A stretch of DNA of 64,000 bases from assembly GCF_001662305.1 (NCBI RefSeq), contig NZ_BDEP01000004.1:186001-250000 (forward strand), in the 5' to 3' direction. The position numbers were made by a program, and so were the translations under genes. This DNA is from Halomonas caseinilytica (GTDB taxonomy: Bacteria > Pseudomonadota > Gammaproteobacteria > Pseudomonadales > Halomonadaceae). Below, one piece after another: positions 1 through 64,000 of this stretch (positions are counted from its first letter, which is position 1; every line of letters begins with the position of its first letter). Below the pieces are notes generated by a model that saw only the letters and a program-made list of their open reading frames with translations, did no database searches and was not told the DNA's origin.

Positions 1-38
1 ATCACCGCCAGCAGCAACAGGCGACGCTTGTTGGTCAA
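1..38 (-). CDS. N-terminal fragment of an outgoing gene (product unknown)
   Basis: Read on the minus strand, a TTG codon at 38-36 lies six bases after a strong GGAGG ribosome site and opens a frame that runs off the left edge. The visible residues are (M)TNKRRLLLLAV, a basic stretch followed by leucines, as at the start of a signal peptide or signal anchor. Only 12 codons can be read, so the product cannot be named. It would be divergent from msrA, sharing the 39-201 interval. Confidence 0.45.
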   Translation of the reverse strand, partial: MTNKRRLLLLAV

Positions 39-101
39 GATAGCCTCCGAACGCCCGGATTCACGCCGATGACACCCTGGACGATAGACATAACGATGGC
101 T

Positions 102-117
102 CCCCCTGGACAGGGGG
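102..117. promoter_or_regulatory. Perfect 16-bp dyad between divergent genes
   Basis: The sequence CCCCCTG-ga-CAGGGGG has 7-bp arms and a 2-bp centre. It sits between the outgoing minus-strand gene and msrA. The C-rich/G-rich arms around a short centre resemble MerR-family metal-sensor operators such as CueR sites, but no convincing -35/-10 pair with 19-20 bp spacing was found around it. It could equally be a small hairpin. Confidence 0.35.
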
Positions 118-201
118 TATACGGAACCCTGACATCATATGGGCATCGAATCCACAAGACACCCGACTTTTCTGCCATGCCCCCGCCCGAGGAACCTCAT
201 C

Positions 202-816
202 ATGCCAATCCCGTCGCGACTCTCGTCGCTGCTGCTGATCGCCGGCTTCGCCTCACCCGTCGTGGCCGACGACACCGATACGGCCAACGCCGTCTTTGCG
301 GCTGGCTGCTTCTGGTGCGTCGAGGAAGCCTACGACAAGGTCGAAGGCGTGGTGTCCACCACTTCGGGCTTCAGCGGCGGCGAGGTGGCCAATCCCAGCT
401 ATGACCAGGTGGTCGCCGGCGGCACCGGCCACGCCGAGGCGGTCAAGGTCGAATACGACCCCGAGCGAGTGGATTATGCCACCCTGCTGCACGTCTTCTG
501 GCGCAATGTCGATCCATTCGCCGAAGACCGGCAATTCTGCGACGAGGGGCCTTCCTATCGCAGCGCTCTTTTCCCGATGGATGCCGAACAACGGCAACTG
601 GCCGAGGCCAGTCGACAGGCAGTGGCCGAACGCTTCGATCGTGAGGTCGCCACCGAGATCAGCGACTTCGAAGCCTTCTACCCGGCCGAGACCTACCATC
701 AGAATTTCTACGACAAGAACCCCCTGCGCTACCAGTTCTACAAGTCAGCCTGCGGACGCTCGGAGCGCCTCGAGGAAATCTGGGGCGACGAGGCTGAAGC
801 CAGCACACCTCCCTGA
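202..816 (+). CDS. msrA: Peptide-methionine (S)-S-oxide reductase, exported
   Basis: Reduces the S-epimer of methionine sulfoxide in proteins, restoring oxidised methionine. The 204-residue product carries the MsrA signature GCFWC at residues 35-39 with the nucleophilic cysteine at 36, followed by the family glycine-rich FSGGEVANPSYDQV and the GTGHAEAV block. The start at 202 was chosen because GAGGAA lies seven bases upstream and it gives a clean signal peptide (basic start, hydrophobic SLLLIAGFA, then VVADD), so the enzyme probably acts in the periplasm. The 3' end overlaps the convergent MFS gene by 79 bp. Confidence 0.9.
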   Translation: MPIPSRLSSLLLIAGFASPVVADDTDTANAVFAAGCFWCVEEAYDKVEGVVSTTSGFSGGEVANPSYDQVVAGGTGHAEAVKVEYDPERVDYATLLHVFWRNVDPFAEDRQFCDEGPSYRSALFPMDAEQRQLAEASRQAVAERFDREVATEISDFEAFYPAETYHQNFYDKNPLRYQFYKSACGRSERLEEIWGDEAEASTPP

Positions 817-2045
817 ACCGTGCCTCCGGCCCGGGCCGGCTCGTTCACGGCCGCCCGACGGCGTTCACCGCGGCGCAGCCAACAGGCGATCGCGAAAGTG
901 CCGGCCAGCACCAGCCAAGACCCCAGCACCACGCCCATCCACTCCCCCAGCCACCAGAAAGGCTCCAGCCAGAAGCCTCCCAGGCTCGCCCCAGTGTAAT
1001 AGAACACCAGATACAAGGCCGAGGCACTGCCCCGGTCCTGCTCTGCGTGACGCCCCACCCAGCTCGATGCCATCGAATGGGCCAGGAAGAAACCGAAGGC
1101 ATTGACAGTCAGGCCCGCCAGGATCAAGGGCAGCCGATCGGCCAGCGTCACGGCCGTGCCCAGCATCAGCAACAGGATGCCGAAGGCCATGCAGGCAGGC
1201 TGGGAAAGCGAACGCGAAAGACGACCGGAAAGGGCCGAGCCAAAGGTTCCGCTGAGATACGTCAGGAACAGCAGGCCAAGCCATTTTTCCCCCAGCTCGA
1301 AGGGAGGCTGTGCCAACCGGAAGGTGATGTAGCTGTATTGATTGATGAAGATCAGGAAATTCAGCCCACCCAGTAGATAGGCGCCCACCAGCATGGGATT
1401 GCGCAGATGGGCTGCCAACCCGGCCCGTGCCTCGCGCAAGCGAAAACGGCGCGCCTGGAAGCATCGTGCCGGCGGCAGCAGGCGCCAGAACACGACGACC
1501 CCGACCAGCGTCAGGCACCCTACCGTGAGGAAACTGGCCGAGATGCCGCCCACCTCGGCCACCGTGCCGCCGATCATGCGCCCGCCGATACCTCCCAGGG
1601 TATTGGCACCGATATACAGCCCAACGGCCGACAACAGGGCAGGCTTTTCGAACTCATCTCCCATCCAGGCGATGGCCACCGCCGGCAGCCCACCGAGCAC
1701 GAACCCCTGCACGGCACGCAGGACCAGCAAGAGCTCGAAGTTCGGCGCAAGCGCCGCTACGCAGGCCAGCACCACCGACAGCAATCCAGCCAGCAGCAAC
1801 GTCAGACGCATGATGCCCGCACGCCCGATGGCATCCGACAAGGGGCCGAAGACCAGCAGCGCCGCGGCCAGGGACAGCGTCGAGACGGACATCGCCAGGC
1901 TGGCAACGAGCGTCGAGATGCCATATGCCTCACGCATCAACGGCAGCAACGGCTGCGGGACATAGAGATTGAGAAACACCAGCAAGGATCCCAGGCACAA
2001 GGCCAGGGTCGCGCGCCACCAGGCACGGCTACGAACGACGATCAT
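738..2045 (-). CDS. MFS transporter, YnfM-like drug/sugar exporter family
   Basis: A 435-residue inner-membrane protein with about 12 hydrophobic segments. The first helix reads NLYVPQPLLPL, typical of the YnfM branch of the major facilitator superfamily, and the loop GPLSDAIGRAGIM is the MFS motif A between helices 2 and 3. The substrate cannot be read from sequence. The ATG at 2045 has GGAGG five bases upstream. It is divergent from a LysR-type regulator (87-bp gap), the usual layout for a regulator controlling its neighbour. The hydrophilic tail after the last helix (about 35 residues) lies antisense to the end of msrA. Confidence 0.85.
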   Translation of the reverse strand: MIVVRSRAWWRATLALCLGSLLVFLNLYVPQPLLPLMREAYGISTLVASLAMSVSTLSLAAALLVFGPLSDAIGRAGIMRLTLLLAGLLSVVLACVAALAPNFELLLVLRAVQGFVLGGLPAVAIAWMGDEFEKPALLSAVGLYIGANTLGGIGGRMIGGTVAEVGGISASFLTVGCLTLVGVVVFWRLLPPARCFQARRFRLREARAGLAAHLRNPMLVGAYLLGGLNFLIFINQYSYITFRLAQPPFELGEKWLGLLFLTYLSGTFGSALSGRLSRSLSQPACMAFGILLLMLGTAVTLADRLPLILAGLTVNAFGFFLAHSMASSWVGRHAEQDRGSASALYLVFYYTGASLGGFWLEPFWWLGEWMGVVLGSWLVLAGTFAIACWLRRGERRRAAVNEPARAGGTVQGGVLASASSPQISSRRSERPQADL

Positions 2046-2066
2046 GACTACCTCCGGCTTGGGTGG

Positions 2067-2090
2067 CCATGATCATCCGGTTACCATGAT
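2067..2090. promoter_or_regulatory. Possible LysR operator region
   Basis: The short interval between the divergent MFS and LysR genes contains CCATGAT twice (2067-2073 and 2084-2090, 17 bp apart) and the palindrome GGTTACC between them. LysR regulators usually bind such intervals at T-N11-A type sites. This is a positional inference only. Confidence 0.3.
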
Positions 2091-2132
2091 AAGCCAAACA
2101 GAATATTCTGATGGCATCCATCACCAAGACTT

Positions 2133-3011
2133 ATGAACCTGCCCTTCGACCTTCGCGCCCTGCGGATTTTCCTGACCGTCGTCGACCAAAGCGGTTTCGG
2201 GGCCGCCGCCCGTGAACTGCACATTGCCCAGTCGGCGGTGAGTCAATCCATTGCCAACCTGGAGCGTCGTCTCGAGCTGACCCTGTTCCATCGCCACGAG
2301 CGCCGCATTACCCTCACGCCAGAGGGCGAAGCACTGGTCGACCATGCCCGCCAGTTGCTAGAGCGCGCCGAAACCACCCACCTTGCCATGCGCGAGCTGC
2401 ACGACCTGGTAAAGGGCGAGGTCCGCATCGGCATTCCCTCGATGCTCGGATCCTATTATTTCCCGCCCTTGCTGATGGGCTTCAAGGCACGGCATCCCGG
2501 CATCCGGCTAACCGTGGTGGAAGCCGGCGCGCGACGCTTGCAGCACATGATCGCCAGTGGCGAGCTGGACCTGGGCGTGGTCATCGATGACGGTGCCAGC
2601 CGGCACCTGGCCAGGCGCCACCTGACACGAGAGGAAATGGTCGTCTGCGTGCCTCGGGAACACCCCTTCGCCGAACACGACGCCGTGACGCCCGAAGCGT
2701 TCTTCGCCGAGCCGCTGGTGCTGTTCCAGGACGGCTACTTCCATCGCGAATTCATCGATGCCTTGTCGGCGCGTTGCGCCACCGAAGCGAACATCGCCTT
2801 CGAATCGAACCTGATTCCATTGACCAAGGCGATCGTACGCCGCGGCTTCGGCATCACCACCTTCCTGCGGCGCGTCGTGGAGGAACCCGAACTGGTGGCT
2901 GTCTCCTTCGACCCACCGAGCTGGATGGATCTGTCGCTGGCCTGGGCCGAAGGCGCCTACCTGTCCCGGGCGGAACAGGCCTTCGTCGACTTCGTGGTCG
3001 CCAACCGCTAG
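2133..3011 (+). CDS. LysR-family transcriptional regulator
   Basis: A 292-residue protein with the LysR layout. The N-terminal winged helix-turn-helix (residues 5-62) contains GFGAAARELHIAQSAVSQSI, the usual recognition helix, followed by LFHRHERRITLTPEGEAL. A linker helix leads into a two-lobe effector domain (about 90-290) beginning GEVRIGIPSMLGSYY. It likely controls the divergent MFS exporter at 738-2045; the effector is unknown. The gene converges on the NlpC/P60 lipoprotein with only 7 bp between stops. Confidence 0.88.
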   Translation: MNLPFDLRALRIFLTVVDQSGFGAAARELHIAQSAVSQSIANLERRLELTLFHRHERRITLTPEGEALVDHARQLLERAETTHLAMRELHDLVKGEVRIGIPSMLGSYYFPPLLMGFKARHPGIRLTVVEAGARRLQHMIASGELDLGVVIDDGASRHLARRHLTREEMVVCVPREHPFAEHDAVTPEAFFAEPLVLFQDGYFHREFIDALSARCATEANIAFESNLIPLTKAIVRRGFGITTFLRRVVEEPELVAVSFDPPSWMDLSLAWAEGAYLSRAEQAFVDFVVANR

Positions 3012-3018
3012 GCAGCCT

Positions 3019-3660
3019 TCACCCTTCGCTGGAGGCGATCACGCTGCTGTCGAGACGCTGCGCCAGATGCTGGGTATCCAGGGCTCGCCGACTCTGCCAG
3101 TAATAGCGCTGCCAGTACGGGTTATCCAGGGAGGAGAGTTTGACACCCCGAGATGTCGAGGCATGCAGGAAGCGACCGTCGCCAACATAGATGCCCACAT
3201 GACGATAGGCCCCGGGAGGACGGAAGAACACCAGGTCGCCGGGGCGCAGCTCGTCACGCGACACGCGACGCCCCTCATGGATCTGGCGAGCCGTGGTGCG
3301 TGGTATCTCGAGGCGAAAGGTATCGGCAAAGATATTCTGCACCAGCGCCGAACAGTCGACGCCACGACGCGAGGTGCCGCCCAATCGATAGGGCGTGCCC
3401 AGCCAGCGCTCGTGCTGGGCCAGCAGAGCCTGGCGGATCAGGGTGGGAGGCGGATTGCCCAGTTGTCGTGCCTGCCGGATGGGATTGTCCGCCGGCGACA
3501 TCATCGGGCCATACCCCTCGGGCAACCCCGGCAGATCGCGAGCGAAGTAGTTGTCCACCGGCTCGTCCGGCGACGAGGAACCTCCCGAGGCGGCACAGCC
3601 CGCCAGCATGACACACGACAACGCTACGGAAACGAGGCGACGCGACGTCGGGTTGATCAT
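3019..3660 (-). CDS. NlpC/P60 cell-wall endopeptidase lipoprotein
   Basis: A 213-residue outer-envelope lipoprotein expected to cleave peptidoglycan stem peptides (Spr/MepS-type D,L-endopeptidase). The signal peptide ends in the lipobox LAGC with lipidated Cys22. The NlpC/P60 domain spans about 75-200 and shows the catalytic set: Cys103 in VDCSAL, His154 in YRHVGIY and His166 in FLHAST. A proline-rich linker separates lipid anchor and enzyme. The gene is monocistronic, with a candidate promoter about 210 bp upstream. Confidence 0.9.
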   Translation of the reverse strand: MINPTSRRLVSVALSCVMLAGCAASGGSSSPDEPVDNYFARDLPGLPEGYGPMMSPADNPIRQARQLGNPPPTLIRQALLAQHERWLGTPYRLGGTSRRGVDCSALVQNIFADTFRLEIPRTTARQIHEGRRVSRDELRPGDLVFFRPPGAYRHVGIYVGDGRFLHASTSRGVKLSSLDNPYWQRYYWQSRRALDTQHLAQRLDSSVIASSEG

Positions 3661-3873
3661 CCCTGTTCCCTCACCCTGTCAGACTCCCTTGATGGTGCGC
3701 TTGGCTTGCCGAGTCTCGTGCGACCCGGCCCGGAACCGGCCATCCGGCATTGCACATCGGCCCATGGCCCGGGTTCACCGCCCGGGAAGCCATCGTTGTG
3801 GTATTGCCAACTTTCTCGGTACCGCCGATGCCCGATCGGATTCGATCATGCGCGGATGGACTTATAGCGTCTC

Positions 3874-3902
3874 AGAATAGACATTTTTTGCATAATAGCC
3901 AA
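3874..3902 (-). promoter_or_regulatory. Candidate sigma70 promoter for the NlpC lipoprotein
   Basis: On the minus strand TTGGCT (3902-3897) and TATTCT (3879-3874) are separated by 17 bp inside an AT-rich patch that stands out from the GC-rich surroundings. The rest of the 293-bp gap (3661-3953) holds a CCCGGG...CCCGGG inverted repeat near 3766-3784 but no gene I can support. Confidence 0.45.
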
Positions 3903-3953
3903 GAACAACGACTTATACATGCCAGTATTTAACAATTTTTCGCCGACGGACGA

Positions 3954-6428
3954 TCAATGCAGCAATCGCTCGTCTCCCGGCAGGGTATCCACATGCATCG
4001 GCGCCCAATGGCGCGGACGCGCACCGGGAAAATCCAGACTCGCCCAAGGCCCCGCCAGCGGCGGCGCGGCGGCGAGCCAGCTCGCCAGGGCCTGGCGAAA
4101 GCCGCCCAGAAAGGCCTCGCGCTCGGGGGTCTCCCCCATGAAGAAGGAAAAACCGGCATAGAGGCCTCGCGCGTACTCCTCCCAGCCCCCGTAATGACTG
4201 GCCGCCAGGGCATGGGCGCGTCGCAGCCGGGACAGGAAGTCTGCCTCGCCCAGCCAGTCCAGCTGCCGACCGGCAATGGCAAGATCCACTGCCTGGGCCA
4301 GATCCCAGGCCGTCAGGTCCAGATCGTTGCAGCCATCCTCGTTGTCCCGCACGCGCTTCAGGCGCAACAGGTGATTACGCTCCTCCTCTCCGCATTCATC
4401 GCTTTCCAGGGTCGCGATCTCCGAGGCAAGGCGCGCCGGATTGAGGGTATAAGGCGCATAGTTGATCTGGTACTCCTGACGATCCCCGACCTCCAGCAGG
4501 TAATCGATGAATTCCGCCAGACCTTCGGGACCATTCACGGCGTAGTGGCCGTCCACCCACTCCCGTATCGAAGCACATTCGCGTTCGCTCTCCGGCTGCG
4601 GCAGGCTCCAGATGGCACTGTTGAGCGGACCGACCAGGGCCATGGCAGTGAATTGGCTGAGTCCCGGGCGCGGCCCCGGTTCACGCCACGCGCCACCCCG
4701 CCAGTCGAGCCAGTGAAAAAGACTACCCGGATCGTCACGATGCCAGAGGATCTCCGCCGTCAGGGACGGCTGCTCGGGCTCGGGCAACAAGGCCTCCCAC
4801 TGCGCCCAGGCCGACAACAAGCGGCGGGCATCGGGATAGAAGCGGCACAAGGAGCCCTGCAGCGCCGCCGCCAGTTCCGCCAGGTCGGAGCGCTCGAACC
4901 ACTCGCTGTCCATGGCCATCTGCAGATGGAACGCAAATTTCTCCGCCATGTGGATGGTCGCGGCATGACGGCTGGCACGCCCCAGGGCATCGCGCCCGGC
5001 CAGGTCGTCACCCGCGACCTGACCGAAGGGCGTTCTCGATGACGGCAATGCGCCGTGGGCTGCATCCGCCGCGAGTTGATTGAGGTGATGGGCCTGGGCC
5101 GGCAACCAGTAACGGGCCAGCGCCTCCACGCCTTCATCGGCATGCAGGTCAAGGGTTTCAGCCAGGTAGCCTCGCGCGTCTTCGCGCCGCGCCGGCGACA
5201 GGCTCGGCGCCACCCCCTGGCGCATCGCCAGCTCGGGTTCCCGCACCGCTGCCAGCGCCAGGATCCAATGGCGCGGGTCGCGACGCCAGTCGCGTATGCG
5301 CGCTCGCGCGGCGTCCAGCAAGTCGGCATCGATCAGTTCCTGCAGGACCGGCTTCCAGGGACTCGCCGGGGCATGCAGGAGCAGTCGCCAATCGGCCTCG
5401 AAGTCGCCCAGGAGATCCCGTCCCTCGAACAGGCTCCGCCCCCGCTGATAGGCCCGGGCAAGCGCCAGCCAATCGCTGTAGCGGCACAGGATGAGATCCG
5501 CGCCGTGCAAGGCGATGTCCCGGGCTTCGTCGTCGGCCAGCCAGCCGAGGCAGGCCCCGGCCCAGGCCAGGTCGATCAGCCGCAACCAGTCCCAGGCGGC
5601 CCATTCCAGTAGCTCGCCCCTTTCCACGAATTCCAGCAGGACACGACCGGCCTCACGATCGCGCGGCGCCAGACCGGCGTGCCAGCGCCGACGCGCCTCC
5701 GCATCGGCCTCGCGCAGCCGGTTGGCATCCAGATCCCAGGCCTGCCGATCGCCCTGGGCACCCAGCCACAAGAGCACCCGTATCAGCTCATCACGCCCCG
5801 TCACCTGCCAGGCCTCGGCCAGCCAGGCCTCGAGACCCTGCCAGTCCAGCGTGCTCGCCGAGGCTTCCAGGATCGGGCTGAAGGCGGCCCGCAGCCGCCA
5901 CACCCGCGCTTCGGGCTCGTCCGGCCACAATGCCAATGCCTGTCGATTGGCAAGCAGCCAGTCACGCAGCATTTCCCAGGTCACGCCGTCGCCATCCCTC
6001 TCCAGAGTGGCCAAGGCCTCGCAGGCGTCGGCGAAACCGTCGTCACCGTGTACCCAGCCTTCATCGTTCCGCGCACGACGCAACGCTGCCAGCCAATCCT
6101 CCAGGCTGACATGGTGGGCATGCACTTCCTCGGCCAGGCGTTGGCCCCACTGCCGGGCCCGAGACTCGCTCAACCACCCAGCCGCCCCAGCCAAGGCCGC
6201 CACTTCCAGACCAGCCAGCAGCCGGGCCGGATCGGGATGAGCGCTGTCCAGCGCCTCCAGCAGGCGCCAACCAAGCTCCCCCCGGTCGACGACCTCGAGG
6301 CTCGCCAGGCGAGAGCGCGCCACTTCCGGCTCGAGCGCAAGAGGATCAGGCGCGAAGGCCCAACCGCACAACACCAGTTGCTGGGCCCACCAGGCATTCA
6401 AGGGATCGACCAAGGCACACCTCGCCAT
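3954..6428 (-). CDS. Large DUF1266-like protein with three repeated modules
   Basis: An 824-residue soluble protein with no signal peptide or membrane segment and many Trp, Ala and Leu residues. I see the DUF1266 pattern (W..tgRdeLl..L.wL...G....) followed by (aWDl.ra..La..g...gwls..ea...) and a closing (y.sW..f...y..Gr.f) three times, at about residues 12-118, 200-340 and 640-765. The C-terminal copy is clearest (TAWDLAQAVDLAIAG, then HYGGWEEYARGLYAGFSFF). DUF1266 proteins such as E. coli YbeU/YbeR have no established function and are normally single-domain. The ATG at 6428 lacks a ribosome site; a TTG at 6413 preceded by GAGG is an alternative start. It is divergent from gabD with no evident link. 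Confidence 0.75.
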   Translation of the reverse strand: MARCALVDPLNAWWAQQLVLCGWAFAPDPLALEPEVARSRLASLEVVDRGELGWRLLEALDSAHPDPARLLAGLEVAALAGAAGWLSESRARQWGQRLAEEVHAHHVSLEDWLAALRRARNDEGWVHGDDGFADACEALATLERDGDGVTWEMLRDWLLANRQALALWPDEPEARVWRLRAAFSPILEASASTLDWQGLEAWLAEAWQVTGRDELIRVLLWLGAQGDRQAWDLDANRLREADAEARRRWHAGLAPRDREAGRVLLEFVERGELLEWAAWDWLRLIDLAWAGACLGWLADDEARDIALHGADLILCRYSDWLALARAYQRGRSLFEGRDLLGDFEADWRLLLHAPASPWKPVLQELIDADLLDAARARIRDWRRDPRHWILALAAVREPELAMRQGVAPSLSPARREDARGYLAETLDLHADEGVEALARYWLPAQAHHLNQLAADAAHGALPSSRTPFGQVAGDDLAGRDALGRASRHAATIHMAEKFAFHLQMAMDSEWFERSDLAELAAALQGSLCRFYPDARRLLSAWAQWEALLPEPEQPSLTAEILWHRDDPGSLFHWLDWRGGAWREPGPRPGLSQFTAMALVGPLNSAIWSLPQPESERECASIREWVDGHYAVNGPEGLAEFIDYLLEVGDRQEYQINYAPYTLNPARLASEIATLESDECGEEERNHLLRLKRVRDNEDGCNDLDLTAWDLAQAVDLAIAGRQLDWLGEADFLSRLRRAHALAASHYGGWEEYARGLYAGFSFFMGETPEREAFLGGFRQALASWLAAAPPLAGPWASLDFPGARPRHWAPMHVDTLPGDERLLH

Positions 6429-6620
6429 ACGTCAGGTTCGGGGAACGCACGACGCGCCCCTGTGAATTCGGCGACACAGTGTAACGGAAACCGGGCGTCG
6501 CGCCGATGCTCGACTTCCCTGCCAGAAAGATCGCCTCGGGAAAGACGACGCGGGGCTTGGCGAGATGTTTTAAATAATGCACACTCGTCAAACAAGATAG
6601 TCATCCAAGCGAGTCTTCCC

Positions 6621-8066
6621 ATGAACGCCGATATCCCGTTGCTCATCGACAAGGCCTACGTAGCCGGCCAGTGGCGCGATGCCGAACGTCGCTTCGCCGT
6701 CACCGATCCCGCCACCGGCGAGACGCTGGCCAACATTCCCGATCTCGATGCCGAGGACGCTCGCCAGGCCGTGGCTGCCGCCGAGACGGCCTGGCGCGAC
6801 TGGCGACGCAAGACCGCCAAGGAACGTGCCTCCCTGCTGCGCGCCTGGTTCGACCTTATCATGGCCAATCAGGATGCCCTCGCCCGGCTGATGACCCGCG
6901 AGCAAGGCAAACCCCTGGCCGAATCCCGCGGCGAAGTCGCCTATGGCGCCAGCTTCGTCGAATTCTATGCCGAGCAGGCCAAGCGCATGGCCGGCGAGAC
7001 CTTGCCCGGCCATGGCGCCGACAAGCGCCTTCTGGTGCTGCGCGAGCCGGTCGGCGTCGTGGCCGCCATCACGCCCTGGAACTTTCCCCTGGCGATGATC
7101 ACCCGCAAGTGCGCCCCAGCGCTGGCCGCCGGTTGCACAGTGGTGATCAAGCCCGCCGAAGCGACTCCGCTGACCGCCCTGGCCATGGCACAACTGGCCG
7201 AGGAAGCCGGCATCCCCGCAGGTGTCATCAATGTGGTGACCGCGGCCCGCCCCGCCGAGATCGGTGAGGTGCTCACCACCGACCCGCGGGTGCGCAAGGT
7301 CTCCTTCACCGGCTCCACGGCCGTGGGCAAGCAGTTGCTGGCCCAATGTGCCGGCACGGTCAAGAAGACCTCCATGGAACTCGGCGGCAATGCTCCCTTC
7401 ATCGTCTTCGACGATGCCGACCTGGATGCTGCCGTGGAAGGGGCCGTGGCCTCCAAGTTCCGCAACTCGGGCCAGACCTGCGTGTGCACCAATCGCCTGC
7501 TGGTGCAGTCCGGTGTCTACGACGCCTTCCTCGACAAGCTGGCCACCCGCGTCGCCGAGCTCCAGGTCGGCAACGGCCTGGAGGAAGGCGTCTCCCAGGG
7601 CCCGTTGATCAACGAGGCCGCCGTGGACAAGGTGCGCGAGCACATCGCCGATGCCCTCGACAAGGGCGGCCGACTGATCTGCGGCGGCCAGCCCCATGAG
7701 CTGGGTGGCACCTTCTTCCAGCCCACGGTGATCGGCGAGGTCGACGAGCGCATGCGCGTGGCCACCGAGGAAACCTTCGGTCCACTGGCGCCAGTGTTCC
7801 GCTTCGACACCGAAGAGGACGCCATCGCCATGGCCAATGCCACGGAATTCGGCCTGGCCGCCTACTTCTATGCCAACGACTATCGCCGTATCTGGCGTGT
7901 CATGGAAGCCCTGGAATATGGCATGGTGGCGGTCAACGAGGGGCTCCTGTCCACCGAGCTGGCGCCCTTCGGCGGCGTCAAGGAATCCGGGCTGGGACGC
8001 GAAGGGTCGCACCACGGTCTGGATGAATACACTGAACTAAAATACGTCTGTGTCGGCGGCTTGTAA
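6621..8066 (+). CDS. gabD: NADP-dependent succinate-semialdehyde dehydrogenase
   Basis: Oxidises succinic semialdehyde to succinate, the second step of 4-aminobutyrate breakdown, feeding the TCA cycle. The 481-residue protein matches the length of E. coli GabD (482). Aldehyde dehydrogenase marks are in order: TPWNFPLAM, VIKPAEATPLTALA, FTGSTAVGK, the catalytic glutamate in MELGGNAPF, the catalytic Cys287 in NSGQTCVC and ETFGPLAPVF. The reading frame stays open far upstream, but the match to the family begins at the ATG at 6621. gabT follows after 33 bp, so the two form an operon. A related dehydrogenase such as glutarate-semialdehyde dehydrogenase cannot be excluded. Confidence 0.92.
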   Translation: MNADIPLLIDKAYVAGQWRDAERRFAVTDPATGETLANIPDLDAEDARQAVAAAETAWRDWRRKTAKERASLLRAWFDLIMANQDALARLMTREQGKPLAESRGEVAYGASFVEFYAEQAKRMAGETLPGHGADKRLLVLREPVGVVAAITPWNFPLAMITRKCAPALAAGCTVVIKPAEATPLTALAMAQLAEEAGIPAGVINVVTAARPAEIGEVLTTDPRVRKVSFTGSTAVGKQLLAQCAGTVKKTSMELGGNAPFIVFDDADLDAAVEGAVASKFRNSGQTCVCTNRLLVQSGVYDAFLDKLATRVAELQVGNGLEEGVSQGPLINEAAVDKVREHIADALDKGGRLICGGQPHELGGTFFQPTVIGEVDERMRVATEETFGPLAPVFRFDTEEDAIAMANATEFGLAAYFYANDYRRIWRVMEALEYGMVAVNEGLLSTELAPFGGVKESGLGREGSHHGLDEYTELKYVCVGGL

Positions 8067-8099
8067 TCGCCTTCTTAATTCCGATCCCAGGAGACAGCC

Positions 8100-9395
8100 A
8101 TGAACAACGCCCAGCTCAATGAACTCAAGCAGCGCTATGTCGCCAGCGGTGCCGCCAGCCCCGCCACGGCATTCGCCGATCGCGCCGAGAACGCCGAGAT
8201 CTGGGATGCCGACGGCAACCGCTTCATCGATTTCGCCGGTGGCATCGGCGTGCTCAACATCGGCCATCGCCATCCCAAGGTGGTCGAGGCCGTCAAGGCA
8301 CAGCTGGACCGCGTGATGCACACCTGCCAGACGGTGATGCCCTATGAAGGCTACGTGAAGGTGGCCGAAAAGCTCAGCCAGGTCACGCCGGTACGCGGCC
8401 ATGCCAAGGTCATGCTAGCCAACTCCGGCGCCGAGGCGCTGGAGAATGCCGTCAAGGTCGCACGCGCCGCCACCGGCAAGAACAACGTGATCTGCTTCGA
8501 CGGCGGCTATCACGGCCGTACCTTCATGACCATGGCCATGAACGGCAAGGTGGCTCCCTACGCCACCGATTTCGGCACCATGCCGGGCAATGTCTTCCGC
8601 GCGCCCTTCCCCGTGCCCTACCACGGTGTCAGCGAGGACGAAGCCCTGCGCGGCCTGAAGATGGCGCTCAAGACCGACGCCAACCCCAAGGACACCGCGG
8701 CCATCGTGCTCGAGCCGGTGCTCGGCGAAGGCGGCTTCTATCCGGCCCCGCCCAGCTTCCTCAAGGCGATCCGCGAGATCTGTGACGAACACGGCATCCT
8801 GATGATCATCGACGAGGTACAGTCCGGCTTCGGGCGTACCGGCAAGCTGTTCGCCATCGAGCACAGCGGCGTCGAGCCCGACATCATGACCATGGCCAAG
8901 AGCATGGCCGACGGCATGCCGATCTCTGCTGTGGTCGGCACCGACAAGGTAATGGACGCCTCCGGCGGCAACTCCCTGGGCGGCACCTACACCGGCAGCC
9001 CGGTATCCTGCGCGGCGACCCTGGCAGTGCTCGAGGTCTTCGAGCAGGAAAACATCCTCGAGAAGAGCCAGGCCCTGGGCGACAAGCTGGCCAGCCGCTT
9101 CGCCACCTGGCAGCGTGACTTCGCCTGTATCGACAACGCCCGCAACATGGGCGCCATGGCCGCCTTCGACGTGGTCGCCGACAAGACCTCGCATGCCCCG
9201 GACGCCGATCTGGCCGGCGCGCTGTGCAAGAAGGCGCGCGAGAAAGGCCTGATCCTGCTGTCCTGCGGCATGTACGGCAACACCATTCGCTTCCTGATGC
9301 CGGTGACCATCGAGGACGCGATCCTTGAGGAAGGCCTGGACATCATCGAGTCCTGCCTGAAGGAACTGGCCGGCCAGCAGGCCGCTACCGCCTGA
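8100..9395 (+). CDS. gabT: 4-aminobutyrate--2-oxoglutarate aminotransferase
   Basis: A class-III PLP aminotransferase that moves the amino group of GABA to 2-oxoglutarate, giving succinic semialdehyde (the GabD substrate) and glutamate. The product is 431 residues (E. coli GabT 426). Visible marks are [18 protein letters not shown], the PLP-phosphate segment [17 protein letters not shown], the [13 protein letters not shown] block with the PLP-binding Asp, and the Schiff-base Lys267 in [15 protein letters not shown] lies just before the ATG. It is the last gene of gabDT, closed by the terminator at 9439. Some homologues also take 5-aminovalerate. Confidence 0.93.
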
Positions 9396-9438
9396 GGCAT
9401 TACCTGGCCCGGAGAGATTACCTGCCCCGAAAAACGAA

Positions 9439-9465
9439 GCGCCGCCCATGAGGGCGGCGCTTTTT
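9439..9465 (+). terminator. Intrinsic terminator of gabDT
   Basis: A perfect 9-bp stem GCGCCGCCC / GGGCGGCGC with an ATGA loop is followed directly by TTTTT. It ends the gabDT transcript, 44 bp after the gabT stop. Confidence 0.92.
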
Positions 9466-9486
9466 CATGCCGGCCAGCTACCGACG

Positions 9487-9729
9487 TCAGGCTTTCCTGA
9501 CCTTGGCGATGACCCATAGCAGGACCACAGCACCCACCACGGCGGTCACCAGCGAACCGATGAAACCGCCGGAAGACAGGCCCAGCAAGCTGAACAGGAA
9601 ACCGCCGACCACCGCGCCGACGATGCCCACGCCGATGTTGCCCAGCAGTCCGAAACCGCCGCCACGCATGATGTTGCCGGCGATCCAGCCCGCCAGTCCT
9701 CCGATGATCAACCATGCAATGATACTCAT
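9487..9729 (-). CDS. GlsB/YeaQ/YmgE-family small membrane protein
   Basis: An 80-residue protein of nearly pure membrane helix with the family pattern IAWLIIGGLAGWIAGNIMRG, GLLGNIGVGIVGAVVGGF and a third helix ending in VIAKVRKA. Family members are called transglycosylase-associated or stress proteins; their biochemical role is not settled. The start at 9729 has AAAGGAGA seven bases upstream. It lies 51 bp downstream of the DUF924 gene on the same strand and may share its transcript. The end converges on the gabT terminator. Confidence 0.88.
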   Translation of the reverse strand: MSIIAWLIIGGLAGWIAGNIMRGGGFGLLGNIGVGIVGAVVGGFLFSLLGLSSGGFIGSLVTAVVGAVVLLWVIAKVRKA

Positions 9730-9780
9730 GCCGTTCTCCTTTCCGGTTGGTGGCGTCAATGATGTTGCCTTGCCGGGATG

Positions 9781-10332
9781 TCAGAAGGAAGACCCCGGCT
9801 GTTCGAGAAATGCCAGTTCCTCGGGCGTCGACTGCCTCCCCAGGATGGCATTGCGATGCGGATAACGCCCGAAACGCTCGAGAATCTCGCAATGGCGGTG
9901 CTCGAAGTACAGGCTGCGTTCCAGGCCGGGTTGATCGAACAGGCGCAGCGCTTCATCGTGTATGGCCCGCGATTCACTGTGCATGTACGGCATATAGAGG
10001 AAGGCGCGTTCCCCGGGCTCGAGTGCCTGATCATCGCCTCGGGCCACCGCCTCCTGGGCCAGGACCAGGGCGACGGGATCGGCGGCGAAGGCCTGCGCCG
10101 TATCGCGGTGGATATTGCGCGAGAACTGATCGAGTACGACCACTTCGGCCAGCCGGCCCCGGGGCGTCTCACGCCAATGCCAAAGCTCACCTCGCAACGC
10201 GGCCGCGAGCGTGTCGGCGAAGTGTCCGGCGATCTCGGCATCCAGGGTCGAATCCTTGCGAAACCACTGTGATGGCTCCAGCGTCTCGAACCAGAAGACC
10301 AGCACCCGCTCGGGTCCTTCCTGCATCGTCAT
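9781..10332 (-). CDS. DUF924 family protein
   Basis: A 183-residue cytoplasmic protein with the DUF924 hallmarks: FWFETLEPSQWFRKD near the N-terminus, VLDQFSRNIHRDT in the centre, FLYMPYMHSE, and the closing FGRYPHRNAILGR. The family adopts a TPR-like helical fold and is widespread in proteobacteria, but no biochemical activity is established. It precedes the GlsB-type gene on the same strand. Confidence 0.88.
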   Translation of the reverse strand: MTMQEGPERVLVFWFETLEPSQWFRKDSTLDAEIAGHFADTLAAALRGELWHWRETPRGRLAEVVVLDQFSRNIHRDTAQAFAADPVALVLAQEAVARGDDQALEPGERAFLYMPYMHSESRAIHDEALRLFDQPGLERSLYFEHRHCEILERFGRYPHRNAILGRQSTPEELAFLEQPGSSF

Positions 10333-10476
10333 CTTGTCCCTCCTGCCTCACGACCTCCTGATCCGTCATCCAGCTTAGCAGCTCGCCGTCATCGACAAGG
10401 AAGGCAACCCCGGAAGCATACTAGACGAAAGGCGTATGGCGTATGCTTTCAAGGCTCCTAAACTCCCTGCGTCGCT

Positions 10477-10486
10477 GTAAATTTAC
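10477..10486. promoter_or_regulatory. GTAAATTTAC palindrome upstream of a sodium symporter
   Basis: A perfect 10-bp palindrome, followed by a further AAATTT, sits 46-55 bp before the symporter start in the only AT-rich part of the 199-bp gap 10333-10531. A repressor or activator site is plausible; no regulator is identified. Confidence 0.3.
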
Positions 10487-10531
10487 GAAATTTGACTTCG
10501 CAAGGCGCGAGCGACACGGCAATAAACCCCG

Positions 10532-12148
10532 ATGATTACGGAATCTTCTGACATGCATGCCTTGACACTCGCTTCCTTCCTGTTCTTTACGGGTCTGGTG
10601 GCCTTCATCACTTGGCGGATCACCCGCCGCGACGATCACAAGAGCACCAACGGGCTCTTCCTGGCCGGTCGCAGCCTGACCTTTCCATTGATTGCCGGCT
10701 CGCTGTTGATGACCAACCTCTCCACCGAGCAGATGGTCGGGCTCAATGGCTCTGCCTTCAGCGATGGTCTGAGCGTGATGGCATGGGAAGTGGTCGCCGT
10801 CATCGCCCTGGTGCTGCTGGCGCTGTTTTTCCTGCCGCGCTTTTTGCGCAGTGGCATCGCCACCGTGCCGCAACTGCTGGAAATCCGTTTCGACAAGGCC
10901 ACCCAACGCATCACCAACGTGATCTTCCTGCTCGCCTATGCGGTGATCCTGCTGCCGATCATCCTCTATTCGGGGGCCATGGGGCTGCAAGGCATGCTCG
11001 ATCTGCATGGCCTGACGGGCATCCAGTCCGATACCACCCTGCTGTGGCTGACCGTCTGGCTGGTCGGGCTGATCGGCTCGCTCTACGCCCTGTTCGGCGG
11101 CCTGCGCACCGTTGCCGTGTCCGATACGCTCAATGGTATCGGCCTGCTGGTCGGCGGCTTCGTCATCGTCTATTTCGGCTTGCAGGCCATCAGCGACGGT
11201 AGCGGTATCATGGCCGGCTGGGAGACGCTCAAGCAGACTCACCCCGACAAGCTGAACTCCATCGGCGGTGCCGAGCAGCAGGTGCCCTTCTTCACCTTGT
11301 TCACCGGCGTCTTTCTGATCAACGTCTTCTACTGGACCACCAACCAGCAGATCATCCAGCGTACCTTTGCCGCCAAGAATCTCGCCGAGGGCCAGAAGGG
11401 CGTGCTGCTGACCGGGTTCTTCAAGCTGCTCGGCCCCATCTACCTGGTCCTGCCCGGCATCATCGCCTATCACCTCTATGCCGACCAGGGCATCAAGGCC
11501 GACGAGGCCTATGGCCACCTGGTGTTCAACGTGCTGCCGCCCTACCTGACTGGCTTTTTCGCCGCGGTAATGGTCGGCGCCATCCTGTCGTCCTTCAACT
11601 CGGCCCTGAACAGTACCACCACCCTGTTCAGCCTCGGCTTCTACAAGGGGGTGCTGAACAAGGACGCCAGCGAGGCGCAGGTGGTGCGCGCCAGCAAGAT
11701 CTTCGGCTGGATCATGGCCGTCATCGCCATGACCATCGCGCCGCTACTGGCCGGCCAGGAAAGCCTGTTCGGCTACCTGCAGAAGATGAATGCCATCTAC
11801 TTCATCCCGATCCTGGCGGTGGTGCTGGTCGGCCTGCTGACACGCCGGGTGCCGGCCATGGCCGCCAAGATCGCTCTGGTCGGTGGCTGCTTGCTGATCT
11901 TCGCCGGCTACTTCATCCCGCCATTCGACAAGCTGCCCCAGGTCATGCATGAGTTCCACTTCGTCGCCGCCGTCTTCGTGCTGCTGGTGGTGGTCATGCT
12001 GGTCATCGGCAAGCTGCGTCCCCGCCCCGATGCCTGGGTGCACGAAGACAGTGGCGAAGTCGACCTCACGCCCTGGAAGGGCGCGGTACCTGTCGGCATC
12101 GTCCTGGTGATCCTGGTCGTCATCATGTACGCCGCCTTCGCCGGCTGA
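10532..12148 (+). CDS. Sodium:solute symporter, YidK/SGLT-like
   Basis: A 538-residue inner-membrane carrier of the SSS family with about 14 helices, coupling Na+ entry to uptake of an organic solute. It closely follows E. coli YidK in order and wording: [88 protein letters not shown] and [12 protein letters not shown]. This branch groups with sugar symporters, so a sugar is likely; the exact substrate cannot be read. An ATG at 10553 is a second possible start and has a somewhat better upstream purine stretch. Confidence 0.88.
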
Positions 12149-12172
12149 CACCACCACGACCTCGAACGACCC

Positions 12173-12207
12173 GACGCCCCGCCTTCATGCGGGGCGTCGT
12201 CGTTTTT
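12173..12207 (+). terminator. Intrinsic terminator after the symporter
   Basis: A 10-bp stem GACGCCCCGC / GCGGGGCGTC around CTTCAT is followed by gtcgTTTTT. It lies 25 bp past the symporter stop and before the GlxA-type regulator. Confidence 0.9.
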
Positions 12208-12303
12208 GGCACGACCATGTCCTTATCGGTGGGATATCCGTCATTGTGGACATCACCTACCTTCGCCAGACTCAAGCCACTGCGTCACATTTCGGAGTTG
12301 CCC

Positions 12304-13329
12304 ATGACATCCTCACCGCCCCATGCACGTCGCGTGGTGCTGCTCGCCTATCCCGACTGCCAGGTGCTCGATGTCGCCGGCCCCTGGCAGGTCTTCGCCA
12401 GCGCCAACACCCTCGCTGGCCGGTCGCTGTACGAACTCAACCTGGTCGCCCGTTCTCCTGGCACCCTGGTCACCAACGGCGGCCTGACGATGATGGCCGG
12501 GCTCGACTGGCAGGGGTTGGAGGCACTCGGCACGCCGGATACCTTGCTGGTCGCCGGCGGCAGTGGCGTCTTCCACCAATGCCGACAGCGCTATCACATC
12601 GATGGATTGCGCGAGCTCGCGCCCGACATCCGACGGCTGGGGGCCATCTGTACCGGCGCCTTCCTGCTGGCGGAAGCCGGGCTGCTGGATGATCGCCAGG
12701 CCACCACCCATTGGCGACACTGCGCGGCCCTGGCTCGAACCTACCCACGACTTCACGTCGTTCCCGACGCCCTCTACGTCGAAGACCGAGGACGCTACAC
12801 CAGCGCCGGCGTCACCGCCGGCATCGACCTGGCTCTCTCACTGGTCGAGGCCGATCACGGCGCGGCCCTGGCAGGCCAGGTCGCCCGCGAACTGGTAATG
12901 TTCCTGCATCGCCCCGGCGGCCAGGCTCAGTTCAGCGAAGCGCTCTTGAATCAGCAACGCGCCACCGGTCGCTTGCGGGAACTGCTCGACCGGTTGCATG
13001 CCGACCCCGCCGCCGATCATGATCTCGAGAGCATGGCGGCGTACCTGTCCGTCACGCCTCGCCACCTTTCACGCCTCTTCCGGCGCCACCTGGATACCAC
13101 GCCCGGCGCCTACCTGACGCGGCTGCGTCTGGAAGGGGCGCGAATGCACCTGCTCGATGCCCGCGCCACGCCTTCACTCGACCGATTGGCCGCCCAATGG
13201 CGGTTGGGACGCGCCGAACAATTACGGCGCCTCTTCCACCGCCAGTACGGCGTCTCGCCATCGGTCTATCGCCAACGCTTCGGTACCCACTCCGACACGA
13301 CACTCGCCGAGGAGGCTCCATGCCCCTGA
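12304..13329 (+). CDS. GlxA-family AraC-type transcriptional regulator
   Basis: A 341-residue regulator with an N-terminal DJ-1/PfpI-like sensing domain (about 5-175) and a C-terminal AraC/XylS pair of helix-turn-helices (about 235-335). Sensing-domain marks are LLAYPDCQVLDVAGPWQVF and the nucleophile-elbow-like GAICTGAFLLAEAGLL. DNA-binding marks are MAAYLSVTPRHLSRLFRRHL and YGVSPSVYRQRF. The start at 12304 was chosen over an upstream ATG inside the terminator hairpin because it has GGAG at good spacing and matches the family start. The stop overlaps the following MFS gene by 10 bp, so the two are translationally coupled. The ligand is unknown. Confidence 0.88.
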   Translation: MTSSPPHARRVVLLAYPDCQVLDVAGPWQVFASANTLAGRSLYELNLVARSPGTLVTNGGLTMMAGLDWQGLEALGTPDTLLVAGGSGVFHQCRQRYHIDGLRELAPDIRRLGAICTGAFLLAEAGLLDDRQATTHWRHCAALARTYPRLHVVPDALYVEDRGRYTSAGVTAGIDLALSLVEADHGAALAGQVARELVMFLHRPGGQAQFSEALLNQQRATGRLRELLDRLHADPAADHDLESMAAYLSVTPRHLSRLFRRHLDTTPGAYLTRLRLEGARMHLLDARATPSLDRLAAQWRLGRAEQLRRLFHRQYGVSPSVYRQRFGTHSDTTLAEEAPCP

Positions 13330-14489
13330 CCGTATCCCTGCTCTCGCTCTGCCAGGCCCTGCTGGTGAGCGGCAATATCCTCTTGATCGCCGTCTCGCCG
13401 CTGATCGGCGCCCAGCTCGCCCCGGCTCCCGCCTGGTCCACCGCCCCGGTGGCAACCCAATGGCTGGGGCTGATGTGCGCCACTATTCCGGCGTCCCTGA
13501 TCATGGCCAGGCTGGGCCGCCGACGAGGCTTCGTGCTCGGCAACCTGATGGGCATAACCGGCGCGGCCCTCGCTGTCTTGGCCCTGCACGCGCAACGCTT
13601 CGACCTGTTCCTGGTCGCCACCTGGCTGATCGGCATCGGCATCGGCTTCGGTCAGCTCTATCGCTTCGCCGCCGTCGAGGCCGCGCCCGAAGGCGGGCGC
13701 GACCGCGCCATCGGCCTGGTGATGGGTGGCGGCGTGCTGGCGGCCTTCTTCGGTCCCTGGCTGGCACGGCACAGCCATAGCCTGGCCGATACGCCCTACC
13801 TGGGCAGCTTCATCGGCCTCGGTGTACTCTATCTCTGTGCCTTGGTATTGCTTGCCTTCGTGCGCATGCCCGCCGGCACCCACGACACCACCACCGGCGA
13901 GCAGCGCCCGCTGGGCGAGATCGTGCGTCAGCCGGTCTTCGTGCTGGCAGTAGTCAGCGCCATGATCGGCTACGGCGTGATGAACCTGGCCATGACCGCC
14001 ACGCCGCTGGCGATGGCCGAGGCCGGCCACGATTTCAACCATGTCTCGACCACCATCCAGTGGCACGTGGTGGCCATGTTCCTGCCATCCTTCGTGACCG
14101 GCCGCCTGACGGCCCGCTTTGGCGCCTCGCGCATGATCGTCTGCGGCTGCCTGCTACTGATCGCCAGCGCCCTGACCGCCCAGCTCGATGCTGGACTGGC
14201 CGGCTTCTATGCAGGCCTGGTGCTGCTCGGCGTGGGCTGGAACTTCACCTTCCTGCCGGCCACTGGCCTGCTCACCGAAGCGCACGGCCCCGCCGAGAAG
14301 GCCCGCACCCAGGCCGCCAACGAATTCCTGGTATTCTCCACCGTAGCCATCACCGCCCTGCTGGCAGGCCCGGCAGTCTCCAGCCTTGGTTGGCCGCTGC
14401 TCAATGTGGTGTTGATCCCGCTGTGCGCCGTGCCACTGGTGCTGCTCGGTCTTGCCTTCCGCGTCCATCGCCCACAAATTAGAGGCTGA
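13320..14489 (+). CDS. MFS transporter coupled to the GlxA-type regulator
   Basis: A 389-residue carrier with about 12 membrane helices and the MFS loop MARLGRRRGFVLGN between helices 2 and 3 and a second-half counterpart TGRLTARFGASRMIV. The sequence SRLVH-like drug-efflux signatures are absent and the substrate is not readable. GAGGAGG lies just before the ATG, inside the last codons of the regulator gene. The coupling suggests the regulator senses the compound carried by this protein. Confidence 0.82.
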   Translation: MPLTVSLLSLCQALLVSGNILLIAVSPLIGAQLAPAPAWSTAPVATQWLGLMCATIPASLIMARLGRRRGFVLGNLMGITGAALAVLALHAQRFDLFLVATWLIGIGIGFGQLYRFAAVEAAPEGGRDRAIGLVMGGGVLAAFFGPWLARHSHSLADTPYLGSFIGLGVLYLCALVLLAFVRMPAGTHDTTTGEQRPLGEIVRQPVFVLAVVSAMIGYGVMNLAMTATPLAMAEAGHDFNHVSTTIQWHVVAMFLPSFVTGRLTARFGASRMIVCGCLLLIASALTAQLDAGLAGFYAGLVLLGVGWNFTFLPATGLLTEAHGPAEKARTQAANEFLVFSTVAITALLAGPAVSSLGWPLLNVVLIPLCAVPLVLLGLAFRVHRPQIRG

Positions 14490-14516
14490 CGACATGGACG
14501 CCAGGCGGACTCTTGA

Positions 14517-15908
14517 ATGCCCCAGGATTTGACACGCGACCTGCAGGACCTGATCGAACGCGGCCGTGACCGACAGCTCCGACTGGCGGTCACCGGGCTT
14601 TCACGCGCCGGCAAGACCGCCTTTCTCACCTCGCTGGTCGACCAGCTCCGCCACGCCGGCCTCGAGGCACGACTGGACCTTCTGGCCGCCGCCCGCGAGC
14701 AGCGCTTGCTCGGTGCCCAGCGCGTCTCCCAGCAGGACCTCGGCGTGCCGCGCTTTCCCTATGACCAGGCGATGCAGGCCCTCGACGGCGATCCCCCGAG
14801 CTGGCCGACGCCGACCCGCGGCATCAGCGAGTTGCGCCTGAAGATCCGCTACCGCCGTGCCCATGCCAACTGGTGGCGCGGCCACACCGCGGAACTGACG
14901 CTCGACCTGTTCGACTATCCGGGCGAATGGCTGCTCGACCTGCCGCTGCTCGATCACGACTTCGCCGGTTGGAGCCGCACGCAATGCGAGGGCGACGGGC
15001 CTGCCCGGCGAGCGCTGTTCGCCGATTGGCATGCCGCCATCGCAGATCTCGACCCGGCCAGCGAGGTCGATGAAACACGCCTCGCCGAACTGTCCGAACG
15101 CTATGCCGAGGGACTGCGTGCCGCTCGCGAGGCCGGCTTCTCCGACCTGCAGCCCGGTCGTTTTCTGCTGCCCGGCGAGCTGGCCGGGGCACCGGTGCTG
15201 CAGTTCTTCCCCCTGCCCGGCCTCGACGACTGGACTACCGAGGCCCTGGCGGCCCTGCCCGACACCAGCCTATACGCCACCCTGGCGCGCCGCTTCGCTT
15301 ACTATCAGCAGCACATCGTGCGCCCCTTCTATCGTAATCACTTCCGGCGTTTCGACCGCCAGATCGTGCTCATCGACGTGCTCGGCGCGCTCAATGCCGG
15401 CCCGGAACGTTTCGAGGACCTGTCGCGCGCCCTGTCCCGGTTGATGCAGAGCTTCGACTACGGCCAGCGCAGCCTGCTGTCGCGTCTTTTCACGCCGCGA
15501 ATCGACCGGCTGGCCATTGCCGCCACCAAGGCCGACCACGTCACTCCCGAACAGCATGTCCGGCTAGTGGCCTTGCTCGAGGCCCTGCTGGTCGAGCCCC
15601 TCAAGGACCTGCGCTTCGCCAATGTGCCCGTCAAGGCACTTTCCCTGGCCTCGGTGCGCGCCACCGAGGTTCGCGAGGTCACACGCCAGGGGCGGACGAT
15701 ACCGGCCCTGCGCGGCACCGACCTGGACGGCGACGCCGTGCTGACCTTTCCCGGCGAAGTGCCGACGCGTCTGCCCGATGCCGACTTCTGGTCGCGCCAG
15801 GGCTTCGACTTCACGGCCTTTCGGCCCCTGCCGCGGGAGCCCGGCCCCCTGCCGCACATTCGCATGGATGCCGCCCTCGACTGGCTGATCGGAGACAAGC
15901 TGACATGA
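14517..15908 (+). CDS. ycjX: YcjX-family P-loop NTPase
   Basis: A 463-residue cytoplasmic GTPase-like protein (E. coli YcjX 465). The Walker A motif GLSRAGKT is at residues 27-34, followed by FLTSLVDQL; a DYPGEWLLDLPLL segment fits the family switch region, and TKADHV near residue 345 is the TKxD-type guanine motif. In enterobacteria ycjX-ycjF belong to the phage-shock regulon, where their role is not defined. The stop overlaps the ycjF start by ATGA, so they are co-translated. No PspF-type sigma54 site is seen upstream. Confidence 0.9.
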   Translation: MPQDLTRDLQDLIERGRDRQLRLAVTGLSRAGKTAFLTSLVDQLRHAGLEARLDLLAAAREQRLLGAQRVSQQDLGVPRFPYDQAMQALDGDPPSWPTPTRGISELRLKIRYRRAHANWWRGHTAELTLDLFDYPGEWLLDLPLLDHDFAGWSRTQCEGDGPARRALFADWHAAIADLDPASEVDETRLAELSERYAEGLRAAREAGFSDLQPGRFLLPGELAGAPVLQFFPLPGLDDWTTEALAALPDTSLYATLARRFAYYQQHIVRPFYRNHFRRFDRQIVLIDVLGALNAGPERFEDLSRALSRLMQSFDYGQRSLLSRLFTPRIDRLAIAATKADHVTPEQHVRLVALLEALLVEPLKDLRFANVPVKALSLASVRATEVREVTRQGRTIPALRGTDLDGDAVLTFPGEVPTRLPDADFWSRQGFDFTAFRPLPREPGPLPHIRMDAALDWLIGDKLT

Positions 15909-16963
15909 ACGATGCCTCTCACCGGGACACATCGGATCCCCGCCCGAGTCAGCGGTTCGAGACCGAGACACCCTCGCGCGCGCCGGATCCGGCACCGGCC
16001 CACCGCTTCGATAGTGACCAGGCCAGCCGCGCCCTGACGCCGAGCGACGAACCGGACGATCACCTTCACCCGGATCCTTCGGCGCACCTCGGCCGGCCGC
16101 GCAAACGCCGCTGGGGATTGCTCGGCGTACTCGCCGGCGCGCTGGGCCTCGGCGCGGCCGAGTTCGTCACCGGTCTGCCCGCCAGCCTGGCCGACGGCGA
16201 CTGGCTGACCACCGGCTGGCAGTTGCTAGGGCTCGGTGTCGTGGGCCTGGGCGGCCTGGCAATCCTGCGTGAACTCTGGCGCCTGCGCCGGCTCGGCCGC
16301 CACAACCGCCTGCGCGAAGCGCTGACTCACTTGCCCGAGTGCTCACCCGAGCGGGCCATGACCCTGGCACGACATCTCAAGACCCAGCTCGACCTGCATG
16401 ACGACCATCCCCATTGGCAGGCCTTTCTTGCCGCCCGCGAGCCACATCACGACGGCCAGGATCTCGCTCCGCTGCTCGCCCACTACCTGCTCGCCCCGCG
16501 CGATCGCGAGGCCCGGCGGTTGATATCGCGCATGAGCGGCGAAACCGCCGTCATGGTGGCGGTCTCGCCGCTGACGCTGGTCGACATGGGCCTGGTCGCC
16601 TGGCGCCACCTGGCCATGATCGACCGGCTCTGTCGTCTCTACGGCCTGGAGCTCGGCTACGCTGCCCGGATCAGCCTGCTGCGCGACGTGCTGCGGCAGA
16701 TGGCCTTCGCCGGCGCCACGGAACTGGCCAGTGATGCCAGCATGCAGATGCTCTCGCTGGACCTCGCCGGGCGTCTTTCTACCCGAGCCGCCCAGGGACT
16801 CGGCGTCGGCCTGCTGGGCGCGCGACTCGGGCTGCGCACCCAGCGCCTGACCCGACCGCTGGCGTTCGATGAGGCCGAGCGCCCTCGCCTGACCGATCTG
16901 CGCCGGGAACTCTGGCAGCAGTTGCGCCGCCTCGAGGACAAGGACAAGCCTGGGGCTCGATGA
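15905..16963 (+). CDS. ycjF: YcjF-family membrane protein (DUF697/TIGR01620)
   Basis: A 352-residue inner-membrane protein. The first 85 residues are acidic and proline-rich, likely disordered, with repeated DP/SR/RFD words. Two hydrophobic segments follow (about 73-95 and 102-125), then a helical domain with ISRMSGETAVMVAVSPLTLVDMGLVAWR, the conserved YcjF core with a further hydrophobic stretch. YcjF is the invariable partner of YcjX in the psp regulon. The gene ends 18 bp from the convergent DUF1479 gene. Confidence 0.87.
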   Translation: MNDASHRDTSDPRPSQRFETETPSRAPDPAPAHRFDSDQASRALTPSDEPDDHLHPDPSAHLGRPRKRRWGLLGVLAGALGLGAAEFVTGLPASLADGDWLTTGWQLLGLGVVGLGGLAILRELWRLRRLGRHNRLREALTHLPECSPERAMTLARHLKTQLDLHDDHPHWQAFLAAREPHHDGQDLAPLLAHYLLAPRDREARRLISRMSGETAVMVAVSPLTLVDMGLVAWRHLAMIDRLCRLYGLELGYAARISLLRDVLRQMAFAGATELASDASMQMLSLDLAGRLSTRAAQGLGVGLLGARLGLRTQRLTRPLAFDEAERPRLTDLRRELWQQLRRLEDKDKPGAR

Positions 16964-16981
16964 GCCGCAAAGACTGGTGCC

Positions 16982-18220
16982 TCATCTTCCCATCTGCTGG
17001 CACCCCAGGGCGCTCAGGTCCTCGGGGCACCCCCGACCAGTGAAGTCGACCTCGAAATCGTCCGGCGCGAAATCGGGCGGTGTGCGCCCCTCGACGAAGG
17101 CCTGCCACTGGCCCGGCAGGTAGGCCGCGTTCTTGTCACACCAGGGTGCGGCCCCGATGTACATGACGTTGCTGTCGTACTCGCCCGTGTGCTCGGGATC
17201 CACGGCATGCACCACATCACAGTGCCACCAGATGGTGTCGCCGGGATCGAGATCGGGAATCGGCGTCAGCGCCTCCAGCAGCGGCGCGTGCCAATGGGGA
17301 TCGATCGAAAGCGCACGACCGGGCCGGGCGCCGCACAGGTCATCTTCCGGCACATCGTCCTGCAAAGCGCGCAGCAACAGGTAACTCATCACGTTGGCGA
17401 TGGGGATCAGGTTCAGAGTGCCGGCGCCCGAGCGTTGCGGCGTCAGTGCCGTCCAGCCCTGGAAGGTCCGGAACATCGAGCACACCGCCGGCGAGGCGAT
17501 CTCGCGCACCCGCGTGCGCCCCAAGCCCGCAAAGGGGTCGAAGCGCTCGGGCACGCCACGAAAGACATGGCGATAGACATACCGAAAGCCGTCGTCGAGC
17601 CAGCGCTCCACCGAGCCACCATCGACGTGCGGCGACAGCCCCAGGCTGCCCGAGCCCGGGGGCCGGCGGCGCAGCCGGTCGGCATAGCTGGCCAGATGAC
17701 CGGCATCGAATTCTTCGCCGGCATCCCACAGGCGATTGAGAAACACCTGGACGTCACGCAGCCGCGCGTCCTGGCGCGCCTGCACCTGGGGCAATGACCA
17801 GTAGACGCCGTAGATCTGCGGCTTGCCCTGCTCGAGCTCGCCGAAATAGGGGTCGTCGGCGGCATTCGCCAGACGTTCCATGAAGCGATTGCGCTCGAGG
17901 TAATCACCGATCTGCGCGTTCCAGCGCTGTGCGCGCTCGGCCGGGAAGACCCCGGCGACGGCACAGGCACCGCGCTGGCGAATGTGCTGTCGATCGGCCT
18001 CGGAGAGACGGCCGGCGATGATGTCATCGGCCGCGAAGCGGGGAATCGGGTGCTCGCCGGCGGCGCGTTCCACCCTGATGCGTTCGACCTGCGCCAGGAT
18101 GTCGTCCCGGGCGCGCTCGAAGGCGCCACGGTAATCCGGCAGGTCGCGTTTCAGGCGCTGCTTCGTGTCACGAATCGTCGCGCGGAGCGTATCGGCAGGG
18201 TCGGTACATTCTCGTGTCAT
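16982..18220 (-). CDS. DUF1479 protein, YbiU-like putative Fe(II)/2-oxoglutarate oxygenase
   Basis: A 412-residue protein of the YbiU/DUF1479 family. A double-stranded beta-helix metal site is suggested by H198-V-D200 ([12 protein letters not shown]) and a distal histidine in [16 protein letters not shown] (H333 or H338), the HxD...H order of Fe(II)/2-oxoglutarate enzymes; activity in this family has not been settled to my knowledge. The start at 18220 has GAGGGGGAA upstream. It is 13 bp after the ABC ATPase gene, so it is the last gene of the sugar-transport operon and may modify the imported compound. Confidence 0.85.
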
Positions 18221-18233
18221 GGCGGCTTCCCCC

Positions 18234-19355
18234 TCAGGCAAGGCGAGCGTCGGTGTCGGCATCGAACAGTACGGCGCGTCGCATGTCGACACGCAGGCCG
18301 AGCCGTTCACCCGATGCGATCCGGCAGTCCGGGCCCACCCGGGCGGTGATCTCGGTGGCGCCGAGCGGCAGGCGCAGCAGGATATCGGCACCGGTGGGCT
18401 CGACCACGCTGACCCTGGCCGAGAGCAGCGTGCCCTCGGCCCGGTCGCCCAGGCGGGTGTCCTCCTCGGCGAAGTGTTCGGGGCGCAGGCCGAGCGTCAC
18501 TGTCTGCCCGACGCGTTCGGCCAACATCGGTGTCTCTCGAGATTCCGGCCACGGCAGCGTCAACGCCGCCTCGCCCTCGGTGGCGATATGCAATCGATAC
18601 GCCCCGGGCTCGCCGTCCAGCCGCGCGTCGATGAAGTTCATCGACGGCGAGCCCATGAAGCCCGCCACGTACTTGTCCACCGGGTCGTTGTAGACCTCAT
18701 CCGGCGTGCCCAGCTGCAGGATTCGGCCATCGCGCATCACGGCAATGCTGTCGGCCAGGGTCATGGCTTCGATCTGATCGTGGGTCACATAGACGATGGT
18801 GGTGCCCAGCCGTTGGTGGAGTTTCTTGATCTCGGTGCGCATCTCGACGCGCAGCTTGGCGTCCAGGTTGGAGAGCGGCTCGTCGAAGAGATAGATCTGC
18901 GGTTCCCGCGCCAGGGCGCGCCCCATGGCCACGCGCTGACGCTGGCCACCGGAAAGCTGCGCCGGCTTGCGATCCAGCAGGTGCGAGATCTGCAGCAGAT
19001 CGGCGACCCGTTCCACGGCAGCCTCACGCTCGGCCTTGGGCACCTTGCGCATCTCCAGGCCAAAGGCGATATTGCCGCGCACCGTCATGCTCGGATAGAG
19101 CGCATAGGACTGAAAGACCATGGCGATGTCGCGCTCGGCGGGGGTTCGCCAGGTGATGTCGTCGCCGCCGACCAGGATACGCCCCGACGTGACCGGCTCC
19201 AGGCCGGCGATGGCATTCATCAGGGTCGACTTGCCGCACCCTGAAGGTCCCACCAGGATCAGGAACTCCCCGGAGTCGATGGCCAGGCTGACCTCCTCGA
19301 GCACCCGGGTCGTACCGAAATCCTTGCAGACATTGTCGATTTCCAGAGCTGACAT
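18234..19355 (-). CDS. Sugar ABC transporter ATPase (UgpC/MsmK/MalK type)
   Basis: The 373-residue energising subunit of an importer. The nucleotide-binding domain (1-235) has Walker [10 protein letters not shown], the Q-loop [13 protein letters not shown], signature [16 protein letters not shown], Walker [13 protein letters not shown] and the switch histidine [13 protein letters not shown]. The C-terminal part (about 240-365) is the MOP/TOBE-like regulatory domain of the MalK group, ending before [16 protein letters not shown]. It works with the permeases at 19667-21479 and the binding protein at 21539. Confidence 0.93.
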
Positions 19356-19666
19356 GGTAGCTACCTCGTTATTATTCGACAGTGGCTGGCTCGAAGATAA
19401 AGCAGCGAACCAGGAACTGTGTCTGCAACTCTGCAGATTGATTGGCGTCTCCGGCGGAAAGCCTCCGCGAGGGCGCTGTAAACCCGTCCCTGAGCGCTAC
19501 TTTTGCCCTGCGGCGCTCTCGCATCCTGCTTCGCTTGCAGGACCGGTGCTGGCCATCCATGGCCAGCCCGTTCGGAGCAGTGCTCCTCACCCCTGGCAAA
19601 AGACCCTCGCTTCGTCTTGCCCCCGATCCTCTTGGCTGAGCGCTTTACGTTGCTACTAGCCATTCC
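19356..19666 (-). repeat. Intercistronic palindromic repeat element inside the ABC operon
   Basis: This 311-bp non-coding stretch lies between the second permease and the ATPase. It holds a core at 19472-19500 that matches 23 of 29 bases of a second copy at 23047-23075, followed by several nested palindromes: CCTGC..GCAGG near 19534, CTGGCCATccATGGCCAG near 19549-19566, GGAGCAgTGCTCC near 19573, and TTTTGCC..GGCAAAA as an outer pair (19501 and 19597). No open frame here looks coding. It looks like a REP/BIME-type mobile intergenic element and may affect mRNA stability between cistrons. Confidence 0.6.
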
Positions 19667-20545
19667 CTAGCCTTTGACAGAACCCGCCGTCAGCCCCCTC
19701 ACGAAATACTTGCCGGCCAGCACATAGACCACCAGGGTCGGCAGCGCGGCAATCATCGCCGCGGCCATATCGACGTTGTATTCCTTCACACCGGTGGAGG
19801 TGTTGACCAGGTTGTTGAGTGCCACCGTCACCGGTTGGGTGTCGTGCCCGGAAAATGCCACGCCGAACAGGAAGTCGTTCCAGATCTGGGTGAACTGCCA
19901 GATCACCGAGACCACGATGATCGGCTTTGACACCGGCAGCAGGATTCGCCAGAAGATGCGGAAAAAACCCGCGCCATCGAGCTTGGCCGCGGACACCAGC
20001 TCGTCGGGGATCGAGACGTAGAAGTTGCGGAAGAACAGCGTGGTGAAGGCGATGCCGAATACCACATGCACGAATATCAGGCCGAGCCGAGAACTCGACA
20101 GCCCCAGCCAGCCCAGCGTCTGGGCCATGGGAAGCAGAATGACCTGAAACGGGATGAAGCAGCCGAACAGCATCATGGCGAATACCAGCTCGGCCCCCTT
20201 GAAGCGCCACTTGGTCAAAGCATAGCCGTTCAGGGCGCCGATCAGGGTGGCGATGACCACGGCGGGAATCACGATGGCAAAGGAGTTCCAGAAATAACCG
20301 CTCACCCCGTCACAGCGCATGCCAGTACAGGCCGATCCCCAGGCCTTCAGCCAGGGCGCCAGCGTCGGGTTATCGGGCAGGGTCAGCAGGCTGCCGGCAC
20401 CGATCTCGTCGAGAGGCTTGAGGGAGGTCAGCACCATCACCGCCAACGGCAGCAGGTACCAGAGCGCCGCCAGGATCAACACCAGGTGCAGGAGCAGCCG
20501 CCAGGCGCGCGCCGCCGGTGTCCGGGCACGAATCACATTATCCAT
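19667..20545 (-). CDS. Sugar ABC transporter permease (MalG/UgpE type)
   Basis: A 292-residue inner-membrane subunit with six predicted helices. The conserved EAA loop that docks the ATPase reads VSAAKLDGAGFFRIFWRILLP near residues 195-215. An insertion containing two cysteines (SACTGMRCDG, about residues 72-81) lies in the first periplasmic loop, as seen in glucose/mannose-type permeases. The start overlaps the preceding permease by 8 bp. Confidence 0.92.
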   Translation of the reverse strand: MDNVIRARTPAARAWRLLLHLVLILAALWYLLPLAVMVLTSLKPLDEIGAGSLLTLPDNPTLAPWLKAWGSACTGMRCDGVSGYFWNSFAIVIPAVVIATLIGALNGYALTKWRFKGAELVFAMMLFGCFIPFQVILLPMAQTLGWLGLSSSRLGLIFVHVVFGIAFTTLFFRNFYVSIPDELVSAAKLDGAGFFRIFWRILLPVSKPIIVVSVIWQFTQIWNDFLFGVAFSGHDTQPVTVALNNLVNTSTGVKEYNVDMAAAMIAALPTLVVYVLAGKYFVRGLTAGSVKG

Positions 20546-21479
20546 GTCGACGGCTCCGCAATTCCGAGTAGAGATAAGGCACCAGAATGGCCAGCACTCC
20601 GCCCAACATCAGGATGGCGCTGGCCGAGCCCATGCCGATCTGGGCCCGGGTGAAGGCATGGGCGTACATGAAGGTTGCCGGCAGGTCCGAGGAATAGCCC
20701 GGCCCGCCGCCGGTCAGCGCCACCACCAGGTCGAAACTCTTGATGGCAATGTGCGAGAGGATCATCACCGCGCTGAACACCACCGGCCGCAGACAAGGCA
20801 TCACCACTCGCCAGTAGACGCGAGGCAGGCTGGCCCCATCGAGCTGGGCGGCCTTGAGGATGCTGTCGTCGATGCCGCGCAGCCCGGCCAGAAACAACGC
20901 CATGACGAAGCCCGAGGCCTGCCATACCGCCGCGATGACCAAGGTGTAGACGGCCATGTTCGGGTCCACCAACCAGTCGAAGGTGAAAGATTCGAAGCCC
21001 CAGCCACGCACCATGGACTGGATGCCGAGCCCGGGATTGAGCAGCCATTTCCACACCACCCCGGTGACGATGAACGACAGCGCCATGGGATACAGGTAGA
21101 GGGTTCGCAACACGCCCTCGCGACGAATGCGCTGGTCGAGCAGGATCGCCAGGCCCGCCCCCAGTACCAGGCACAGGCCGACGAAAAGCGCACCGAACAC
21201 ACCGAGATTGGTGGCCGCCACCCACCAGCGCTCGTTGTTCATCAGCCGCGCATATTGAGCAAAGCCGACGAAGTCGTAGTTCGGCAGCATGCGCGAATCG
21301 GTCAGGGAAAGGATGAAGGTCCACAGCATGAAGCCGTAGACGAAGCACAGCGAGATCACCACGGACGGCGCCAGCACCAGCTTGGGCAACCAGGCCTGGA
21401 GATGGCCCGCCACGCTGGGACGCGACACCGCCACACCGACAGGCCGCGCCGCATCGCCGGAAGTCGAAACGGATTTCAT
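20538..21479 (-). CDS. Sugar ABC transporter permease (MalF/UgpA type)
   Basis: A 313-residue membrane subunit with a cytoplasmic N-terminal stretch of about 30 residues and six helices. The EAA loop reads ILKAAQLDGASLPRVYWRVVMP. The wording ALTGGGPGYSSDLPATFMY is typical of the glucose/mannitol GtsB-type permeases. It forms the heterodimeric channel with the 19667-20545 product. A 7-bp stem-loop lies between it and the binding-protein gene. Confidence 0.92.
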   Translation of the reverse strand: MKSVSTSGDAARPVGVAVSRPSVAGHLQAWLPKLVLAPSVVISLCFVYGFMLWTFILSLTDSRMLPNYDFVGFAQYARLMNNERWWVAATNLGVFGALFVGLCLVLGAGLAILLDQRIRREGVLRTLYLYPMALSFIVTGVVWKWLLNPGLGIQSMVRGWGFESFTFDWLVDPNMAVYTLVIAAVWQASGFVMALFLAGLRGIDDSILKAAQLDGASLPRVYWRVVMPCLRPVVFSAVMILSHIAIKSFDLVVALTGGGPGYSSDLPATFMYAHAFTRAQIGMGSASAILMLGGVLAILVPYLYSELRSRRHG

Positions 21480-21509
21480 AGCACTACCTCAAGCTCGAGG
21501 GGAATACGA

Positions 21510-21527
21510 CACCCGCGTCGGCGGGTG
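21510..21527 (-). promoter_or_regulatory. Stem-loop between binding-protein and permease genes
   Basis: CACCCGC-gtcg-GCGGGTG forms a 7-bp hairpin with no T-run, 11 bases past the binding-protein stop. Such hairpins in importer operons commonly stabilise the upstream message and let the binding protein be made in excess over the permeases. Confidence 0.5.
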
Positions 21528-21538
21528 CCGCAAGGACA

Positions 21539-22816
21539 TCACATGGCCAGCTTGGCAGCCTGCGCCAGCCGCTCGGCGGCCTGTTCGGCGGTCATGTCGC
21601 TCGAGTTGAAGTAGTTGGTGATGATATCGAAGAAAGCGCCCTGCACGTCACTGCGCATGGCCATGCGGTGCGCCATGCTGGGCACCAGGGTGTCGGCGTC
21701 CCGCGCTGCCTGGAAGTCTTCCATGGAACGCTTGGCGCAACTGTCGAAGCCGTTCATGTCGAGGTCGGGGCGCGCGGGAATCGAGCCCTTGATCTGATTG
21801 AAGGTCTTCTGGAAATCCGGCTCCAGGATCAGGCGTGCCAGGGTCTGCTGGGCCTGCCGCGCGGATTCGTCGCCGAGCTGGAACATGGCAAAGCTGTCGA
21901 TGTTGAAGGTAAAGGCATCCTCGGTACCCGGTACGGGCGCACAGACGTAATCCTCACCAGCCTGCATGTCGGCGGCGGTGAATTCGCCCTTGGCCCAGTC
22001 GCCCATGATCTGCATGGCGGCCTGGCCATCGATCACCATCCCGGTGGCCTGGTTCCAGTCGCGCCCCGGCATGCCCTCGTCCATCAACTCGCGCAGGCGC
22101 TTGAAGGTGGTCAACGCCTTGATCATGGTATCGCTTTTCAGCGTTTGCTCATCGAGGTCGACGAAGGCACGACGATAGACATCGCTGCCCCCGAGGCTGA
22201 GCACCACGCTCTCGAAGATGGTGGCGTCCTGCCAGGGCTGACCACCATGGGCCAACGGCACGTAGCCCGCCTCGCGCAGCGCCTCGCCGGCGGCGAACAG
22301 TTCGTCCCAGGTGCTCGGCATCTCGACGCCGGCGTCATCGAGCACCTCGGGATTGGCCCACAGCCAGTTGACGCGGTGCACGTTCACCGGCACCGCCACG
22401 TAATGGCCGTCGTGGCGCATCATCTCGGAGACCACGTCGGGCAACAGTTCGTCCCAGCTGGCCTCTTCGGCCACGGCGTCGAGGTTGCCAAGCAGACCGA
22501 GCTCGCCCCATTCCTGGATCTCCGGGCCGTTGATCTGTGCGGCCGCCGGCGGGTTGCCGGACATGGCGCGCGACTTGAGTACCGTCATGGCACTGTCACC
22601 GGCACCACCGGCCACGGCGAAGTCCTTCCATTCATGGCCCTCCGCCTCGAGCAGGTCGCGCAATTCGCCCACCGCCTTGGCCTCCCCGCCGGAGGTCCAC
22701 CAGTGCAGAACTTCCACCTCGCCGGCCTGAGCCTGCCCGGCGGCACCCAAGGCGCCGGCCACGCCCAGCCCCAGCAGGGTGTGACGGAGTGGAGAGAATC
22801 GCATCAATGCGCGCAT
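21539..22816 (-). CDS. Periplasmic sugar-binding protein of the ABC transporter
   Basis: A 425-residue solute-binding protein that delivers sugar to the permeases. The signal peptide runs through GLGVAGALGAAGQAQA, with cleavage before GEVEVLHWWTSGGEAKAV, the start wording typical of glucose/mannose-binding proteins (GtsA type). The segment MGDWAKGEFTAADMQAG and VPGTEDAFTFNIDSF also fit that branch. AGGAGG precedes the ATG at 22816; another ATG lies at 22804. It is the first gene of the transport operon. Glucose is the best guess; the ligand is not proven. Confidence 0.9.
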   Translation of the reverse strand: MRALMRFSPLRHTLLGLGVAGALGAAGQAQAGEVEVLHWWTSGGEAKAVGELRDLLEAEGHEWKDFAVAGGAGDSAMTVLKSRAMSGNPPAAAQINGPEIQEWGELGLLGNLDAVAEEASWDELLPDVVSEMMRHDGHYVAVPVNVHRVNWLWANPEVLDDAGVEMPSTWDELFAAGEALREAGYVPLAHGGQPWQDATIFESVVLSLGGSDVYRRAFVDLDEQTLKSDTMIKALTTFKRLRELMDEGMPGRDWNQATGMVIDGQAAMQIMGDWAKGEFTAADMQAGEDYVCAPVPGTEDAFTFNIDSFAMFQLGDESARQAQQTLARLILEPDFQKTFNQIKGSIPARPDLDMNGFDSCAKRSMEDFQAARDADTLVPSMAHRMAMRSDVQGAFFDIITNYFNSSDMTAEQAAERLAQAAKLAM

Positions 22817-23046
22817 AGGACGTGCCTCCTGAATTGTTGTTGTCTTGCTGCCGCCGAAAGCGGCTCTCAACACGCTAGCGCATTCCTCCTCCCCGGGGGA
22901 TTACCAAGTACTGAATAGTGTTACCGGACTATTGCAATGCCGAAACAATGTTAAAGACCGGTCACATAATGCCTCGCCTGCAAGGCCCCAGGTCATTGCG
23001 GACAGTGGGATCGCTCGGGGCTGATCCGTCGACAAGCCTGCAAGGA

Positions 23047-23110
23047 GGCGCTGTGAATACCTCCCTGTACGCTACCGGCGCCTCCACTGGCGTCGGACCT
23101 CCTCTTCGGC
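23047..23110. repeat. Second copy of the palindromic repeat
   Basis: The core at 23047-23075 matches the copy at 19472-19500 at 23 of 29 positions. Here a GGAGG..CCTCC stem encloses CGCTGTGAATA; in the other copy the equivalent GGG..CCC stem encloses CGCTGTAAA, so arms differ while pairing is kept. A GGCGCC palindrome and a GGACCTCC...TTGTCC repeat follow. The element forms the 3' end of the epimerase gene and lies upstream of the binding-protein gene. Confidence 0.55.
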
Positions 23111-24310
23111 TTGTCCCCGGCGCCCCGAGTTATCTCGTCTCGCCATCAATGCTGCCATGGCATCCTGACAAGCCCCCATGGTGTGATAATCGACCTTGCC
23201 CGCCGGGCTCTTGACGTCGGAATAGCGGTGATTGTCGGCATTGAGCAGGCGATACCAGGCGCCGTGACGATGGTCGATCATGTGCTGCCAGCTGAAGTCC
23301 CAGATCCGCCGATACCAGCGCCAGTAGACATCGCGACCGGTCCGCTCGCCCAGCATGGCCGCCGCGGCGAAGCTTTCGGCCTGCACCCAGAAGTACTTGT
23401 CGGCGTCGCTGATCCGCCCGTCCAGATCGAGACCATAGACCAGGCCGCCCGTCTGCGGATGCCAGCCGGCCGCCACACTGCTCGAGAAGAGACGCTCGGC
23501 GGTGGGCAACAGCCAGTCCTCGGGACGGTATCGCTCGAGCATGACCAGCAGCTTGGCCCATTCGGTCTGGTGCCCCACCTGATAGCCCCAGGGACGAAAC
23601 AGATGGCTCGGGTCGTCGCGGTTGTAGTCCAGATCGCGTTGCCACTGGGCATCGTAATGCTCCCAGATCCAGCCATGTTCATGGTCGCGATTGGCGCCGA
23701 CGATGGCTCGAGCGATGGTCATTGCCTGGGTCAAAAAGGCTGCGTCGCCAGTAGCTTCGAAGGCCGAGATCAACGCCTCGCAGGCATGCATGTTGGCGTT
23801 CTGGCCACGATAGCCGGACACCCGCCAATGTCGGTCGGCCTCGTCGGCGAAGCGTCCGTGGTGCGGCTCCCAGAACCGCCGCTGCAAGATGGCGTGAGTC
23901 GCGTAGAGGCCCTCCCGCGTCCCGGACACCTCGGCCTTGAGCGCTTCGGCATAGGCCAGCAGCACGAAGGCCAGCCCGTAGCAGTGGTTGGTGTCATCCT
24001 CCACCTCGCCGTCCGCCAGGGTCCAGGCGTAGCCTTGATAGGCCGTCTGGAAATGGGCTCGTTCCAGATAGTCAAGTCCATGACGCGCCCAGTGCCGATA
24101 CTCCGCCTCGCCGCTGTGCCGCGCGAAGCGGGCATAAGTCACCACGTAGCGGGCGCTCGATACCAGATGGCGATGCCGACGGTCGAGGATGACACCGTCG
24201 TCGCGCAGGTAATGGAAGAAGCCACCCTGCGGGTCGATGGCGCGCGGGTGGTAGAACGCCATGGCCTTGCGCACATGGGCATCGAGGAAGTCGGGATCGA
24301 AGATGTTCAC
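23072..24310 (-). CDS. AGE-family sugar epimerase/isomerase (YihS/mannose isomerase-like)
   Basis: A 412-residue (alpha/alpha)6-barrel enzyme. Family marks include GGFFHYLRDDG, HLVSSARYVVTYA, ANMHACEALISAFEATGD, the catalytic histidine region in GHQTEWAKLL and KYFWVQAESFAAAAML. AGE-family enzymes interconvert aldoses and ketoses (mannose/fructose) or epimerise N-acylglucosamine. The GTG at 24310 was chosen because GGGAG lies upstream and the family match begins there; the frame stays open further upstream. The last 13 or so residues (rich in Arg and Glu) and the stop are encoded by the repeat at 23047-23110. It lies between the two-component genes and the sugar transporter, suggesting it processes the imported sugar. 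Confidence 0.85.
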   Translation of the reverse strand: MNIFDPDFLDAHVRKAMAFYHPRAIDPQGGFFHYLRDDGVILDRRHRHLVSSARYVVTYARFARHSGEAEYRHWARHGLDYLERAHFQTAYQGYAWTLADGEVEDDTNHCYGLAFVLLAYAEALKAEVSGTREGLYATHAILQRRFWEPHHGRFADEADRHWRVSGYRGQNANMHACEALISAFEATGDAAFLTQAMTIARAIVGANRDHEHGWIWEHYDAQWQRDLDYNRDDPSHLFRPWGYQVGHQTEWAKLLVMLERYRPEDWLLPTAERLFSSSVAAGWHPQTGGLVYGLDLDGRISDADKYFWVQAESFAAAAMLGERTGRDVYWRWYRRIWDFSWQHMIDHRHGAWYRLLNADNHRYSDVKSPAGKVDYHTMGACQDAMAALMARRDNSGRRGQAEEEVRRQWRRR

Positions 24311-24439
24311 GAGGCTCTCCCTACGAATGAGGTCAAGGACCGGGAATGGGATCAAGGAGCGGACTGCTACCTCCCGGCATGCCCGATCCACTGTACGGCT
24401 CGGCGACAATGCCGCCATCTTTCCTGATGTTGCAAAGTA

Positions 24440-25921
24440 TTACAGCGTTTCAGGGTCTGCCCTGGGCAACGTCAGGCTCACCACCAACCCACCATCGGGG
24501 TGATTGTCCAGCGCCAGCCACCCGCCGTGCGCCTGGATGATGTGCCGAGCGATGCCCAGCCCCAGACCACTGCCACCGGTATAGCGACTGCGCGACGGTT
24601 CGAGCCGCACAAAGGGCGAGAAGACTCTCTCGCGCTGCGCTGCCTCGATGCCAGGCCCATGATCGCGAATCGTCACCTGCAGCTTGTCCGGTGTATCCTC
24701 GAGCCGTACCTTGGCACGCTGGCCATAGAAGATGGCATTCTCCAGCAGGTTGGCCAGGCACCGCTTGAAGGCCAGCGGCTTGACGGCCACCGGCGCCGCC
24801 TCGCCCGAAATCCGGACATTTCCACCTTGCAGCGCCAGATCCCTGGCCAGTTCATCGAGCAGCGCACGCGGCTCGATAGACTCGATCGCCTCGTGCATGT
24901 CGAGTCCCTTGACCGAGTCCAGCGCCCCCTTGACCAGTTGATCCAGCTCATCGAGCGAGGCACAGAAGCGCTCGCGCAGCACCGGGTCGTCGAGCATCTC
25001 GGCGCGCAGTCGCAGGCGGGTGATGGGTGTCTTGAGATCATGGGAAATCGCCGAGAAAAGCCGCTCGCGCTCCTCCACTTGATGCTGGATCCGACGCTGC
25101 ATGCGGTTGAAAGCGATAGCGGTCGCCGCCACTTCGCGAGGGCCGCCCTCGCTGAGCGGCGGGCTGTCGAGATCGTCGCCCAGGCGCCGGGCGGCTCGCG
25201 ACAGTCGCGCCAGGGTCCGGGTGGCACTGCGAATGCCGAGCCAGGACAGGCCGATGACCGTCAGCAGCACCATCAAGGCCACGAACAACCGATCTCCGGA
25301 CAGCCAGTCGCCGCCATGGAAGACATCCGATACCGGCAGCAAGGTGGCAACATAGAGCCATTGATCTCGCTCCATCGGCAGTTGCACCACCAGGATCGGT
25401 TGTGACAAGGGTGCACTCATCAGGCTGTGCTGGCCCCAGCGCGGTGGCATGTCGCGCAACAGCACCTCATTGTTGAGCAAACGCAGGGTACCGGGGCGCG
25501 TAAAGGCCACTTCGGCGTTCGTCACGCCGAGCTCGTCGCGCAGGACGCCATGGAAGTTGTCGATCACCAGTGCCTTCGCCTGCCCTCCGCCGATGTCGTC
25601 CACCTCGATACGATGGTCGTTGACGCTGACGAAAAAGCGCGTGCCGCCCATGTCGCGCAGTTGATCGAGCACGATGTGGCGATAGTCATACGGCAGGGAG
25701 CGAAAGAAGCGCACCGTGGAGGCAACGCTGTAGGCAATGTTGCGCGACAGTTCGTCGAGCCGGGTGAGCTGGCCATCGCGCGCCTGTGCCGTCCAGATGG
25801 CATAGCTGGCAAGCTGGGCGCCCAGCACACCGACCACCATGATCAACAGGAAGCGTCCGCGCAGGGAGTCAGGCAACCATCGCGCCAACCGGCGGCGCCA
25901 GTATCGCCAGGTGTGCCTCAC
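24440..25921 (-). CDS. Sensor histidine kinase, GtrS/EnvZ-like
   Basis: A 493-residue inner-membrane kinase. Helices at about 24-45 and 210-232 flank a periplasmic sensor of about 165 residues; a HAMP segment follows (about 232-285). The phosphorylated His294 is in SHDLKTPITRLRLR. The ATPase part has the N-box NLLENAIFYG, G1 DHGPGIE and G2 GGSGLGLGIAR. The gene overlaps its response regulator by ATGA. In Pseudomonas, GtrS/GltR adjoin and control the glucose ABC transporter; the same neighbourhood here supports that role by inference. Confidence 0.9.
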   Translation of the reverse strand: MRHTWRYWRRRLARWLPDSLRGRFLLIMVVGVLGAQLASYAIWTAQARDGQLTRLDELSRNIAYSVASTVRFFRSLPYDYRHIVLDQLRDMGGTRFFVSVNDHRIEVDDIGGGQAKALVIDNFHGVLRDELGVTNAEVAFTRPGTLRLLNNEVLLRDMPPRWGQHSLMSAPLSQPILVVQLPMERDQWLYVATLLPVSDVFHGGDWLSGDRLFVALMVLLTVIGLSWLGIRSATRTLARLSRAARRLGDDLDSPPLSEGGPREVAATAIAFNRMQRRIQHQVEERERLFSAISHDLKTPITRLRLRAEMLDDPVLRERFCASLDELDQLVKGALDSVKGLDMHEAIESIEPRALLDELARDLALQGGNVRISGEAAPVAVKPLAFKRCLANLLENAIFYGQRAKVRLEDTPDKLQVTIRDHGPGIEAAQRERVFSPFVRLEPSRSRYTGGSGLGLGIARHIIQAHGGWLALDNHPDGGLVVSLTLPRADPETL

Positions 25922-26661
25922 GCGATCACATCCACCTGGGCCGCCAGCACATAACCCGAGCCACGCACCGTGCGAATCAGCTGCGAGTGCTGGGCATCCT
26001 CACCCAGTCGTTGACGCAGCCGACAGACATGCACGTCGATGGAGCGGTCCAGCGGCGGTGCCGGGCGCCCTCGGGTCAGGTCGAACAGGGCCTCCCGCGA
26101 GAGCACCTGCTCGGCATGCTCGAGAAAGACCTGCAGCAACGAGAAATCGGCGCCCGACAAGGCACTGCGCGCGCCCCGCTCGTCGATCAGCTCGCGTGTC
26201 ACCCGATCCAGCCGCCAGTGACCGAACGCCACGACTCTCGCCATGCCCGGAGCGAGCGCCTCACCACGCGGTCGGCAGCGACGCAATACGGCCTTGACCC
26301 GCGCCAGCAGTTCACGAGGATTGAAGGGCTTGCTCAGGTAGTCGTCGGCACCCAGCTCGAGCCCGAGGATGCGATCGGTCTCGTCGGGGCTGGCGGTCAA
26401 CATGATGATCGGCACCTCGCTGTCCCGGCGTACCTCACGACAGATGGCGAACCCATCGTCGCCGGGCAGCATCAGATCGACGATCAGCAAGTCGGGACGC
26501 TCGGAGGCGAGCAAGGCGCGCAACGCCGCCGCGTCCTCGGCCATCAGGGCACGATAACCGTGGCACGTCAGGTAGTCGGCGAGCAGGTCGCGGATTTCCG
26601 GATCATCATCGACCACGACCAGGGTGGCGGCAGGGGGAGTCATCGGCACTGTCACCGGCAT
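25918..26661 (-). CDS. OmpR-family response regulator, GltR-like
   Basis: A 247-residue regulator. The receiver domain (about 12-125) has the acidic pocket VVVDDDPE, the phosphorylated Asp62 in LLIVDLMLPGDDG, the switch threonine in MLTASP and the lysine in DYLSKPF. The winged-helix DNA-binding domain (about 145-242) ends with the family wording SIDVHVCRLRQRLGED and IRTVRGSGYVL. It is the first gene of the two-gene signalling operon and likely controls the adjacent epimerase and ABC transporter. ATG codons at 26661 and 26643 are both possible starts. Confidence 0.9.
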   Translation of the reverse strand: MPVTVPMTPPAATLVVVDDDPEIRDLLADYLTCHGYRALMAEDAAALRALLASERPDLLIVDLMLPGDDGFAICREVRRDSEVPIIMLTASPDETDRILGLELGADDYLSKPFNPRELLARVKAVLRRCRPRGEALAPGMARVVAFGHWRLDRVTRELIDERGARSALSGADFSLLQVFLEHAEQVLSREALFDLTRGRPAPPLDRSIDVHVCRLRQRLGEDAQHSQLIRTVRGSGYVLAAQVDVIA

Positions 26662-26792
26662 CGGTGGCGCTCGGCGAGCGCCGTCTCGAAGTGTGTCATG
26701 CCCGATACTCTAGGCTCGTCCAACGGGGCTGGCGATACCACCAAGGTGGCAACATCGGCCATCGGAGTGCAACGCCGGCTCCTTCTCGTCCC

Positions 26793-27590
26793 TTAAAGCG
26801 CGAAGCGCTCGATCAGACGTTGCGCCACGGCGGCCTGGTCGTGCGGGCCGATGCGCCGAGCGGCGGGCACCGCTTCCATCAGGGCCGGATGGGCATTGGC
26901 CATCACGTGGGCCTCGCCGACCAGATCGAGCATCTCGATGTCGTTGCGATTGTCGCCGAAGGCCAGGCAGCGCTCGGCCGGGATGCCCAGCGCCGCCAGC
27001 AAGGCGGACAAGGCCGTGCCCTTGTTGACCCCGCCGGCCATGATCTCCAGCGAGTTGTCCATGGAATAGGTGATATGCAGCTCACTTGCCGCGCGATGCC
27101 GCGCCTGTTGCTCCAGCTCGCCGAGCATGGCGGGCTCACCGATGTAGAGCACCTTGCCTACGCCCGCGCCATCCAGGCCTTCGAGGTCGGCCACCCGATA
27201 GCCGAAGCCGGTATGTGCATGCAGGGCCAGCAACTCAGGCGCCGGCGCATCGATCAGCCATTCATCGTCATGGTAGAGGTTGAGTCGCACCGCCTCGGGA
27301 CGCGGCAACCGGATCAGCTCGCGCGCCAGCTCGGTCGGCAAGGGGCGCGCCTCGAGCAGGCGACCGTCCGGCGCATGGGTATAGGCCCCGTTGGTGCTGA
27401 TGATGTGGGCCTCGACACCGAGGCGGTCGCGAAATGCTAGGATGTCGCGATAGTGACGACCGGAGGCCAGCACGATGTGATGTCCCTGCCCCGCCAGGGC
27501 GCGCAGGGTATCGACTGTCACATCCGCCAGCGCGTGGTCGGCGCCGAGCAGGGTTCCGTCGAGATCCGTGACGATCAGGTGAGCCGTCAT
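26793..27590 (-). CDS. Cof-type HAD-IIB sugar phosphatase
   Basis: A 265-residue HAD hydrolase of the Cof/YidA group, which removes phosphate from sugar phosphates and related compounds. Motif I is TDLDGTLL (residues 8-15), motif II LASGRHY, motif III the lysine in NKGTAL and motif IV FGDNRNDIEML. The large cap domain lies between motifs II and III. It follows nagE with 129 bp between, a gap containing a CCCG..CGGGGC-gat-GCCCCG..CGGG nested palindrome (27632-27658). A role in amino-sugar or sugar phosphate balance is plausible from context only. Confidence 0.87.
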   Translation of the reverse strand: MTAHLIVTDLDGTLLGADHALADVTVDTLRALAGQGHHIVLASGRHYRDILAFRDRLGVEAHIISTNGAYTHAPDGRLLEARPLPTELARELIRLPRPEAVRLNLYHDDEWLIDAPAPELLALHAHTGFGYRVADLEGLDGAGVGKVLYIGEPAMLGELEQQARHRAASELHITYSMDNSLEIMAGGVNKGTALSALLAALGIPAERCLAFGDNRNDIEMLDLVGEAHVMANAHPALMEAVPAARRIGPHDQAAVAQRLIERFAL

Positions 27591-27719
27591 GCGTTGTCCC
27601 TCACACGATGAATGAGCCGCCAGTCTAGCAGCCCGCCCGGGGCGATGCCCCGAACGGGATGACTCAGCGTTTTCCGCACGGCTCGCGTGATGGCAGGCCC
27701 GGTGGCCACCGGACGACGC

Positions 27720-29414
27720 TCAGTCGTGCTTCGCCAGGGAGGCGGCAATGGTAGCGGCCTGCGGACCGACCACCAGATGCCAGGTACGCTCGCCGACGGC
27801 CATGGAACCGAAGCACCCCAGGGTCTTCAGCGCCGCCGTATCGAGCGAGGCCTCGTCATGCAGCTCGACGCGCAGGCGCGTGCCGGCCCGGGCAGCAAGA
27901 TGGCGCAGGTTGTCGCGTCCGCCCAGCGCCGCCAGCCAGGCGGCGACCTGATCCTCGGGCAACGCCGCTTCGGTGGCGTCTTCTGCCGACTGGTGCGGCG
28001 TATCGACCTCCGCTACCGGCGGCTCGACGCCGGCTGCCGCCACGGCAGCACGAATTTCGTCGGCCACGCCATCGGCAATGGGGCCAAGCACGACCTGCAG
28101 GCCGCCACCGCCGAGGCGCATCACGCCGCGCGAACCCAGCGACTTGAGCGCCGGCTCATCGATGGCCTCGGCATCGGCCAGCACCAGGCGCAGCCGCGTG
28201 GTACAGGCGCCGACGCTCTGCAGGTTGCTCGCCCCGCCGAGAGCCGCGACGAAGGCCGGTCCCCGCTCGCTGGCCTGCCCTTCCGTCGGGCGGGACATGG
28301 CGATTTCCTCGTCACGGCCCGGCGTGGGCAGGTCGAAGCGCTGGATCGCCCAGCGGAAGACACCGTAGTAGATCACGAACATGGCCAGGCCGACCGGTAG
28401 CATCAGCCAGCCATTGGTGGACAGGCCGTAGGACAGGGCATAGTCGAAGGCACCAGCCGAGAAGGTAAAGCCAAGCTTCACGTCGAGCAGCTGCATCAGC
28501 GCCATGGACAGGCCGGTCATCACCGCATGGAACACATAGAGCAGCGGCGCCAGGAACATGAAGGTGAACTCGATGGGTTCGGTCACCCCGGTCAGAAAGG
28601 CCGTCAGCGCCAGCGACATCAACAGGCCACCCACCTGGGCACGTCGCCCCTTGGGCGCCGCGTGGTACATGGCCAGTGCGGCGGCCGGCAGGCCGAACAT
28701 CATCACCGGGAAGAAACCGGCCATGAAGCCCCCGGCACTGGGATCACCGGCGAAGAAGCGATTGAGATCCCCCGTGGCACTATCGAAACTGCCGAACACG
28801 AACCACACGAAGCTGTTGAGCACATGGTGCAGCCCGGTGACGATCAACAGGCGATTGAGCGCCCCATAGACGAACTTGCCGAGCGCGCCGGCCTCGATCA
28901 GCCAGTGGCCCAAGCTATCGATGCCCGTCTGGATCGCCGGCCAGCCCCAGCCGAAGACGATGCCGAGCAGCACGGCCGCCAGTCCCGTGGCGATCGGCAC
29001 GAAGCGCCGCCCGCCGAAGAAGGCCAGGTATTCCGGCAGCTGGATGGCCCGGTAGCGGTTGTAGATCAGCCCGCCCACGGTGCCGATGATCACCCCGGCC
29101 AGGACGCCCATGTTGATGTCAGGGTTGATGGTGTGAAGCACCGCATCCAGCACCAGGTAACCGACCACTCCGGCCAGCCCCGCCGCGCCGTTGCTGTCGT
29201 CGGCGAAACCGACCGCCAGGCCGATGGCGAAGATCAGCGCCAGATGATCGAAGATCGACTGGCCGGCGGCAGCCACGAAAGCAATATCCAGCAGGTCGGG
29301 CTGGCCCAGTCGCAACAGCAGGCCGGCCACGGGCAATACCGCGATGGGCAGCATCAAGGAACGTCCGAGCAGTTGCAGCCCGGCCATGAGACGGGAGCCG
29401 AGTTGTTGAATCAT
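27720..29414 (-). CDS. nagE: N-acetylglucosamine-specific PTS permease IIC-IIB-IIB
   Basis: A 564-residue PTS permease that imports N-acetylglucosamine with phosphorylation. The IIC membrane domain (about 1-365) has the glucose-superfamily motif FLTGVTEPIEF and ends with FRWAIQRFDLPTPGRD. The first IIB domain has the phosphoacceptor Cys404 in GACTTRLRL. A second IIB-like domain (about 490-560) aligns with it, but the matching position 510 is alanine (ARAGTRLRV), so it cannot carry phosphate. The start overlaps the IIA-HPr-EI gene by ATGA. The substrate assignment comes from the nag operon context. Confidence 0.9.
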   Translation of the reverse strand: MIQQLGSRLMAGLQLLGRSLMLPIAVLPVAGLLLRLGQPDLLDIAFVAAAGQSIFDHLALIFAIGLAVGFADDSNGAAGLAGVVGYLVLDAVLHTINPDINMGVLAGVIIGTVGGLIYNRYRAIQLPEYLAFFGGRRFVPIATGLAAVLLGIVFGWGWPAIQTGIDSLGHWLIEAGALGKFVYGALNRLLIVTGLHHVLNSFVWFVFGSFDSATGDLNRFFAGDPSAGGFMAGFFPVMMFGLPAAALAMYHAAPKGRRAQVGGLLMSLALTAFLTGVTEPIEFTFMFLAPLLYVFHAVMTGLSMALMQLLDVKLGFTFSAGAFDYALSYGLSTNGWLMLPVGLAMFVIYYGVFRWAIQRFDLPTPGRDEEIAMSRPTEGQASERGPAFVAALGGASNLQSVGACTTRLRLVLADAEAIDEPALKSLGSRGVMRLGGGGLQVVLGPIADGVADEIRAAVAAAGVEPPVAEVDTPHQSAEDATEAALPEDQVAAWLAALGGRDNLRHLAARAGTRLRVELHDEASLDTAALKTLGCFGSMAVGERTWHLVVGPQAATIAASLAKHD

Positions 29415-31963
29415 GAGGGGATCCTCTCGGGGGTTATTGTTGTGGTCTCGAATGCAGATTCATGGTGTTCGGCGAGACGTCGACGCACGCTCGCGGCATC
29501 GGGCATCGCCAGCAGGTCCGGCAGCTCGCGCGCCAGGGAGGCAGCATCGAGCCGACGGATCATCGCCTTGACGGCGGCTACCCGGGCCGGTTCGACGGAC
29601 AGTTCATCGACGCCCATCGCCACCAGCAGGGACGCAGCCAGCGGATCGCCGGCCGCCGCACCGCACACCCCAACCGGGCAACGTCCAGCCGCTCCTTCGA
29701 TGGTGGCCTGGATCAGGCGCAGCACGCCGGGGTGCAGGACATCGGCGCGGGCCGCGAGGCGTGGATCCTCACGGTCCATGGCCAGGGTGTACTGAGTCAG
29801 GTCATTGGTGCCGATGGACAGAAAATCGGCCTGTTCGGCGAGACTCGCCGCGCACAAGGCGGCACTCGGCACCTCGACCATGGCACCGAGACGGGGCCTC
29901 TCGGCAACGCCAAGTTCCGAGACGACGGCCTCGAGCCGCTCGCGTACCCAGGCGAGTTCAGCGACTTCGCTGACCATCGGCACCATGATGCGCAGGGCAT
30001 CCAGCGGGGCGACACCGAGCAAGGCACGCAGTTGGGTGTCGAGCAGTGCCGCCTGGTCATGCCACAGCCGAACCCCGCGCACGCCGAGGGCCGGGTTGGG
30101 CACCTCGGGCAGGCGCAGATAGGGCAATTGCTTGTCGGCGCCAATATCCAGGGTGCGAATGATCACCGGCTTGCCGCCGAGTGCCGTCAGGCTGGTCTGG
30201 TATTCGTGGCACTGCTCCGCCTCGTCGGGCGCGGACGGGCGCCCCAAGAACAGGAATTCGCTACGCATCAGGCCGACACCATCGGCACCGGACTCGGCCG
30301 CCAGGCGCGCCTCGCCACTGTCGCCGATGTTCGCTGCCACCTCGACCTCGCGTCCGTCGCGCGTGATCGCCGGCTCAAAGGCCTCGGCACGCTCGGCCTC
30401 ACGGCGCTCGGCATCGCGTCGCAGAGCGTCGCGGATCGTCGACAGACGTGCCTCGTCAGGCGCAGGTTCGAGTCGCCCTTCATGGGCATCAAGCACCGCG
30501 CACTCCCCGACCACGCCCTCGAGCGCCTCGCCCATTGCCACCAGGCAGGGAATGCCGCGTGCGCGGGCCAGGATCGCCACATGGGAGGTCGTGCCGCCGC
30601 CTTTCAGGCACAGCCCGGCGGGGGCACGCTCGACGAGATCGACGAACTGCGAGGGGGACAGGTCATCCGCCACCAGGATGGCCCCTTCGGGCACATCGGG
30701 CAGCGGGGCCGACCCGGCCTCGGCGAACTCGGCCATGACATGGCGTTGCAGGTCGCGCAGATCGGCCACGCGCCCTGCCAGCAGAGCGTTGCCGGTGGCA
30801 CGCAGTTGCTCGGCCTCGTCGTCCAGCGCTTCACGCCAGGCCTGGCCGGCGCTGCGCCCGGCCTCGATGCGTGCCATGGCTGCCTCGAGCAGGCCCGGAT
30901 CGTCCAGCCAGGCCAGGTGTGCCTCGAAGATATCCGCTTCGGCGCGCTGGCCCTGACGTTCGGCCTGCTCGCGCGCGCTTTCCAGCGAGCGCCCAACCCG
31001 TTCCAGGGCAGCGCGCAGAGCCTCGCGCTCGACCGCCGCGCCACGCCCGTCATGGGGCACCGCCGGCAGCGGCAGGCTCACCGCCACCAGCGGGCCGATC
31101 GCCAGGCCAGGGCTGGCAACGAGGCCGGCGATTTCCCCCTCAGCAACAGGTGCCGAAACGGCAGCGTCCGGGGCGGCTGCATTCGGCGGCTCGACGCCCT
31201 CCGGTGTGGTCAGCAGCTCGGCGGCAGCCGCCAACACAGCCTCGGCCTCATCGCCCCGAGCGCGCAACACGACCTCATCACCTTCGGCCAGGCCGAGATT
31301 CATCAGGGCGCTCACGCTGTCACCACGCGCCTCGGCGCCCCCATGCTCGAGCCGCATCTCAGCGTCGTGTCGCTTCACGATGGCACGCACCCTGGCGGCG
31401 GGCCGGGCGTGCAAGCCGGCTTCCAGGGCCAGCGTCACACGGCGCTCATGCCATGGCCCGGTGTGCTCGGTCGTGGTCTCAACGGACGTCTCGTCGGGCG
31501 TCAAGCTCATCAGCGCTTCACCGCGCTCGACACGCTCGCCCGTGGCACCCGCCTCGAGACGCAGACGCCAGCCAGCATCATCGGTCACCACCAGCGGCGT
31601 GATCAGTGAGCTGGCCTGCTCGGCCAGCAACTCGGGATCGAAACGGCACAGAGGGTCACCGGCTTTCACCCGCTGCCCTACCTCGACCAGGAGATCGATG
31701 CCCCGCCCTTGCAGTTCGACGGTATCCAGCCCCAGATGCAGCAACACTTCGACGCCCTGCTCGCTTCGCAGGCTCAGGGCGTGCCGAGTCTTGGCACACT
31801 GCACGACCTCGCCGTCACAAGGCGCATGCAGGGTGGTTTCCAGGGGGTCCAGGGCAATTCCCTCACCCAGGGTTCCGCCAGCGAAGACCGGATCCGGGAC
31901 ATCGGACAAGAGCGTCACGATGCCAGTGGCCGGGGCCACCAGCGTCAGTTTGGAGGAAGACAT
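29411..31963 (-). CDS. PTS IIA-HPr-enzyme I fusion protein (NagF-like)
   Basis: An 850-residue multidomain phosphotransferase that carries phosphate from PEP to the NagE IIB domain. IIA-Glc domain at 1-155 with His76 in VEVLLHLGLD; HPr at about 172-255 with His185 in EAGLHARPAAR; enzyme I from about 278 to the end with His461 in GGGTTSHVAILARARGIPC and the PEP-binding LMRSEFLFLG, IGTNDLTQY and GVCGAAAGDP segments. The three-part layout makes the system independent of general PtsHI. Same gene order occurs in the Pseudomonas nag cluster. A 57-bp gap with a nested hairpin separates it from the deaminase gene. Confidence 0.93.
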   Translation of the reverse strand: MSSSKLTLVAPATGIVTLLSDVPDPVFAGGTLGEGIALDPLETTLHAPCDGEVVQCAKTRHALSLRSEQGVEVLLHLGLDTVELQGRGIDLLVEVGQRVKAGDPLCRFDPELLAEQASSLITPLVVTDDAGWRLRLEAGATGERVERGEALMSLTPDETSVETTTEHTGPWHERRVTLALEAGLHARPAARVRAIVKRHDAEMRLEHGGAEARGDSVSALMNLGLAEGDEVVLRARGDEAEAVLAAAAELLTTPEGVEPPNAAAPDAAVSAPVAEGEIAGLVASPGLAIGPLVAVSLPLPAVPHDGRGAAVEREALRAALERVGRSLESAREQAERQGQRAEADIFEAHLAWLDDPGLLEAAMARIEAGRSAGQAWREALDDEAEQLRATGNALLAGRVADLRDLQRHVMAEFAEAGSAPLPDVPEGAILVADDLSPSQFVDLVERAPAGLCLKGGGTTSHVAILARARGIPCLVAMGEALEGVVGECAVLDAHEGRLEPAPDEARLSTIRDALRRDAERREAERAEAFEPAITRDGREVEVAANIGDSGEARLAAESGADGVGLMRSEFLFLGRPSAPDEAEQCHEYQTSLTALGGKPVIIRTLDIGADKQLPYLRLPEVPNPALGVRGVRLWHDQAALLDTQLRALLGVAPLDALRIMVPMVSEVAELAWVRERLEAVVSELGVAERPRLGAMVEVPSAALCAASLAEQADFLSIGTNDLTQYTLAMDREDPRLAARADVLHPGVLRLIQATIEGAAGRCPVGVCGAAAGDPLAASLLVAMGVDELSVEPARVAAVKAMIRRLDAASLARELPDLLAMPDAASVRRRLAEHHESAFETTTITPERIPS

Positions 31964-31976
31964 GATCGACTCCGAT

Positions 31977-32029
31977 ACGTTGTTGTTGTCGCAGTCTCAG
32001 GCACAAGTCACACCCGAGACTTACAACGT
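31977..32029 (-). promoter_or_regulatory. Nested hairpin between the SIS deaminase and IIA-HPr-EI genes
   Basis: ACGTTGT (31977-31983) pairs with ACAACGT (32023-32029) and AGTCTC (31993-31998) with GAGACT (32016-32021). The structure overlaps the SIS stop codon and ends about 14 bp before the downstream ATG. It may stabilise or partly end the upstream transcript; there is no T-run. Confidence 0.4.
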
Positions 32030-33040
32030 GCAAGTAACCTTGTGCAGATGCCGCGGTTGATCCGGATCGCTACCCCTGGCCTCGGCGAGTTCCGCCGCCA
32101 TGCGGTAGAAACTCTGGATCACCGACAGTGGCTGCAGGTCCTCGTGACCGGCATCGCTCAACGTCAGGTGGCGCCCGGCCACCGACTCGTCGGCGGCCAG
32201 CAGCACCCGGGCACCGACGTCGCCGAGCCAATCGGCCAGTTCCAGCAATCCGGCCTGCTCGGCGCCGGGAGGCGCGAACACCAGCACCGGATAGCCGGCC
32301 TCGACCAGCGCCATGGGGCCATGCCGCACCTCGGCACCACTGAACGGCTCGGCCTGGATGGCACAGGTTTCCTTGAACTTGAGGGCCGCTTCCTGGGCAA
32401 CTGCCAGGCCTGCACCGCGACCGATCACCATCAGGCGGTCGGCACCGGCAAGCGCCTCGACCGCCTCCCTCCAGTCCTGGTCGGCTGCCTGACCCAGACG
32501 TTCCGGCAAGGTATCCAGGGCGGCCAGCAGGTCTTGATCCTGCGTCCAGTGAGCCAGCAACTGGGCGGCGGCAGAGAGCGTCGCCAGGTAGCTCTTGGTG
32601 GCCGCCACGCTGCGCTCTTCGCCGGCGTACAAAGGCACCTCGAGATCGCTGGCCCGGCCCAGCGGCGACTCCGGCGTATTGACCAACGCCAGGGTTCGGG
32701 CTCCGCCCCGCGCCAGCGCTTCCTGGGTGGCCACCAGGTCCGGGCTCTGGCCGGACTGCGAGATAGCCACCGCCAATTGCCCGTCGAGATGCCAGGACGC
32801 CTTGGCCAGCGTCGACAGCGAGGGCGGCAGCGAGGCCACGGGAATACCCAGCCGCTTCATGCAGAGATAGGCGAAATAGGCCGCGGCATGATCGGAGCTG
32901 CCCCGGGCCACGGTCATGCCGGCGGATGGCGGCCGTTCGCGCAATTGCGCGCCCAGTGATGCCAGCACGTCGGCGTTGCGCTGCAATTGGCCGCGAATGC
33001 GTTCCGGGGCATTGCGCGCTTCTTCAAGCATCAGTGACAT
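32021..33040 (-). CDS. SIS-domain glucosamine-6-phosphate deaminase (NagB-II type)
   Basis: A 339-residue protein with two SIS domains, expected to convert glucosamine-6-phosphate to fructose-6-phosphate and ammonia. The first domain has RGSSDHAAAYF and the phosphate-binding ISQSGQSPD; the second has GRGAGLAVAQEAALKFKETC and SGAEVRHGPMALVE; the C-terminus HLHKVTCTL matches the GlmS isomerase-type tail. The glutaminase half of GlmS is absent. No classical hexameric NagB is present, so this is the deaminase of the operon, as in Shewanella and Pseudomonas. It overlaps nagA by 17 bp. Confidence 0.88.
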   Translation of the reverse strand: MSLMLEEARNAPERIRGQLQRNADVLASLGAQLRERPPSAGMTVARGSSDHAAAYFAYLCMKRLGIPVASLPPSLSTLAKASWHLDGQLAVAISQSGQSPDLVATQEALARGGARTLALVNTPESPLGRASDLEVPLYAGEERSVAATKSYLATLSAAAQLLAHWTQDQDLLAALDTLPERLGQAADQDWREAVEALAGADRLMVIGRGAGLAVAQEAALKFKETCAIQAEPFSGAEVRHGPMALVEAGYPVLVFAPPGAEQAGLLELADWLGDVGARVLLAADESVAGRHLTLSDAGHEDLQPLSVIQSFYRMAAELAEARGSDPDQPRHLHKVTCTL

Positions 33041-34145
33041 GAGCGTCTCCTTCTGCGACGAGCCGGCCGCCGATATGGACGGCTCTGAGGTTCAATCGAG
33101 AATCCAGTTCCACCAGATCGGCATGCGCGCCCTCGGTCAGGCGCCCCAGGTCGTGGCGTCCCAGGAAATCGGCGGGATAGCGGGAAAGTCGGTCGGAGGC
33201 TTCGGCCAGGGTCTGGCCGAGGCCGACCAGGTTGCGCAGCGCCTGGTCCATGGTGAGGGTACTGCCCGCCAGGGTGCCATCGGCCAGGCGCACGCCGCCC
33301 AGGCATTTGGTGACCGCCTGCTCGCCGAGGCGATATTCGCCATCGGGCATGCCCGCCGCGGCGGTGGAGTCGGTCACGGCATAAAGATGGGGAATACAGC
33401 GCAGGGCGGCGCGGATGGCACCGGGGTGCACATGCAGCAGATCGGGAATCAGCTCGGCGTATTGCGCATGCGCCATGGCGGCGCCCACCATGCCGGGCTT
33501 GCGGTGGTGCAATCCGGACATGGCATTGAATAGGTGGGTAAAGCCACAGGCGCCATGCTCCAGCGCCGCCACGCCTTCCTCGTAAGTGCCCAGCGTATGG
33601 CCGATCTGCACGCGCACGCCTCGCTCGCTGAGCTGCTCGATCAGCGTCAGGTGACCTGCCAGCTCCGGCGCCAGGGTCAACAGCACGATCGGTGCCAGCC
33701 GGCGCAGTTCCTCGATGTCCTCGAGCACGCCGAGCCGGGCATGGGACGGTTGGGCGCCAAGCTTGCCCGGGTTGATGTAAGGGCCTTCCAGGTGCACCCC
33801 CAGCACGCGACTGGCTGTCGGGTCCGGCGCTTCCATGTAGGCGCCGACATCCCCCAACACACGCCGGGTATCGTCATCCGGTGCCGTCATGGTGGTGGCC
33901 AGCAGGCTGGTAGTACCGAAGCGCACATGAGTGCGCGCCACCGTGGCCACCGACGCGCCGCCCTCCATGACATCGGCGCCGCCACCACCGTGCACGTGCA
34001 GGTCGATGAACCCCGGCAACAGGCGCGGCAAGTCATTGCTCTCGGGGTCGACCGGTTCACCGTCGATGCGGCTGATGCGGCCTTCGTGCCAATGCAGCTC
34101 GCCGAGCCGCCAACCGTCGGGTGTCAGGATATTGCCGTAGCGCAT
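33024..34145 (-). CDS. nagA: N-acetylglucosamine-6-phosphate deacetylase
   Basis: A 373-residue amidohydrolase that removes acetate from GlcNAc-6-phosphate. Metal and substrate marks in order are LPGFIDLHVHGGGG (His50 and His52), GVHLEGPYINPGKLGAQ with the metal glutamate, IGHTLGTYEEG, GFTHLFNAMSGLHHR and the catalytic aspartate in AVTDSTAAAGMPDGEY. The ATG at 34145 has GGGAGA six bases upstream; the frame is open further upstream into the regulator gene but that part does not match the family. It follows the GntR regulator after 32 bp. Confidence 0.93.
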   Translation of the reverse strand: MRYGNILTPDGWRLGELHWHEGRISRIDGEPVDPESNDLPRLLPGFIDLHVHGGGGADVMEGGASVATVARTHVRFGTTSLLATTMTAPDDDTRRVLGDVGAYMEAPDPTASRVLGVHLEGPYINPGKLGAQPSHARLGVLEDIEELRRLAPIVLLTLAPELAGHLTLIEQLSERGVRVQIGHTLGTYEEGVAALEHGACGFTHLFNAMSGLHHRKPGMVGAAMAHAQYAELIPDLLHVHPGAIRAALRCIPHLYAVTDSTAAAGMPDGEYRLGEQAVTKCLGGVRLADGTLAGSTLTMDQALRNLVGLGQTLAEASDRLSRYPADFLGRHDLGRLTEGAHADLVELDSRLNLRAVHIGGRLVAEGDAHVTDA

Positions 34146-34177
34146 GGTGTCTCCCGGTTCCTTCTCAATGTCAGAAG

Positions 34178-34912
34178 TCAGCGTGTCAGCTCGACGATGA
34201 AGTCGTAGTAATCGGTGCGGCAGTAGGTGACGGTCAGTTCCGCCGGCGTGCCATCGATCAGATAGCCCTGGCGCGTCACCTTGAGCAGGGCCTGCCCCTC
34301 CGGCACCTCGGCCAGCCGCGCCAGCTCGGCATCGGCATTGACCGCCGTGACGTGCTGCAGCGCGCGCACCACCGGCCGGCCCGCCTCTTCCAGAAAGGCA
34401 TACAGCGAATCCCCCACGCCCTGGGGATCGTCGAGTACCGACTGCGGCAGGCAGCTCTCCTCGACCGCCATGACCACGCCATCCGCCAGGCGCAAGCGCT
34501 TGAGCCGCGCGACCCGGGCATCGCCGCCCAGGCCGAGGCGCAGGCTCTCGTCGGCCGAAGGGGCGGCCAGGCTGCGTGACAACCAGCACGAACGCGGCGC
34601 GAAGCCACGCTGGGTCAGCATCTCGGTGAAGCTCACCAGGCGCGTCAGGGGCTGGTTGAGGCGCGGCGTGATGAAGGTGCCGGAACCTCGGGTGCGACGG
34701 ATCAACCCGCGTTCGGCCAACTGATCCAGCGCCTTGCGCGCCGTGATCCGCGAGACCTCCAGCGACTCGGCCAGAGCCCGCTCGGAGGGCAGGGCCTCAC
34801 CGGCCTGCCAGGCCCCCTCCTCGATGGCATCTTCCAGTCGGCTCGCCAACTGATGGTACAGCGGCGTGGACAGGCCGGGATCGAGGTGAAGTTGCTCAAA
34901 TCGAGGATCCAT
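34178..34912 (-). CDS. nagR: GntR/HutC-family regulator of the nag operon
   Basis: A 244-residue repressor-like protein. The N-terminal winged helix (about 10-75) has LYHQLASRLEDAIEEGAW, ALPSERALAESLEVSRITARKAL and GLIRRTRGSGTF, the GntR signature. The C-terminal UTRA ligand domain (about 90-240) ends in TPAELTVTYCRTDYYDF. Homologues (NagR/NagQ/DasR) respond to GlcNAc-6-phosphate or GlcN-6-phosphate. I chose the ATG at 34912, preceded by GAGAG; an ATG 12 bases upstream (34924) is also possible. It is the first gene of the operon and probably autoregulated through the ACCA-rich region upstream. Confidence 0.88.
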   Translation of the reverse strand: MDPRFEQLHLDPGLSTPLYHQLASRLEDAIEEGAWQAGEALPSERALAESLEVSRITARKALDQLAERGLIRRTRGSGTFITPRLNQPLTRLVSFTEMLTQRGFAPRSCWLSRSLAAPSADESLRLGLGGDARVARLKRLRLADGVVMAVEESCLPQSVLDDPQGVGDSLYAFLEEAGRPVVRALQHVTAVNADAELARLAEVPEGQALLKVTRQGYLIDGTPAELTVTYCRTDYYDFIVELTR

Positions 34913-34940
34913 GATCGCTCTCATGCCGCATTATGATAAG

Positions 34941-34977
34941 ACCAATATAGACCACCAACCATACCAATTAAATACCA
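34941..34977 (-). promoter_or_regulatory. Candidate NagR operator cluster
   Basis: Five ACCA words (plus-strand starts 34941, 34951, 34958, 34963, 34974) lie in an AT-rich patch just upstream of nagR. Two are in the longer context AGACCA. AGACCA is the half-site of the DasR/NagR-type palindrome TGGTCTAGACCA, so this is where an operator would be expected. The full palindrome is not present. Confidence 0.4.
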
Positions 34978-35090
34978 CTTGTCTTATACCTTGGTCCGAC
35001 CCGCCTCTCCGAGGCACCGCACAGGCACGCCGCGGCCAGCCCGCCGACGACTCCGCGCCAGTCTCGACCGGAATCGCCACCCTGCCGCGA

Positions 35091-35119
35091 TTGGCGTGGG
35101 CCGACGGAATCCGTATAGT
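35091..35119 (+). promoter_or_regulatory. Sigma70 promoter of rnb
   Basis: TTGGCG (35091-35096) and TATAGT (35114-35119) are 17 bp apart, with the -10 ending 31 bp before the rnb start. This gives a short leader and is the only good promoter in the interval. Confidence 0.65.
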
Positions 35120-35150
35120 GGCCCCCTTATCCCGCCATTCGATCGTTATC

Positions 35151-37091
35151 ATGCTGCAGAACAACTCGGCGCTTGCTCAGCTCAAGCAACAGATCCGCGA
35201 CAACACGCCTCGTGTCGAAGGCGTGATCAAGGCCACCGAGCGAGGCTTCGGCTTTCTCGAGACCGAGGATGGCACTTCCTATTTCGTGCCACCGCCCGCC
35301 ATGAAGCAGGTACTGCATGGCGATCGGGTCGAGGCCGTCCTTCACGAGGAAGGCGAGAAGACCACGGTGGAGCCGGACACCCTGATCGAACAGGGCCTGG
35401 AGCGTTTCATCGCCCGGGTACGCAAGCGTGATGGACGCCTGGCGGTGATCCCCGATCATCCCTCGATCAGCAATGCCCTCAAGGCCCGCGTCAAGCGCAG
35501 CCTCGATGAGGCCTCGCTCGACGAGGGAGACTGGGTCGTGGCGCGTCTCGTGCGCCACCCTCTCAAGCCGGACGATCGCGCCTTCTTCGCCCAGATCGAC
35601 GAGCTGGTCGCCAAGCACGACAACCCGGCCGTGCCCTGGCGCGTGACCCTGGCGCGCCACGCGCTGGAGCAGGCCAGTCCCGAGGCCGGCGATGAGTGGC
35701 CGCTGCACGATGAAGGTCTCCAGCGCGAGGACCTCACCGCCGCGCCCTTCTTCACCATCGACGACGCCAAGACCCGGGACATGGACGATGCCCTGCGCAT
35801 CGAGCCTCGGGAGGGCGGAGGCTGGCGACTGACCGTCGCCATCGCCGATCCCACCGCCTATGTGGAGGAAGGCAGCGGCGTCGACCTGGAAGCGCGCACC
35901 CGCGCCTTTACCGTCTATCTGCCCGGGCAGAACGTCACCATGCTGCCGGAACGCCTGGCCGACGATCTGTGCTCGCTGTGGGAAAACCAGGATCGCCCTG
36001 CCCTGGCCTGCGCCCTGGACGTGGAAACCGACGGCTCCCTCGGCGACTATCGCTTCTTCGCCGCCACGGTTCGCTCCCACGCGCGGCTGGCCTACGACGA
36101 TGTCTCCGACTGGCTGGAAGGTCAGAGCCAATGGTCTCCCGAGACGAACATCGGCGAGCAGCTCGAGGCGCTGCGCGACCTGACCGAGGCGCGGACCGCC
36201 TGGCGTGCCGAGCATGCCCTGGTCTTCAAGGACCGCCCGGACTACGTCTTCGACCTGGACGATGCAGGCAACGTGCTGAACATTCGTACCGAACAGCGGC
36301 GCATCGCCAACCGCATGATCGAGGAATCGATGATCGCGGCCAATGCCTGCTGCGCGCACCTGCTGGCCGAGCATGTGGGTCACGGCATCTTCAATGTTCA
36401 TCGCGCCTTCGAGCCAGACAAGGCCGAGGCCGCCCGCGAATTCCTGGCCAACCAGGACATCGAGGTCGCGCTGGAAGCCCTCACCGAGCTGCCGCGCTAC
36501 AAGGAGCTCAAGCGTGAGCTGGAAGGCCGCGACGATGCCTGGCTCGACGCGCGATTGCGCCGCTTCCAGGGCTTCACCAGCATGTCCGCCCGCCCTGGCC
36601 CGCACTTTGGCCTCGGGCTATCTGCCTATGCCACCTGGACCTCGCCGATCCGCAAGTATGGCGACATGGTCAACCACCGGCTGATCAAGCGCGTGCTCAA
36701 GGGCGAACAGGCCCCGGCGGAAGCCAGCCTCGAGCTCACCGAACAGTTGACCGAGCGACGTCGCCTCAACCGCATGGCCGAGCGTGACGTCAAGGATTGG
36801 CTCTATGTTCGCTACCTCGGCCCGCACGCCGAATCCGGCAAGGCCTTCGATGCCGAGATCATTGCCATCAACCGTGGTGGCATGCGGGTGCGCCTGACCG
36901 ACAACGGTGCTACAGCCTTCGTGCCGGCCCCGCTGATGCACAGCGACCGTGACAAGGTGGTGATCGACGACAAGGAAGGCCGTATCCAGATCGAAGGCGA
37001 AGAGCGCTTCAAGCTCGGCGACACGATCCGGGTCGCGCTGACCGAAGCTCGCGAGGAGACGCGTTCGCTGGTGGGTCGTCCCGCCGACTGA
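35151..37091 (+). CDS. rnb: Exoribonuclease II
   Basis: A 646-residue 3'-5' exoribonuclease (E. coli RNase II 644). Cold-shock domains cover about 18-175 (EGVIKATERGFGFLE; SYFVPPPAMKQVLHGDR). The catalytic RNB domain (about 190-520) has TIDDAKTRDMDDAL with the metal-binding aspartates, ACALDVETDGSLGDYRF and RRFQGFTSMSARPGPHFGLG, then YATWTSPIRKYGDMVNHRL. The S1 domain closes the protein (GGMRVRLTDNGATAFVPAP). The start at 35151 matches the E. coli start (LAQLKQQ follows directly). It acts in mRNA decay in the cytoplasm. Confidence 0.95.
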   Translation: MLQNNSALAQLKQQIRDNTPRVEGVIKATERGFGFLETEDGTSYFVPPPAMKQVLHGDRVEAVLHEEGEKTTVEPDTLIEQGLERFIARVRKRDGRLAVIPDHPSISNALKARVKRSLDEASLDEGDWVVARLVRHPLKPDDRAFFAQIDELVAKHDNPAVPWRVTLARHALEQASPEAGDEWPLHDEGLQREDLTAAPFFTIDDAKTRDMDDALRIEPREGGGWRLTVAIADPTAYVEEGSGVDLEARTRAFTVYLPGQNVTMLPERLADDLCSLWENQDRPALACALDVETDGSLGDYRFFAATVRSHARLAYDDVSDWLEGQSQWSPETNIGEQLEALRDLTEARTAWRAEHALVFKDRPDYVFDLDDAGNVLNIRTEQRRIANRMIEESMIAANACCAHLLAEHVGHGIFNVHRAFEPDKAEAAREFLANQDIEVALEALTELPRYKELKRELEGRDDAWLDARLRRFQGFTSMSARPGPHFGLGLSAYATWTSPIRKYGDMVNHRLIKRVLKGEQAPAEASLELTEQLTERRRLNRMAERDVKDWLYVRYLGPHAESGKAFDAEIIAINRGGMRVRLTDNGATAFVPAPLMHSDRDKVVIDDKEGRIQIEGEERFKLGDTIRVALTEAREETRSLVGRPAD

Positions 37092-37118
37092 ACGAACGCC
37101 TCTGGCCAGCGTGACAAG

Positions 37119-37149
37119 AAAGGCGGCCCGAGGGCCGCCTTTGTGTTTT
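37119..37149 (+). terminator. Intrinsic terminator of rnb
   Basis: AAAGGCGGCCC / GGGCCGCCTTT forms an 11-bp arm with a tight loop, followed by TTTgTgTTTT. It lies about 28 bp after the rnb stop. Confidence 0.85.
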
Positions 37150-37220
37150 CCGGTTGTCGTCGAATTGTCGCAAAGGGCGCCTAGGCTGGGGACAAGCAAC
37201 GGCATTCCCGGAGGGTCCCC

Positions 37221-38339
37221 TTGCATCTCGTCGACGTCACCATGTTCCATGCCCCCGCCAGCGGCGGTGTGCGCACCTACCTCAGTGCCAAGCACCGTTG
37301 CCTTTCCCGCCACGACGACATCCGCACCAGCCTGCTGGTGCCCGGCGCCGAGCGCGATGCCCTCGGTGACCTGCATACCTTGCCTGCCCTACGCCTGCCC
37401 CTGGGCCAGGGATATCGCTTTCCCCTGCGTCGCCGTCCCTGGCGCGATGCGCTGGAGGCCATGTCGCCCGACCTGATCGAAGCCGGCGATCCCTACGTCA
37501 CCGCCTGGGCGGCCCTTGAGGCCGGTCAACGACTGGGCGTGCCGGTGGTCGGCTTCTATCATTCGGACCTCCCACGCTTGATGGGGGATCGCTTCGGCGG
37601 TGCCGTGAAGCGTCGGCTGAAAGGCTATGTGGCCGATCTCTACGGCCGGTTCGACAGCGTGATGGCCCCTTGCCGGGCCATGGCCGAACGCCTCGAGTCA
37701 TGGGGCGTGGAGCAGGTTCGGGTCCAGCCTCTCGGCGTGGACCTGGACACCTTTCACCCGGACCGCGCCGACCCGAGCCTGCGCACCACCCTGGGACTCG
37801 CCGACCAGACTCGCCTGCTGGCCTTCGCCGGCCGCAACTCTCGCGAAAAGAATGTCGATGTACTACTGCGCGTGATGCAGCAGCTCGGGTCTCCCTACCA
37901 CCTGTTGTTGATGGGGCCCGGCATGCCGACCCGGGTCCCCGACAATGTCACGGTGGTGCCCCGCTGTTGCGACAGCCGCGAGGTGGCCCGTGCCCTGGCC
38001 AGCGCCGATGCGATGATCCATGCCGGCACTCGGGAAACCTTTGGTCTGGTAGCGCTGGAAGCCATGGCCTGCGGCCTGCCGGTCATCGCCGCCCGCGCCG
38101 GCGCCCTGATCGAAAACGTCCCGCTGGGCGGTGGCATCCTCTGCGAGCCGCTGAATCCGGCGGACATGGCCCGGGCGGTCGAGGAACTGTTCATCAACGA
38201 TGTCCAGGCGAGTGGTCGGCACGCGCGCCGTTATGTCGAGCGTCGCTTCCGCTGGGAAAACGTCATCAACGGCCTGCTCGACCACTACACCCCCCTGGTA
38301 CCGAACACCGCGGCCTCCAGCTTCTCGCGGCATGGCTGA
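37221..38339 (+). CDS. GT4-family glycosyltransferase
   Basis: A 372-residue cytoplasmic or membrane-associated GT-B glycosyltransferase. The N-terminal half opens with MFHAPASGGVRTYL, the acceptor-side glycine loop; the C-terminal half has FAGRNSREKNVDVLLRVM and the nucleotide-sugar site GTRETFGLVALEAMACGLPVI. The start is TTG at 37221 with GGAGGG five bases upstream. It overlaps the next gene, a UPF0104-type membrane protein, by 8 bp; such pairs make or move glycolipids. Mannosyl- or digalactosyl-type glycerolipid transferases are close relatives. The substrate is not determined. Confidence 0.88.
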   Translation: MHLVDVTMFHAPASGGVRTYLSAKHRCLSRHDDIRTSLLVPGAERDALGDLHTLPALRLPLGQGYRFPLRRRPWRDALEAMSPDLIEAGDPYVTAWAALEAGQRLGVPVVGFYHSDLPRLMGDRFGGAVKRRLKGYVADLYGRFDSVMAPCRAMAERLESWGVEQVRVQPLGVDLDTFHPDRADPSLRTTLGLADQTRLLAFAGRNSREKNVDVLLRVMQQLGSPYHLLLMGPGMPTRVPDNVTVVPRCCDSREVARALASADAMIHAGTRETFGLVALEAMACGLPVIAARAGALIENVPLGGGILCEPLNPADMARAVEELFINDVQASGRHARRYVERRFRWENVINGLLDHYTPLVPNTAASSFSRHG

Positions 38340-39459
38340 GCGACTGGATCGACCGCGCAGGGAACGCAACCTGCTGGCCCGCTGGGGCTGGCTGGGACTG
38401 GCCCTGTCCATGGCCTTGGTGGTGCCCTGGCTATTGGGTGGCGAGGATGTCCTCGATGCCCTGGCCGATTTTCCGCTAGGCATCCTGGCACTGATGCTGG
38501 TCATGACCGTGACCTGCTGGAATCTCAACGCCCTTCGCCTGCGCCTGCTGCTGGACGGGCGCGCCGGACGGGTCGGCCAGGGCGAGGCACTGGCCATCGA
38601 GATGGCCGCCAAGTTCGCCCTGTGCGCCACCCCCGGCGGCAGCGGCGGTGCCGTCACCCTGCTGGCCCTGCTGGCAAGACGAGGTTTTCCGCCATCGCGA
38701 GGCTCGGCGATCTTCCTGGTCGACCAGGGTTGCGACATGCTGTTCTTTCTGGCCATGCTCGGCGTGCTGGTGAGCATCTCACTGGGCGGCAACGTGACCT
38801 GGCCTCATCAGGGACTGCTCGCCATCGCCATGCTGGGCCTGGTCGGCCTGATGTTGCTGGTCGGCGTGTCGCTCCTGCGCCTTCCTCGGCTGCTGCGCCA
38901 GCCTCCGAGCATAGGGCTGCGCCGCCTCTCTGCCCATCGACGGCGCTGGCTTGCCAGGCGACTGCTCGGGTGTCGTCGGGCCCTGATCGCCACGCTCTGC
39001 CTGCCGCCCCTTCGACTGGCGAGCATACTCGGCCTGTGTGCCGCACACTGGTTGCTGCGCTACAGCCTGCTTTACCTGGCCGTGCTCGGCGTGGGCGGAC
39101 AGGCGGACTGGGCCTGGACCTTCCTGACCCAGATGCTGGCCATGGCGGCCAGCCAGATCAGCATTCTCCCCGGCGGCGCCGGCGCCGCCGAACTCGGCGT
39201 CGGCGCACTGCTGATGCCGTTGATGCCCGCGACCCAGGCCGCCGCCGCCGTCGTCGTATGGCGGCTGGTCACCTATCATCTCTACCTGCTGGCCGGCGCA
39301 CCGGCCTTCGTGATCCTGGTAGGGCGCTGGCTGAAACGCCCATCGGGTTCCGACGTCGCCAACACCTCGACACTCACTCCGGCATCCCGGCAACGCTCAC
39401 GCTACGCTCGGCAACCTTCCGCGAACGCGCCACCCGATAGCCCACGCCACCCGCGATGA
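38332..39459 (+). CDS. UPF0104/lysylphosphatidylglycerol synthase TM-region-like membrane protein
   Basis: A 375-residue protein with about eight membrane helices, matching the flippase-like domain of the MprF/UPF0104 family: LRLRLLLDGRAGRVGQGEALAIEMAAKFALCATPGGSGGAVT, ILPGGAGAAELGVGALLMP and VVWRLVTYHLYLLAG, with the PGG...AAE segment characteristic (residues near 285). The synthase domain of MprF is absent, so lipid movement rather than aminoacylation is likely. It is translationally coupled to the glycosyltransferase. Its last 86 bp overlap the convergent symporter; the tail there is polar and proline-rich. Confidence 0.8.
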   Translation: MAERLDRPRRERNLLARWGWLGLALSMALVVPWLLGGEDVLDALADFPLGILALMLVMTVTCWNLNALRLRLLLDGRAGRVGQGEALAIEMAAKFALCATPGGSGGAVTLLALLARRGFPPSRGSAIFLVDQGCDMLFFLAMLGVLVSISLGGNVTWPHQGLLAIAMLGLVGLMLLVGVSLLRLPRLLRQPPSIGLRRLSAHRRRWLARRLLGCRRALIATLCLPPLRLASILGLCAAHWLLRYSLLYLAVLGVGGQADWAWTFLTQMLAMAASQISILPGGAGAAELGVGALLMPLMPATQAAAAVVVWRLVTYHLYLLAGAPAFVILVGRWLKRPSGSDVANTSTLTPASRQRSRYARQPSANAPPDSPRHPR

Positions 39460-41164
39460 GCAGCATGACCCCGCACCCCAGGGCCAGGCCATAGGCCCCC
39501 AGGACCGCCCCCTGGGAAACGCCATAGCCCTCGGCCAGGCTGGCCAGTGTTTCGGCATACTGGCGCCACAGGAAGAGTCCCACACCGATACCCGAGAGCA
39601 TGGTGACGATCGCCACCCGACGCGAGCCCTTGCTCCAGTTGGCCTCCAGGCTCGCATCATGCCGATGCAGAAAGGCCAGGTATTCGCGCTCTTCCTCGCT
39701 CACCCGCGTCAGGTGCGATACCACCAGGATGATCCCCAGGGCCACCAGCGTGCTGATCGCCACCGGGTGCAGGTAGACCGGCAACTGCACCCAACCGGCC
39801 TGGTCCGCCAACGACAGGATGAGATTGCCGATAAAGCCCACGGCCAGCCCCCAGCCCGCTCCGGCAGCGCTAATCCGGCGACTCCAGATGCTCATCAGCG
39901 CCACCGGCCCCCAGGAGGAGGCAAACAGGGTCGCCGCAAACCACACCACGGCCATCACTGCCGGCGGCTGGAACAATGCCAGCAGCAAGGCGATCAAGCC
40001 TGCCGCCAGTACAGCGATGCGACTGGCACGCATTGCCGACGCCTCATTACGCGCGGCAGGCAGGATGTCATTGGAAAGACTGAACCCGATGATCGACAGA
40101 AAGGTCGAGCAGGAAGAAAGGCCAGCAGCGAACACGCCCGTGAGTATGATCACGCCGAGCCAGGGCGGCAGGATATTCAGCGCCGACCACACCATGGCCC
40201 GCTCGGAATCGAGCCCCGTGTCATAGAGGTTGATGGCCGCCCCGGTCATCATCATCAAGGCATAGAAGATCGCCAGCGCCACGGCGGTGAGCATGGCCGA
40301 ACGCATGACGACATGCTCGTTGCGCGCCATCAGATAGCGGCTCGACTGCCAGGGGCTCGCTGCCAGCACGGCCGCCCACACCAGGCCTAGCGTCAGCCCC
40401 CATGTCAGGGCTTCGCCGGGCGAGCTGAACGTCGCCCCTTCCCCTTCGATGACACCATGCCAAAGCGCGATGCCCGGCTTCTCCGATTGCGCCAGGAGCC
40501 CTTCGATGACGCCCGACCAGCCTCCCAGGTCGTGGATGATATACAGCGAGCCTCCCAGCGCCGCCACGGAAAAGATCACGAACATGACGGTATCGGTCAG
40601 CATGACGCCAGGCGAACCCGAATAGAGAATGAAGCCCGTATAGGTCAGCCACACCAGCACCAGACCGACCCAGTACGGCATGCCGGTCAACTCGGCGAAC
40701 ATGATGCCGGCACCCTGCATGACGCCCAGCAGATAGGCACCGAGCCCCACCACCGTGGTCAGGCCGGCAATGACCTGAACGCGCCGTGACGCAAAGCGCT
40801 TGCCGAAGAATTCCGGCACCGTCAGCGCCCCGCTGCGCCTCAGATAACGACCGAAGGCCAGAGCCCCCAGCAGACACCCCGACGTACTGACGGCCGCGAA
40901 AATCAGCATGACGAAGGGATAACCCTGGTAGGCGAAGCCGGTTTCCCCGAGAAAGGCGCTGGTACTCAGATAGCTGGCGACCAGCGTCCCGAGGATCAGA
41001 AAGGTCGGCGCATTGCGGCCGGCGACCAGATAGTCATCGAGATGCTTGACCCGGCGCCCGGCCAGATGGCCGATGACGAAGTACCCGATCAGGCTGAACA
41101 AGATCGCGAGCGTATAGATCATGGCGACGAAAACCCTGAGGTTGTTGATTTTGTGATTCGCCAT
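39374..41164 (-). CDS. Sodium:solute symporter (SSS family)
   Basis: A 596-residue carrier with about 13-14 helices. SSS marks include YLVAGRNAPTFLILGTLVASYLSTSAFLG, GALTVPEFFGKRFASRRVQVIAG, SGSPGVMLTDTVMFVIFSVAALGG and ALSSCSTFLSIIGFSLSNDI near residue 360. It has a soluble stretch of about 40 residues (EEEREYLAFLHRHD) before two last helices. The substrate is not readable; carboxylate or amino-acid carriers are the nearest type. The ATG at 41164 is used; a GTG at 41179 would add five residues. The 3' end overlaps the UPF0104 gene by 86 bp. Confidence 0.83.
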   Translation of the reverse strand: MANHKINNLRVFVAMIYTLAILFSLIGYFVIGHLAGRRVKHLDDYLVAGRNAPTFLILGTLVASYLSTSAFLGETGFAYQGYPFVMLIFAAVSTSGCLLGALAFGRYLRRSGALTVPEFFGKRFASRRVQVIAGLTTVVGLGAYLLGVMQGAGIMFAELTGMPYWVGLVLVWLTYTGFILYSGSPGVMLTDTVMFVIFSVAALGGSLYIIHDLGGWSGVIEGLLAQSEKPGIALWHGVIEGEGATFSSPGEALTWGLTLGLVWAAVLAASPWQSSRYLMARNEHVVMRSAMLTAVALAIFYALMMMTGAAINLYDTGLDSERAMVWSALNILPPWLGVIILTGVFAAGLSSCSTFLSIIGFSLSNDILPAARNEASAMRASRIAVLAAGLIALLLALFQPPAVMAVVWFAATLFASSWGPVALMSIWSRRISAAGAGWGLAVGFIGNLILSLADQAGWVQLPVYLHPVAISTLVALGIILVVSHLTRVSEEEREYLAFLHRHDASLEANWSKGSRRVAIVTMLSGIGVGLFLWRQYAETLASLAEGYGVSQGAVLGAYGLALGCGVMLLIAGGVGYRVARSRKVAERSVSVAGMPE

Positions 41165-41279
41165 GATGGGGCTTGGCACGGATGTCGCCTGTCCCTCAAC
41201 GTCATGACAAGAAGCATTCGCGACACTCGCACCAGGACAACGTTTCGCCGGTGCCTCTCCCGGGCAGCACCCCGCAACG

Positions 41280-41307
41280 AAAAAAGGGCACCCGAAGGTG
41301 CCCTTTT
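41280..41307. terminator. Bidirectional intrinsic terminator after sucD
   Basis: AAAAGGGCACC-cgaa-GGTGCCCTTTT has an 11-bp stem with A-run on one side and T-run on the other, so it ends transcription on the minus strand (sucCD) and could also act on the plus strand. Confidence 0.9.
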
Positions 41308-41331
41308 CTGCTTCGAAAGCGCCGGGTCGAC

Positions 41332-42204
41332 TTACCAGCCGGCAGCTTCCTTCAGCGCATCACCGATCTCGGCCAGTGAACGCACGGTCTTCACGCCTGC
41401 TGCCTCGAGGGCACTGAACTTCTCGTCAGCCGTGCCCTTGCCGCCGGCAATGATGGCACCGGCATGGCCCATCCGCTTGCCCGGAGGCGCCGTCACACCG
41501 GCAATGTAGGCAACCACCGGCTTGGAGACGTTCTCCTTGATGTAAGCGGCCGCCTCTTCTTCGGCGGTGCCGCCGATCTCACCGATCATCACGATGGCCT
41601 CGGTGGCCGGGTCCTTCTCGAACTCGGCGAGGATGTCGATGAAGTTGGAACCCGGAATCGGGTCGCCGCCGATCCCCACGCAGGACGACTGACCGAAACC
41701 ATGATCGGTCGTCTGCTTGACCGCCTCGTAGGTCAGGGTGCCGGAACGAGACACGATGCCGACCTTGCCCGCCTTGTGAATGTGGCCGGGCATGATGCCG
41801 ATCTTGCATTCATCCGGAGTGATCACGCCGGGGCAGTTCGGGCCGATCAGGCGCGCGCCGAGCTCATCGCACTTCACCTTGACGTCGAGCATGTCCAGGG
41901 TCGGAATGCCCTCGGTGATGCAGACGATCAGCTTGATGCCGGCGTTGGCGGCTTCGAGGATGGAATCCTTGCAGAACGGGGCCGGCACATAGATCACGCT
42001 GGCCTCGGCACCGGTCGCCTCGACGGCTTCGGCCACGGTGTTGAACACCGGCAGGCCAAGATGCTCCTGGCCGCCCTTGCCCGGGGTCACGCCGCCGACC
42101 ATCTGGGTGCCGTAGGCGATCGCCTGCTCGGAGTGAAAGGTCCCCTGGCCACCGGTGAAGCCCTGGCAGATGACCTTGGTGTTCTTGTCGATGAGGATGC
42201 TCAT
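41332..42204 (-). CDS. sucD: Succinyl-CoA synthetase alpha subunit
   Basis: The 290-residue CoA-binding subunit of succinyl-CoA synthetase, which makes ATP or GTP from succinyl-CoA. It has the CoA-site [53 protein letters not shown] and [10 protein letters not shown]; the phosphorylated histidine is in [17 protein letters not shown]. The start codon overlaps the sucC stop by one base (TAATG), a tight translational coupling. It is the last gene of the sdh-suc block. Confidence 0.97.
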
Positions 42205-43370
42205 TACTTGCCCTCCGCTGCCTTGACGACCTGCTGAGCCGCATCGGTCAGGCTGGTAGCAGCGATGATGTTCAGACCGCTGGAGGCCAGTTTCTCGGCA
42301 CCCAGCTCGGCGTTGTTACCTTCCAGACGCACCACGACCGGGACATTGACGCCCACCTGCTCGACGGCGCCGATGATGCCCTCGGCGATCATGTCGCAGC
42401 GCACGATACCGCCGAAGATGTTGACCAGCACGGCCTTAACGGAGGTGTCGGAGAGGATGATCTTGAAGGCTTCGGCGACACGTTCCTTGGTGGCACCGCC
42501 ACCCACGTCGAGGAAGTTGGCCGGCTGGCCGCCATGGAGCTTGATGATGTCCATGGTACCCATGGCCAGGCCCGCGCCATTGACCATGCAGCCGATGTTG
42601 CCTTCCAGGGCCACGTAGTTCAGGTCCCACTTGGCGGCGTCGGCTTCGCGCTCGTCCTCCTGAGAGGGATCGCGCATGGCCTGCAGGTCCGGATGGCGAT
42701 AGAGGGCGTTGCCATCCAGGTTGACCTTGGCATCGAGGCAGTGCAGGTTGCCTTCCTCGGTGATCACCAGCGGGTTGATCTCCAGCAGCGCCAAGTCCTT
42801 GTCATGGAACAGCTTGGACAGTCCCAGGAAGATCTTGGTGAACTGCTTGACCTGATCACCGGACAGTCCCAGCTTGAAGGCCAGCTCGCGAGCCTGGTAC
42901 GGCTGAGCGCCGACCAGCGGATCGATCTCGGCCTTGAGGATCTTCTCGGGCGTCTCCTCGGCAACCTTCTCGATTTCCACGCCGCCTTCAGTGGAGGCCA
43001 TGAAGACCACTCGCTGCGTGCCACGATCGACCACGGCACCCAGATAGAGCTCATCGGCGATGTCGGTGCAGTTCTCGACCAGGATCTTGGCGACCGGCTG
43101 GCCCTTCTCGTCGGTCTGGAAGGTCACCAGATTCTTGCCCAGCCACTGCTCGGCGAAGGCACTGGCCTCCTCCGGGCTCTCGACCAGCTTGACGCCGCCG
43201 GCCTTGCCGCGCCCGCCAGCGTGCACCTGCGCCTTGACGACCCACTTGTCGCCGCCGATCTTCTTGCAGGCTTCCGCCGCTTCCTCGGGGGTGTCGACGG
43301 CAAAGCCCTTGGACACCGGCAAGCCGTAGTCGGCAAACAGCTGTTTGCTCTGATACTCGTGAAGGTTCAT
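42204..43370 (-). CDS. sucC: Succinyl-CoA synthetase beta subunit
   Basis: The 388-residue ATP-grasp subunit, same length as E. coli SucC. Marks are [39 protein letters not shown], the nucleotide/metal segment [27 protein letters not shown] and the C-terminal [19 protein letters not shown]. It pairs with SucD. A 166-bp structured gap separates it from lpd. Confidence 0.97.
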
Positions 43371-43479
43371 CGATTCATGCCATTGGTTGCATGTGACTCG
43401 AACGGCAGCCTCGCCAGCACTCGCGTGGCGCGGCAGTCAGGCTACCACCGACCCCTTCCGGTACATGGCCGAAAGGGAC

Positions 43480-43528
43480 GCGCCGTCCTGGAGCGTCGGC
43501 AACTCTGCCAATCCTTTCCAGGCGGCGC
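43480..43528 (-). promoter_or_regulatory. Strong nested hairpin between lpd and sucC
   Basis: On the minus strand, GCGCCGCCTGGA (43528-43517) pairs with TCCAGGaCGGCGC (43492-43480) with a single bulge, enclosing a smaller GGCA..TGCC hairpin (43498-43509). It begins nine bases after the lpd stop. No T-run follows, so a processing, stabilising or attenuating role is more likely than simple termination. The rest of the gap up to sucC shows no clear promoter. Confidence 0.6.
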
Positions 43529-43536
43529 TTCTTGTC

Positions 43537-45012
<1,476 letters not shown>

Positions 45013-45024
45013 TTATCCCGCGGC

Positions 45025-46623
45025 TCAGATGTCCAACAGCAGACGCGCCGGATCCTCGAGCAGTTCCTTGATGGTCACCAGGAATTGCACCGCGTCCTTG
45101 CCATCGATCATGCGGTGATCGTATGACAGCGCCAGGTACATCATGGGACGGATCTCGACCTTGCCGTTCACCGCCATGGGACGTTCCTGAATCTTGTGCA
45201 TGCCCAGGATCGCGGTCTGCGGCGGGTTGATGATCGGTGTCGACAGCAGCGAGCCGAAGATACCGCCATTGGTGATGGTGAAGGTGCCGCCCTGCATCTC
45301 GTCGATGCCGAGCTTACCGTCACGCGCCCGCTTGCCGAAGTCGACGATGCCCTTCTCGACGTCGGCGATCTTCATGCTGTCGGTGTCCCGCAGCACCGGC
45401 ACCACAAGACCGCGGTCGGTGGAGACGGCCACGCCGATGTCCTGATAGCCGTGATAGACGATGTCGGTGCCGTCGATGGAGGCGTTGACGTCGGGGAAGC
45501 GCTTGAGCGCCTCGGAGGCCGCCTTGACGAAGAAGCCCATGAAACCGAGCTTGGTGTCGTGGGCCTTGAGGAAGGTCTCCTTGTACTGGGCTCGCAGGTC
45601 CATCACCGCGCCCATGTCCACCTCGTTGTAGGTGGTCAGCATGGCGGCGGTCTGCTGGGCCTGTACCAGACGCTTGGCGATGGTCTGGCGCAGCCGGGTC
45701 ATCGGCACGCGCTTCTCGGGACGCTCGCCCTCGACGGCGGGCGCTGCCGCTGCCGGCTGCTTGGCGCCGCCACCGCCGGAAGACTTGGCCGTCTTCTTGG
45801 CAGAGCTATCCTTCACGGCCTTCTGCACATCCTCCTTGAGGATGCGTCCGCCCTTGCCGGTGCCTTCGATCTTGTTGACGTCCAGATCGTGCTCGGCCAC
45901 CAGCTTGCGCGCCGCCGGTGCGAGGATCTTGTCCCCGACCTTCTCGTCGCTCTCGCCATCGTCGGCGGAAGCCGCAGCCTTGTCCTCGCCGGCACTGGGC
46001 GCGGCATCATCGCCACCGGCACCCTCGCCGAACACCGCCAGAACGGCTTCCGACTCGACCTGGCTGCCTTCCTCGGCCTTGATCTCGATCAAGGCACCAT
46101 CGGCGGGCGCCACCACTTCGAGTACCACCTTGTCGGTCTCGATCTCGGCCAGCACCTCGTCGCGCTTGACCGCTTCACCGACCTGCTTGTTCCAGCTGGC
46201 CACGGTGCCTTCCTGGATGGACTCAGGGAAGGTCGGCGCCTTCACTTCATGCTTCGCACCGTCAGCGGCAGGCTTGGCATCGGCCGAGCCGCCGCCGGAC
46301 GCCTTCTCGTCTCCCTCGTCTCCGGCACCGGCGTCGTCATCTTCGGACTTGGACGTGCTGTCGTCCTGGGATTCGCCACTCGCCTGGCCTTCGCCGAGGC
46401 GGCCCAGCACCTGCTCGGACTCCACGGTGTCGCCTTCTTCCACCAGCACCTCGCTCAGCGTGCCGGCCTCGGGTGCCACGACCTCGAGCACCACCTTGTC
46501 GGTCTCGATCTCGACGATCAGCTCGTCGCGCTCGACGCTATCACCCGGCTTCTTGTGCCAAGCAGCCACGCTGCCCTCGGCAACGGATTCCGGAAAGGTG
46601 GGTGCCTTGATCTCGGTAGCCAT
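45025..46623 (-). CDS. sucB: Dihydrolipoyllysine-residue succinyltransferase (E2) with two lipoyl domains
   Basis: The 532-residue core subunit of 2-oxoglutarate dehydrogenase. Two lipoyl domains are visible: about 1-78 with Lys43 in [10 protein letters not shown] and about 126-200 with Lys165 in the identical motif. They are joined by acidic Gly/Ser/Asp linkers. The E1/E3-binding domain (about 231-267) reads [20 protein letters not shown], and the acyltransferase domain (about 305-532) ends with the active-site [17 protein letters not shown]. coli SucB (about 405 residues) has one lipoyl domain, so this is an expanded form. It lies between sucA and lpd. Confidence 0.95.
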
Positions 46624-46665
46624 GTCGTTTCCCTTATGTGTTCTCTCTCGTCCCGGTGGTTCGCC

Positions 46666-49497
46666 TCAGAGGTTGAAGGCGTCTTCCACCAACTGGCGCT
46701 GCTGTTCGGTATGCACGGACATGTAGCCCGCCGCAGGGGCTGCGGAAGCCGGGCGACCGGCGAACTTGAGTCGTCCGCCCAATCCCGACTTCAGTCGTTC
46801 GACTGCAGCCCGCATGTGATGCTGGCTGGGATACCAGGCGCCCTGGTTCAGTGGCTCTTCCTGGCACCACACCGCGTCGGTGACGTTGGTGTAGTCCTTG
46901 ATCGCCTCGTAGAGCTCCTCCTCGGGGAAGGGATACAGCTGTTCGAGTCGCAGGATGGCCACGTCGTCGCGGGCATTTTCCTCGCGCCAGTTGGCCAGGT
47001 CATAATAGACCTTGCCGGCACAGAGGATGATGCGCTCCACCTTGGCGGCGTCACGCTTGCCCTGGTCGGGCAGCACCATCTGGAAGTGGCCATTGGCCAG
47101 CTCATCGAGACTCGAGGTTGCTTCCTTGTGGCGCAGCAGGCTCTTGGGAGACATCACGATCAGCGGCTTGCGCAGCTTGCGGATCACCTGGCGACGCAAC
47201 AGGTGAAAGATCTGTGCCGGCGTGGTCGGCACGCAGACCTGCATGTTGTGCTCGGCGCACAGCTGCAGGAAGCGCTCCAGGCGCGCTGACGAATGCTCCG
47301 GCCCCTGCCCTTCATATCCATGGGGCAGCAGCATGGTCAGGCCGCACAGCCGCTCCCATTTGGTCTCGCCGGACGAGATGAACTGGTCGACCACCACCTG
47401 GGCACCGTTGAAGAAGTCACCGAACTGGGCTTCCCAGATCACCAGGTCGTTGGGGGCGGTGGTGGCATAGCCATACTCGAAGGCCAGCACGGCCTCCTCG
47501 GAGAGGAAGGAGTCGTGGATGGTAAAGGTAGGCTGCCCCTCGGCCAGATGCTGCAACGGCACGTAGATGGAGCCGTCGTTCTGGTTGTGCACCACCGCGT
47601 GACGGTGGGAGAAGGTGCCACGACCACTGTCCTGCCCAGTCAGGCGCACCGGGTGCCCTTCATCCAGCAAGGTGGCATAGGCCAGGGTCTCGGCGAAGCC
47701 CCAGTTGGCCGCCATGCCGCCGGCCTGCATCTTGCGACGGTCGTCGTAGATCTTGGCGACCTGGCGCTGGACGGAGATACCGTCGGGAATCGCGCACATC
47801 TTCGCCGCCAGTCGCTGCAGGCGCTTCAGGTCGACACTGGTGTCGGTGTACCCGGACCATTCATGGCCGAGATACGGTTTCCAGTCGACGAACAGGGCGG
47901 TATTGGGTTGCTGGACCAGGGCATTGGCCACATGGTTGCCGGCCACCAGGTCGTCACGGTAGGTGTCGACCATCGCCTTGGCCTCATCCTCGGTGAGCAG
48001 CCCCTCGTTCACAAGGCGCTTGGCATAAAGGGCCCGCGAGGAAGGATGGTCCTTGATCTTGCGATACATCATCGGCTGGGTGCCGGAGGGTTCGTCGGCC
48101 TCGTTGTGCCCGCGCCGACGATAGCAGACCAGGTCGATGACCACGTCCTTCTTGAACTGCTGGCGATAATCCAGGGCCACCTGGGTCGCATGCAGCACGG
48201 CGTCCGGGTCATCGCCATTGACGTGGAAGATCGGCGCCTGGACCATCTTGGCGATGTCGGTGCAGTATTCGGTGGATCGCGAATCCCGCGGGTGCGAGGT
48301 CGTGAACCCGACCTGATTGTTGATCACGATGTGCACCGTGCCGCCGGTCTCGTAGGCACGGGTCTGGGACATCTGGAAGGTCTCCATGACCACGCCCTGG
48401 CCGGCGAAGGCCGCATCGCCGTGCACGTTGATCGGTAGCACCTTGCCGCCATCCGGGTCGTTGCGGCGATCCTGCCGGGCGCGTACCGAGCCCTCGACCA
48501 CCGGCGCGACGATCTCCAGATGCGACGGGTTGAACGACAACGCCAGATGGACCTCGCCCCCCGGCGTCATGACGTTGGAACTGAAGCCCTGGTGATACTT
48601 GACATCGCCGGAGCCACGCTCGACCACTTTCTTGCCGTCGAACTCGTCGATCAGCTCGGAGGGATTCTTGCCGAGGATGTTGACCAGAACGTTGAGTCGG
48701 CCACGGTGGGCCATGCCGATGACGACTTCCTTGGTGCCGTATCCGCCACTGCGCTGGATCAACTCGTCCATCATGGGGATGAAGGACTCCCCCCCTTCCA
48801 GACCGAACCGCTTTGTCCCCGGATACTTGGAAGCCAGATAGCTTTCCAGACCCTCGGCGGCCGTCAGACGCTCCAGCACATGCTTGCGCACTTCCTCGCT
48901 GAACTTCGGTGCGCTGCGCACCGACTCGAAACGCTGCTGCAGCCAGCGCTTCTCCTCGGTGTCGACGATATGCATGATCTCGCAGCCGATGCTGCGGCAG
49001 TAGGTCTGCTGCAGCGCCTCGACGATCTCCTTCAGCGGTGCCTTGTCGGCTCCCAGGAAGAACGAGCCGGTCTGGAACTCGGTGTCCAGATCGGACTTGG
49101 AGAGCTGATGGAAGGAGAGGTCGAGATCGGGAACGGGCGTCGGGCTACGCAGGCCCAAGGGGTCGATATCGGCCTTCTGGTGTCCACGAACGCGGTAGGC
49201 GTTGATCAGCTGCAGGACCTTGACCTGCTTCTTGTTCTCGCCACTGCCGGACGAGGGGGCCTGCGCGGTGCGTCGTTGCTGGCCTAGCTGATAGAACTGT
49301 TCGCGGGTAGGGGCAAGCGGAACGTCTTGGGTGGCGCTGCCGTCGGGTCTCGGCAGTGTATCGAAGTACTCTCGCCATTCGTCGGGAACGGCTTCGGGAT
49401 CATCCAGATACTGCTCGTAGAGCGCTTCCACGTAATGGACATTACTGCCACTCACGTGGGAGGAGCGCCACATCAACTCCATTATGCCTTGTTGCAT
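46666..49497 (-). CDS. sucA: 2-oxoglutarate dehydrogenase E1 component
   Basis: A 943-residue thiamin-diphosphate decarboxylase that starts the 2-oxoglutarate dehydrogenase reaction. The N-terminal peripheral segment has YVEALYEQYLDDPEAVPDEWR; then QVKVLQLINAYRVRGHQKADIDPLG, GMAHRGRLNVLVNILGK, the ThDP/Mg site GDAAFAGQGVV and INNQVGFTTS, CYRRRGHNEADEPSGTQP, and the C-terminal transketolase-type SGRGTFSHRHAVVH. The ATG at 49497 matches the family start; the frame remains open upstream through a palindrome and terminator that do not look coding. It heads sucAB-lpd-sucCD. Confidence 0.95.
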   Translation of the reverse strand: MQQGIMELMWRSSHVSGSNVHYVEALYEQYLDDPEAVPDEWREYFDTLPRPDGSATQDVPLAPTREQFYQLGQQRRTAQAPSSGSGENKKQVKVLQLINAYRVRGHQKADIDPLGLRSPTPVPDLDLSFHQLSKSDLDTEFQTGSFFLGADKAPLKEIVEALQQTYCRSIGCEIMHIVDTEEKRWLQQRFESVRSAPKFSEEVRKHVLERLTAAEGLESYLASKYPGTKRFGLEGGESFIPMMDELIQRSGGYGTKEVVIGMAHRGRLNVLVNILGKNPSELIDEFDGKKVVERGSGDVKYHQGFSSNVMTPGGEVHLALSFNPSHLEIVAPVVEGSVRARQDRRNDPDGGKVLPINVHGDAAFAGQGVVMETFQMSQTRAYETGGTVHIVINNQVGFTTSHPRDSRSTEYCTDIAKMVQAPIFHVNGDDPDAVLHATQVALDYRQQFKKDVVIDLVCYRRRGHNEADEPSGTQPMMYRKIKDHPSSRALYAKRLVNEGLLTEDEAKAMVDTYRDDLVAGNHVANALVQQPNTALFVDWKPYLGHEWSGYTDTSVDLKRLQRLAAKMCAIPDGISVQRQVAKIYDDRRKMQAGGMAANWGFAETLAYATLLDEGHPVRLTGQDSGRGTFSHRHAVVHNQNDGSIYVPLQHLAEGQPTFTIHDSFLSEEAVLAFEYGYATTAPNDLVIWEAQFGDFFNGAQVVVDQFISSGETKWERLCGLTMLLPHGYEGQGPEHSSARLERFLQLCAEHNMQVCVPTTPAQIFHLLRRQVIRKLRKPLIVMSPKSLLRHKEATSSLDELANGHFQMVLPDQGKRDAAKVERIILCAGKVYYDLANWREENARDDVAILRLEQLYPFPEEELYEAIKDYTNVTDAVWCQEEPLNQGAWYPSQHHMRAAVERLKSGLGGRLKFAGRPASAAPAAGYMSVHTEQQRQLVEDAFNL

Positions 49498-49556
49498 CTC
49501 TCGGTCACCCTGCACTGATGGGGTGGTATCGGCGTCGCACGGCTCATCCGTGACGA

Positions 49557-49577
49557 CATCGGTGGCGGCCACCGATG
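49557..49577. promoter_or_regulatory. Perfect 21-bp palindrome upstream of sucA
   Basis: CATCGGTGGC-g-GCCACCGATG has 10-bp arms and a one-base centre. It lies 60-80 bp before sucA and about 27 bp after the sdh terminator, the position of an operator for a sucA promoter. The short centre argues against an RNA hairpin as its main role. Confidence 0.5.
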
Positions 49578-49603
49578 GTGGACCCGCCCTTGATTTCGAT
49601 GGC

Positions 49604-49632
49604 CAAAAGCCGGTGCACATGGCACCGGCTTT
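49604..49632 (-). terminator. Intrinsic terminator after sdhB
   Basis: On the minus strand AAAGCCGGTGC / GCACCGGCTTT pair over 11 bp and are followed by a T-run (TTTTGG). It separates the sdhCDAB transcript from sucA, though read-through is possible. Confidence 0.8.
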
Positions 49633-49713
49633 CGACGAATCACCGGGTCAGGGCTGCGGCAATACGCCGCAACTCAGGGCCGGTGAGTATGATAACAAGC
49701 TGCGAGCCTCGAT

Positions 49714-50424
49714 TTAAGTGGCATTGGCCAGCAACATCTCACGAATCTTGCCGATGGCACGTGTCGGATTGAGTCCCTTGGGACATACCGCCACGCAATT
49801 CATGATGCCCCGGCAGCGGAATACGCTGAACGGATCCTCGAGTTCGGCCAGGCGCTCGCGGGTGGCTTCATCGCGCGAATCAGCCAGGAAGCGGTAGGCC
49901 TGCAGCAGCCCGGCCGGACCGACGAACTTGTCCGGGTTCCACCAGAACGACGGGCAGGACGTCGAGCAGCAGGCACAGAGAATGCACTCGTAGAGGCCAT
50001 CGAGCTTGTCGCGGTCCTCCGGTGACTGCAGACGCTCGATGGCGGGCGCCGGGTTGTCGTTCTGCAGGTACGGCTGGATGCGCTCGTACTGCTTGTAGAA
50101 CAGCCCCATGTCGACCACCAGATCGCGGATCACAGGCAGGCCGGGTAGCGGACGCAGCGTCAGCTTGCCCTTCTTGACGACCTCTGACAGCGGCGTGATG
50201 CAGGCCAGGCCATTCTTGCCGTTCATGTTCATGCCGTCGGAGCCGCACACTCCTTCGCGGCAGCTACGACGAAAGGCCAGGCCGTTGTCCTGCTCTTTCA
50301 CCATGTGAAGGACATCCAGGACCATGATGTCGCGACCCTGGGTGTCGACCTGGAACTCCTCCATGTACGGGGCGGAGTCCGTTTCCGGATTGTAGCGGTA
50401 CAGAGATACCTGAAGCATGGACAT
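49714..50424 (-). CDS. sdhB: Succinate dehydrogenase iron-sulfur subunit
   Basis: A 236-residue electron-transfer subunit. The [2Fe-2S] ligands are in SCREGVCGSDGMNMNG with the later cysteine in NGLACITPL; the [4Fe-4S] and [3Fe-4S] cysteines are in CILCACCSTSCPSFWWNPDKF and MNCVAVCPKGLNP. It passes electrons from SdhA to the quinone site in SdhCD. GGGAG precedes the start, which lies 12 bp after sdhA. Confidence 0.97.
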   Translation of the reverse strand: MSMLQVSLYRYNPETDSAPYMEEFQVDTQGRDIMVLDVLHMVKEQDNGLAFRRSCREGVCGSDGMNMNGKNGLACITPLSEVVKKGKLTLRPLPGLPVIRDLVVDMGLFYKQYERIQPYLQNDNPAPAIERLQSPEDRDKLDGLYECILCACCSTSCPSFWWNPDKFVGPAGLLQAYRFLADSRDEATRERLAELEDPFSVFRCRGIMNCVAVCPKGLNPTRAIGKIREMLLANAT

Positions 50425-50436
50425 CGTGACTCCCCC

Positions 50437-52209
50437 TTAGTAGGTGCGAACTTTCGGCTCGAACATGTCGACGGTCTTGGGCGCGAAATTGACATCGCGC
50501 TGCCCCAGGCGCTTCTCCGCCGGGAAGTACATCGAATGCTTCAGCCAGTTGGCATCGTCGCGATCCGGATAGTCGTAGCGAGAATGCGCGCCACGGCTTT
50601 CCTTGCGCTCCAGGGCGGCGATGGCAGTGGCCTCGGCGACCTCCATCAGATTGTCCAGCTCCAGCGCCTCGACACGCGCGGTGTTGAAGGCCTTGGACTT
50701 GTCCGGCAGATAGGCATTGGCGATTCGCTCGCGCAGCTCGGCGAGCTGCTGGACGCCCTTCTGCATGTTGTCCTCCTGACGGAAGACACCGAAATCACTC
50801 TGCATGATCTCCTGGAGGGCGCGCTTGAGTTCGGGCACGGTCTCGCCGTCCTCGGACTCGTTCCAGCGATTGATCCGCCGCATGGCGGCCTCGACATCAT
50901 CATCACTGGCCGCGAGATAATCGATCCCCTCATTGAGGGCGCTCTCGATGAACATGCCCGCAGCACGTCCGAACACCACCAGGTCGAGCAGCGAGTTGCC
51001 GCCCAGGCGATTGGCGCCATGCACGGAGACGCATGCTGCCTCGCCCACGGCATACAGACCATTGACGATCTGATCGTTGCCATCGGCGTCCTGGGAGATT
51101 GCCTGGCCGTGCACATTGGTGGCCACGCCCCCCATCATGTAGTGGCAGGTCGGCACCACCGGAATCGGTTCCTTGGCCGGGTCCACGTGGGCGAAGGTCT
51201 TGGACAGCTCGACGATGCCGGGCAGGCGCTTGCTGAGCACCTCCTCGCCGAGGTGATCCAGCTTGAGATAGACGTGATCGCCATTCTCGCCGCAACCGCG
51301 CCCCTCCAGGATCTCCATGACCATGGAGCGTGCAACCACGTCGCGACCGGCCAGATCCTTGGCGTTGGGCGCATAACGCTCCATGAAGCGTTCGCCATCC
51401 TTGTTGATGAGATAGCCACCCTCGCCACGGCAGCCCTCGGTCACCAGCACGCCGGCACCATAGATGCCGGTGGGATGGAACTGCCACATTTCCATGTCCT
51501 GCATCGGAATGCCGGCGCGCAGCGCCATGCCGATACCATCGCCGGTATTGATGAGGGCATTGGTAGTGGACGAGTAGATACGACCGGAACCACCGGTCGC
51601 CAAGACAGTGGCCTTGGCCTTGACGTGTACGACTTCACCGGTCTCGATGTCCATGGCGATGCAGCCCACCACGTCGCCATTGGCGTTCTTGACCAGGTCG
51701 ACGGCATACCACTCGTTGAGGAAGGTGGTCTGATTCTTCAGGTTATTCTGATAAAGGGTATGCAGCAGCGCATGCCCGGTACGGTCGGCCGCCGCACAGG
51801 TCCGGGCAGCCTGCCCGCCCTTGCCGAAGTCCTTGGACTGACCGCCGAAGGGACGCTGGTAGATACGTCCGTTCTCGAAACGCGAGAACGGAAGCCCCAT
51901 GTGCTCGAGTTCGAAGACCGCCTTGGGCCCTTCGGAACACATGTACTCCGCTGCTTCCTGGTCGGTGATGTAATCGCCACCCTTGACGGTGTCGTACATG
52001 TGCCAGCGCCAGTCATCGTTAGGGTCGGCCGAGGCGATGGCGCAGGTAATGCCGCCCTGGGCGGAGACCGTATGCGAGCGGGTCGGGAAGACCTTGGACA
52101 GTACAGCGGTCTTCTTGCCGGACTTGGCCAGCTCGAGGGCGGCTCGCATGCCGGAACCGCCGCCGCCGATGATGATGGCGTCGAATGTCAGACTACGCAT
52201 GTTGGACAT
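50437..52209 (-). CDS. sdhA: Succinate dehydrogenase flavoprotein subunit
   Basis: A 590-residue catalytic subunit oxidising succinate to fumarate. The FAD-binding start is [21 protein letters not shown]; the histidine covalently bound to FAD is His46 in [12 protein letters not shown]. Later blocks are [49 protein letters not shown] and the C-terminal [17 protein letters not shown] with the catalytic arginine. It sits on the inner face of the membrane with SdhB. Confidence 0.97.
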
Positions 52210-52212
52210 GGA

Positions 52213-52560
52213 TCAGGCTCCCCACAGAACTTGGATGCCCCAGACCAGAAACACGAAGATGGCCAGGATGATGATGGACTGGGCGGCGACACGAATGCCG
52301 GTCGGCTTGATGTAATCGGTGGTCACGGTCCACAGGCCGACCCAGGCATGGGCCGCCAGCGACACGAACGCCAACAGCGAGAAGATCCGCATCCAGGTCT
52401 GGGCGAACAGGCCACTCCAGGTGGCATAGTCCAGCCCCGGGGAGAACAGCAGGTAGCCGACGATGAAGAGAGTGTAGAGCGCCAGCACGATGGCCGAAGC
52501 GCGTTGCACGAGCCAGTCGGACAGCCCGCTGCGCCCGAGATTCGTGATATTGGTTACCAT
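52213..52560 (-). CDS. sdhD: Succinate dehydrogenase membrane anchor subunit
   Basis: A 115-residue protein with three membrane helices that, with SdhC, binds heme b and quinone. It opens MVTNITNLGRSGLSDWLVQRASAIVLALY, as in Pseudomonas SdhD, and has the heme-ligand region FVSLAAHAWVGLWTVTTDYIKP. The start at 52560 overlaps the sdhC end by 7 bp. Confidence 0.93.
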   Translation of the reverse strand: MVTNITNLGRSGLSDWLVQRASAIVLALYTLFIVGYLLFSPGLDYATWSGLFAQTWMRIFSLLAFVSLAAHAWVGLWTVTTDYIKPTGIRVAAQSIIILAIFVFLVWGIQVLWGA

Positions 52561-52931
52561 ACCCAGACTCCCGCCAGAATGATCAGAACCGCACTCACCA
52601 CAACGGTGATCTGCGCCTTCTTGACGCCCCCCTCGAGGGTCACGCCGATATTGATATCCATCAGCAGGTGCTTGATACCGGCCACGAAGTGAAAGGCCAG
52701 CGCGGACAACAGCCCCCAGGCGATCAGCTTCGCCAGGAAATTGTGAGCCAGCGCGTCCTGCACGGTCGCGAAGCCTTCGGCCGACGACAACGACGCATCC
52801 AGCGCCCAAAAGCCGAAGATCAAGCCGATGAAGAGAATGACGCCGGTAATGCGGTGCGCAATGGACGTCAAGGCGGGGAGAGGGAACTGTATCGTGGACA
52901 GATCCAGGTTTACGGGTCGTTTGCTATTCAC
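52554..52931 (-). CDS. sdhC: Succinate dehydrogenase cytochrome b556 subunit
   Basis: A 125-residue membrane subunit with three helices. The family start NSKRPVNLDLSTIQFPLPALTSIAHRITG follows the GTG at 52931, which I chose as start because Pseudomonas SdhC begins at the same residues; a GTG at 52943 is also possible and is nearer to a GAGAG purine run. The heme histidine is in LAFHFVAGIKHLLMD. It heads sdhCDAB, transcribed from the promoter at 53062-53090 with a leader of about 125 nt. Confidence 0.92.
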   Translation of the reverse strand: MNSKRPVNLDLSTIQFPLPALTSIAHRITGVILFIGLIFGFWALDASLSSAEGFATVQDALAHNFLAKLIAWGLLSALAFHFVAGIKHLLMDINIGVTLEGGVKKAQITVVVSAVLIILAGVWVW

Positions 52932-53010
52932 GGCGCTATACACACTCTCTTGGCCCGCCGCTGGGCACTCGAGCTTGCCCCGAAGCGGGCGGTGGTTTCG
53001 GGAAGGAGCC

Positions 53011-53033
53011 ATCGTGACCGACACGGTCACGAT
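53011..53033 (-). promoter_or_regulatory. Perfect hairpin in the sdhC leader
   Basis: ATCGTGACCG-aca-CGGTCACGAT has 10-bp arms and a three-base loop. It would fold in the sdh leader RNA some 20-45 nt after the expected transcription start and about 80 nt before sdhC. It could be an RNA control element or a DNA operator downstream of the promoter. Confidence 0.55.
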
Positions 53034-53061
53034 TGCCGTTTCCTGCCAGTCGCGGGACAAG

Positions 53062-53090
53062 ATTATAGGGTCCAGCCCCATCCCTGACAA
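53062..53090 (-). promoter_or_regulatory. Sigma70 promoter of sdhCDAB
   Basis: On the minus strand TTGTCA (53090-53085) and a perfect TATAAT (53067-53062) are 17 bp apart, about 130 bp upstream of sdhC. Confidence 0.75.
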
Positions 53091-53127
53091 ATCGCTCCCC
53101 ACCCACACGGTCCTGACGGCAGGGAAT

Positions 53128-53147
53128 GCATCGAAAAATTTCGATGC
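53128..53147. promoter_or_regulatory. Inverted repeat GCATCGAAA-aa-TTTCGATGC
   Basis: Perfect 9-bp arms with a 2-bp centre, located upstream of both the sdh and gltA promoters. The compact symmetry fits a dimeric regulator site; the protein is unknown. Confidence 0.5.
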
Positions 53148-53200
53148 TCCCGCCGCACCTTCCCTCCCTCGCCGAGGACCTCGCGAAGCCCGCGGCATGC

Positions 53201-53217
53201 ATGGTGCGAAGCACCAT
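53201..53217. promoter_or_regulatory. Inverted repeat ATGGTGC-gaa-GCACCAT
   Basis: Perfect 7-bp arms around GAA, 63-79 bp upstream of the gltA -35 element, the range for an activator site. The binding protein is unknown. Confidence 0.45.
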
Positions 53218-53279
53218 TTCATGTACAAAAGCCATACAAGACAGGTGAATAGGTAGAACTAATGGCGCCGATAGACCAA

Positions 53280-53307
53280 TTGACAATCACGAGGACGCTT
53301 CTATAGT
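53280..53307 (+). promoter_or_regulatory. Sigma70 promoter of gltA
   Basis: A consensus TTGACA (53280-53285) and TATAGT (53302-53307) with 16 bp between, leaving a leader of about 70 nt before gltA. Confidence 0.8.
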
Positions 53308-53383
53308 GGGCGAACCTTTTTGCCGGCAAGTCCTGCGAGATGGCGACTTATCGGCTCATCAAGAACACGTAGAGGAGGCCATC

Positions 53384-54670
<1,287 letters not shown>

Positions 54671-54697
54671 TTTCGCGCCGATGATGCAGATGCAATG

Positions 54698-54731
54698 ACG
54701 AAAAGGCCACCCTTGCGGTGGCCTTTTTCGT
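54698..54731 (+). terminator. Intrinsic terminator of gltA
   Basis: An 11-bp stem AAAAGGCCACC / GGTGGCCTTTT around CTTGC is followed by a T-run and extends outward (ACG..CGT). It lies 28 bp after the gltA stop. Confidence 0.92.
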
Positions 54732-54768
54732 TTCGCCGACGACTGCTCGATTCCAGAGGAGAAACAAC

Positions 54769-55653
54769 ATGAGCCAGACAATTCAGCGTATTGCCTTCAT
54801 CGGCCTCGGCGTCATGGGATATCCCATGGCCGGCCACCTGGCCAGGGCCAGTCTGGAGGTTCACGTCTACAACCGCACGACCGCCAAGGCCGACGCCTGG
54901 GTCGCGCACCACGGTGGCCATCAACACGGCACACCTCGCCAGGCCGCAGAACAGGCTGATCTGGTACTGCTCTGCGTAGGCAACGACGACGATGTCCGGC
55001 AAGTCACGCATGGCGACGATGGCGTCCTGGCCGGCATGCAGGCAGGCAGCCTGCTGGTCGACCACACCACGGCCTCCGCCCGACTGGCCGAAGACCTCGA
55101 CGCAGCCTGTCGTGAGCGCGACATCGGCTTTCTCGATGCCCCAGTGTCCGGTGGCCAGCAAGGCGCCGAGAATGGCGCCCTGACCATCATGTGCGGCGGA
55201 ACCGAAAGCGACTTCGCCCGCATCGAGCCTTTGCTTGCCCATTACGCACGCGCAGTGAACTTGCTCGGCCCGGCCGGCAGCGGCCAACTGACCAAGATGG
55301 TCAATCAGATCTGCATCGCCGGTCTGGTCCAGGGACTCTCGGAAGGACTGCATTTCGCTGAACGTGCCGGACTGGACCAGTCCCGGGTCATTGAGGTGAT
55401 CTCTCAGGGTGCCGCGGGCTCATGGCAAATGGACAATCGCCACCGCACCATGATCGACGACGAGTATGACCACGGCTTTGCGATCGACTGGATGCGCAAG
55501 GATCTGGCCATCTGCCTGGAGCAAGCACGCCACCTCCAGGCCCGACTCCCCGTCACGGCACTGGTGGACCAGTTCTATGGCGACCTCCAGGCCATGGGAG
55601 GCGGACGCTGGGATACGTCCGCCCTGTTGCGTCGACTGCGCGCCTTCGACTGA
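54769..55653 (+). CDS. NAD(P)-dependent beta-hydroxyacid dehydrogenase (3-hydroxyisobutyrate dehydrogenase family)
   Basis: A 294-residue oxidoreductase. The Rossmann start is IAFIGLGVMGYPMAGHLA; the substrate-binding loop is DAPVSGGQQGAENGALTIMCGG; the catalytic lysine is in GSGQLTKMVNQI. Members of this family act on 3-hydroxyisobutyrate, tartronate semialdehyde, 4-hydroxybutyrate or L-serine, and sequence alone does not say which. AGAGGAG precedes the ATG. It stands alone after the gltA terminator and ends before a 9-bp hairpin (55663-55693). Confidence 0.88.
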   Translation: MSQTIQRIAFIGLGVMGYPMAGHLARASLEVHVYNRTTAKADAWVAHHGGHQHGTPRQAAEQADLVLLCVGNDDDVRQVTHGDDGVLAGMQAGSLLVDHTTASARLAEDLDAACRERDIGFLDAPVSGGQQGAENGALTIMCGGTESDFARIEPLLAHYARAVNLLGPAGSGQLTKMVNQICIAGLVQGLSEGLHFAERAGLDQSRVIEVISQGAAGSWQMDNRHRTMIDDEYDHGFAIDWMRKDLAICLEQARHLQARLPVTALVDQFYGDLQAMGGGRWDTSALLRRLRAFD

Positions 55654-56089
55654 CCAGCGCTCGAGAGGGGGATTCATCACCTCGCCCCCTCTCTTCATGC
55701 CCTCTCTGTGTGCTTGAAGCCTTTTCCACACATTCTGTGGATAACCCTGTTCAAAACCTTTCCAAAACGTCCCTGAATCGCCATGAACAGCGGGTCGCTC
55801 TCAAATTGGTTAATTTTTAACCCAACTCCAAGACATTGATTTACCTAGCTTTTTCAGAGAAGCCCAGTACCATGCGGGTTGACGGCGCGTCACCACAGAC
55901 TCGCACTGGAAAAGAACAGGGGACGTGGACAAGTCAAGCCCGAATTCAGGCTTTATGGCGCTGAGTGAGACGCAGACTCACCCGGATACCGATGCCAGCC
56001 ACAGAGTTATGCCGGCGGCATGAGGACTCATGGCAAATCGCCTCGCCGACTGACGGAAAGGAAGTGACACGCAAGAAGAGAAAAGGGAG
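55654..56089. other. 435-bp non-coding stretch with DnaA-box-like sites
   Basis: No open frame here looks coding. The stretch begins with a GAGAGGGGG / CCCCCTCTC stem (55663-55693, weak T-run). It then has TTTTCCACA (55722-55730) facing TGTGGATAA (55736-55744, a perfect reverse DnaA box), and an AT-rich section near 55800-55865 (including TTAATTTTTAA). A third weaker box-like word, CGTGGACAA, lies at 55924-55932. It may be a DnaA-binding or replication-related locus. Confidence 0.4.
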
Positions 56090-56165
56090 TGGCGTCCCAT
56101 AGGGGGTTCGAACCCCTGTTACCGCCGTGAAAGGGCGGTGTCCTAGACCACTAGACGAATGGGAC
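56090..56165 (-). tRNA. tRNA-Glu (anticodon TTC)
   Basis: A 76-nt cloverleaf with acceptor stem GTCCCAT / ATGGGAC, anticodon loop CTTTCAC within ACCGCCC...GGCGGT, T-arm GGGGTTCGAACCCC and an encoded 3' GCCA. The sequence follows E. coli tRNA-Glu almost base for base. Confidence 0.97.
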
Positions 56166-56188
56166 GCATCGACTTCGAGACGAGATGG

Positions 56189-56264
56189 TGGTGGAGCCTA
56201 GCGGGATCGAACCGCTGACCTCAACACTGCCAGTGTTGCGCTCTCCCAGCTGAGCTAAGGCCCC
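56189..56264 (-). tRNA. tRNA-Ala (anticodon GGC)
   Basis: A 76-nt cloverleaf with acceptor GGGGCCT / AGGCTCC (one G.U pair), D-arm AGCTCAGCTGGGAGAGC, anticodon stem CAACA / TGTTG around CTGGCAG, T-arm GCGGTTCGATCCCGC and encoded ACCA. It lies between gltX and tRNA-Glu on the same strand. Confidence 0.97.
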
Positions 56265-56466
56265 ACATCTCGTGAAGACGGGGCGTATGATACTGATCCC
56301 CCCCGCCTTCGTCAACGGGAAAACGAGAATTTCCTGCTGCGCTCGATATCCTGGCCGCCGGCGGTGCTCGCGCTCCTCATGTAGCAGGCTACACTCCGGG
56401 CGCTGCGCTCCGGCGACGACCAGTTTACCGTCGCTCGCGACGGAACTTCAGCGTTTTACTATGACA
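56265..56466 (-). other. gltX-tRNA spacer with stem-loops
   Basis: The 202-bp spacer downstream of gltX has CCGTCG-ctcg-CGACGG (56428-56443) and TGTAG-cagg-CTACA (56380-56393), the latter framed by GCGC words in a REP-like unit. There is no T-run, so gltX and the two tRNAs may be on one processed transcript. Confidence 0.4.
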
Positions 56467-57945
56467 TTAGAGTTCGCGGAACTCCTTCTCGAAGCGCTTG
56501 GTCTGCTTCTTGGAGACGCCGCCCAGCACTTCGATGGCATGACGAAGGCGCGCACGCGTCATGTCAGACCCCAGGATGGCCATGGCATCCATGACCGAGG
56601 TGCTCGATGACGACCCGGTGATGGCGATGAAGACCGGTGCCAGAAAATCCTTCATCTTGAGCTCGAAATGCGCCGACAGTGCCTTCACCTCGCCCAACAG
56701 GGCTTCCTTGTTCCAGGCCGGGACGGCTTCGAAGCGCCAGACCAGGAACTGCAGCAGTTTCAGCAAGGACTCCCGCTCGAGCTTGACCTGGGCGAAGCTA
56801 TCCTCATCGATGCTCGGCAGCCCGGAAAAGAAATGCCCGGCCAACGGCATCACCTCGGAAAGCGTCTCCACACGAGGACGTACCTGGGGCAGAATCTCGC
56901 GCACATAGGCGTCGTTGAAAGCCCACGTTTTCAATGCCTCCAGCAGGGCATCGTCATCGAGGTCCTCGCGAATATAGAGGCCATTGAGCCAGGTCAGTTT
57001 CTGCAGGTCGAAAACCGGTCCGCCCAGGGAGACGCGCTGGATATCGAAATGCGCCATCATCTCGTCGAGGGTGAATTTCTCCCGTTCATCAGGCATCGAC
57101 CAGCCCATGCGACCCAGGTAGTTGGCCACCGCCTGCGGCAGAAAGCCCATGCGTCGATAGTAGTTGATCGATGTTGGATTCTTGCGCTTGGACAGCTTGG
57201 ACTTGTCCGGATTGCGGAGCAAAGGCATGTGGCACAACGCCGGCATCGGCCAGCCGAAGTACTCGTAGAGCAACTGGTGCTTGGGTGCGGAATTGATCCA
57301 TTCCTCCCCACGCAGCACATGCGTGATGCCCATCAAGTGATCGTCGACCACATTGGCCAGATGATAGGTCGGCATGCCATCGGACTTGAGCAGGATCTGG
57401 GCATCCACCTGCGCCCAATCCACCTCGATGGTGCCACGCAGCATGTCCTCGACCACACAGGTCCCATCGGTCGGCACCTTCATTCGCACCACATGAGGCC
57501 ACCCCTCACGCTCGCGACGCGCCACTTCCTCCTCGGGCAAGGCCAAGTCATCAGGCTTCAAGGCCAGATGCTGACCAGCGGCCTTGCGTTCCTCCCGCAA
57601 GGCATCGAGCTCCTCGCTGGTTCGGTAGCACTTGAAGGCATGGCCCGCATCAAGTAACTGCCGAGCATACTCGACGTAGATATCACCGCGTTCACTCTGC
57701 CGGTAGGGACCATGAGGCCCGCCCACATCCGGCCCTTCATCCCATTCGAGCCCCAGCCAGCGCAGCGAATCGAGGATCATCTGCTCGGACTCGGCGGTGG
57801 AGCGCAGGCGATCAGTATCCTCGATACGCAGGATGAACTGACCACCCTGCTGACGTGCAAAGCACAGGTTGAACAGGGCAATATAGGCCGTGCCGACGTG
57901 AGGATCCCCGGTGGGGGACGGAGCGATACGAGTACGTACGGTCAT
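56467..57945 (-). CDS. gltX: Glutamyl-tRNA synthetase
   Basis: A 492-residue class I aminoacyl-tRNA synthetase that charges tRNA-Glu. The HIGH-type motif is in [16 protein letters not shown] (residues 9-24), the KMSKS-type motif in [12 protein letters not shown], with the connecting [18 protein letters not shown] and the C-terminal anticodon-binding helical domain. Length fits bacterial discriminating GluRS. It adjoins its own tRNA-Glu gene on the same strand, as in Pseudomonas. A possible minus-strand -10 (TATAAT, 58006-58001) lies upstream. Confidence 0.96.
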
Positions 57946-57965
57946 GTCGTCCTAGGTCCGATCAA

Positions 57966-57990
57966 TGAAAAGAAGCCCTGGCACCAGGGC
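57966..57990 (-). terminator. Hairpin with T-run between the lipoprotein gene and gltX
   Basis: On the minus strand GCCCTGG-tg-CCAGGGC is followed by TTCTTTTC. It lies 67 bp past the lipoprotein stop and can end that transcript. It also lies just after a possible gltX -10 element, so it may instead be part of the gltX leader. Confidence 0.6.
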
Positions 57991-58056
57991 GGTTGACCGC
58001 ATTATACGCACCCAGCAAGCCATCCGCAGGGCCCTTCGTCATGCCACCGGGAGATG

Positions 58057-58638
58057 TCACGGCATCATGCGTACACCGTCCGGCTCGATGCGCAAGGACC
58101 ACCGCGCCTCGACGACCTGCCCCAGGCCATGCTCCGAACTCACGACCCAGGGGCCACTGAGATGCTCCCCCCGTTGCCCCAAGCGGGATTGCACGGCTGA
58201 AGGTTGAACACTGATCGGCGGCATCGTCACGCGGAGCCGGTAGATCCCCTCGGGCAGCCCGCTTCCCGGCCCGAAAGGCCCCGCAGCAAAGCCATCAGGG
58301 CCGACCTCGACCCTTTCCCGCCAGCTCACACCACTGGCATCGCGCTCTGCCATCACACGCAATCGAGTGCCCGGCGGCAAGTTGGTCGTCCCCTCGACCA
58401 GCAGTCGACTCGACGCATCCAGACGTATCGACATATCGAAGGCGACATCCTGATCGAAGGGTGCCGGCTCGGCCACACGCTCCGCCTCTTCCCCCTCTCC
58501 CGGCTGGGTGGCCTCTTCCGGTTGGGCGACACCACCGAGGCGTTCTGTCGCCCCACTGTCTTCCTGCTCCCCGCCATTGCCGCACCCCGCCAACAACGAC
58601 AGCATAAGGCCCGCCATGACTCGATGCCATCCGTTCAT
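58057..58638 (-). CDS. Putative lipoprotein of unknown function
   Basis: A 193-residue predicted lipoprotein. The signal peptide ends in LSLLAGC, followed by an acidic Gln/Glu-rich linker (GNGGEQEDSG..EEATQPGEGEEAER). The rest is a beta-rich domain with FDMSIRLDASSRLLVEGTTNLPPGTRLRV and GIYRLRVTMPPISVQP, which looks like an immunoglobulin-like fold but matches no family I recognise. GAGGGAA precedes the ATG at 58638. It follows the CBS-domain gene on the same strand. Confidence 0.72.
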   Translation of the reverse strand: MNGWHRVMAGLMLSLLAGCGNGGEQEDSGATERLGGVAQPEEATQPGEGEEAERVAEPAPFDQDVAFDMSIRLDASSRLLVEGTTNLPPGTRLRVMAERDASGVSWRERVEVGPDGFAAGPFGPGSGLPEGIYRLRVTMPPISVQPSAVQSRLGQRGEHLSGPWVVSSEHGLGQVVEARWSLRIEPDGVRMMP

Positions 58639-58765
58639 GCATCTTCCCTCGATCCGAGGATGAGCTGTCAGATTATCATTCCCCCCTTGCTCCTTCCGAT
58701 ACATCAGGGGACATTATCCAACGAAAATCGCCCTGATCTCGGGCTGCAAGCACGGCCATCGCCTT

Positions 58766-58791
58766 CAGGCGGCCCCTTTCAGGGCCGCCTG
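58766..58791 (-). terminator. GC-rich stem-loop after the CBS-domain gene
   Basis: CAGGCGGCCC / GGGCCGCCTG form a perfect 10-bp stem with a six-base loop, about 20 bp past the CBS-gene stop. No T-run follows on the minus strand, so termination would be weak. Confidence 0.45.
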
Positions 58792-58811
58792 TACGGTTCG
58801 CAGGATGTCTG

Positions 58812-59372
58812 TCAGCCGAGCGCATCCAGCATCTTGAGGACCGAGCTCTTGGGCTTGAGTGACACTTGCTGGTGCAGGCGAACGGATACTTCCCGCACGG
58901 AGATCAATCCTCGTATCTGCCGATGCGCATTGTCCCGCACCAAGCAGTACGGCTCGCCCGCTTCCCGCAGGGTAGCCACCAGATCCGCCACGGTGGCATT
59001 CACCAGATCGCCATAGTCGAGTGCCGGCATGGAGGAACGAGGCAACATCAGGTCGGCTGCGGTCAGGCTCTCGCGATCGATGCCAAGAGTCGTCTGGGCA
59101 GCAATCAGGCTCTGCTCCGAGAGACGCTCCTGGGACAACAATCCGATGAATTCCCGTTGGCGATCGACCACCAGCTTGCAATCCACCTGCTCCGAGGCCA
59201 TCGAATTGGCGGCCCACAGAGCCGGCGTCGAGGCACTGATGGCACGAGGACGATACTGGCGAAAGTCCATCATCAGACTCAAGGCCGGCGAGTCGCCGTC
59301 AATGTCGAAGAATTCCTGGGGAGTCACCAGATGGTCGGCGATATCGAGTCGTGACAAGGGCAAGAATTTCAT
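58812..59372 (-). CDS. CBS-domain pair protein
   Basis: A 186-residue cytoplasmic protein made of two CBS motifs (about 45-105 and 115-175) with SASTPALWAANSMASEQVDCKLVVDRQREFIGLLS and ATVADLVATLREAGEPYCLVRDN followed by IRGLISVREVSVRL. CBS pairs bind adenosyl nucleotides and act as energy sensors. There is no attached enzyme or channel, so the partner is unknown. AGAGG precedes the ATG at 59372; the frame is open upstream but unmatched. Confidence 0.8.
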   Translation of the reverse strand: MKFLPLSRLDIADHLVTPQEFFDIDGDSPALSLMMDFRQYRPRAISASTPALWAANSMASEQVDCKLVVDRQREFIGLLSQERLSEQSLIAAQTTLGIDRESLTAADLMLPRSSMPALDYGDLVNATVADLVATLREAGEPYCLVRDNAHRQIRGLISVREVSVRLHQQVSLKPKSSVLKMLDALG

Positions 59373-59470
59373 TTGGCAAACCTCTGAACAGCCCGCGTCG
59401 GCATGGCCCATAGCGCGGGAGACATTCTCGGAAACGGCCCGTGACGGACCAGGATGTTGAAGAGAAGGAT

Positions 59471-59776
59471 TCAGAGGTACTGTGGCGGAGCCCGGATAGA
59501 CAGCGACGTGCGATGGCGGTGGCCATGCGCGGAAGAAGGTGACACCAGGCCCGATGCCGGGGCGCCCCACGAAGCGAGAAAGACGAAAGCGGCAAGCTGA
59601 TCGCTGTCCCCTTCGTGCGTGTCCGACAGCGGCGTTCCTGGTTGGAAAGCATCCCACGAGAAGGCCGTCGTCAGCGCCTTGTCCGAAGCCTGCACGCCGG
59701 CCAGCCCCACAGGCGACGTCGACAGCATGGCGCCGACAATCAGAAAGGCCAGACAAGCAGTGACAAAACGACGCAT
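59471..59776 (-). CDS. Small exported protein, unknown
   Basis: A 101-residue protein starting MRRFVTACLAFLIVGAML, a good signal peptide, with a second hydrophobic stretch (LAAFVFLASWGAPASGLV) and a His/Arg-rich tail (SAHGHRHRTSL). It resembles DUF2946-type small metal-related exported proteins in layout only; I see no signature. A purine run GGGGGAAG lies 11 bp before the start, somewhat far. The ATG at 59776 is the best start. Confidence that it is a gene is moderate. Confidence 0.5.
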   Translation of the reverse strand: MRRFVTACLAFLIVGAMLSTSPVGLAGVQASDKALTTAFSWDAFQPGTPLSDTHEGDSDQLAAFVFLASWGAPASGLVSPSSAHGHRHRTSLSIRAPPQYL

Positions 59777-60405
59777 GGACAGACGCTTCCCCCAAAGAGA
59801 AGATAAACTGGGGTGTTTCCCTATACATTTCCAAGTTACTGCACTGACCGCAGTAGCACAAGAATGTTTCCACCCTTCACTTCCATCATGGCCACTCGTC
59901 GGCGGCGCATGACATCCCGAGAAGTTCGGTTGCCCGAGATGGCACTGCCAGGTCAGTGCTGCATCACCCCCGTCGGGAAAGCCTTCCTCCCAGCATGCCT
60001 GCCTATGCCGAGTAGTCCGTCTTTCGTACAATACCGCCCATCGAAAACCGCACTACCGGCATGTCACCCATGATGCACCACTCGACCATGGAACACAGAC
60101 GCCGCGCCATACCTGATAGGCAGAAGATGCATCAAGGTCGGTTCTGGACGGCATTTAGAGGGTATTGACGTGATCGGACGACACCGACACGAAGGATAGC
60201 AATCTGATATGACGAGACATAACGCCGCAGACGAGGCGCGCCGCTTTTCTGTGGCCCCCATGATGGATTGGAGATAAGGCCGACAACCACGGGCCTCATC
60301 ATCACCGAGTACCAAAAATGTCACACTGCGTTGACTGTTTACCCTCCTTCGACTAACCAACTATTGCTAGTTTGGGTGTAGCCCCTGCCCCGAAGGAGCC
60401 ATCCA
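59777..60405. other. 629-bp gap at the probable host/prophage junction
   Basis: I see no supportable gene. Base composition becomes visibly less GC-rich from about 60100. The palindrome-like CCAACTA-ttgc-TAGTTTGG lies at about 60357-60374, and TTGACT at 60331 could be a -35 element for the KTSC gene. The left attachment site of the prophage should lie here, but its sequence cannot be recognised without the other end. Confidence 0.4.
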
Positions 60406-60624
60406 ATGCAGCCTTACCTCAACCTAGGTGGAGACTCCGGCGTCCGGTTCTACGAGATCCTGGCTGACCGGATTCTCGTTCAGTTTTCCACCAGAGCTCC
60501 TTACACGTACTCATATGCTAGCTGTGGCCAGCACCATGTCGAGCAGATGAAAATACTGGCCCAGAACGGGCATGGCCTGAATGCCTATATCAATAGGTTT
60601 GTCCGGTTCGGGTATGAGCGGTAA
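60406..60624 (+). CDS. KTSC-domain protein
   Basis: A 72-residue protein covering one KTSC domain: VRFYEILADRILVQFSTRAPYTYSYASCG, then HHVEQMKILAQNGHGLNAYINRFV, ending RFGYER. The domain occurs in small phage and bacterial proteins and fused to lysyl-tRNA synthetase-like or RNA-acting enzymes; its function is not established. AAGGAG lies before the ATG. It is on the strand opposite to the phage portal and terminase, left of the candidate cos site, so probably a prophage accessory gene. Confidence 0.75.
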   Translation: MQPYLNLGGDSGVRFYEILADRILVQFSTRAPYTYSYASCGQHHVEQMKILAQNGHGLNAYINRFVRFGYER

Positions 60625-60751
60625 CTCAATGCGAAAAGTCGCATAAATCCGCATAACCGACAGGCCCCCTCTCGAGCCCCCTCCCGCCCAATATCAAGGG
60701 GGTTAGATCTAGAACGCATGAGTGCATAAAAACCGACACATGTAGCGCGCA

Positions 60752-60770
60752 GGCGGGGCGGGGTGTCGAC
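60752..60770 (+). other. Candidate phage cos site
   Basis: GGCGGGGCGGGG followed by TGTCGAC matches the first 12 bases of the coliphage P2 19-base cohesive end (GGCGAGGCGGGG..., recalled from memory) at 11 of 12 positions and 13 of 19 overall. It lies about 420 bp from the 3' end of the Q-like portal gene, close to the P2 distance, and in the same orientation relative to Q. The 240-bp gap 60625-60864 around it has no gene. Confidence 0.5.
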
Positions 60771-60864
60771 GGCGCGCTAAGACCTATCACATAGAAGCCA
60801 TACCCCGCTGGAGGCATCAGTGATAGCCTTCTACCTACAACAAACCTAATCAGGAGGAGCTGGC

Positions 60865-61101
60865 ATGGCGCGCCCATATGACTTTCCGGACCCTAACGAT
60901 AGAAGCCCAAACCATCCCTCTGAGCTTGCCGAGCGAGATCGGATAATAGGCCTATACAACTCTGCAAACGCAGAACAGGCCCAGAGGATGTCACAATCTG
61001 TAAAGGACTGGTTCAGTGAAGCTGCAAAGGAAGTAGGATGGACCAACGTCCAGTTCGTGGATGATCAGGCAGTACTGACAGCCAATGTCGTGCTTCAATG
61101 A
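60865..61101 (+). CDS. Small prophage accessory protein, unknown
   Basis: A 78-residue acidic, soluble protein with no family I recognise. The first half is polar (FPDPNDRSPNHPSELAERDR), the second has an amphipathic helix (QRMSQSVKDWFSEAAKEVG) and a short beta end. AGGAGGAG lies well placed before the ATG, and a good terminator follows the stop, so it is an independent single-gene unit. It lies between the candidate cos site and the portal gene, the position of the ctx cytotoxin gene in phage phiCTX, where accessory genes are expected. Confidence 0.75.
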   Translation: MARPYDFPDPNDRSPNHPSELAERDRIIGLYNSANAEQAQRMSQSVKDWFSEAAKEVGWTNVQFVDDQAVLTANVVLQ

Positions 61102-61106
61102 AACTG

Positions 61107-61140
61107 AACCAGCGCGAGCCTCGCTCGTGCTGGTTTAATT
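61107..61140 (+). terminator. Terminator of the small prophage gene
   Basis: AACCAGC-g-CGAGC pairs with GCTCG-t-GCTGGTT (13-bp stem including one G.U) around CTC, followed by TaaTT. It starts six bases past the stop and may also serve the portal gene from the other strand. Confidence 0.75.
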
Positions 61141-61187
61141 AACGCATCAGAAGATCCCTGCTAGTGCGGCCTACTAGGTCAACGTGG

Positions 61188-62243
61188 CTAGGTATAGGAA
61201 AAATCACCTCCCAAGACGTACTCTCGGAAACGTACAATCTCTTCACCTACATACTCGTTAATCTCCCTCATAGTGGCCTGGAGCGGCTCGAGCTCGTTGG
61301 CCACGAATACCCGGGCGGCCTTCTCGACATCGCCGAAGCCACCGGTGTTCTGGGGGATGATCCCCATCATCTGCGGGGGGATGCGATGCCCGGCAAGTTG
61401 GTCGTCCCGGGTGATGTTCTTGATGTTCCAGAAATCGTCCTTGGCAGCCACCTCGCTCACTGGGATTACCTGCACCCCATCCTTCTTCCCGTTCGGCGAG
61501 TAGAGGAACAGGTTACGAAAGTTACCGGGGCCCTTCGACTCCTTGAGCGCAGTCCGCATGGCGTCGATGTCCTTCTGATCGTGGGCCGGGTCGTTCACGT
61601 ACATGATGAAGCCGGCGTGGCTGCCGTTGAGGTAGTAGCGGCGCCGGAACAACGTAGCTGACTCATTGAGCCAGGCACTCTGCAAGCTGCCCAGGTAGTC
61701 CGGCACACCGTAGATGCTCTGGTCTATATCCGGCTCGAGCAAGTGCACTACCCTTCCCTTCGGCAACTCAGTACGCTCGAGATAGTTGGGTACCCACCAG
61801 TAGCGGTCGGCGCGTTTACCACCACGGCGCATGTATTTGGCGCCTAGGTGGCGGAACGGCAGTCGCTTGCCCAACTGGCCACGTACTTCTTCGAGATACG
61901 CGTTGCCGAACACCAGGTAATCCAAGGCCAGCGAGGAAAATGCCCGCCGGCCGAGCAACGGATGCGGCTTGAAGGTGCGCAGCAAGATGTTGCGCTTCAC
62001 CTGGAGCGCCGAACCGTGGTGTGCCGTGGCCCGATAGGACTTGGCCAGGATCGACATAGGTACCGGTGGCTCGTACCACTCATCTGGTGACAGCCAGACA
62101 CCCTCATAGAACACGTCACGCATCGAAGTCACCGGCTCGGGGTCGCCGAAACTGAACACCTCGGTATGCGGTGTCGTCGGCGCCGAGACGGTGGAATATC
62201 CCGCCGGCAGGCGGACACGGGGTTTGCTTGCAGTGGCGGTCAT
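61188..62243 (-). CDS. Phage portal protein (P2 gpQ-like)
   Basis: A 351-residue PBSX/P2-family portal protein that forms the ring through which DNA enters the capsid. Marks are FSFGDPEPV near the start, DYLVFGNAYLEEVR, VVHLLEPDIDQSIYGVPDYLGSLQSAWLNESATLFRRRYYLNGSHAGFI and the tail HRIPPQMMGIIPQNTGGFGDVEKAARVF. Length equals that of P2 Q (about 344). The start overlaps the terminase stop by ATGA. Confidence 0.95.
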   Translation of the reverse strand: MTATASKPRVRLPAGYSTVSAPTTPHTEVFSFGDPEPVTSMRDVFYEGVWLSPDEWYEPPVPMSILAKSYRATAHHGSALQVKRNILLRTFKPHPLLGRRAFSSLALDYLVFGNAYLEEVRGQLGKRLPFRHLGAKYMRRGGKRADRYWWVPNYLERTELPKGRVVHLLEPDIDQSIYGVPDYLGSLQSAWLNESATLFRRRYYLNGSHAGFIMYVNDPAHDQKDIDAMRTALKESKGPGNFRNLFLYSPNGKKDGVQVIPVSEVAAKDDFWNIKNITRDDQLAGHRIPPQMMGIIPQNTGGFGDVEKAARVFVANELEPLQATMREINEYVGEEIVRFREYVLGGDFSYT

Positions 62244-64000
62244 TCGTACATCTCCATGAGGGACTGGCCGGCCCCCTCGGCGGGGCCGTCGATCGGTTCG
62301 TGTGACAGGGCATGCATGGTCGCCCAGGCCAGGTCGGCATGGCCGGTGGCCTGGCTGCGCCCGCTGGTGTAGGTGTACTGGCGGCCTGAGGCGGTGAGTT
62401 CGCGCTTGATGGCCATGAACGACTGCGCCATATCGCTCCAGCCGGCATCGAACTCGAGGCGGCTCTTGCGCATGATCTGCTGCGCCTGCATGACCAGACG
62501 CCCTTTGACCGCCGGGTCATAGCGAAAACGGGTGAGTGTGGGGAACCACTTCTCGACGTGCTCGGCCACCGCCTCGCCGAGGCCGCTGACGTCGATGCCG
62601 ATATGCTCGATCCGGTACCGTTGGGTGAGCTTGCGGATCTCCGACGCCTGGGCTTCGTAGTCCTCACCCTTGAGACGCTGTCGCTCCAGGATACGGTGCT
62701 TCTCGTCGGCGCTACGCGCCGGGAGTACCACCACCAGGCCGGCACCATCGCCGTTCTCGCCGGTACCAGTCGGGTCGTAACCCACCCACACGCCTCGGTC
62801 GCCCACCGGTCGCGGTGCAAACGGGCGATAGTCGTCCCAAACCTCCCAGGCATCGACCATGCAGGGATGCACCAGGCTGAGTGGAAATGCTGACTGGCTG
62901 TCGTCGACGAACTGGCACATCAGCAGGTTGGCGAACTCGTCGGGGCTGTACTCCAGCTTGAGCTGCTCGAGGTCGAACAGGTCGCAGCCGCCGGCGATGG
63001 CGTCTTCCACGGTGACGATCTGCCGCCAGTGACCGTCCGGGCACAGCCGGCCATTGGCAAGGGCGTCGTGAGAGACATCGAACTCGGCGCGATCCGCCTT
63101 TGCCCGGCGCTTGTTGAACAGCTCACCGCTCCAGAACGGATAGGCTTCATGTCCCAGGCTTGAAGGCGTTGAGAAATACGTCTGGCGCCATTTCTTGTGC
63201 ATGGCCATGCCAGAGGTGACCTTGCGGAACTCCTGGAAGCGGTGAATCCAGAAATACTCATCGAGGTAGACGTCGCCGTGATACCCCTGAGCAGTCTTCG
63301 AGTTGGTGCCCAGGAAGTGCAGCTCAGCACCGTTGTCGAGCACGATCGGATCGCCCTTGAGGTCGACGTCGCAAACCTCCTTCACGAACTGGACGATGTA
63401 GTTGCGGAAGATGTGGGCCTGCGCCTTCGAGGCCGAGAGGAATATCTTGTTACGGCCGTGCTCGAAGGCATCGACGATCGCCTCGCGGGCGAAGAAGAAG
63501 GTCGCACCGATCTGGCGGCTCTTGAGAATGTTGCGGATGCGGTACTTCTGCCCAGCTTCGTACCAGTCGAGCTGGTATTGGAAGCACGTGTCGAGGAACG
63601 CCGCCTTGAGCTGCTCGATCTGTTCTTCGTCGAGGTAGTTACGTCGCGGTTTCTTCTTCTCGCCGGCGTTGCGTCGCTCGATGTTCGGGTTGAGGTCGGC
63701 CTCCTTGCCGGTCCCCTGATAGCGGTGCACCCGGGCCAGCCGCTCGATCTGCCGGCCGAGCAGGTCGATTTCCTTGAAGTCTCTGCCTTCCTTGGGCTCC
63801 TTTCCGATCAGCTGCACCAGTCGAGCCTCGAGCGCACCTTCCACCCGTTCGGTGGGGCTGGCTGTCGCCCAGCCATCGCGCTCCTTCCAGCTATGCACCG
63901 TCGGTGTCTTGATATCGAGGAACTCGGCAATACGCACAACCCGCCAGCCCTGCCAGTATAGGTGGCGGGCCGTCAGGCGTGGGGAATCCGGGGTATCGGG
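62240..64000 (-). CDS. Phage terminase large (ATPase) subunit, P2 gpP-like; cut by window edge
   Basis: The DNA-packaging ATPase and cos nuclease. The visible 586 residues read in frame to the right edge; the leading part (LTARHLYWQGWRVVRIAEFL, then KTPTVHSWKERDGW) is the helix-turn-helix typical of the P2 gpP N-terminus, so only a few residues are missing. Walker A is LKSRQIGATFFFAREA, Walker B VYLDEYFWIH, and the nuclease part has WVGYDPTGTGENGDGAG and HIGIDVSGLGEAVAEHV. A GTG at 63937 is an internal valine codon, not the start. It is co-translated with the portal gene. Confidence 0.95.
   Translation of the reverse strand, partial: PDTPDSPRLTARHLYWQGWRVVRIAEFLDIKTPTVHSWKERDGWATASPTERVEGALEARLVQLIGKEPKEGRDFKEIDLLGRQIERLARVHRYQGTGKEADLNPNIERRNAGEKKKPRRNYLDEEQIEQLKAAFLDTCFQYQLDWYEAGQKYRIRNILKSRQIGATFFFAREAIVDAFEHGRNKIFLSASKAQAHIFRNYIVQFVKEVCDVDLKGDPIVLDNGAELHFLGTNSKTAQGYHGDVYLDEYFWIHRFQEFRKVTSGMAMHKKWRQTYFSTPSSLGHEAYPFWSGELFNKRRAKADRAEFDVSHDALANGRLCPDGHWRQIVTVEDAIAGGCDLFDLEQLKLEYSPDEFANLLMCQFVDDSQSAFPLSLVHPCMVDAWEVWDDYRPFAPRPVGDRGVWVGYDPTGTGENGDGAGLVVVLPARSADEKHRILERQRLKGEDYEAQASEIRKLTQRYRIEHIGIDVSGLGEAVAEHVEKWFPTLTRFRYDPAVKGRLVMQAQQIMRKSRLEFDAGWSDMAQSFMAIKRELTASGRQYTYTSGRSQATGHADLAWATMHALSHEPIDGPAEGAGQSLMEMYE

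Follow-up and report, generated by a model that had tools for sequence, protein, structure and literature searches.

An open frame of 824 codons occupies positions 3954-6428 of the window (the whole stretch of DNA analysed, 64,000 nucleotides of Halomonas caseinilytica) and lies on its minus strand; a sequence-only reading, which gave no strand, had taken it for a protein of 824 residues in which a DUF1266-like pattern occurs three times. Upstream and divergent are genes for an aldehyde dehydrogenase and a class-III aminotransferase, which we take to be gabD and gabT. Downstream come an NlpC/P60 gene on the same strand, a LysR gene on the opposite strand and an MFS transporter gene, and the neighbouring frames with a family match also include a sodium:solute symporter. 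The features are listed below; residues are numbered on a protein of 819 residues, here and throughout, unless 824-residue (P0001) numbering is stated.

6478-6491, minus strand: promoter-like conserved element with TACACT; no clear -35 box by eye
6418-6423, minus strand: Shine-Dalgarno sequence GAGGTG, 4 bases before the TTG; most relatives continue as TGA, resembling an in-frame stop
3954-6413, minus strand: four-module DUF1266 gene, 819 aa, TTG start, stop included; PF06889 127.5 bits; start revised by comparison with relatives
6063-6329, minus strand: module 1, eroded DUF1266 copy, residues 29-117; hhalign E 3.1e-5, shuffles and model
5424-5834, minus strand: module 2, canonical DUF1266, residues 194-330; 65.8 bits and models
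4788-5195, minus strand: module 3, probable, strongly eroded copy, residues 407-542; model, weak sequence support
4599-4733, minus strand: conserved junction between modules 3 and 4, residues 561-605; mean column information 2.24 bits (561-608)
4140-4586, minus strand: module 4, canonical DUF1266, residues 610-758; 67.9 bits, hhalign and model
3957-3995, minus strand: C-terminal tail ending in an invariant histidine, residues 807-819
3019-3660, minus strand: next gene, NlpC/P60 protein of 213 aa; lipoprotein-like N-terminus by eye

The start codon was placed by comparison of 80 loci, the best 80 of 221 confirmed relatives on GTDB contigs, whose genera are presumably all Halomonadaceae; one of them (L055) lies on a complete chromosome, and two (L087 and L098) are cut by a contig end. 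A TTG preceded by a ribosome-binding site was found in 77 of the 80 loci, and L050 has GTG at that place. The protein most likely starts at the TTG at window position 6413, five codons inside the ATG of the 824-codon frame, and is taken to have 819 residues for this reason; the frame of the sequence-only reading thus stands, but not its residue count. Two codons ahead of the start, 55 of 77 loci read TGA, 18 TGT or TGC and 4 something else; the long frame of the window has Cys at this place, its codon 4. One in-frame TGA had also been flagged by the genome search in each of 27 of the 37 same-genus rows. That the relatives decode this TGA as an amino acid, which would make the protein a selenoprotein, is next to impossible and was rejected, because the start comparison puts the TGA at the end of a GAGGTGA Shine-Dalgarno sequence 4-7 bases ahead of the TTG, before the coding frame begins, and loci with other spacing show other codons there. 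A tRNA scan of the window returned tRNA-Glu and tRNA-Ala and no tRNA-Sec. Further upstream, 65 of 77 loci carry TACACT no more than 120 bases ahead of the start, against 0.86 expected by base shuffling; its distance from the start codon varies from 40 to 114 bases. With up to two mismatches, the element has one site in the window (0.59 expected); elsewhere in the genome it has one site at one mismatch, where the minus-strand frame is amidase-like by eye.

The sequence-only reading had suggested a search with the Pfam profile PF06889 (DUF1266), which matched the whole protein in three stretches with 127.5 bits (E 8.6e-37; curated gathering score, 27 bits), and not through the C-terminal copy alone. 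Scanned separately, residues 191-390 and 624-824 (both in 824-residue numbering) scored 65.8 and 67.9 bits, each above the cut-off, and residues 1-190 and 391-623 in the same numbering gave no PF06889 match. A profile built from modules 2 and 4 recovered both E. coli proteins, YbeR and YbeU (4.5e-14 and 3.5e-13), together with six order-level single-domain loci (6.3e-11 to 1.3e-19). By the gathering score and by this reciprocal recognition, the protein is assigned to DUF1266. Members of this family had been described as usually short and single-domain, and those recovered agree: YbeR and YbeU have 235 aa and the six order-level singles 216-270 codons, the exceptions in the sample being frames of 365-421 codons and two-copy forms of 484-485. 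Single-domain DUF1266 genes at three loci (L187, L189 and L191) lie directly beside TPR-repeat proteins, and L187 also has an RHS-repeat frame upstream. For the four-module protein, NCBIfam and a sequence search of the PDB gave no match. A defence system was considered and rejected on the basis of PADLOC (no match at E 1 for this protein or three other frames), PHROGs (best E only 0.67) and plasmid and phage records (no match at 1e-5).

AlphaFold2, supplied with 58 family sequences, predicted a nearly all-helical protein (pLDDT 92.4, pTM 0.88) in which a triad of helices occurs four times, at residues 62-78/83-100/104-117 (module 1), 272-289/294-311/315-330 (module 2), 486-503/508-525/529-542 (module 3) and 701-717/723-740/744-758 (module 4). 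Compared by helix boundaries, not by superposition, the four triads are near-equal, with helices of 17-18, 18 and 14-16 residues and loops of 4-5 and 3. Module 2 folded alone kept its helices (pLDDT 93.9). In local hhalign comparisons, module 2 matched module 4 at E 1.7e-14, and module 1 matched modules 2 and 4 at E 3.1e-5 and 7.5e-5; none of 60 column-shuffled controls reached the real score of module 1 against either canonical copy. Profile comparison thus shows the N-terminal copy to be genuine, although weak. Modules 1 and 3 do not have the AWD motif seen in the canonical copies. Profile evidence bears out the three modules of the sequence-only reading as copies 1, 2 and 4, with equivalent predicted folds and with DUF1266 matches beyond the C-terminal one, but the model raises the count to four: the roughly 300 residues between modules that had seemed to match nothing probably hold a further triad of the same lengths and loops. 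The four-module anatomy, apart from module 3, is well supported.

Sequence tests of module 3 gave local hhalign E values of 0.02-0.034 and global values of 0.04-0.83. Its score was reached by 1 of 60 shuffles against module 2 and by 6 of 60 against module 4, and against reversed controls it stood at 18.4 to 14.0 for module 2 and 17.9 to 17.5 for module 4. In an ungapped sliding test, with the triads of modules 1, 2 and 4 moved over 653 offsets and two column scores, the expected register of module 3 ranked 3, 3 and 6 by BLOSUM and 14, 12 and 114 by log-odds; its N-terminal half ranked 8 and 4 of 707 by BLOSUM and fell outside the top eight by log-odds. Because these tests lie at noise, the assignment of module 3 rests on the predicted structure: it is a probable fourth DUF1266 copy, whose sequence signal is at or below noise.

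Conservation peaks in the C-terminal half. Mean column information is 1.61 bits at residues 1-150, 1.75 at 185-345 and 1.63 at 346-400, and in the C-terminal part 1.90 at 401-560, 2.24 at 561-608, 2.23 at 609-760 and 2.19 at 761-819, so that the junction has the highest mean of the seven stretches compared. The last residue is H in 77 of 77 loci, preceded by L in 76 of them, and H819 is invariant in the 58-row alignment, in a stretch (residues 817-819) predicted with pLDDT below 50. In the same alignment, 22 columns of 609-760 are invariant, ten of these being charged or polar; 185-345 has 14 invariant columns, three of these charged or polar. A natural variant in one genome (G193; L143 and L184) lacks most of module 1 but keeps the first helix. 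Counted from the TTG it has 677 aa, and its alignment begins at residue 202 (824-residue numbering) and spans 626 columns. This variant and the conservation gradient fit a scaffold that is rigid and has its essential surface on the C-terminal half.

Growth of the protein by duplication, proposed from the sequence alone, agrees with a midpoint-rooted tree of 47 rows, for which 16 of the 58 family proteins supplied their modules 2 and 4, single-module proteins 11 rows and two-module proteins 4. A branch with support 98/94 separates modules 2 and 4 together from the other 15 DUF1266 rows, and each of the two is set off by a branch of its own (94/97 and 100/98). Because the two group apart from the other DUF1266 rows, the protein grew by internal duplication, which is thus older than the sampled family diversity.

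Conservation across Halomonadaceae, left for checking by the sequence-only reading, is extensive: of the 151 family genomes sampled, 140 carry PF06889, each with exactly two matches (genomes drawn evenly from a larger group; matches at E 0.001, at least one above the cut-off). A profile of the whole protein found nothing in the other 11, ten of which belong to three genera, and this absence among sampled genomes indicates that the gene is not essential throughout Halomonadaceae. With the protein as query, all 37 same-genus genomes matched, its own included, and the 21 genomes taken from the order's other families gave no match. In a wider sample of the order, 21 of 293 genomes carried PF06889, 12 of them Halomonadaceae; in a sample of the class, 9 of 369 did, 3 of them Halomonadaceae, and outside the family the whole-protein profile gave partial matches only (at most two candidates scored per genome). 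Judged from these searches, full-length relatives are confined to Halomonadaceae among the genomes sampled. One of the genera without the gene includes two genomes in which some 410 bases separate NlpC/P60 from gabT and neither the DUF1266 gene nor gabD gave a hit, a loss at the old site. At one further locus (L147, G063), the gene is broken into frames of 672 and 255 codons, by frameshift, sequencing error or decay.

To our knowledge, no function is known for DUF1266; open-access papers mention it in passing, no study devoted to it was found among them, and neither sequence nor fold search found a solved DUF1266 structure. There is, in our estimate, an even chance that the four tandem DUF1266-type modules serve as a scaffold or adaptor in the cytosol and bind a partner through the C-terminal half. 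The protein would be soluble and nearly all-helical, with canonical modules 2 and 4 and eroded modules 1 and 3 produced by internal duplication before the radiation of the sampled Halomonadaceae. Its modules may pack into a single rigid scaffold, on which the strongly conserved C-terminal half, from module 3 through the junction at 561-605 and module 4 to the invariant last histidine, would be the face that meets a partner protein in the cytosol, module 1 being a dispensable, lineage-tuned extension. Modules 1, 2 and 4, the duplication, the conservation gradient, the family-wide retention and the start site are supported by the results above; the scaffold or binding role is plausible from the shape of the protein. 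Against it stand the conserved polar residues of module 4, which would equally suit a ligand or an active site, the missing gene in the sampled genomes of three genera, and the failure of the module 3 sequence to beat its shuffles or, against module 4, clearly to exceed its reversed control.

An unlikely alternative is that DUF1266 modules present clients to, or act beside, Hsp70/J-domain or TPR proteins, four of them being joined here in one chain, with DnaK in place of HscC. In E. coli, the gene pairs ybeR-djlB and ybeU-djlC each overlap by 4 bases and adjoin hscC and the Sel1-repeat genes ybeQ and ybeT, the J-domain matches beside the DUF1266 genes scoring below the Pfam cut-off. In Dickeya, HscC, a J-domain protein and DUF1266 stand at consecutive gene numbers in a table of PMC6329079, and PMC8215388, which makes no mention of DUF1266, describes HscC together with DjlB and DjlC as an Hsp70 system of specialised kind, with phenotypes under cadmium and UV. 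Two flanking frames were scanned at each of five single-domain loci of the order: three of these loci lie beside a TPR protein and one beside a weak J-domain match, below the Pfam cut-off. However, the neighbouring frames scanned around the four-module gene contain no chaperone family and no coupled J-domain gene, and four longer class-level loci outside the family, with six flanking frames scanned, have neither TPR nor J-domain. HscC was not found in the genome by comparison with E. coli HscC: the sole Hsp70-length frame matched, of 677 codons and in two pieces at 38-42% identity, is probably DnaK, and the other match covers 82 residues of a 377-codon frame.

Quite unlikely, in turn, is an enzyme or ligand-binding protein with its active site in module 4, in the GDRQEYQINYAPYTLN, AWD and DNxDGCN stretches, and with the other modules in a structural role. 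The surplus of invariant charged or polar columns in 609-760 over 185-345 speaks for such a site, but the model has no fold match to solved structures at E 0.001 and the protein no recognised catalytic motif. A more speculative and rather improbable extension of the chaperone link is that in this salt-loving family an accessory, chaperone-associated orphan domain became a near-universal four-module scaffold that works in a setting without HscC, and perhaps holds clients or delivers them to DnaK under salt stress, the tail with the invariant last histidine serving as a docking peptide.

That the protein shares a role in the cell envelope with the next gene downstream, NlpC/P60, is very unlikely. 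Among the 80 loci, homologous frames were found for NlpC/P60 in 76, MFS in 70 and the aminotransferase in 70 (BLAST E 1e-8 on mechanical ORFs, some flanks being truncated), and in the rows listed the NlpC/P60 gene follows the DUF1266 gene on the same strand. The two are nevertheless 293 bases apart here, and inspection by eye showed no signal peptide in the DUF1266 protein. At L105, L106 and L108, which have no NlpC/P60 hit, the mechanical MFS ORF and the end of the DUF1266 gene share 4 bases. Of 10 genomes lacking the DUF1266 protein, 6 keep an NlpC/P60 homologue, and of 12 with the protein, 2 gave none (paralogues possible); the co-occurrence is not tight, so synteny need not mean shared function.

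Returning to the scaffold or adaptor, what is new here is the set of four tandem modules; the orphan DUF1266 family was already known. The module is usually solitary elsewhere, which makes the four-copy protein a good object for learning what DUF1266 does. Its occurrence in most sampled Halomonadaceae offers a clear genetic target of one gene, and since the genome search found no second DUF1266 gene, no paralogue would mask a phenotype. Eroded copies beside canonical ones may, in addition, separate positions required for the fold from those required for function.

Among known systems, E. coli YbeR and YbeU resemble modules 2 and 4, which keep their AWD helix, WL turn and third-helix W, but each is a single module of 235 aa encoded by a gene that overlaps a J-domain gene, whereas here four modules form one chain with no chaperone family adjoining. 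Resemblance to TPR-type helical scaffolds is weak. Foldseek found no match at E 0.001 in the PDB or among predicted viral proteins, and the best VIA-align Z was 5.6 for the whole model and 4.2 for module 2 alone (rmsd 4.0, 89 aligned). The VIA-align rows, all with Z below 6 and not used as evidence, include Ctr9, nuclear pore, DSR2 and co-chaperone TPR domains, among them those of XAP2/AIP, FKBP51 and FKBP52 for module 2 (Z at most 4.2); the likeness stays within what VIA-align classes as a common helical-protein arrangement, unrelated rows having similar Z. Two-module DUF1266 proteins of the same order (L185 and L186, from G268 and G341) likewise carry tandem copies in one chain. Unlike the four-module protein, they have 484-485 codons and, by eye, a hydrophobic N-terminal stretch, and their copies group with each other and not with modules 2 and 4 (93/93, possibly a long-branch join). 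With that long-branch warning, the two-module form is probably a separate duplication.
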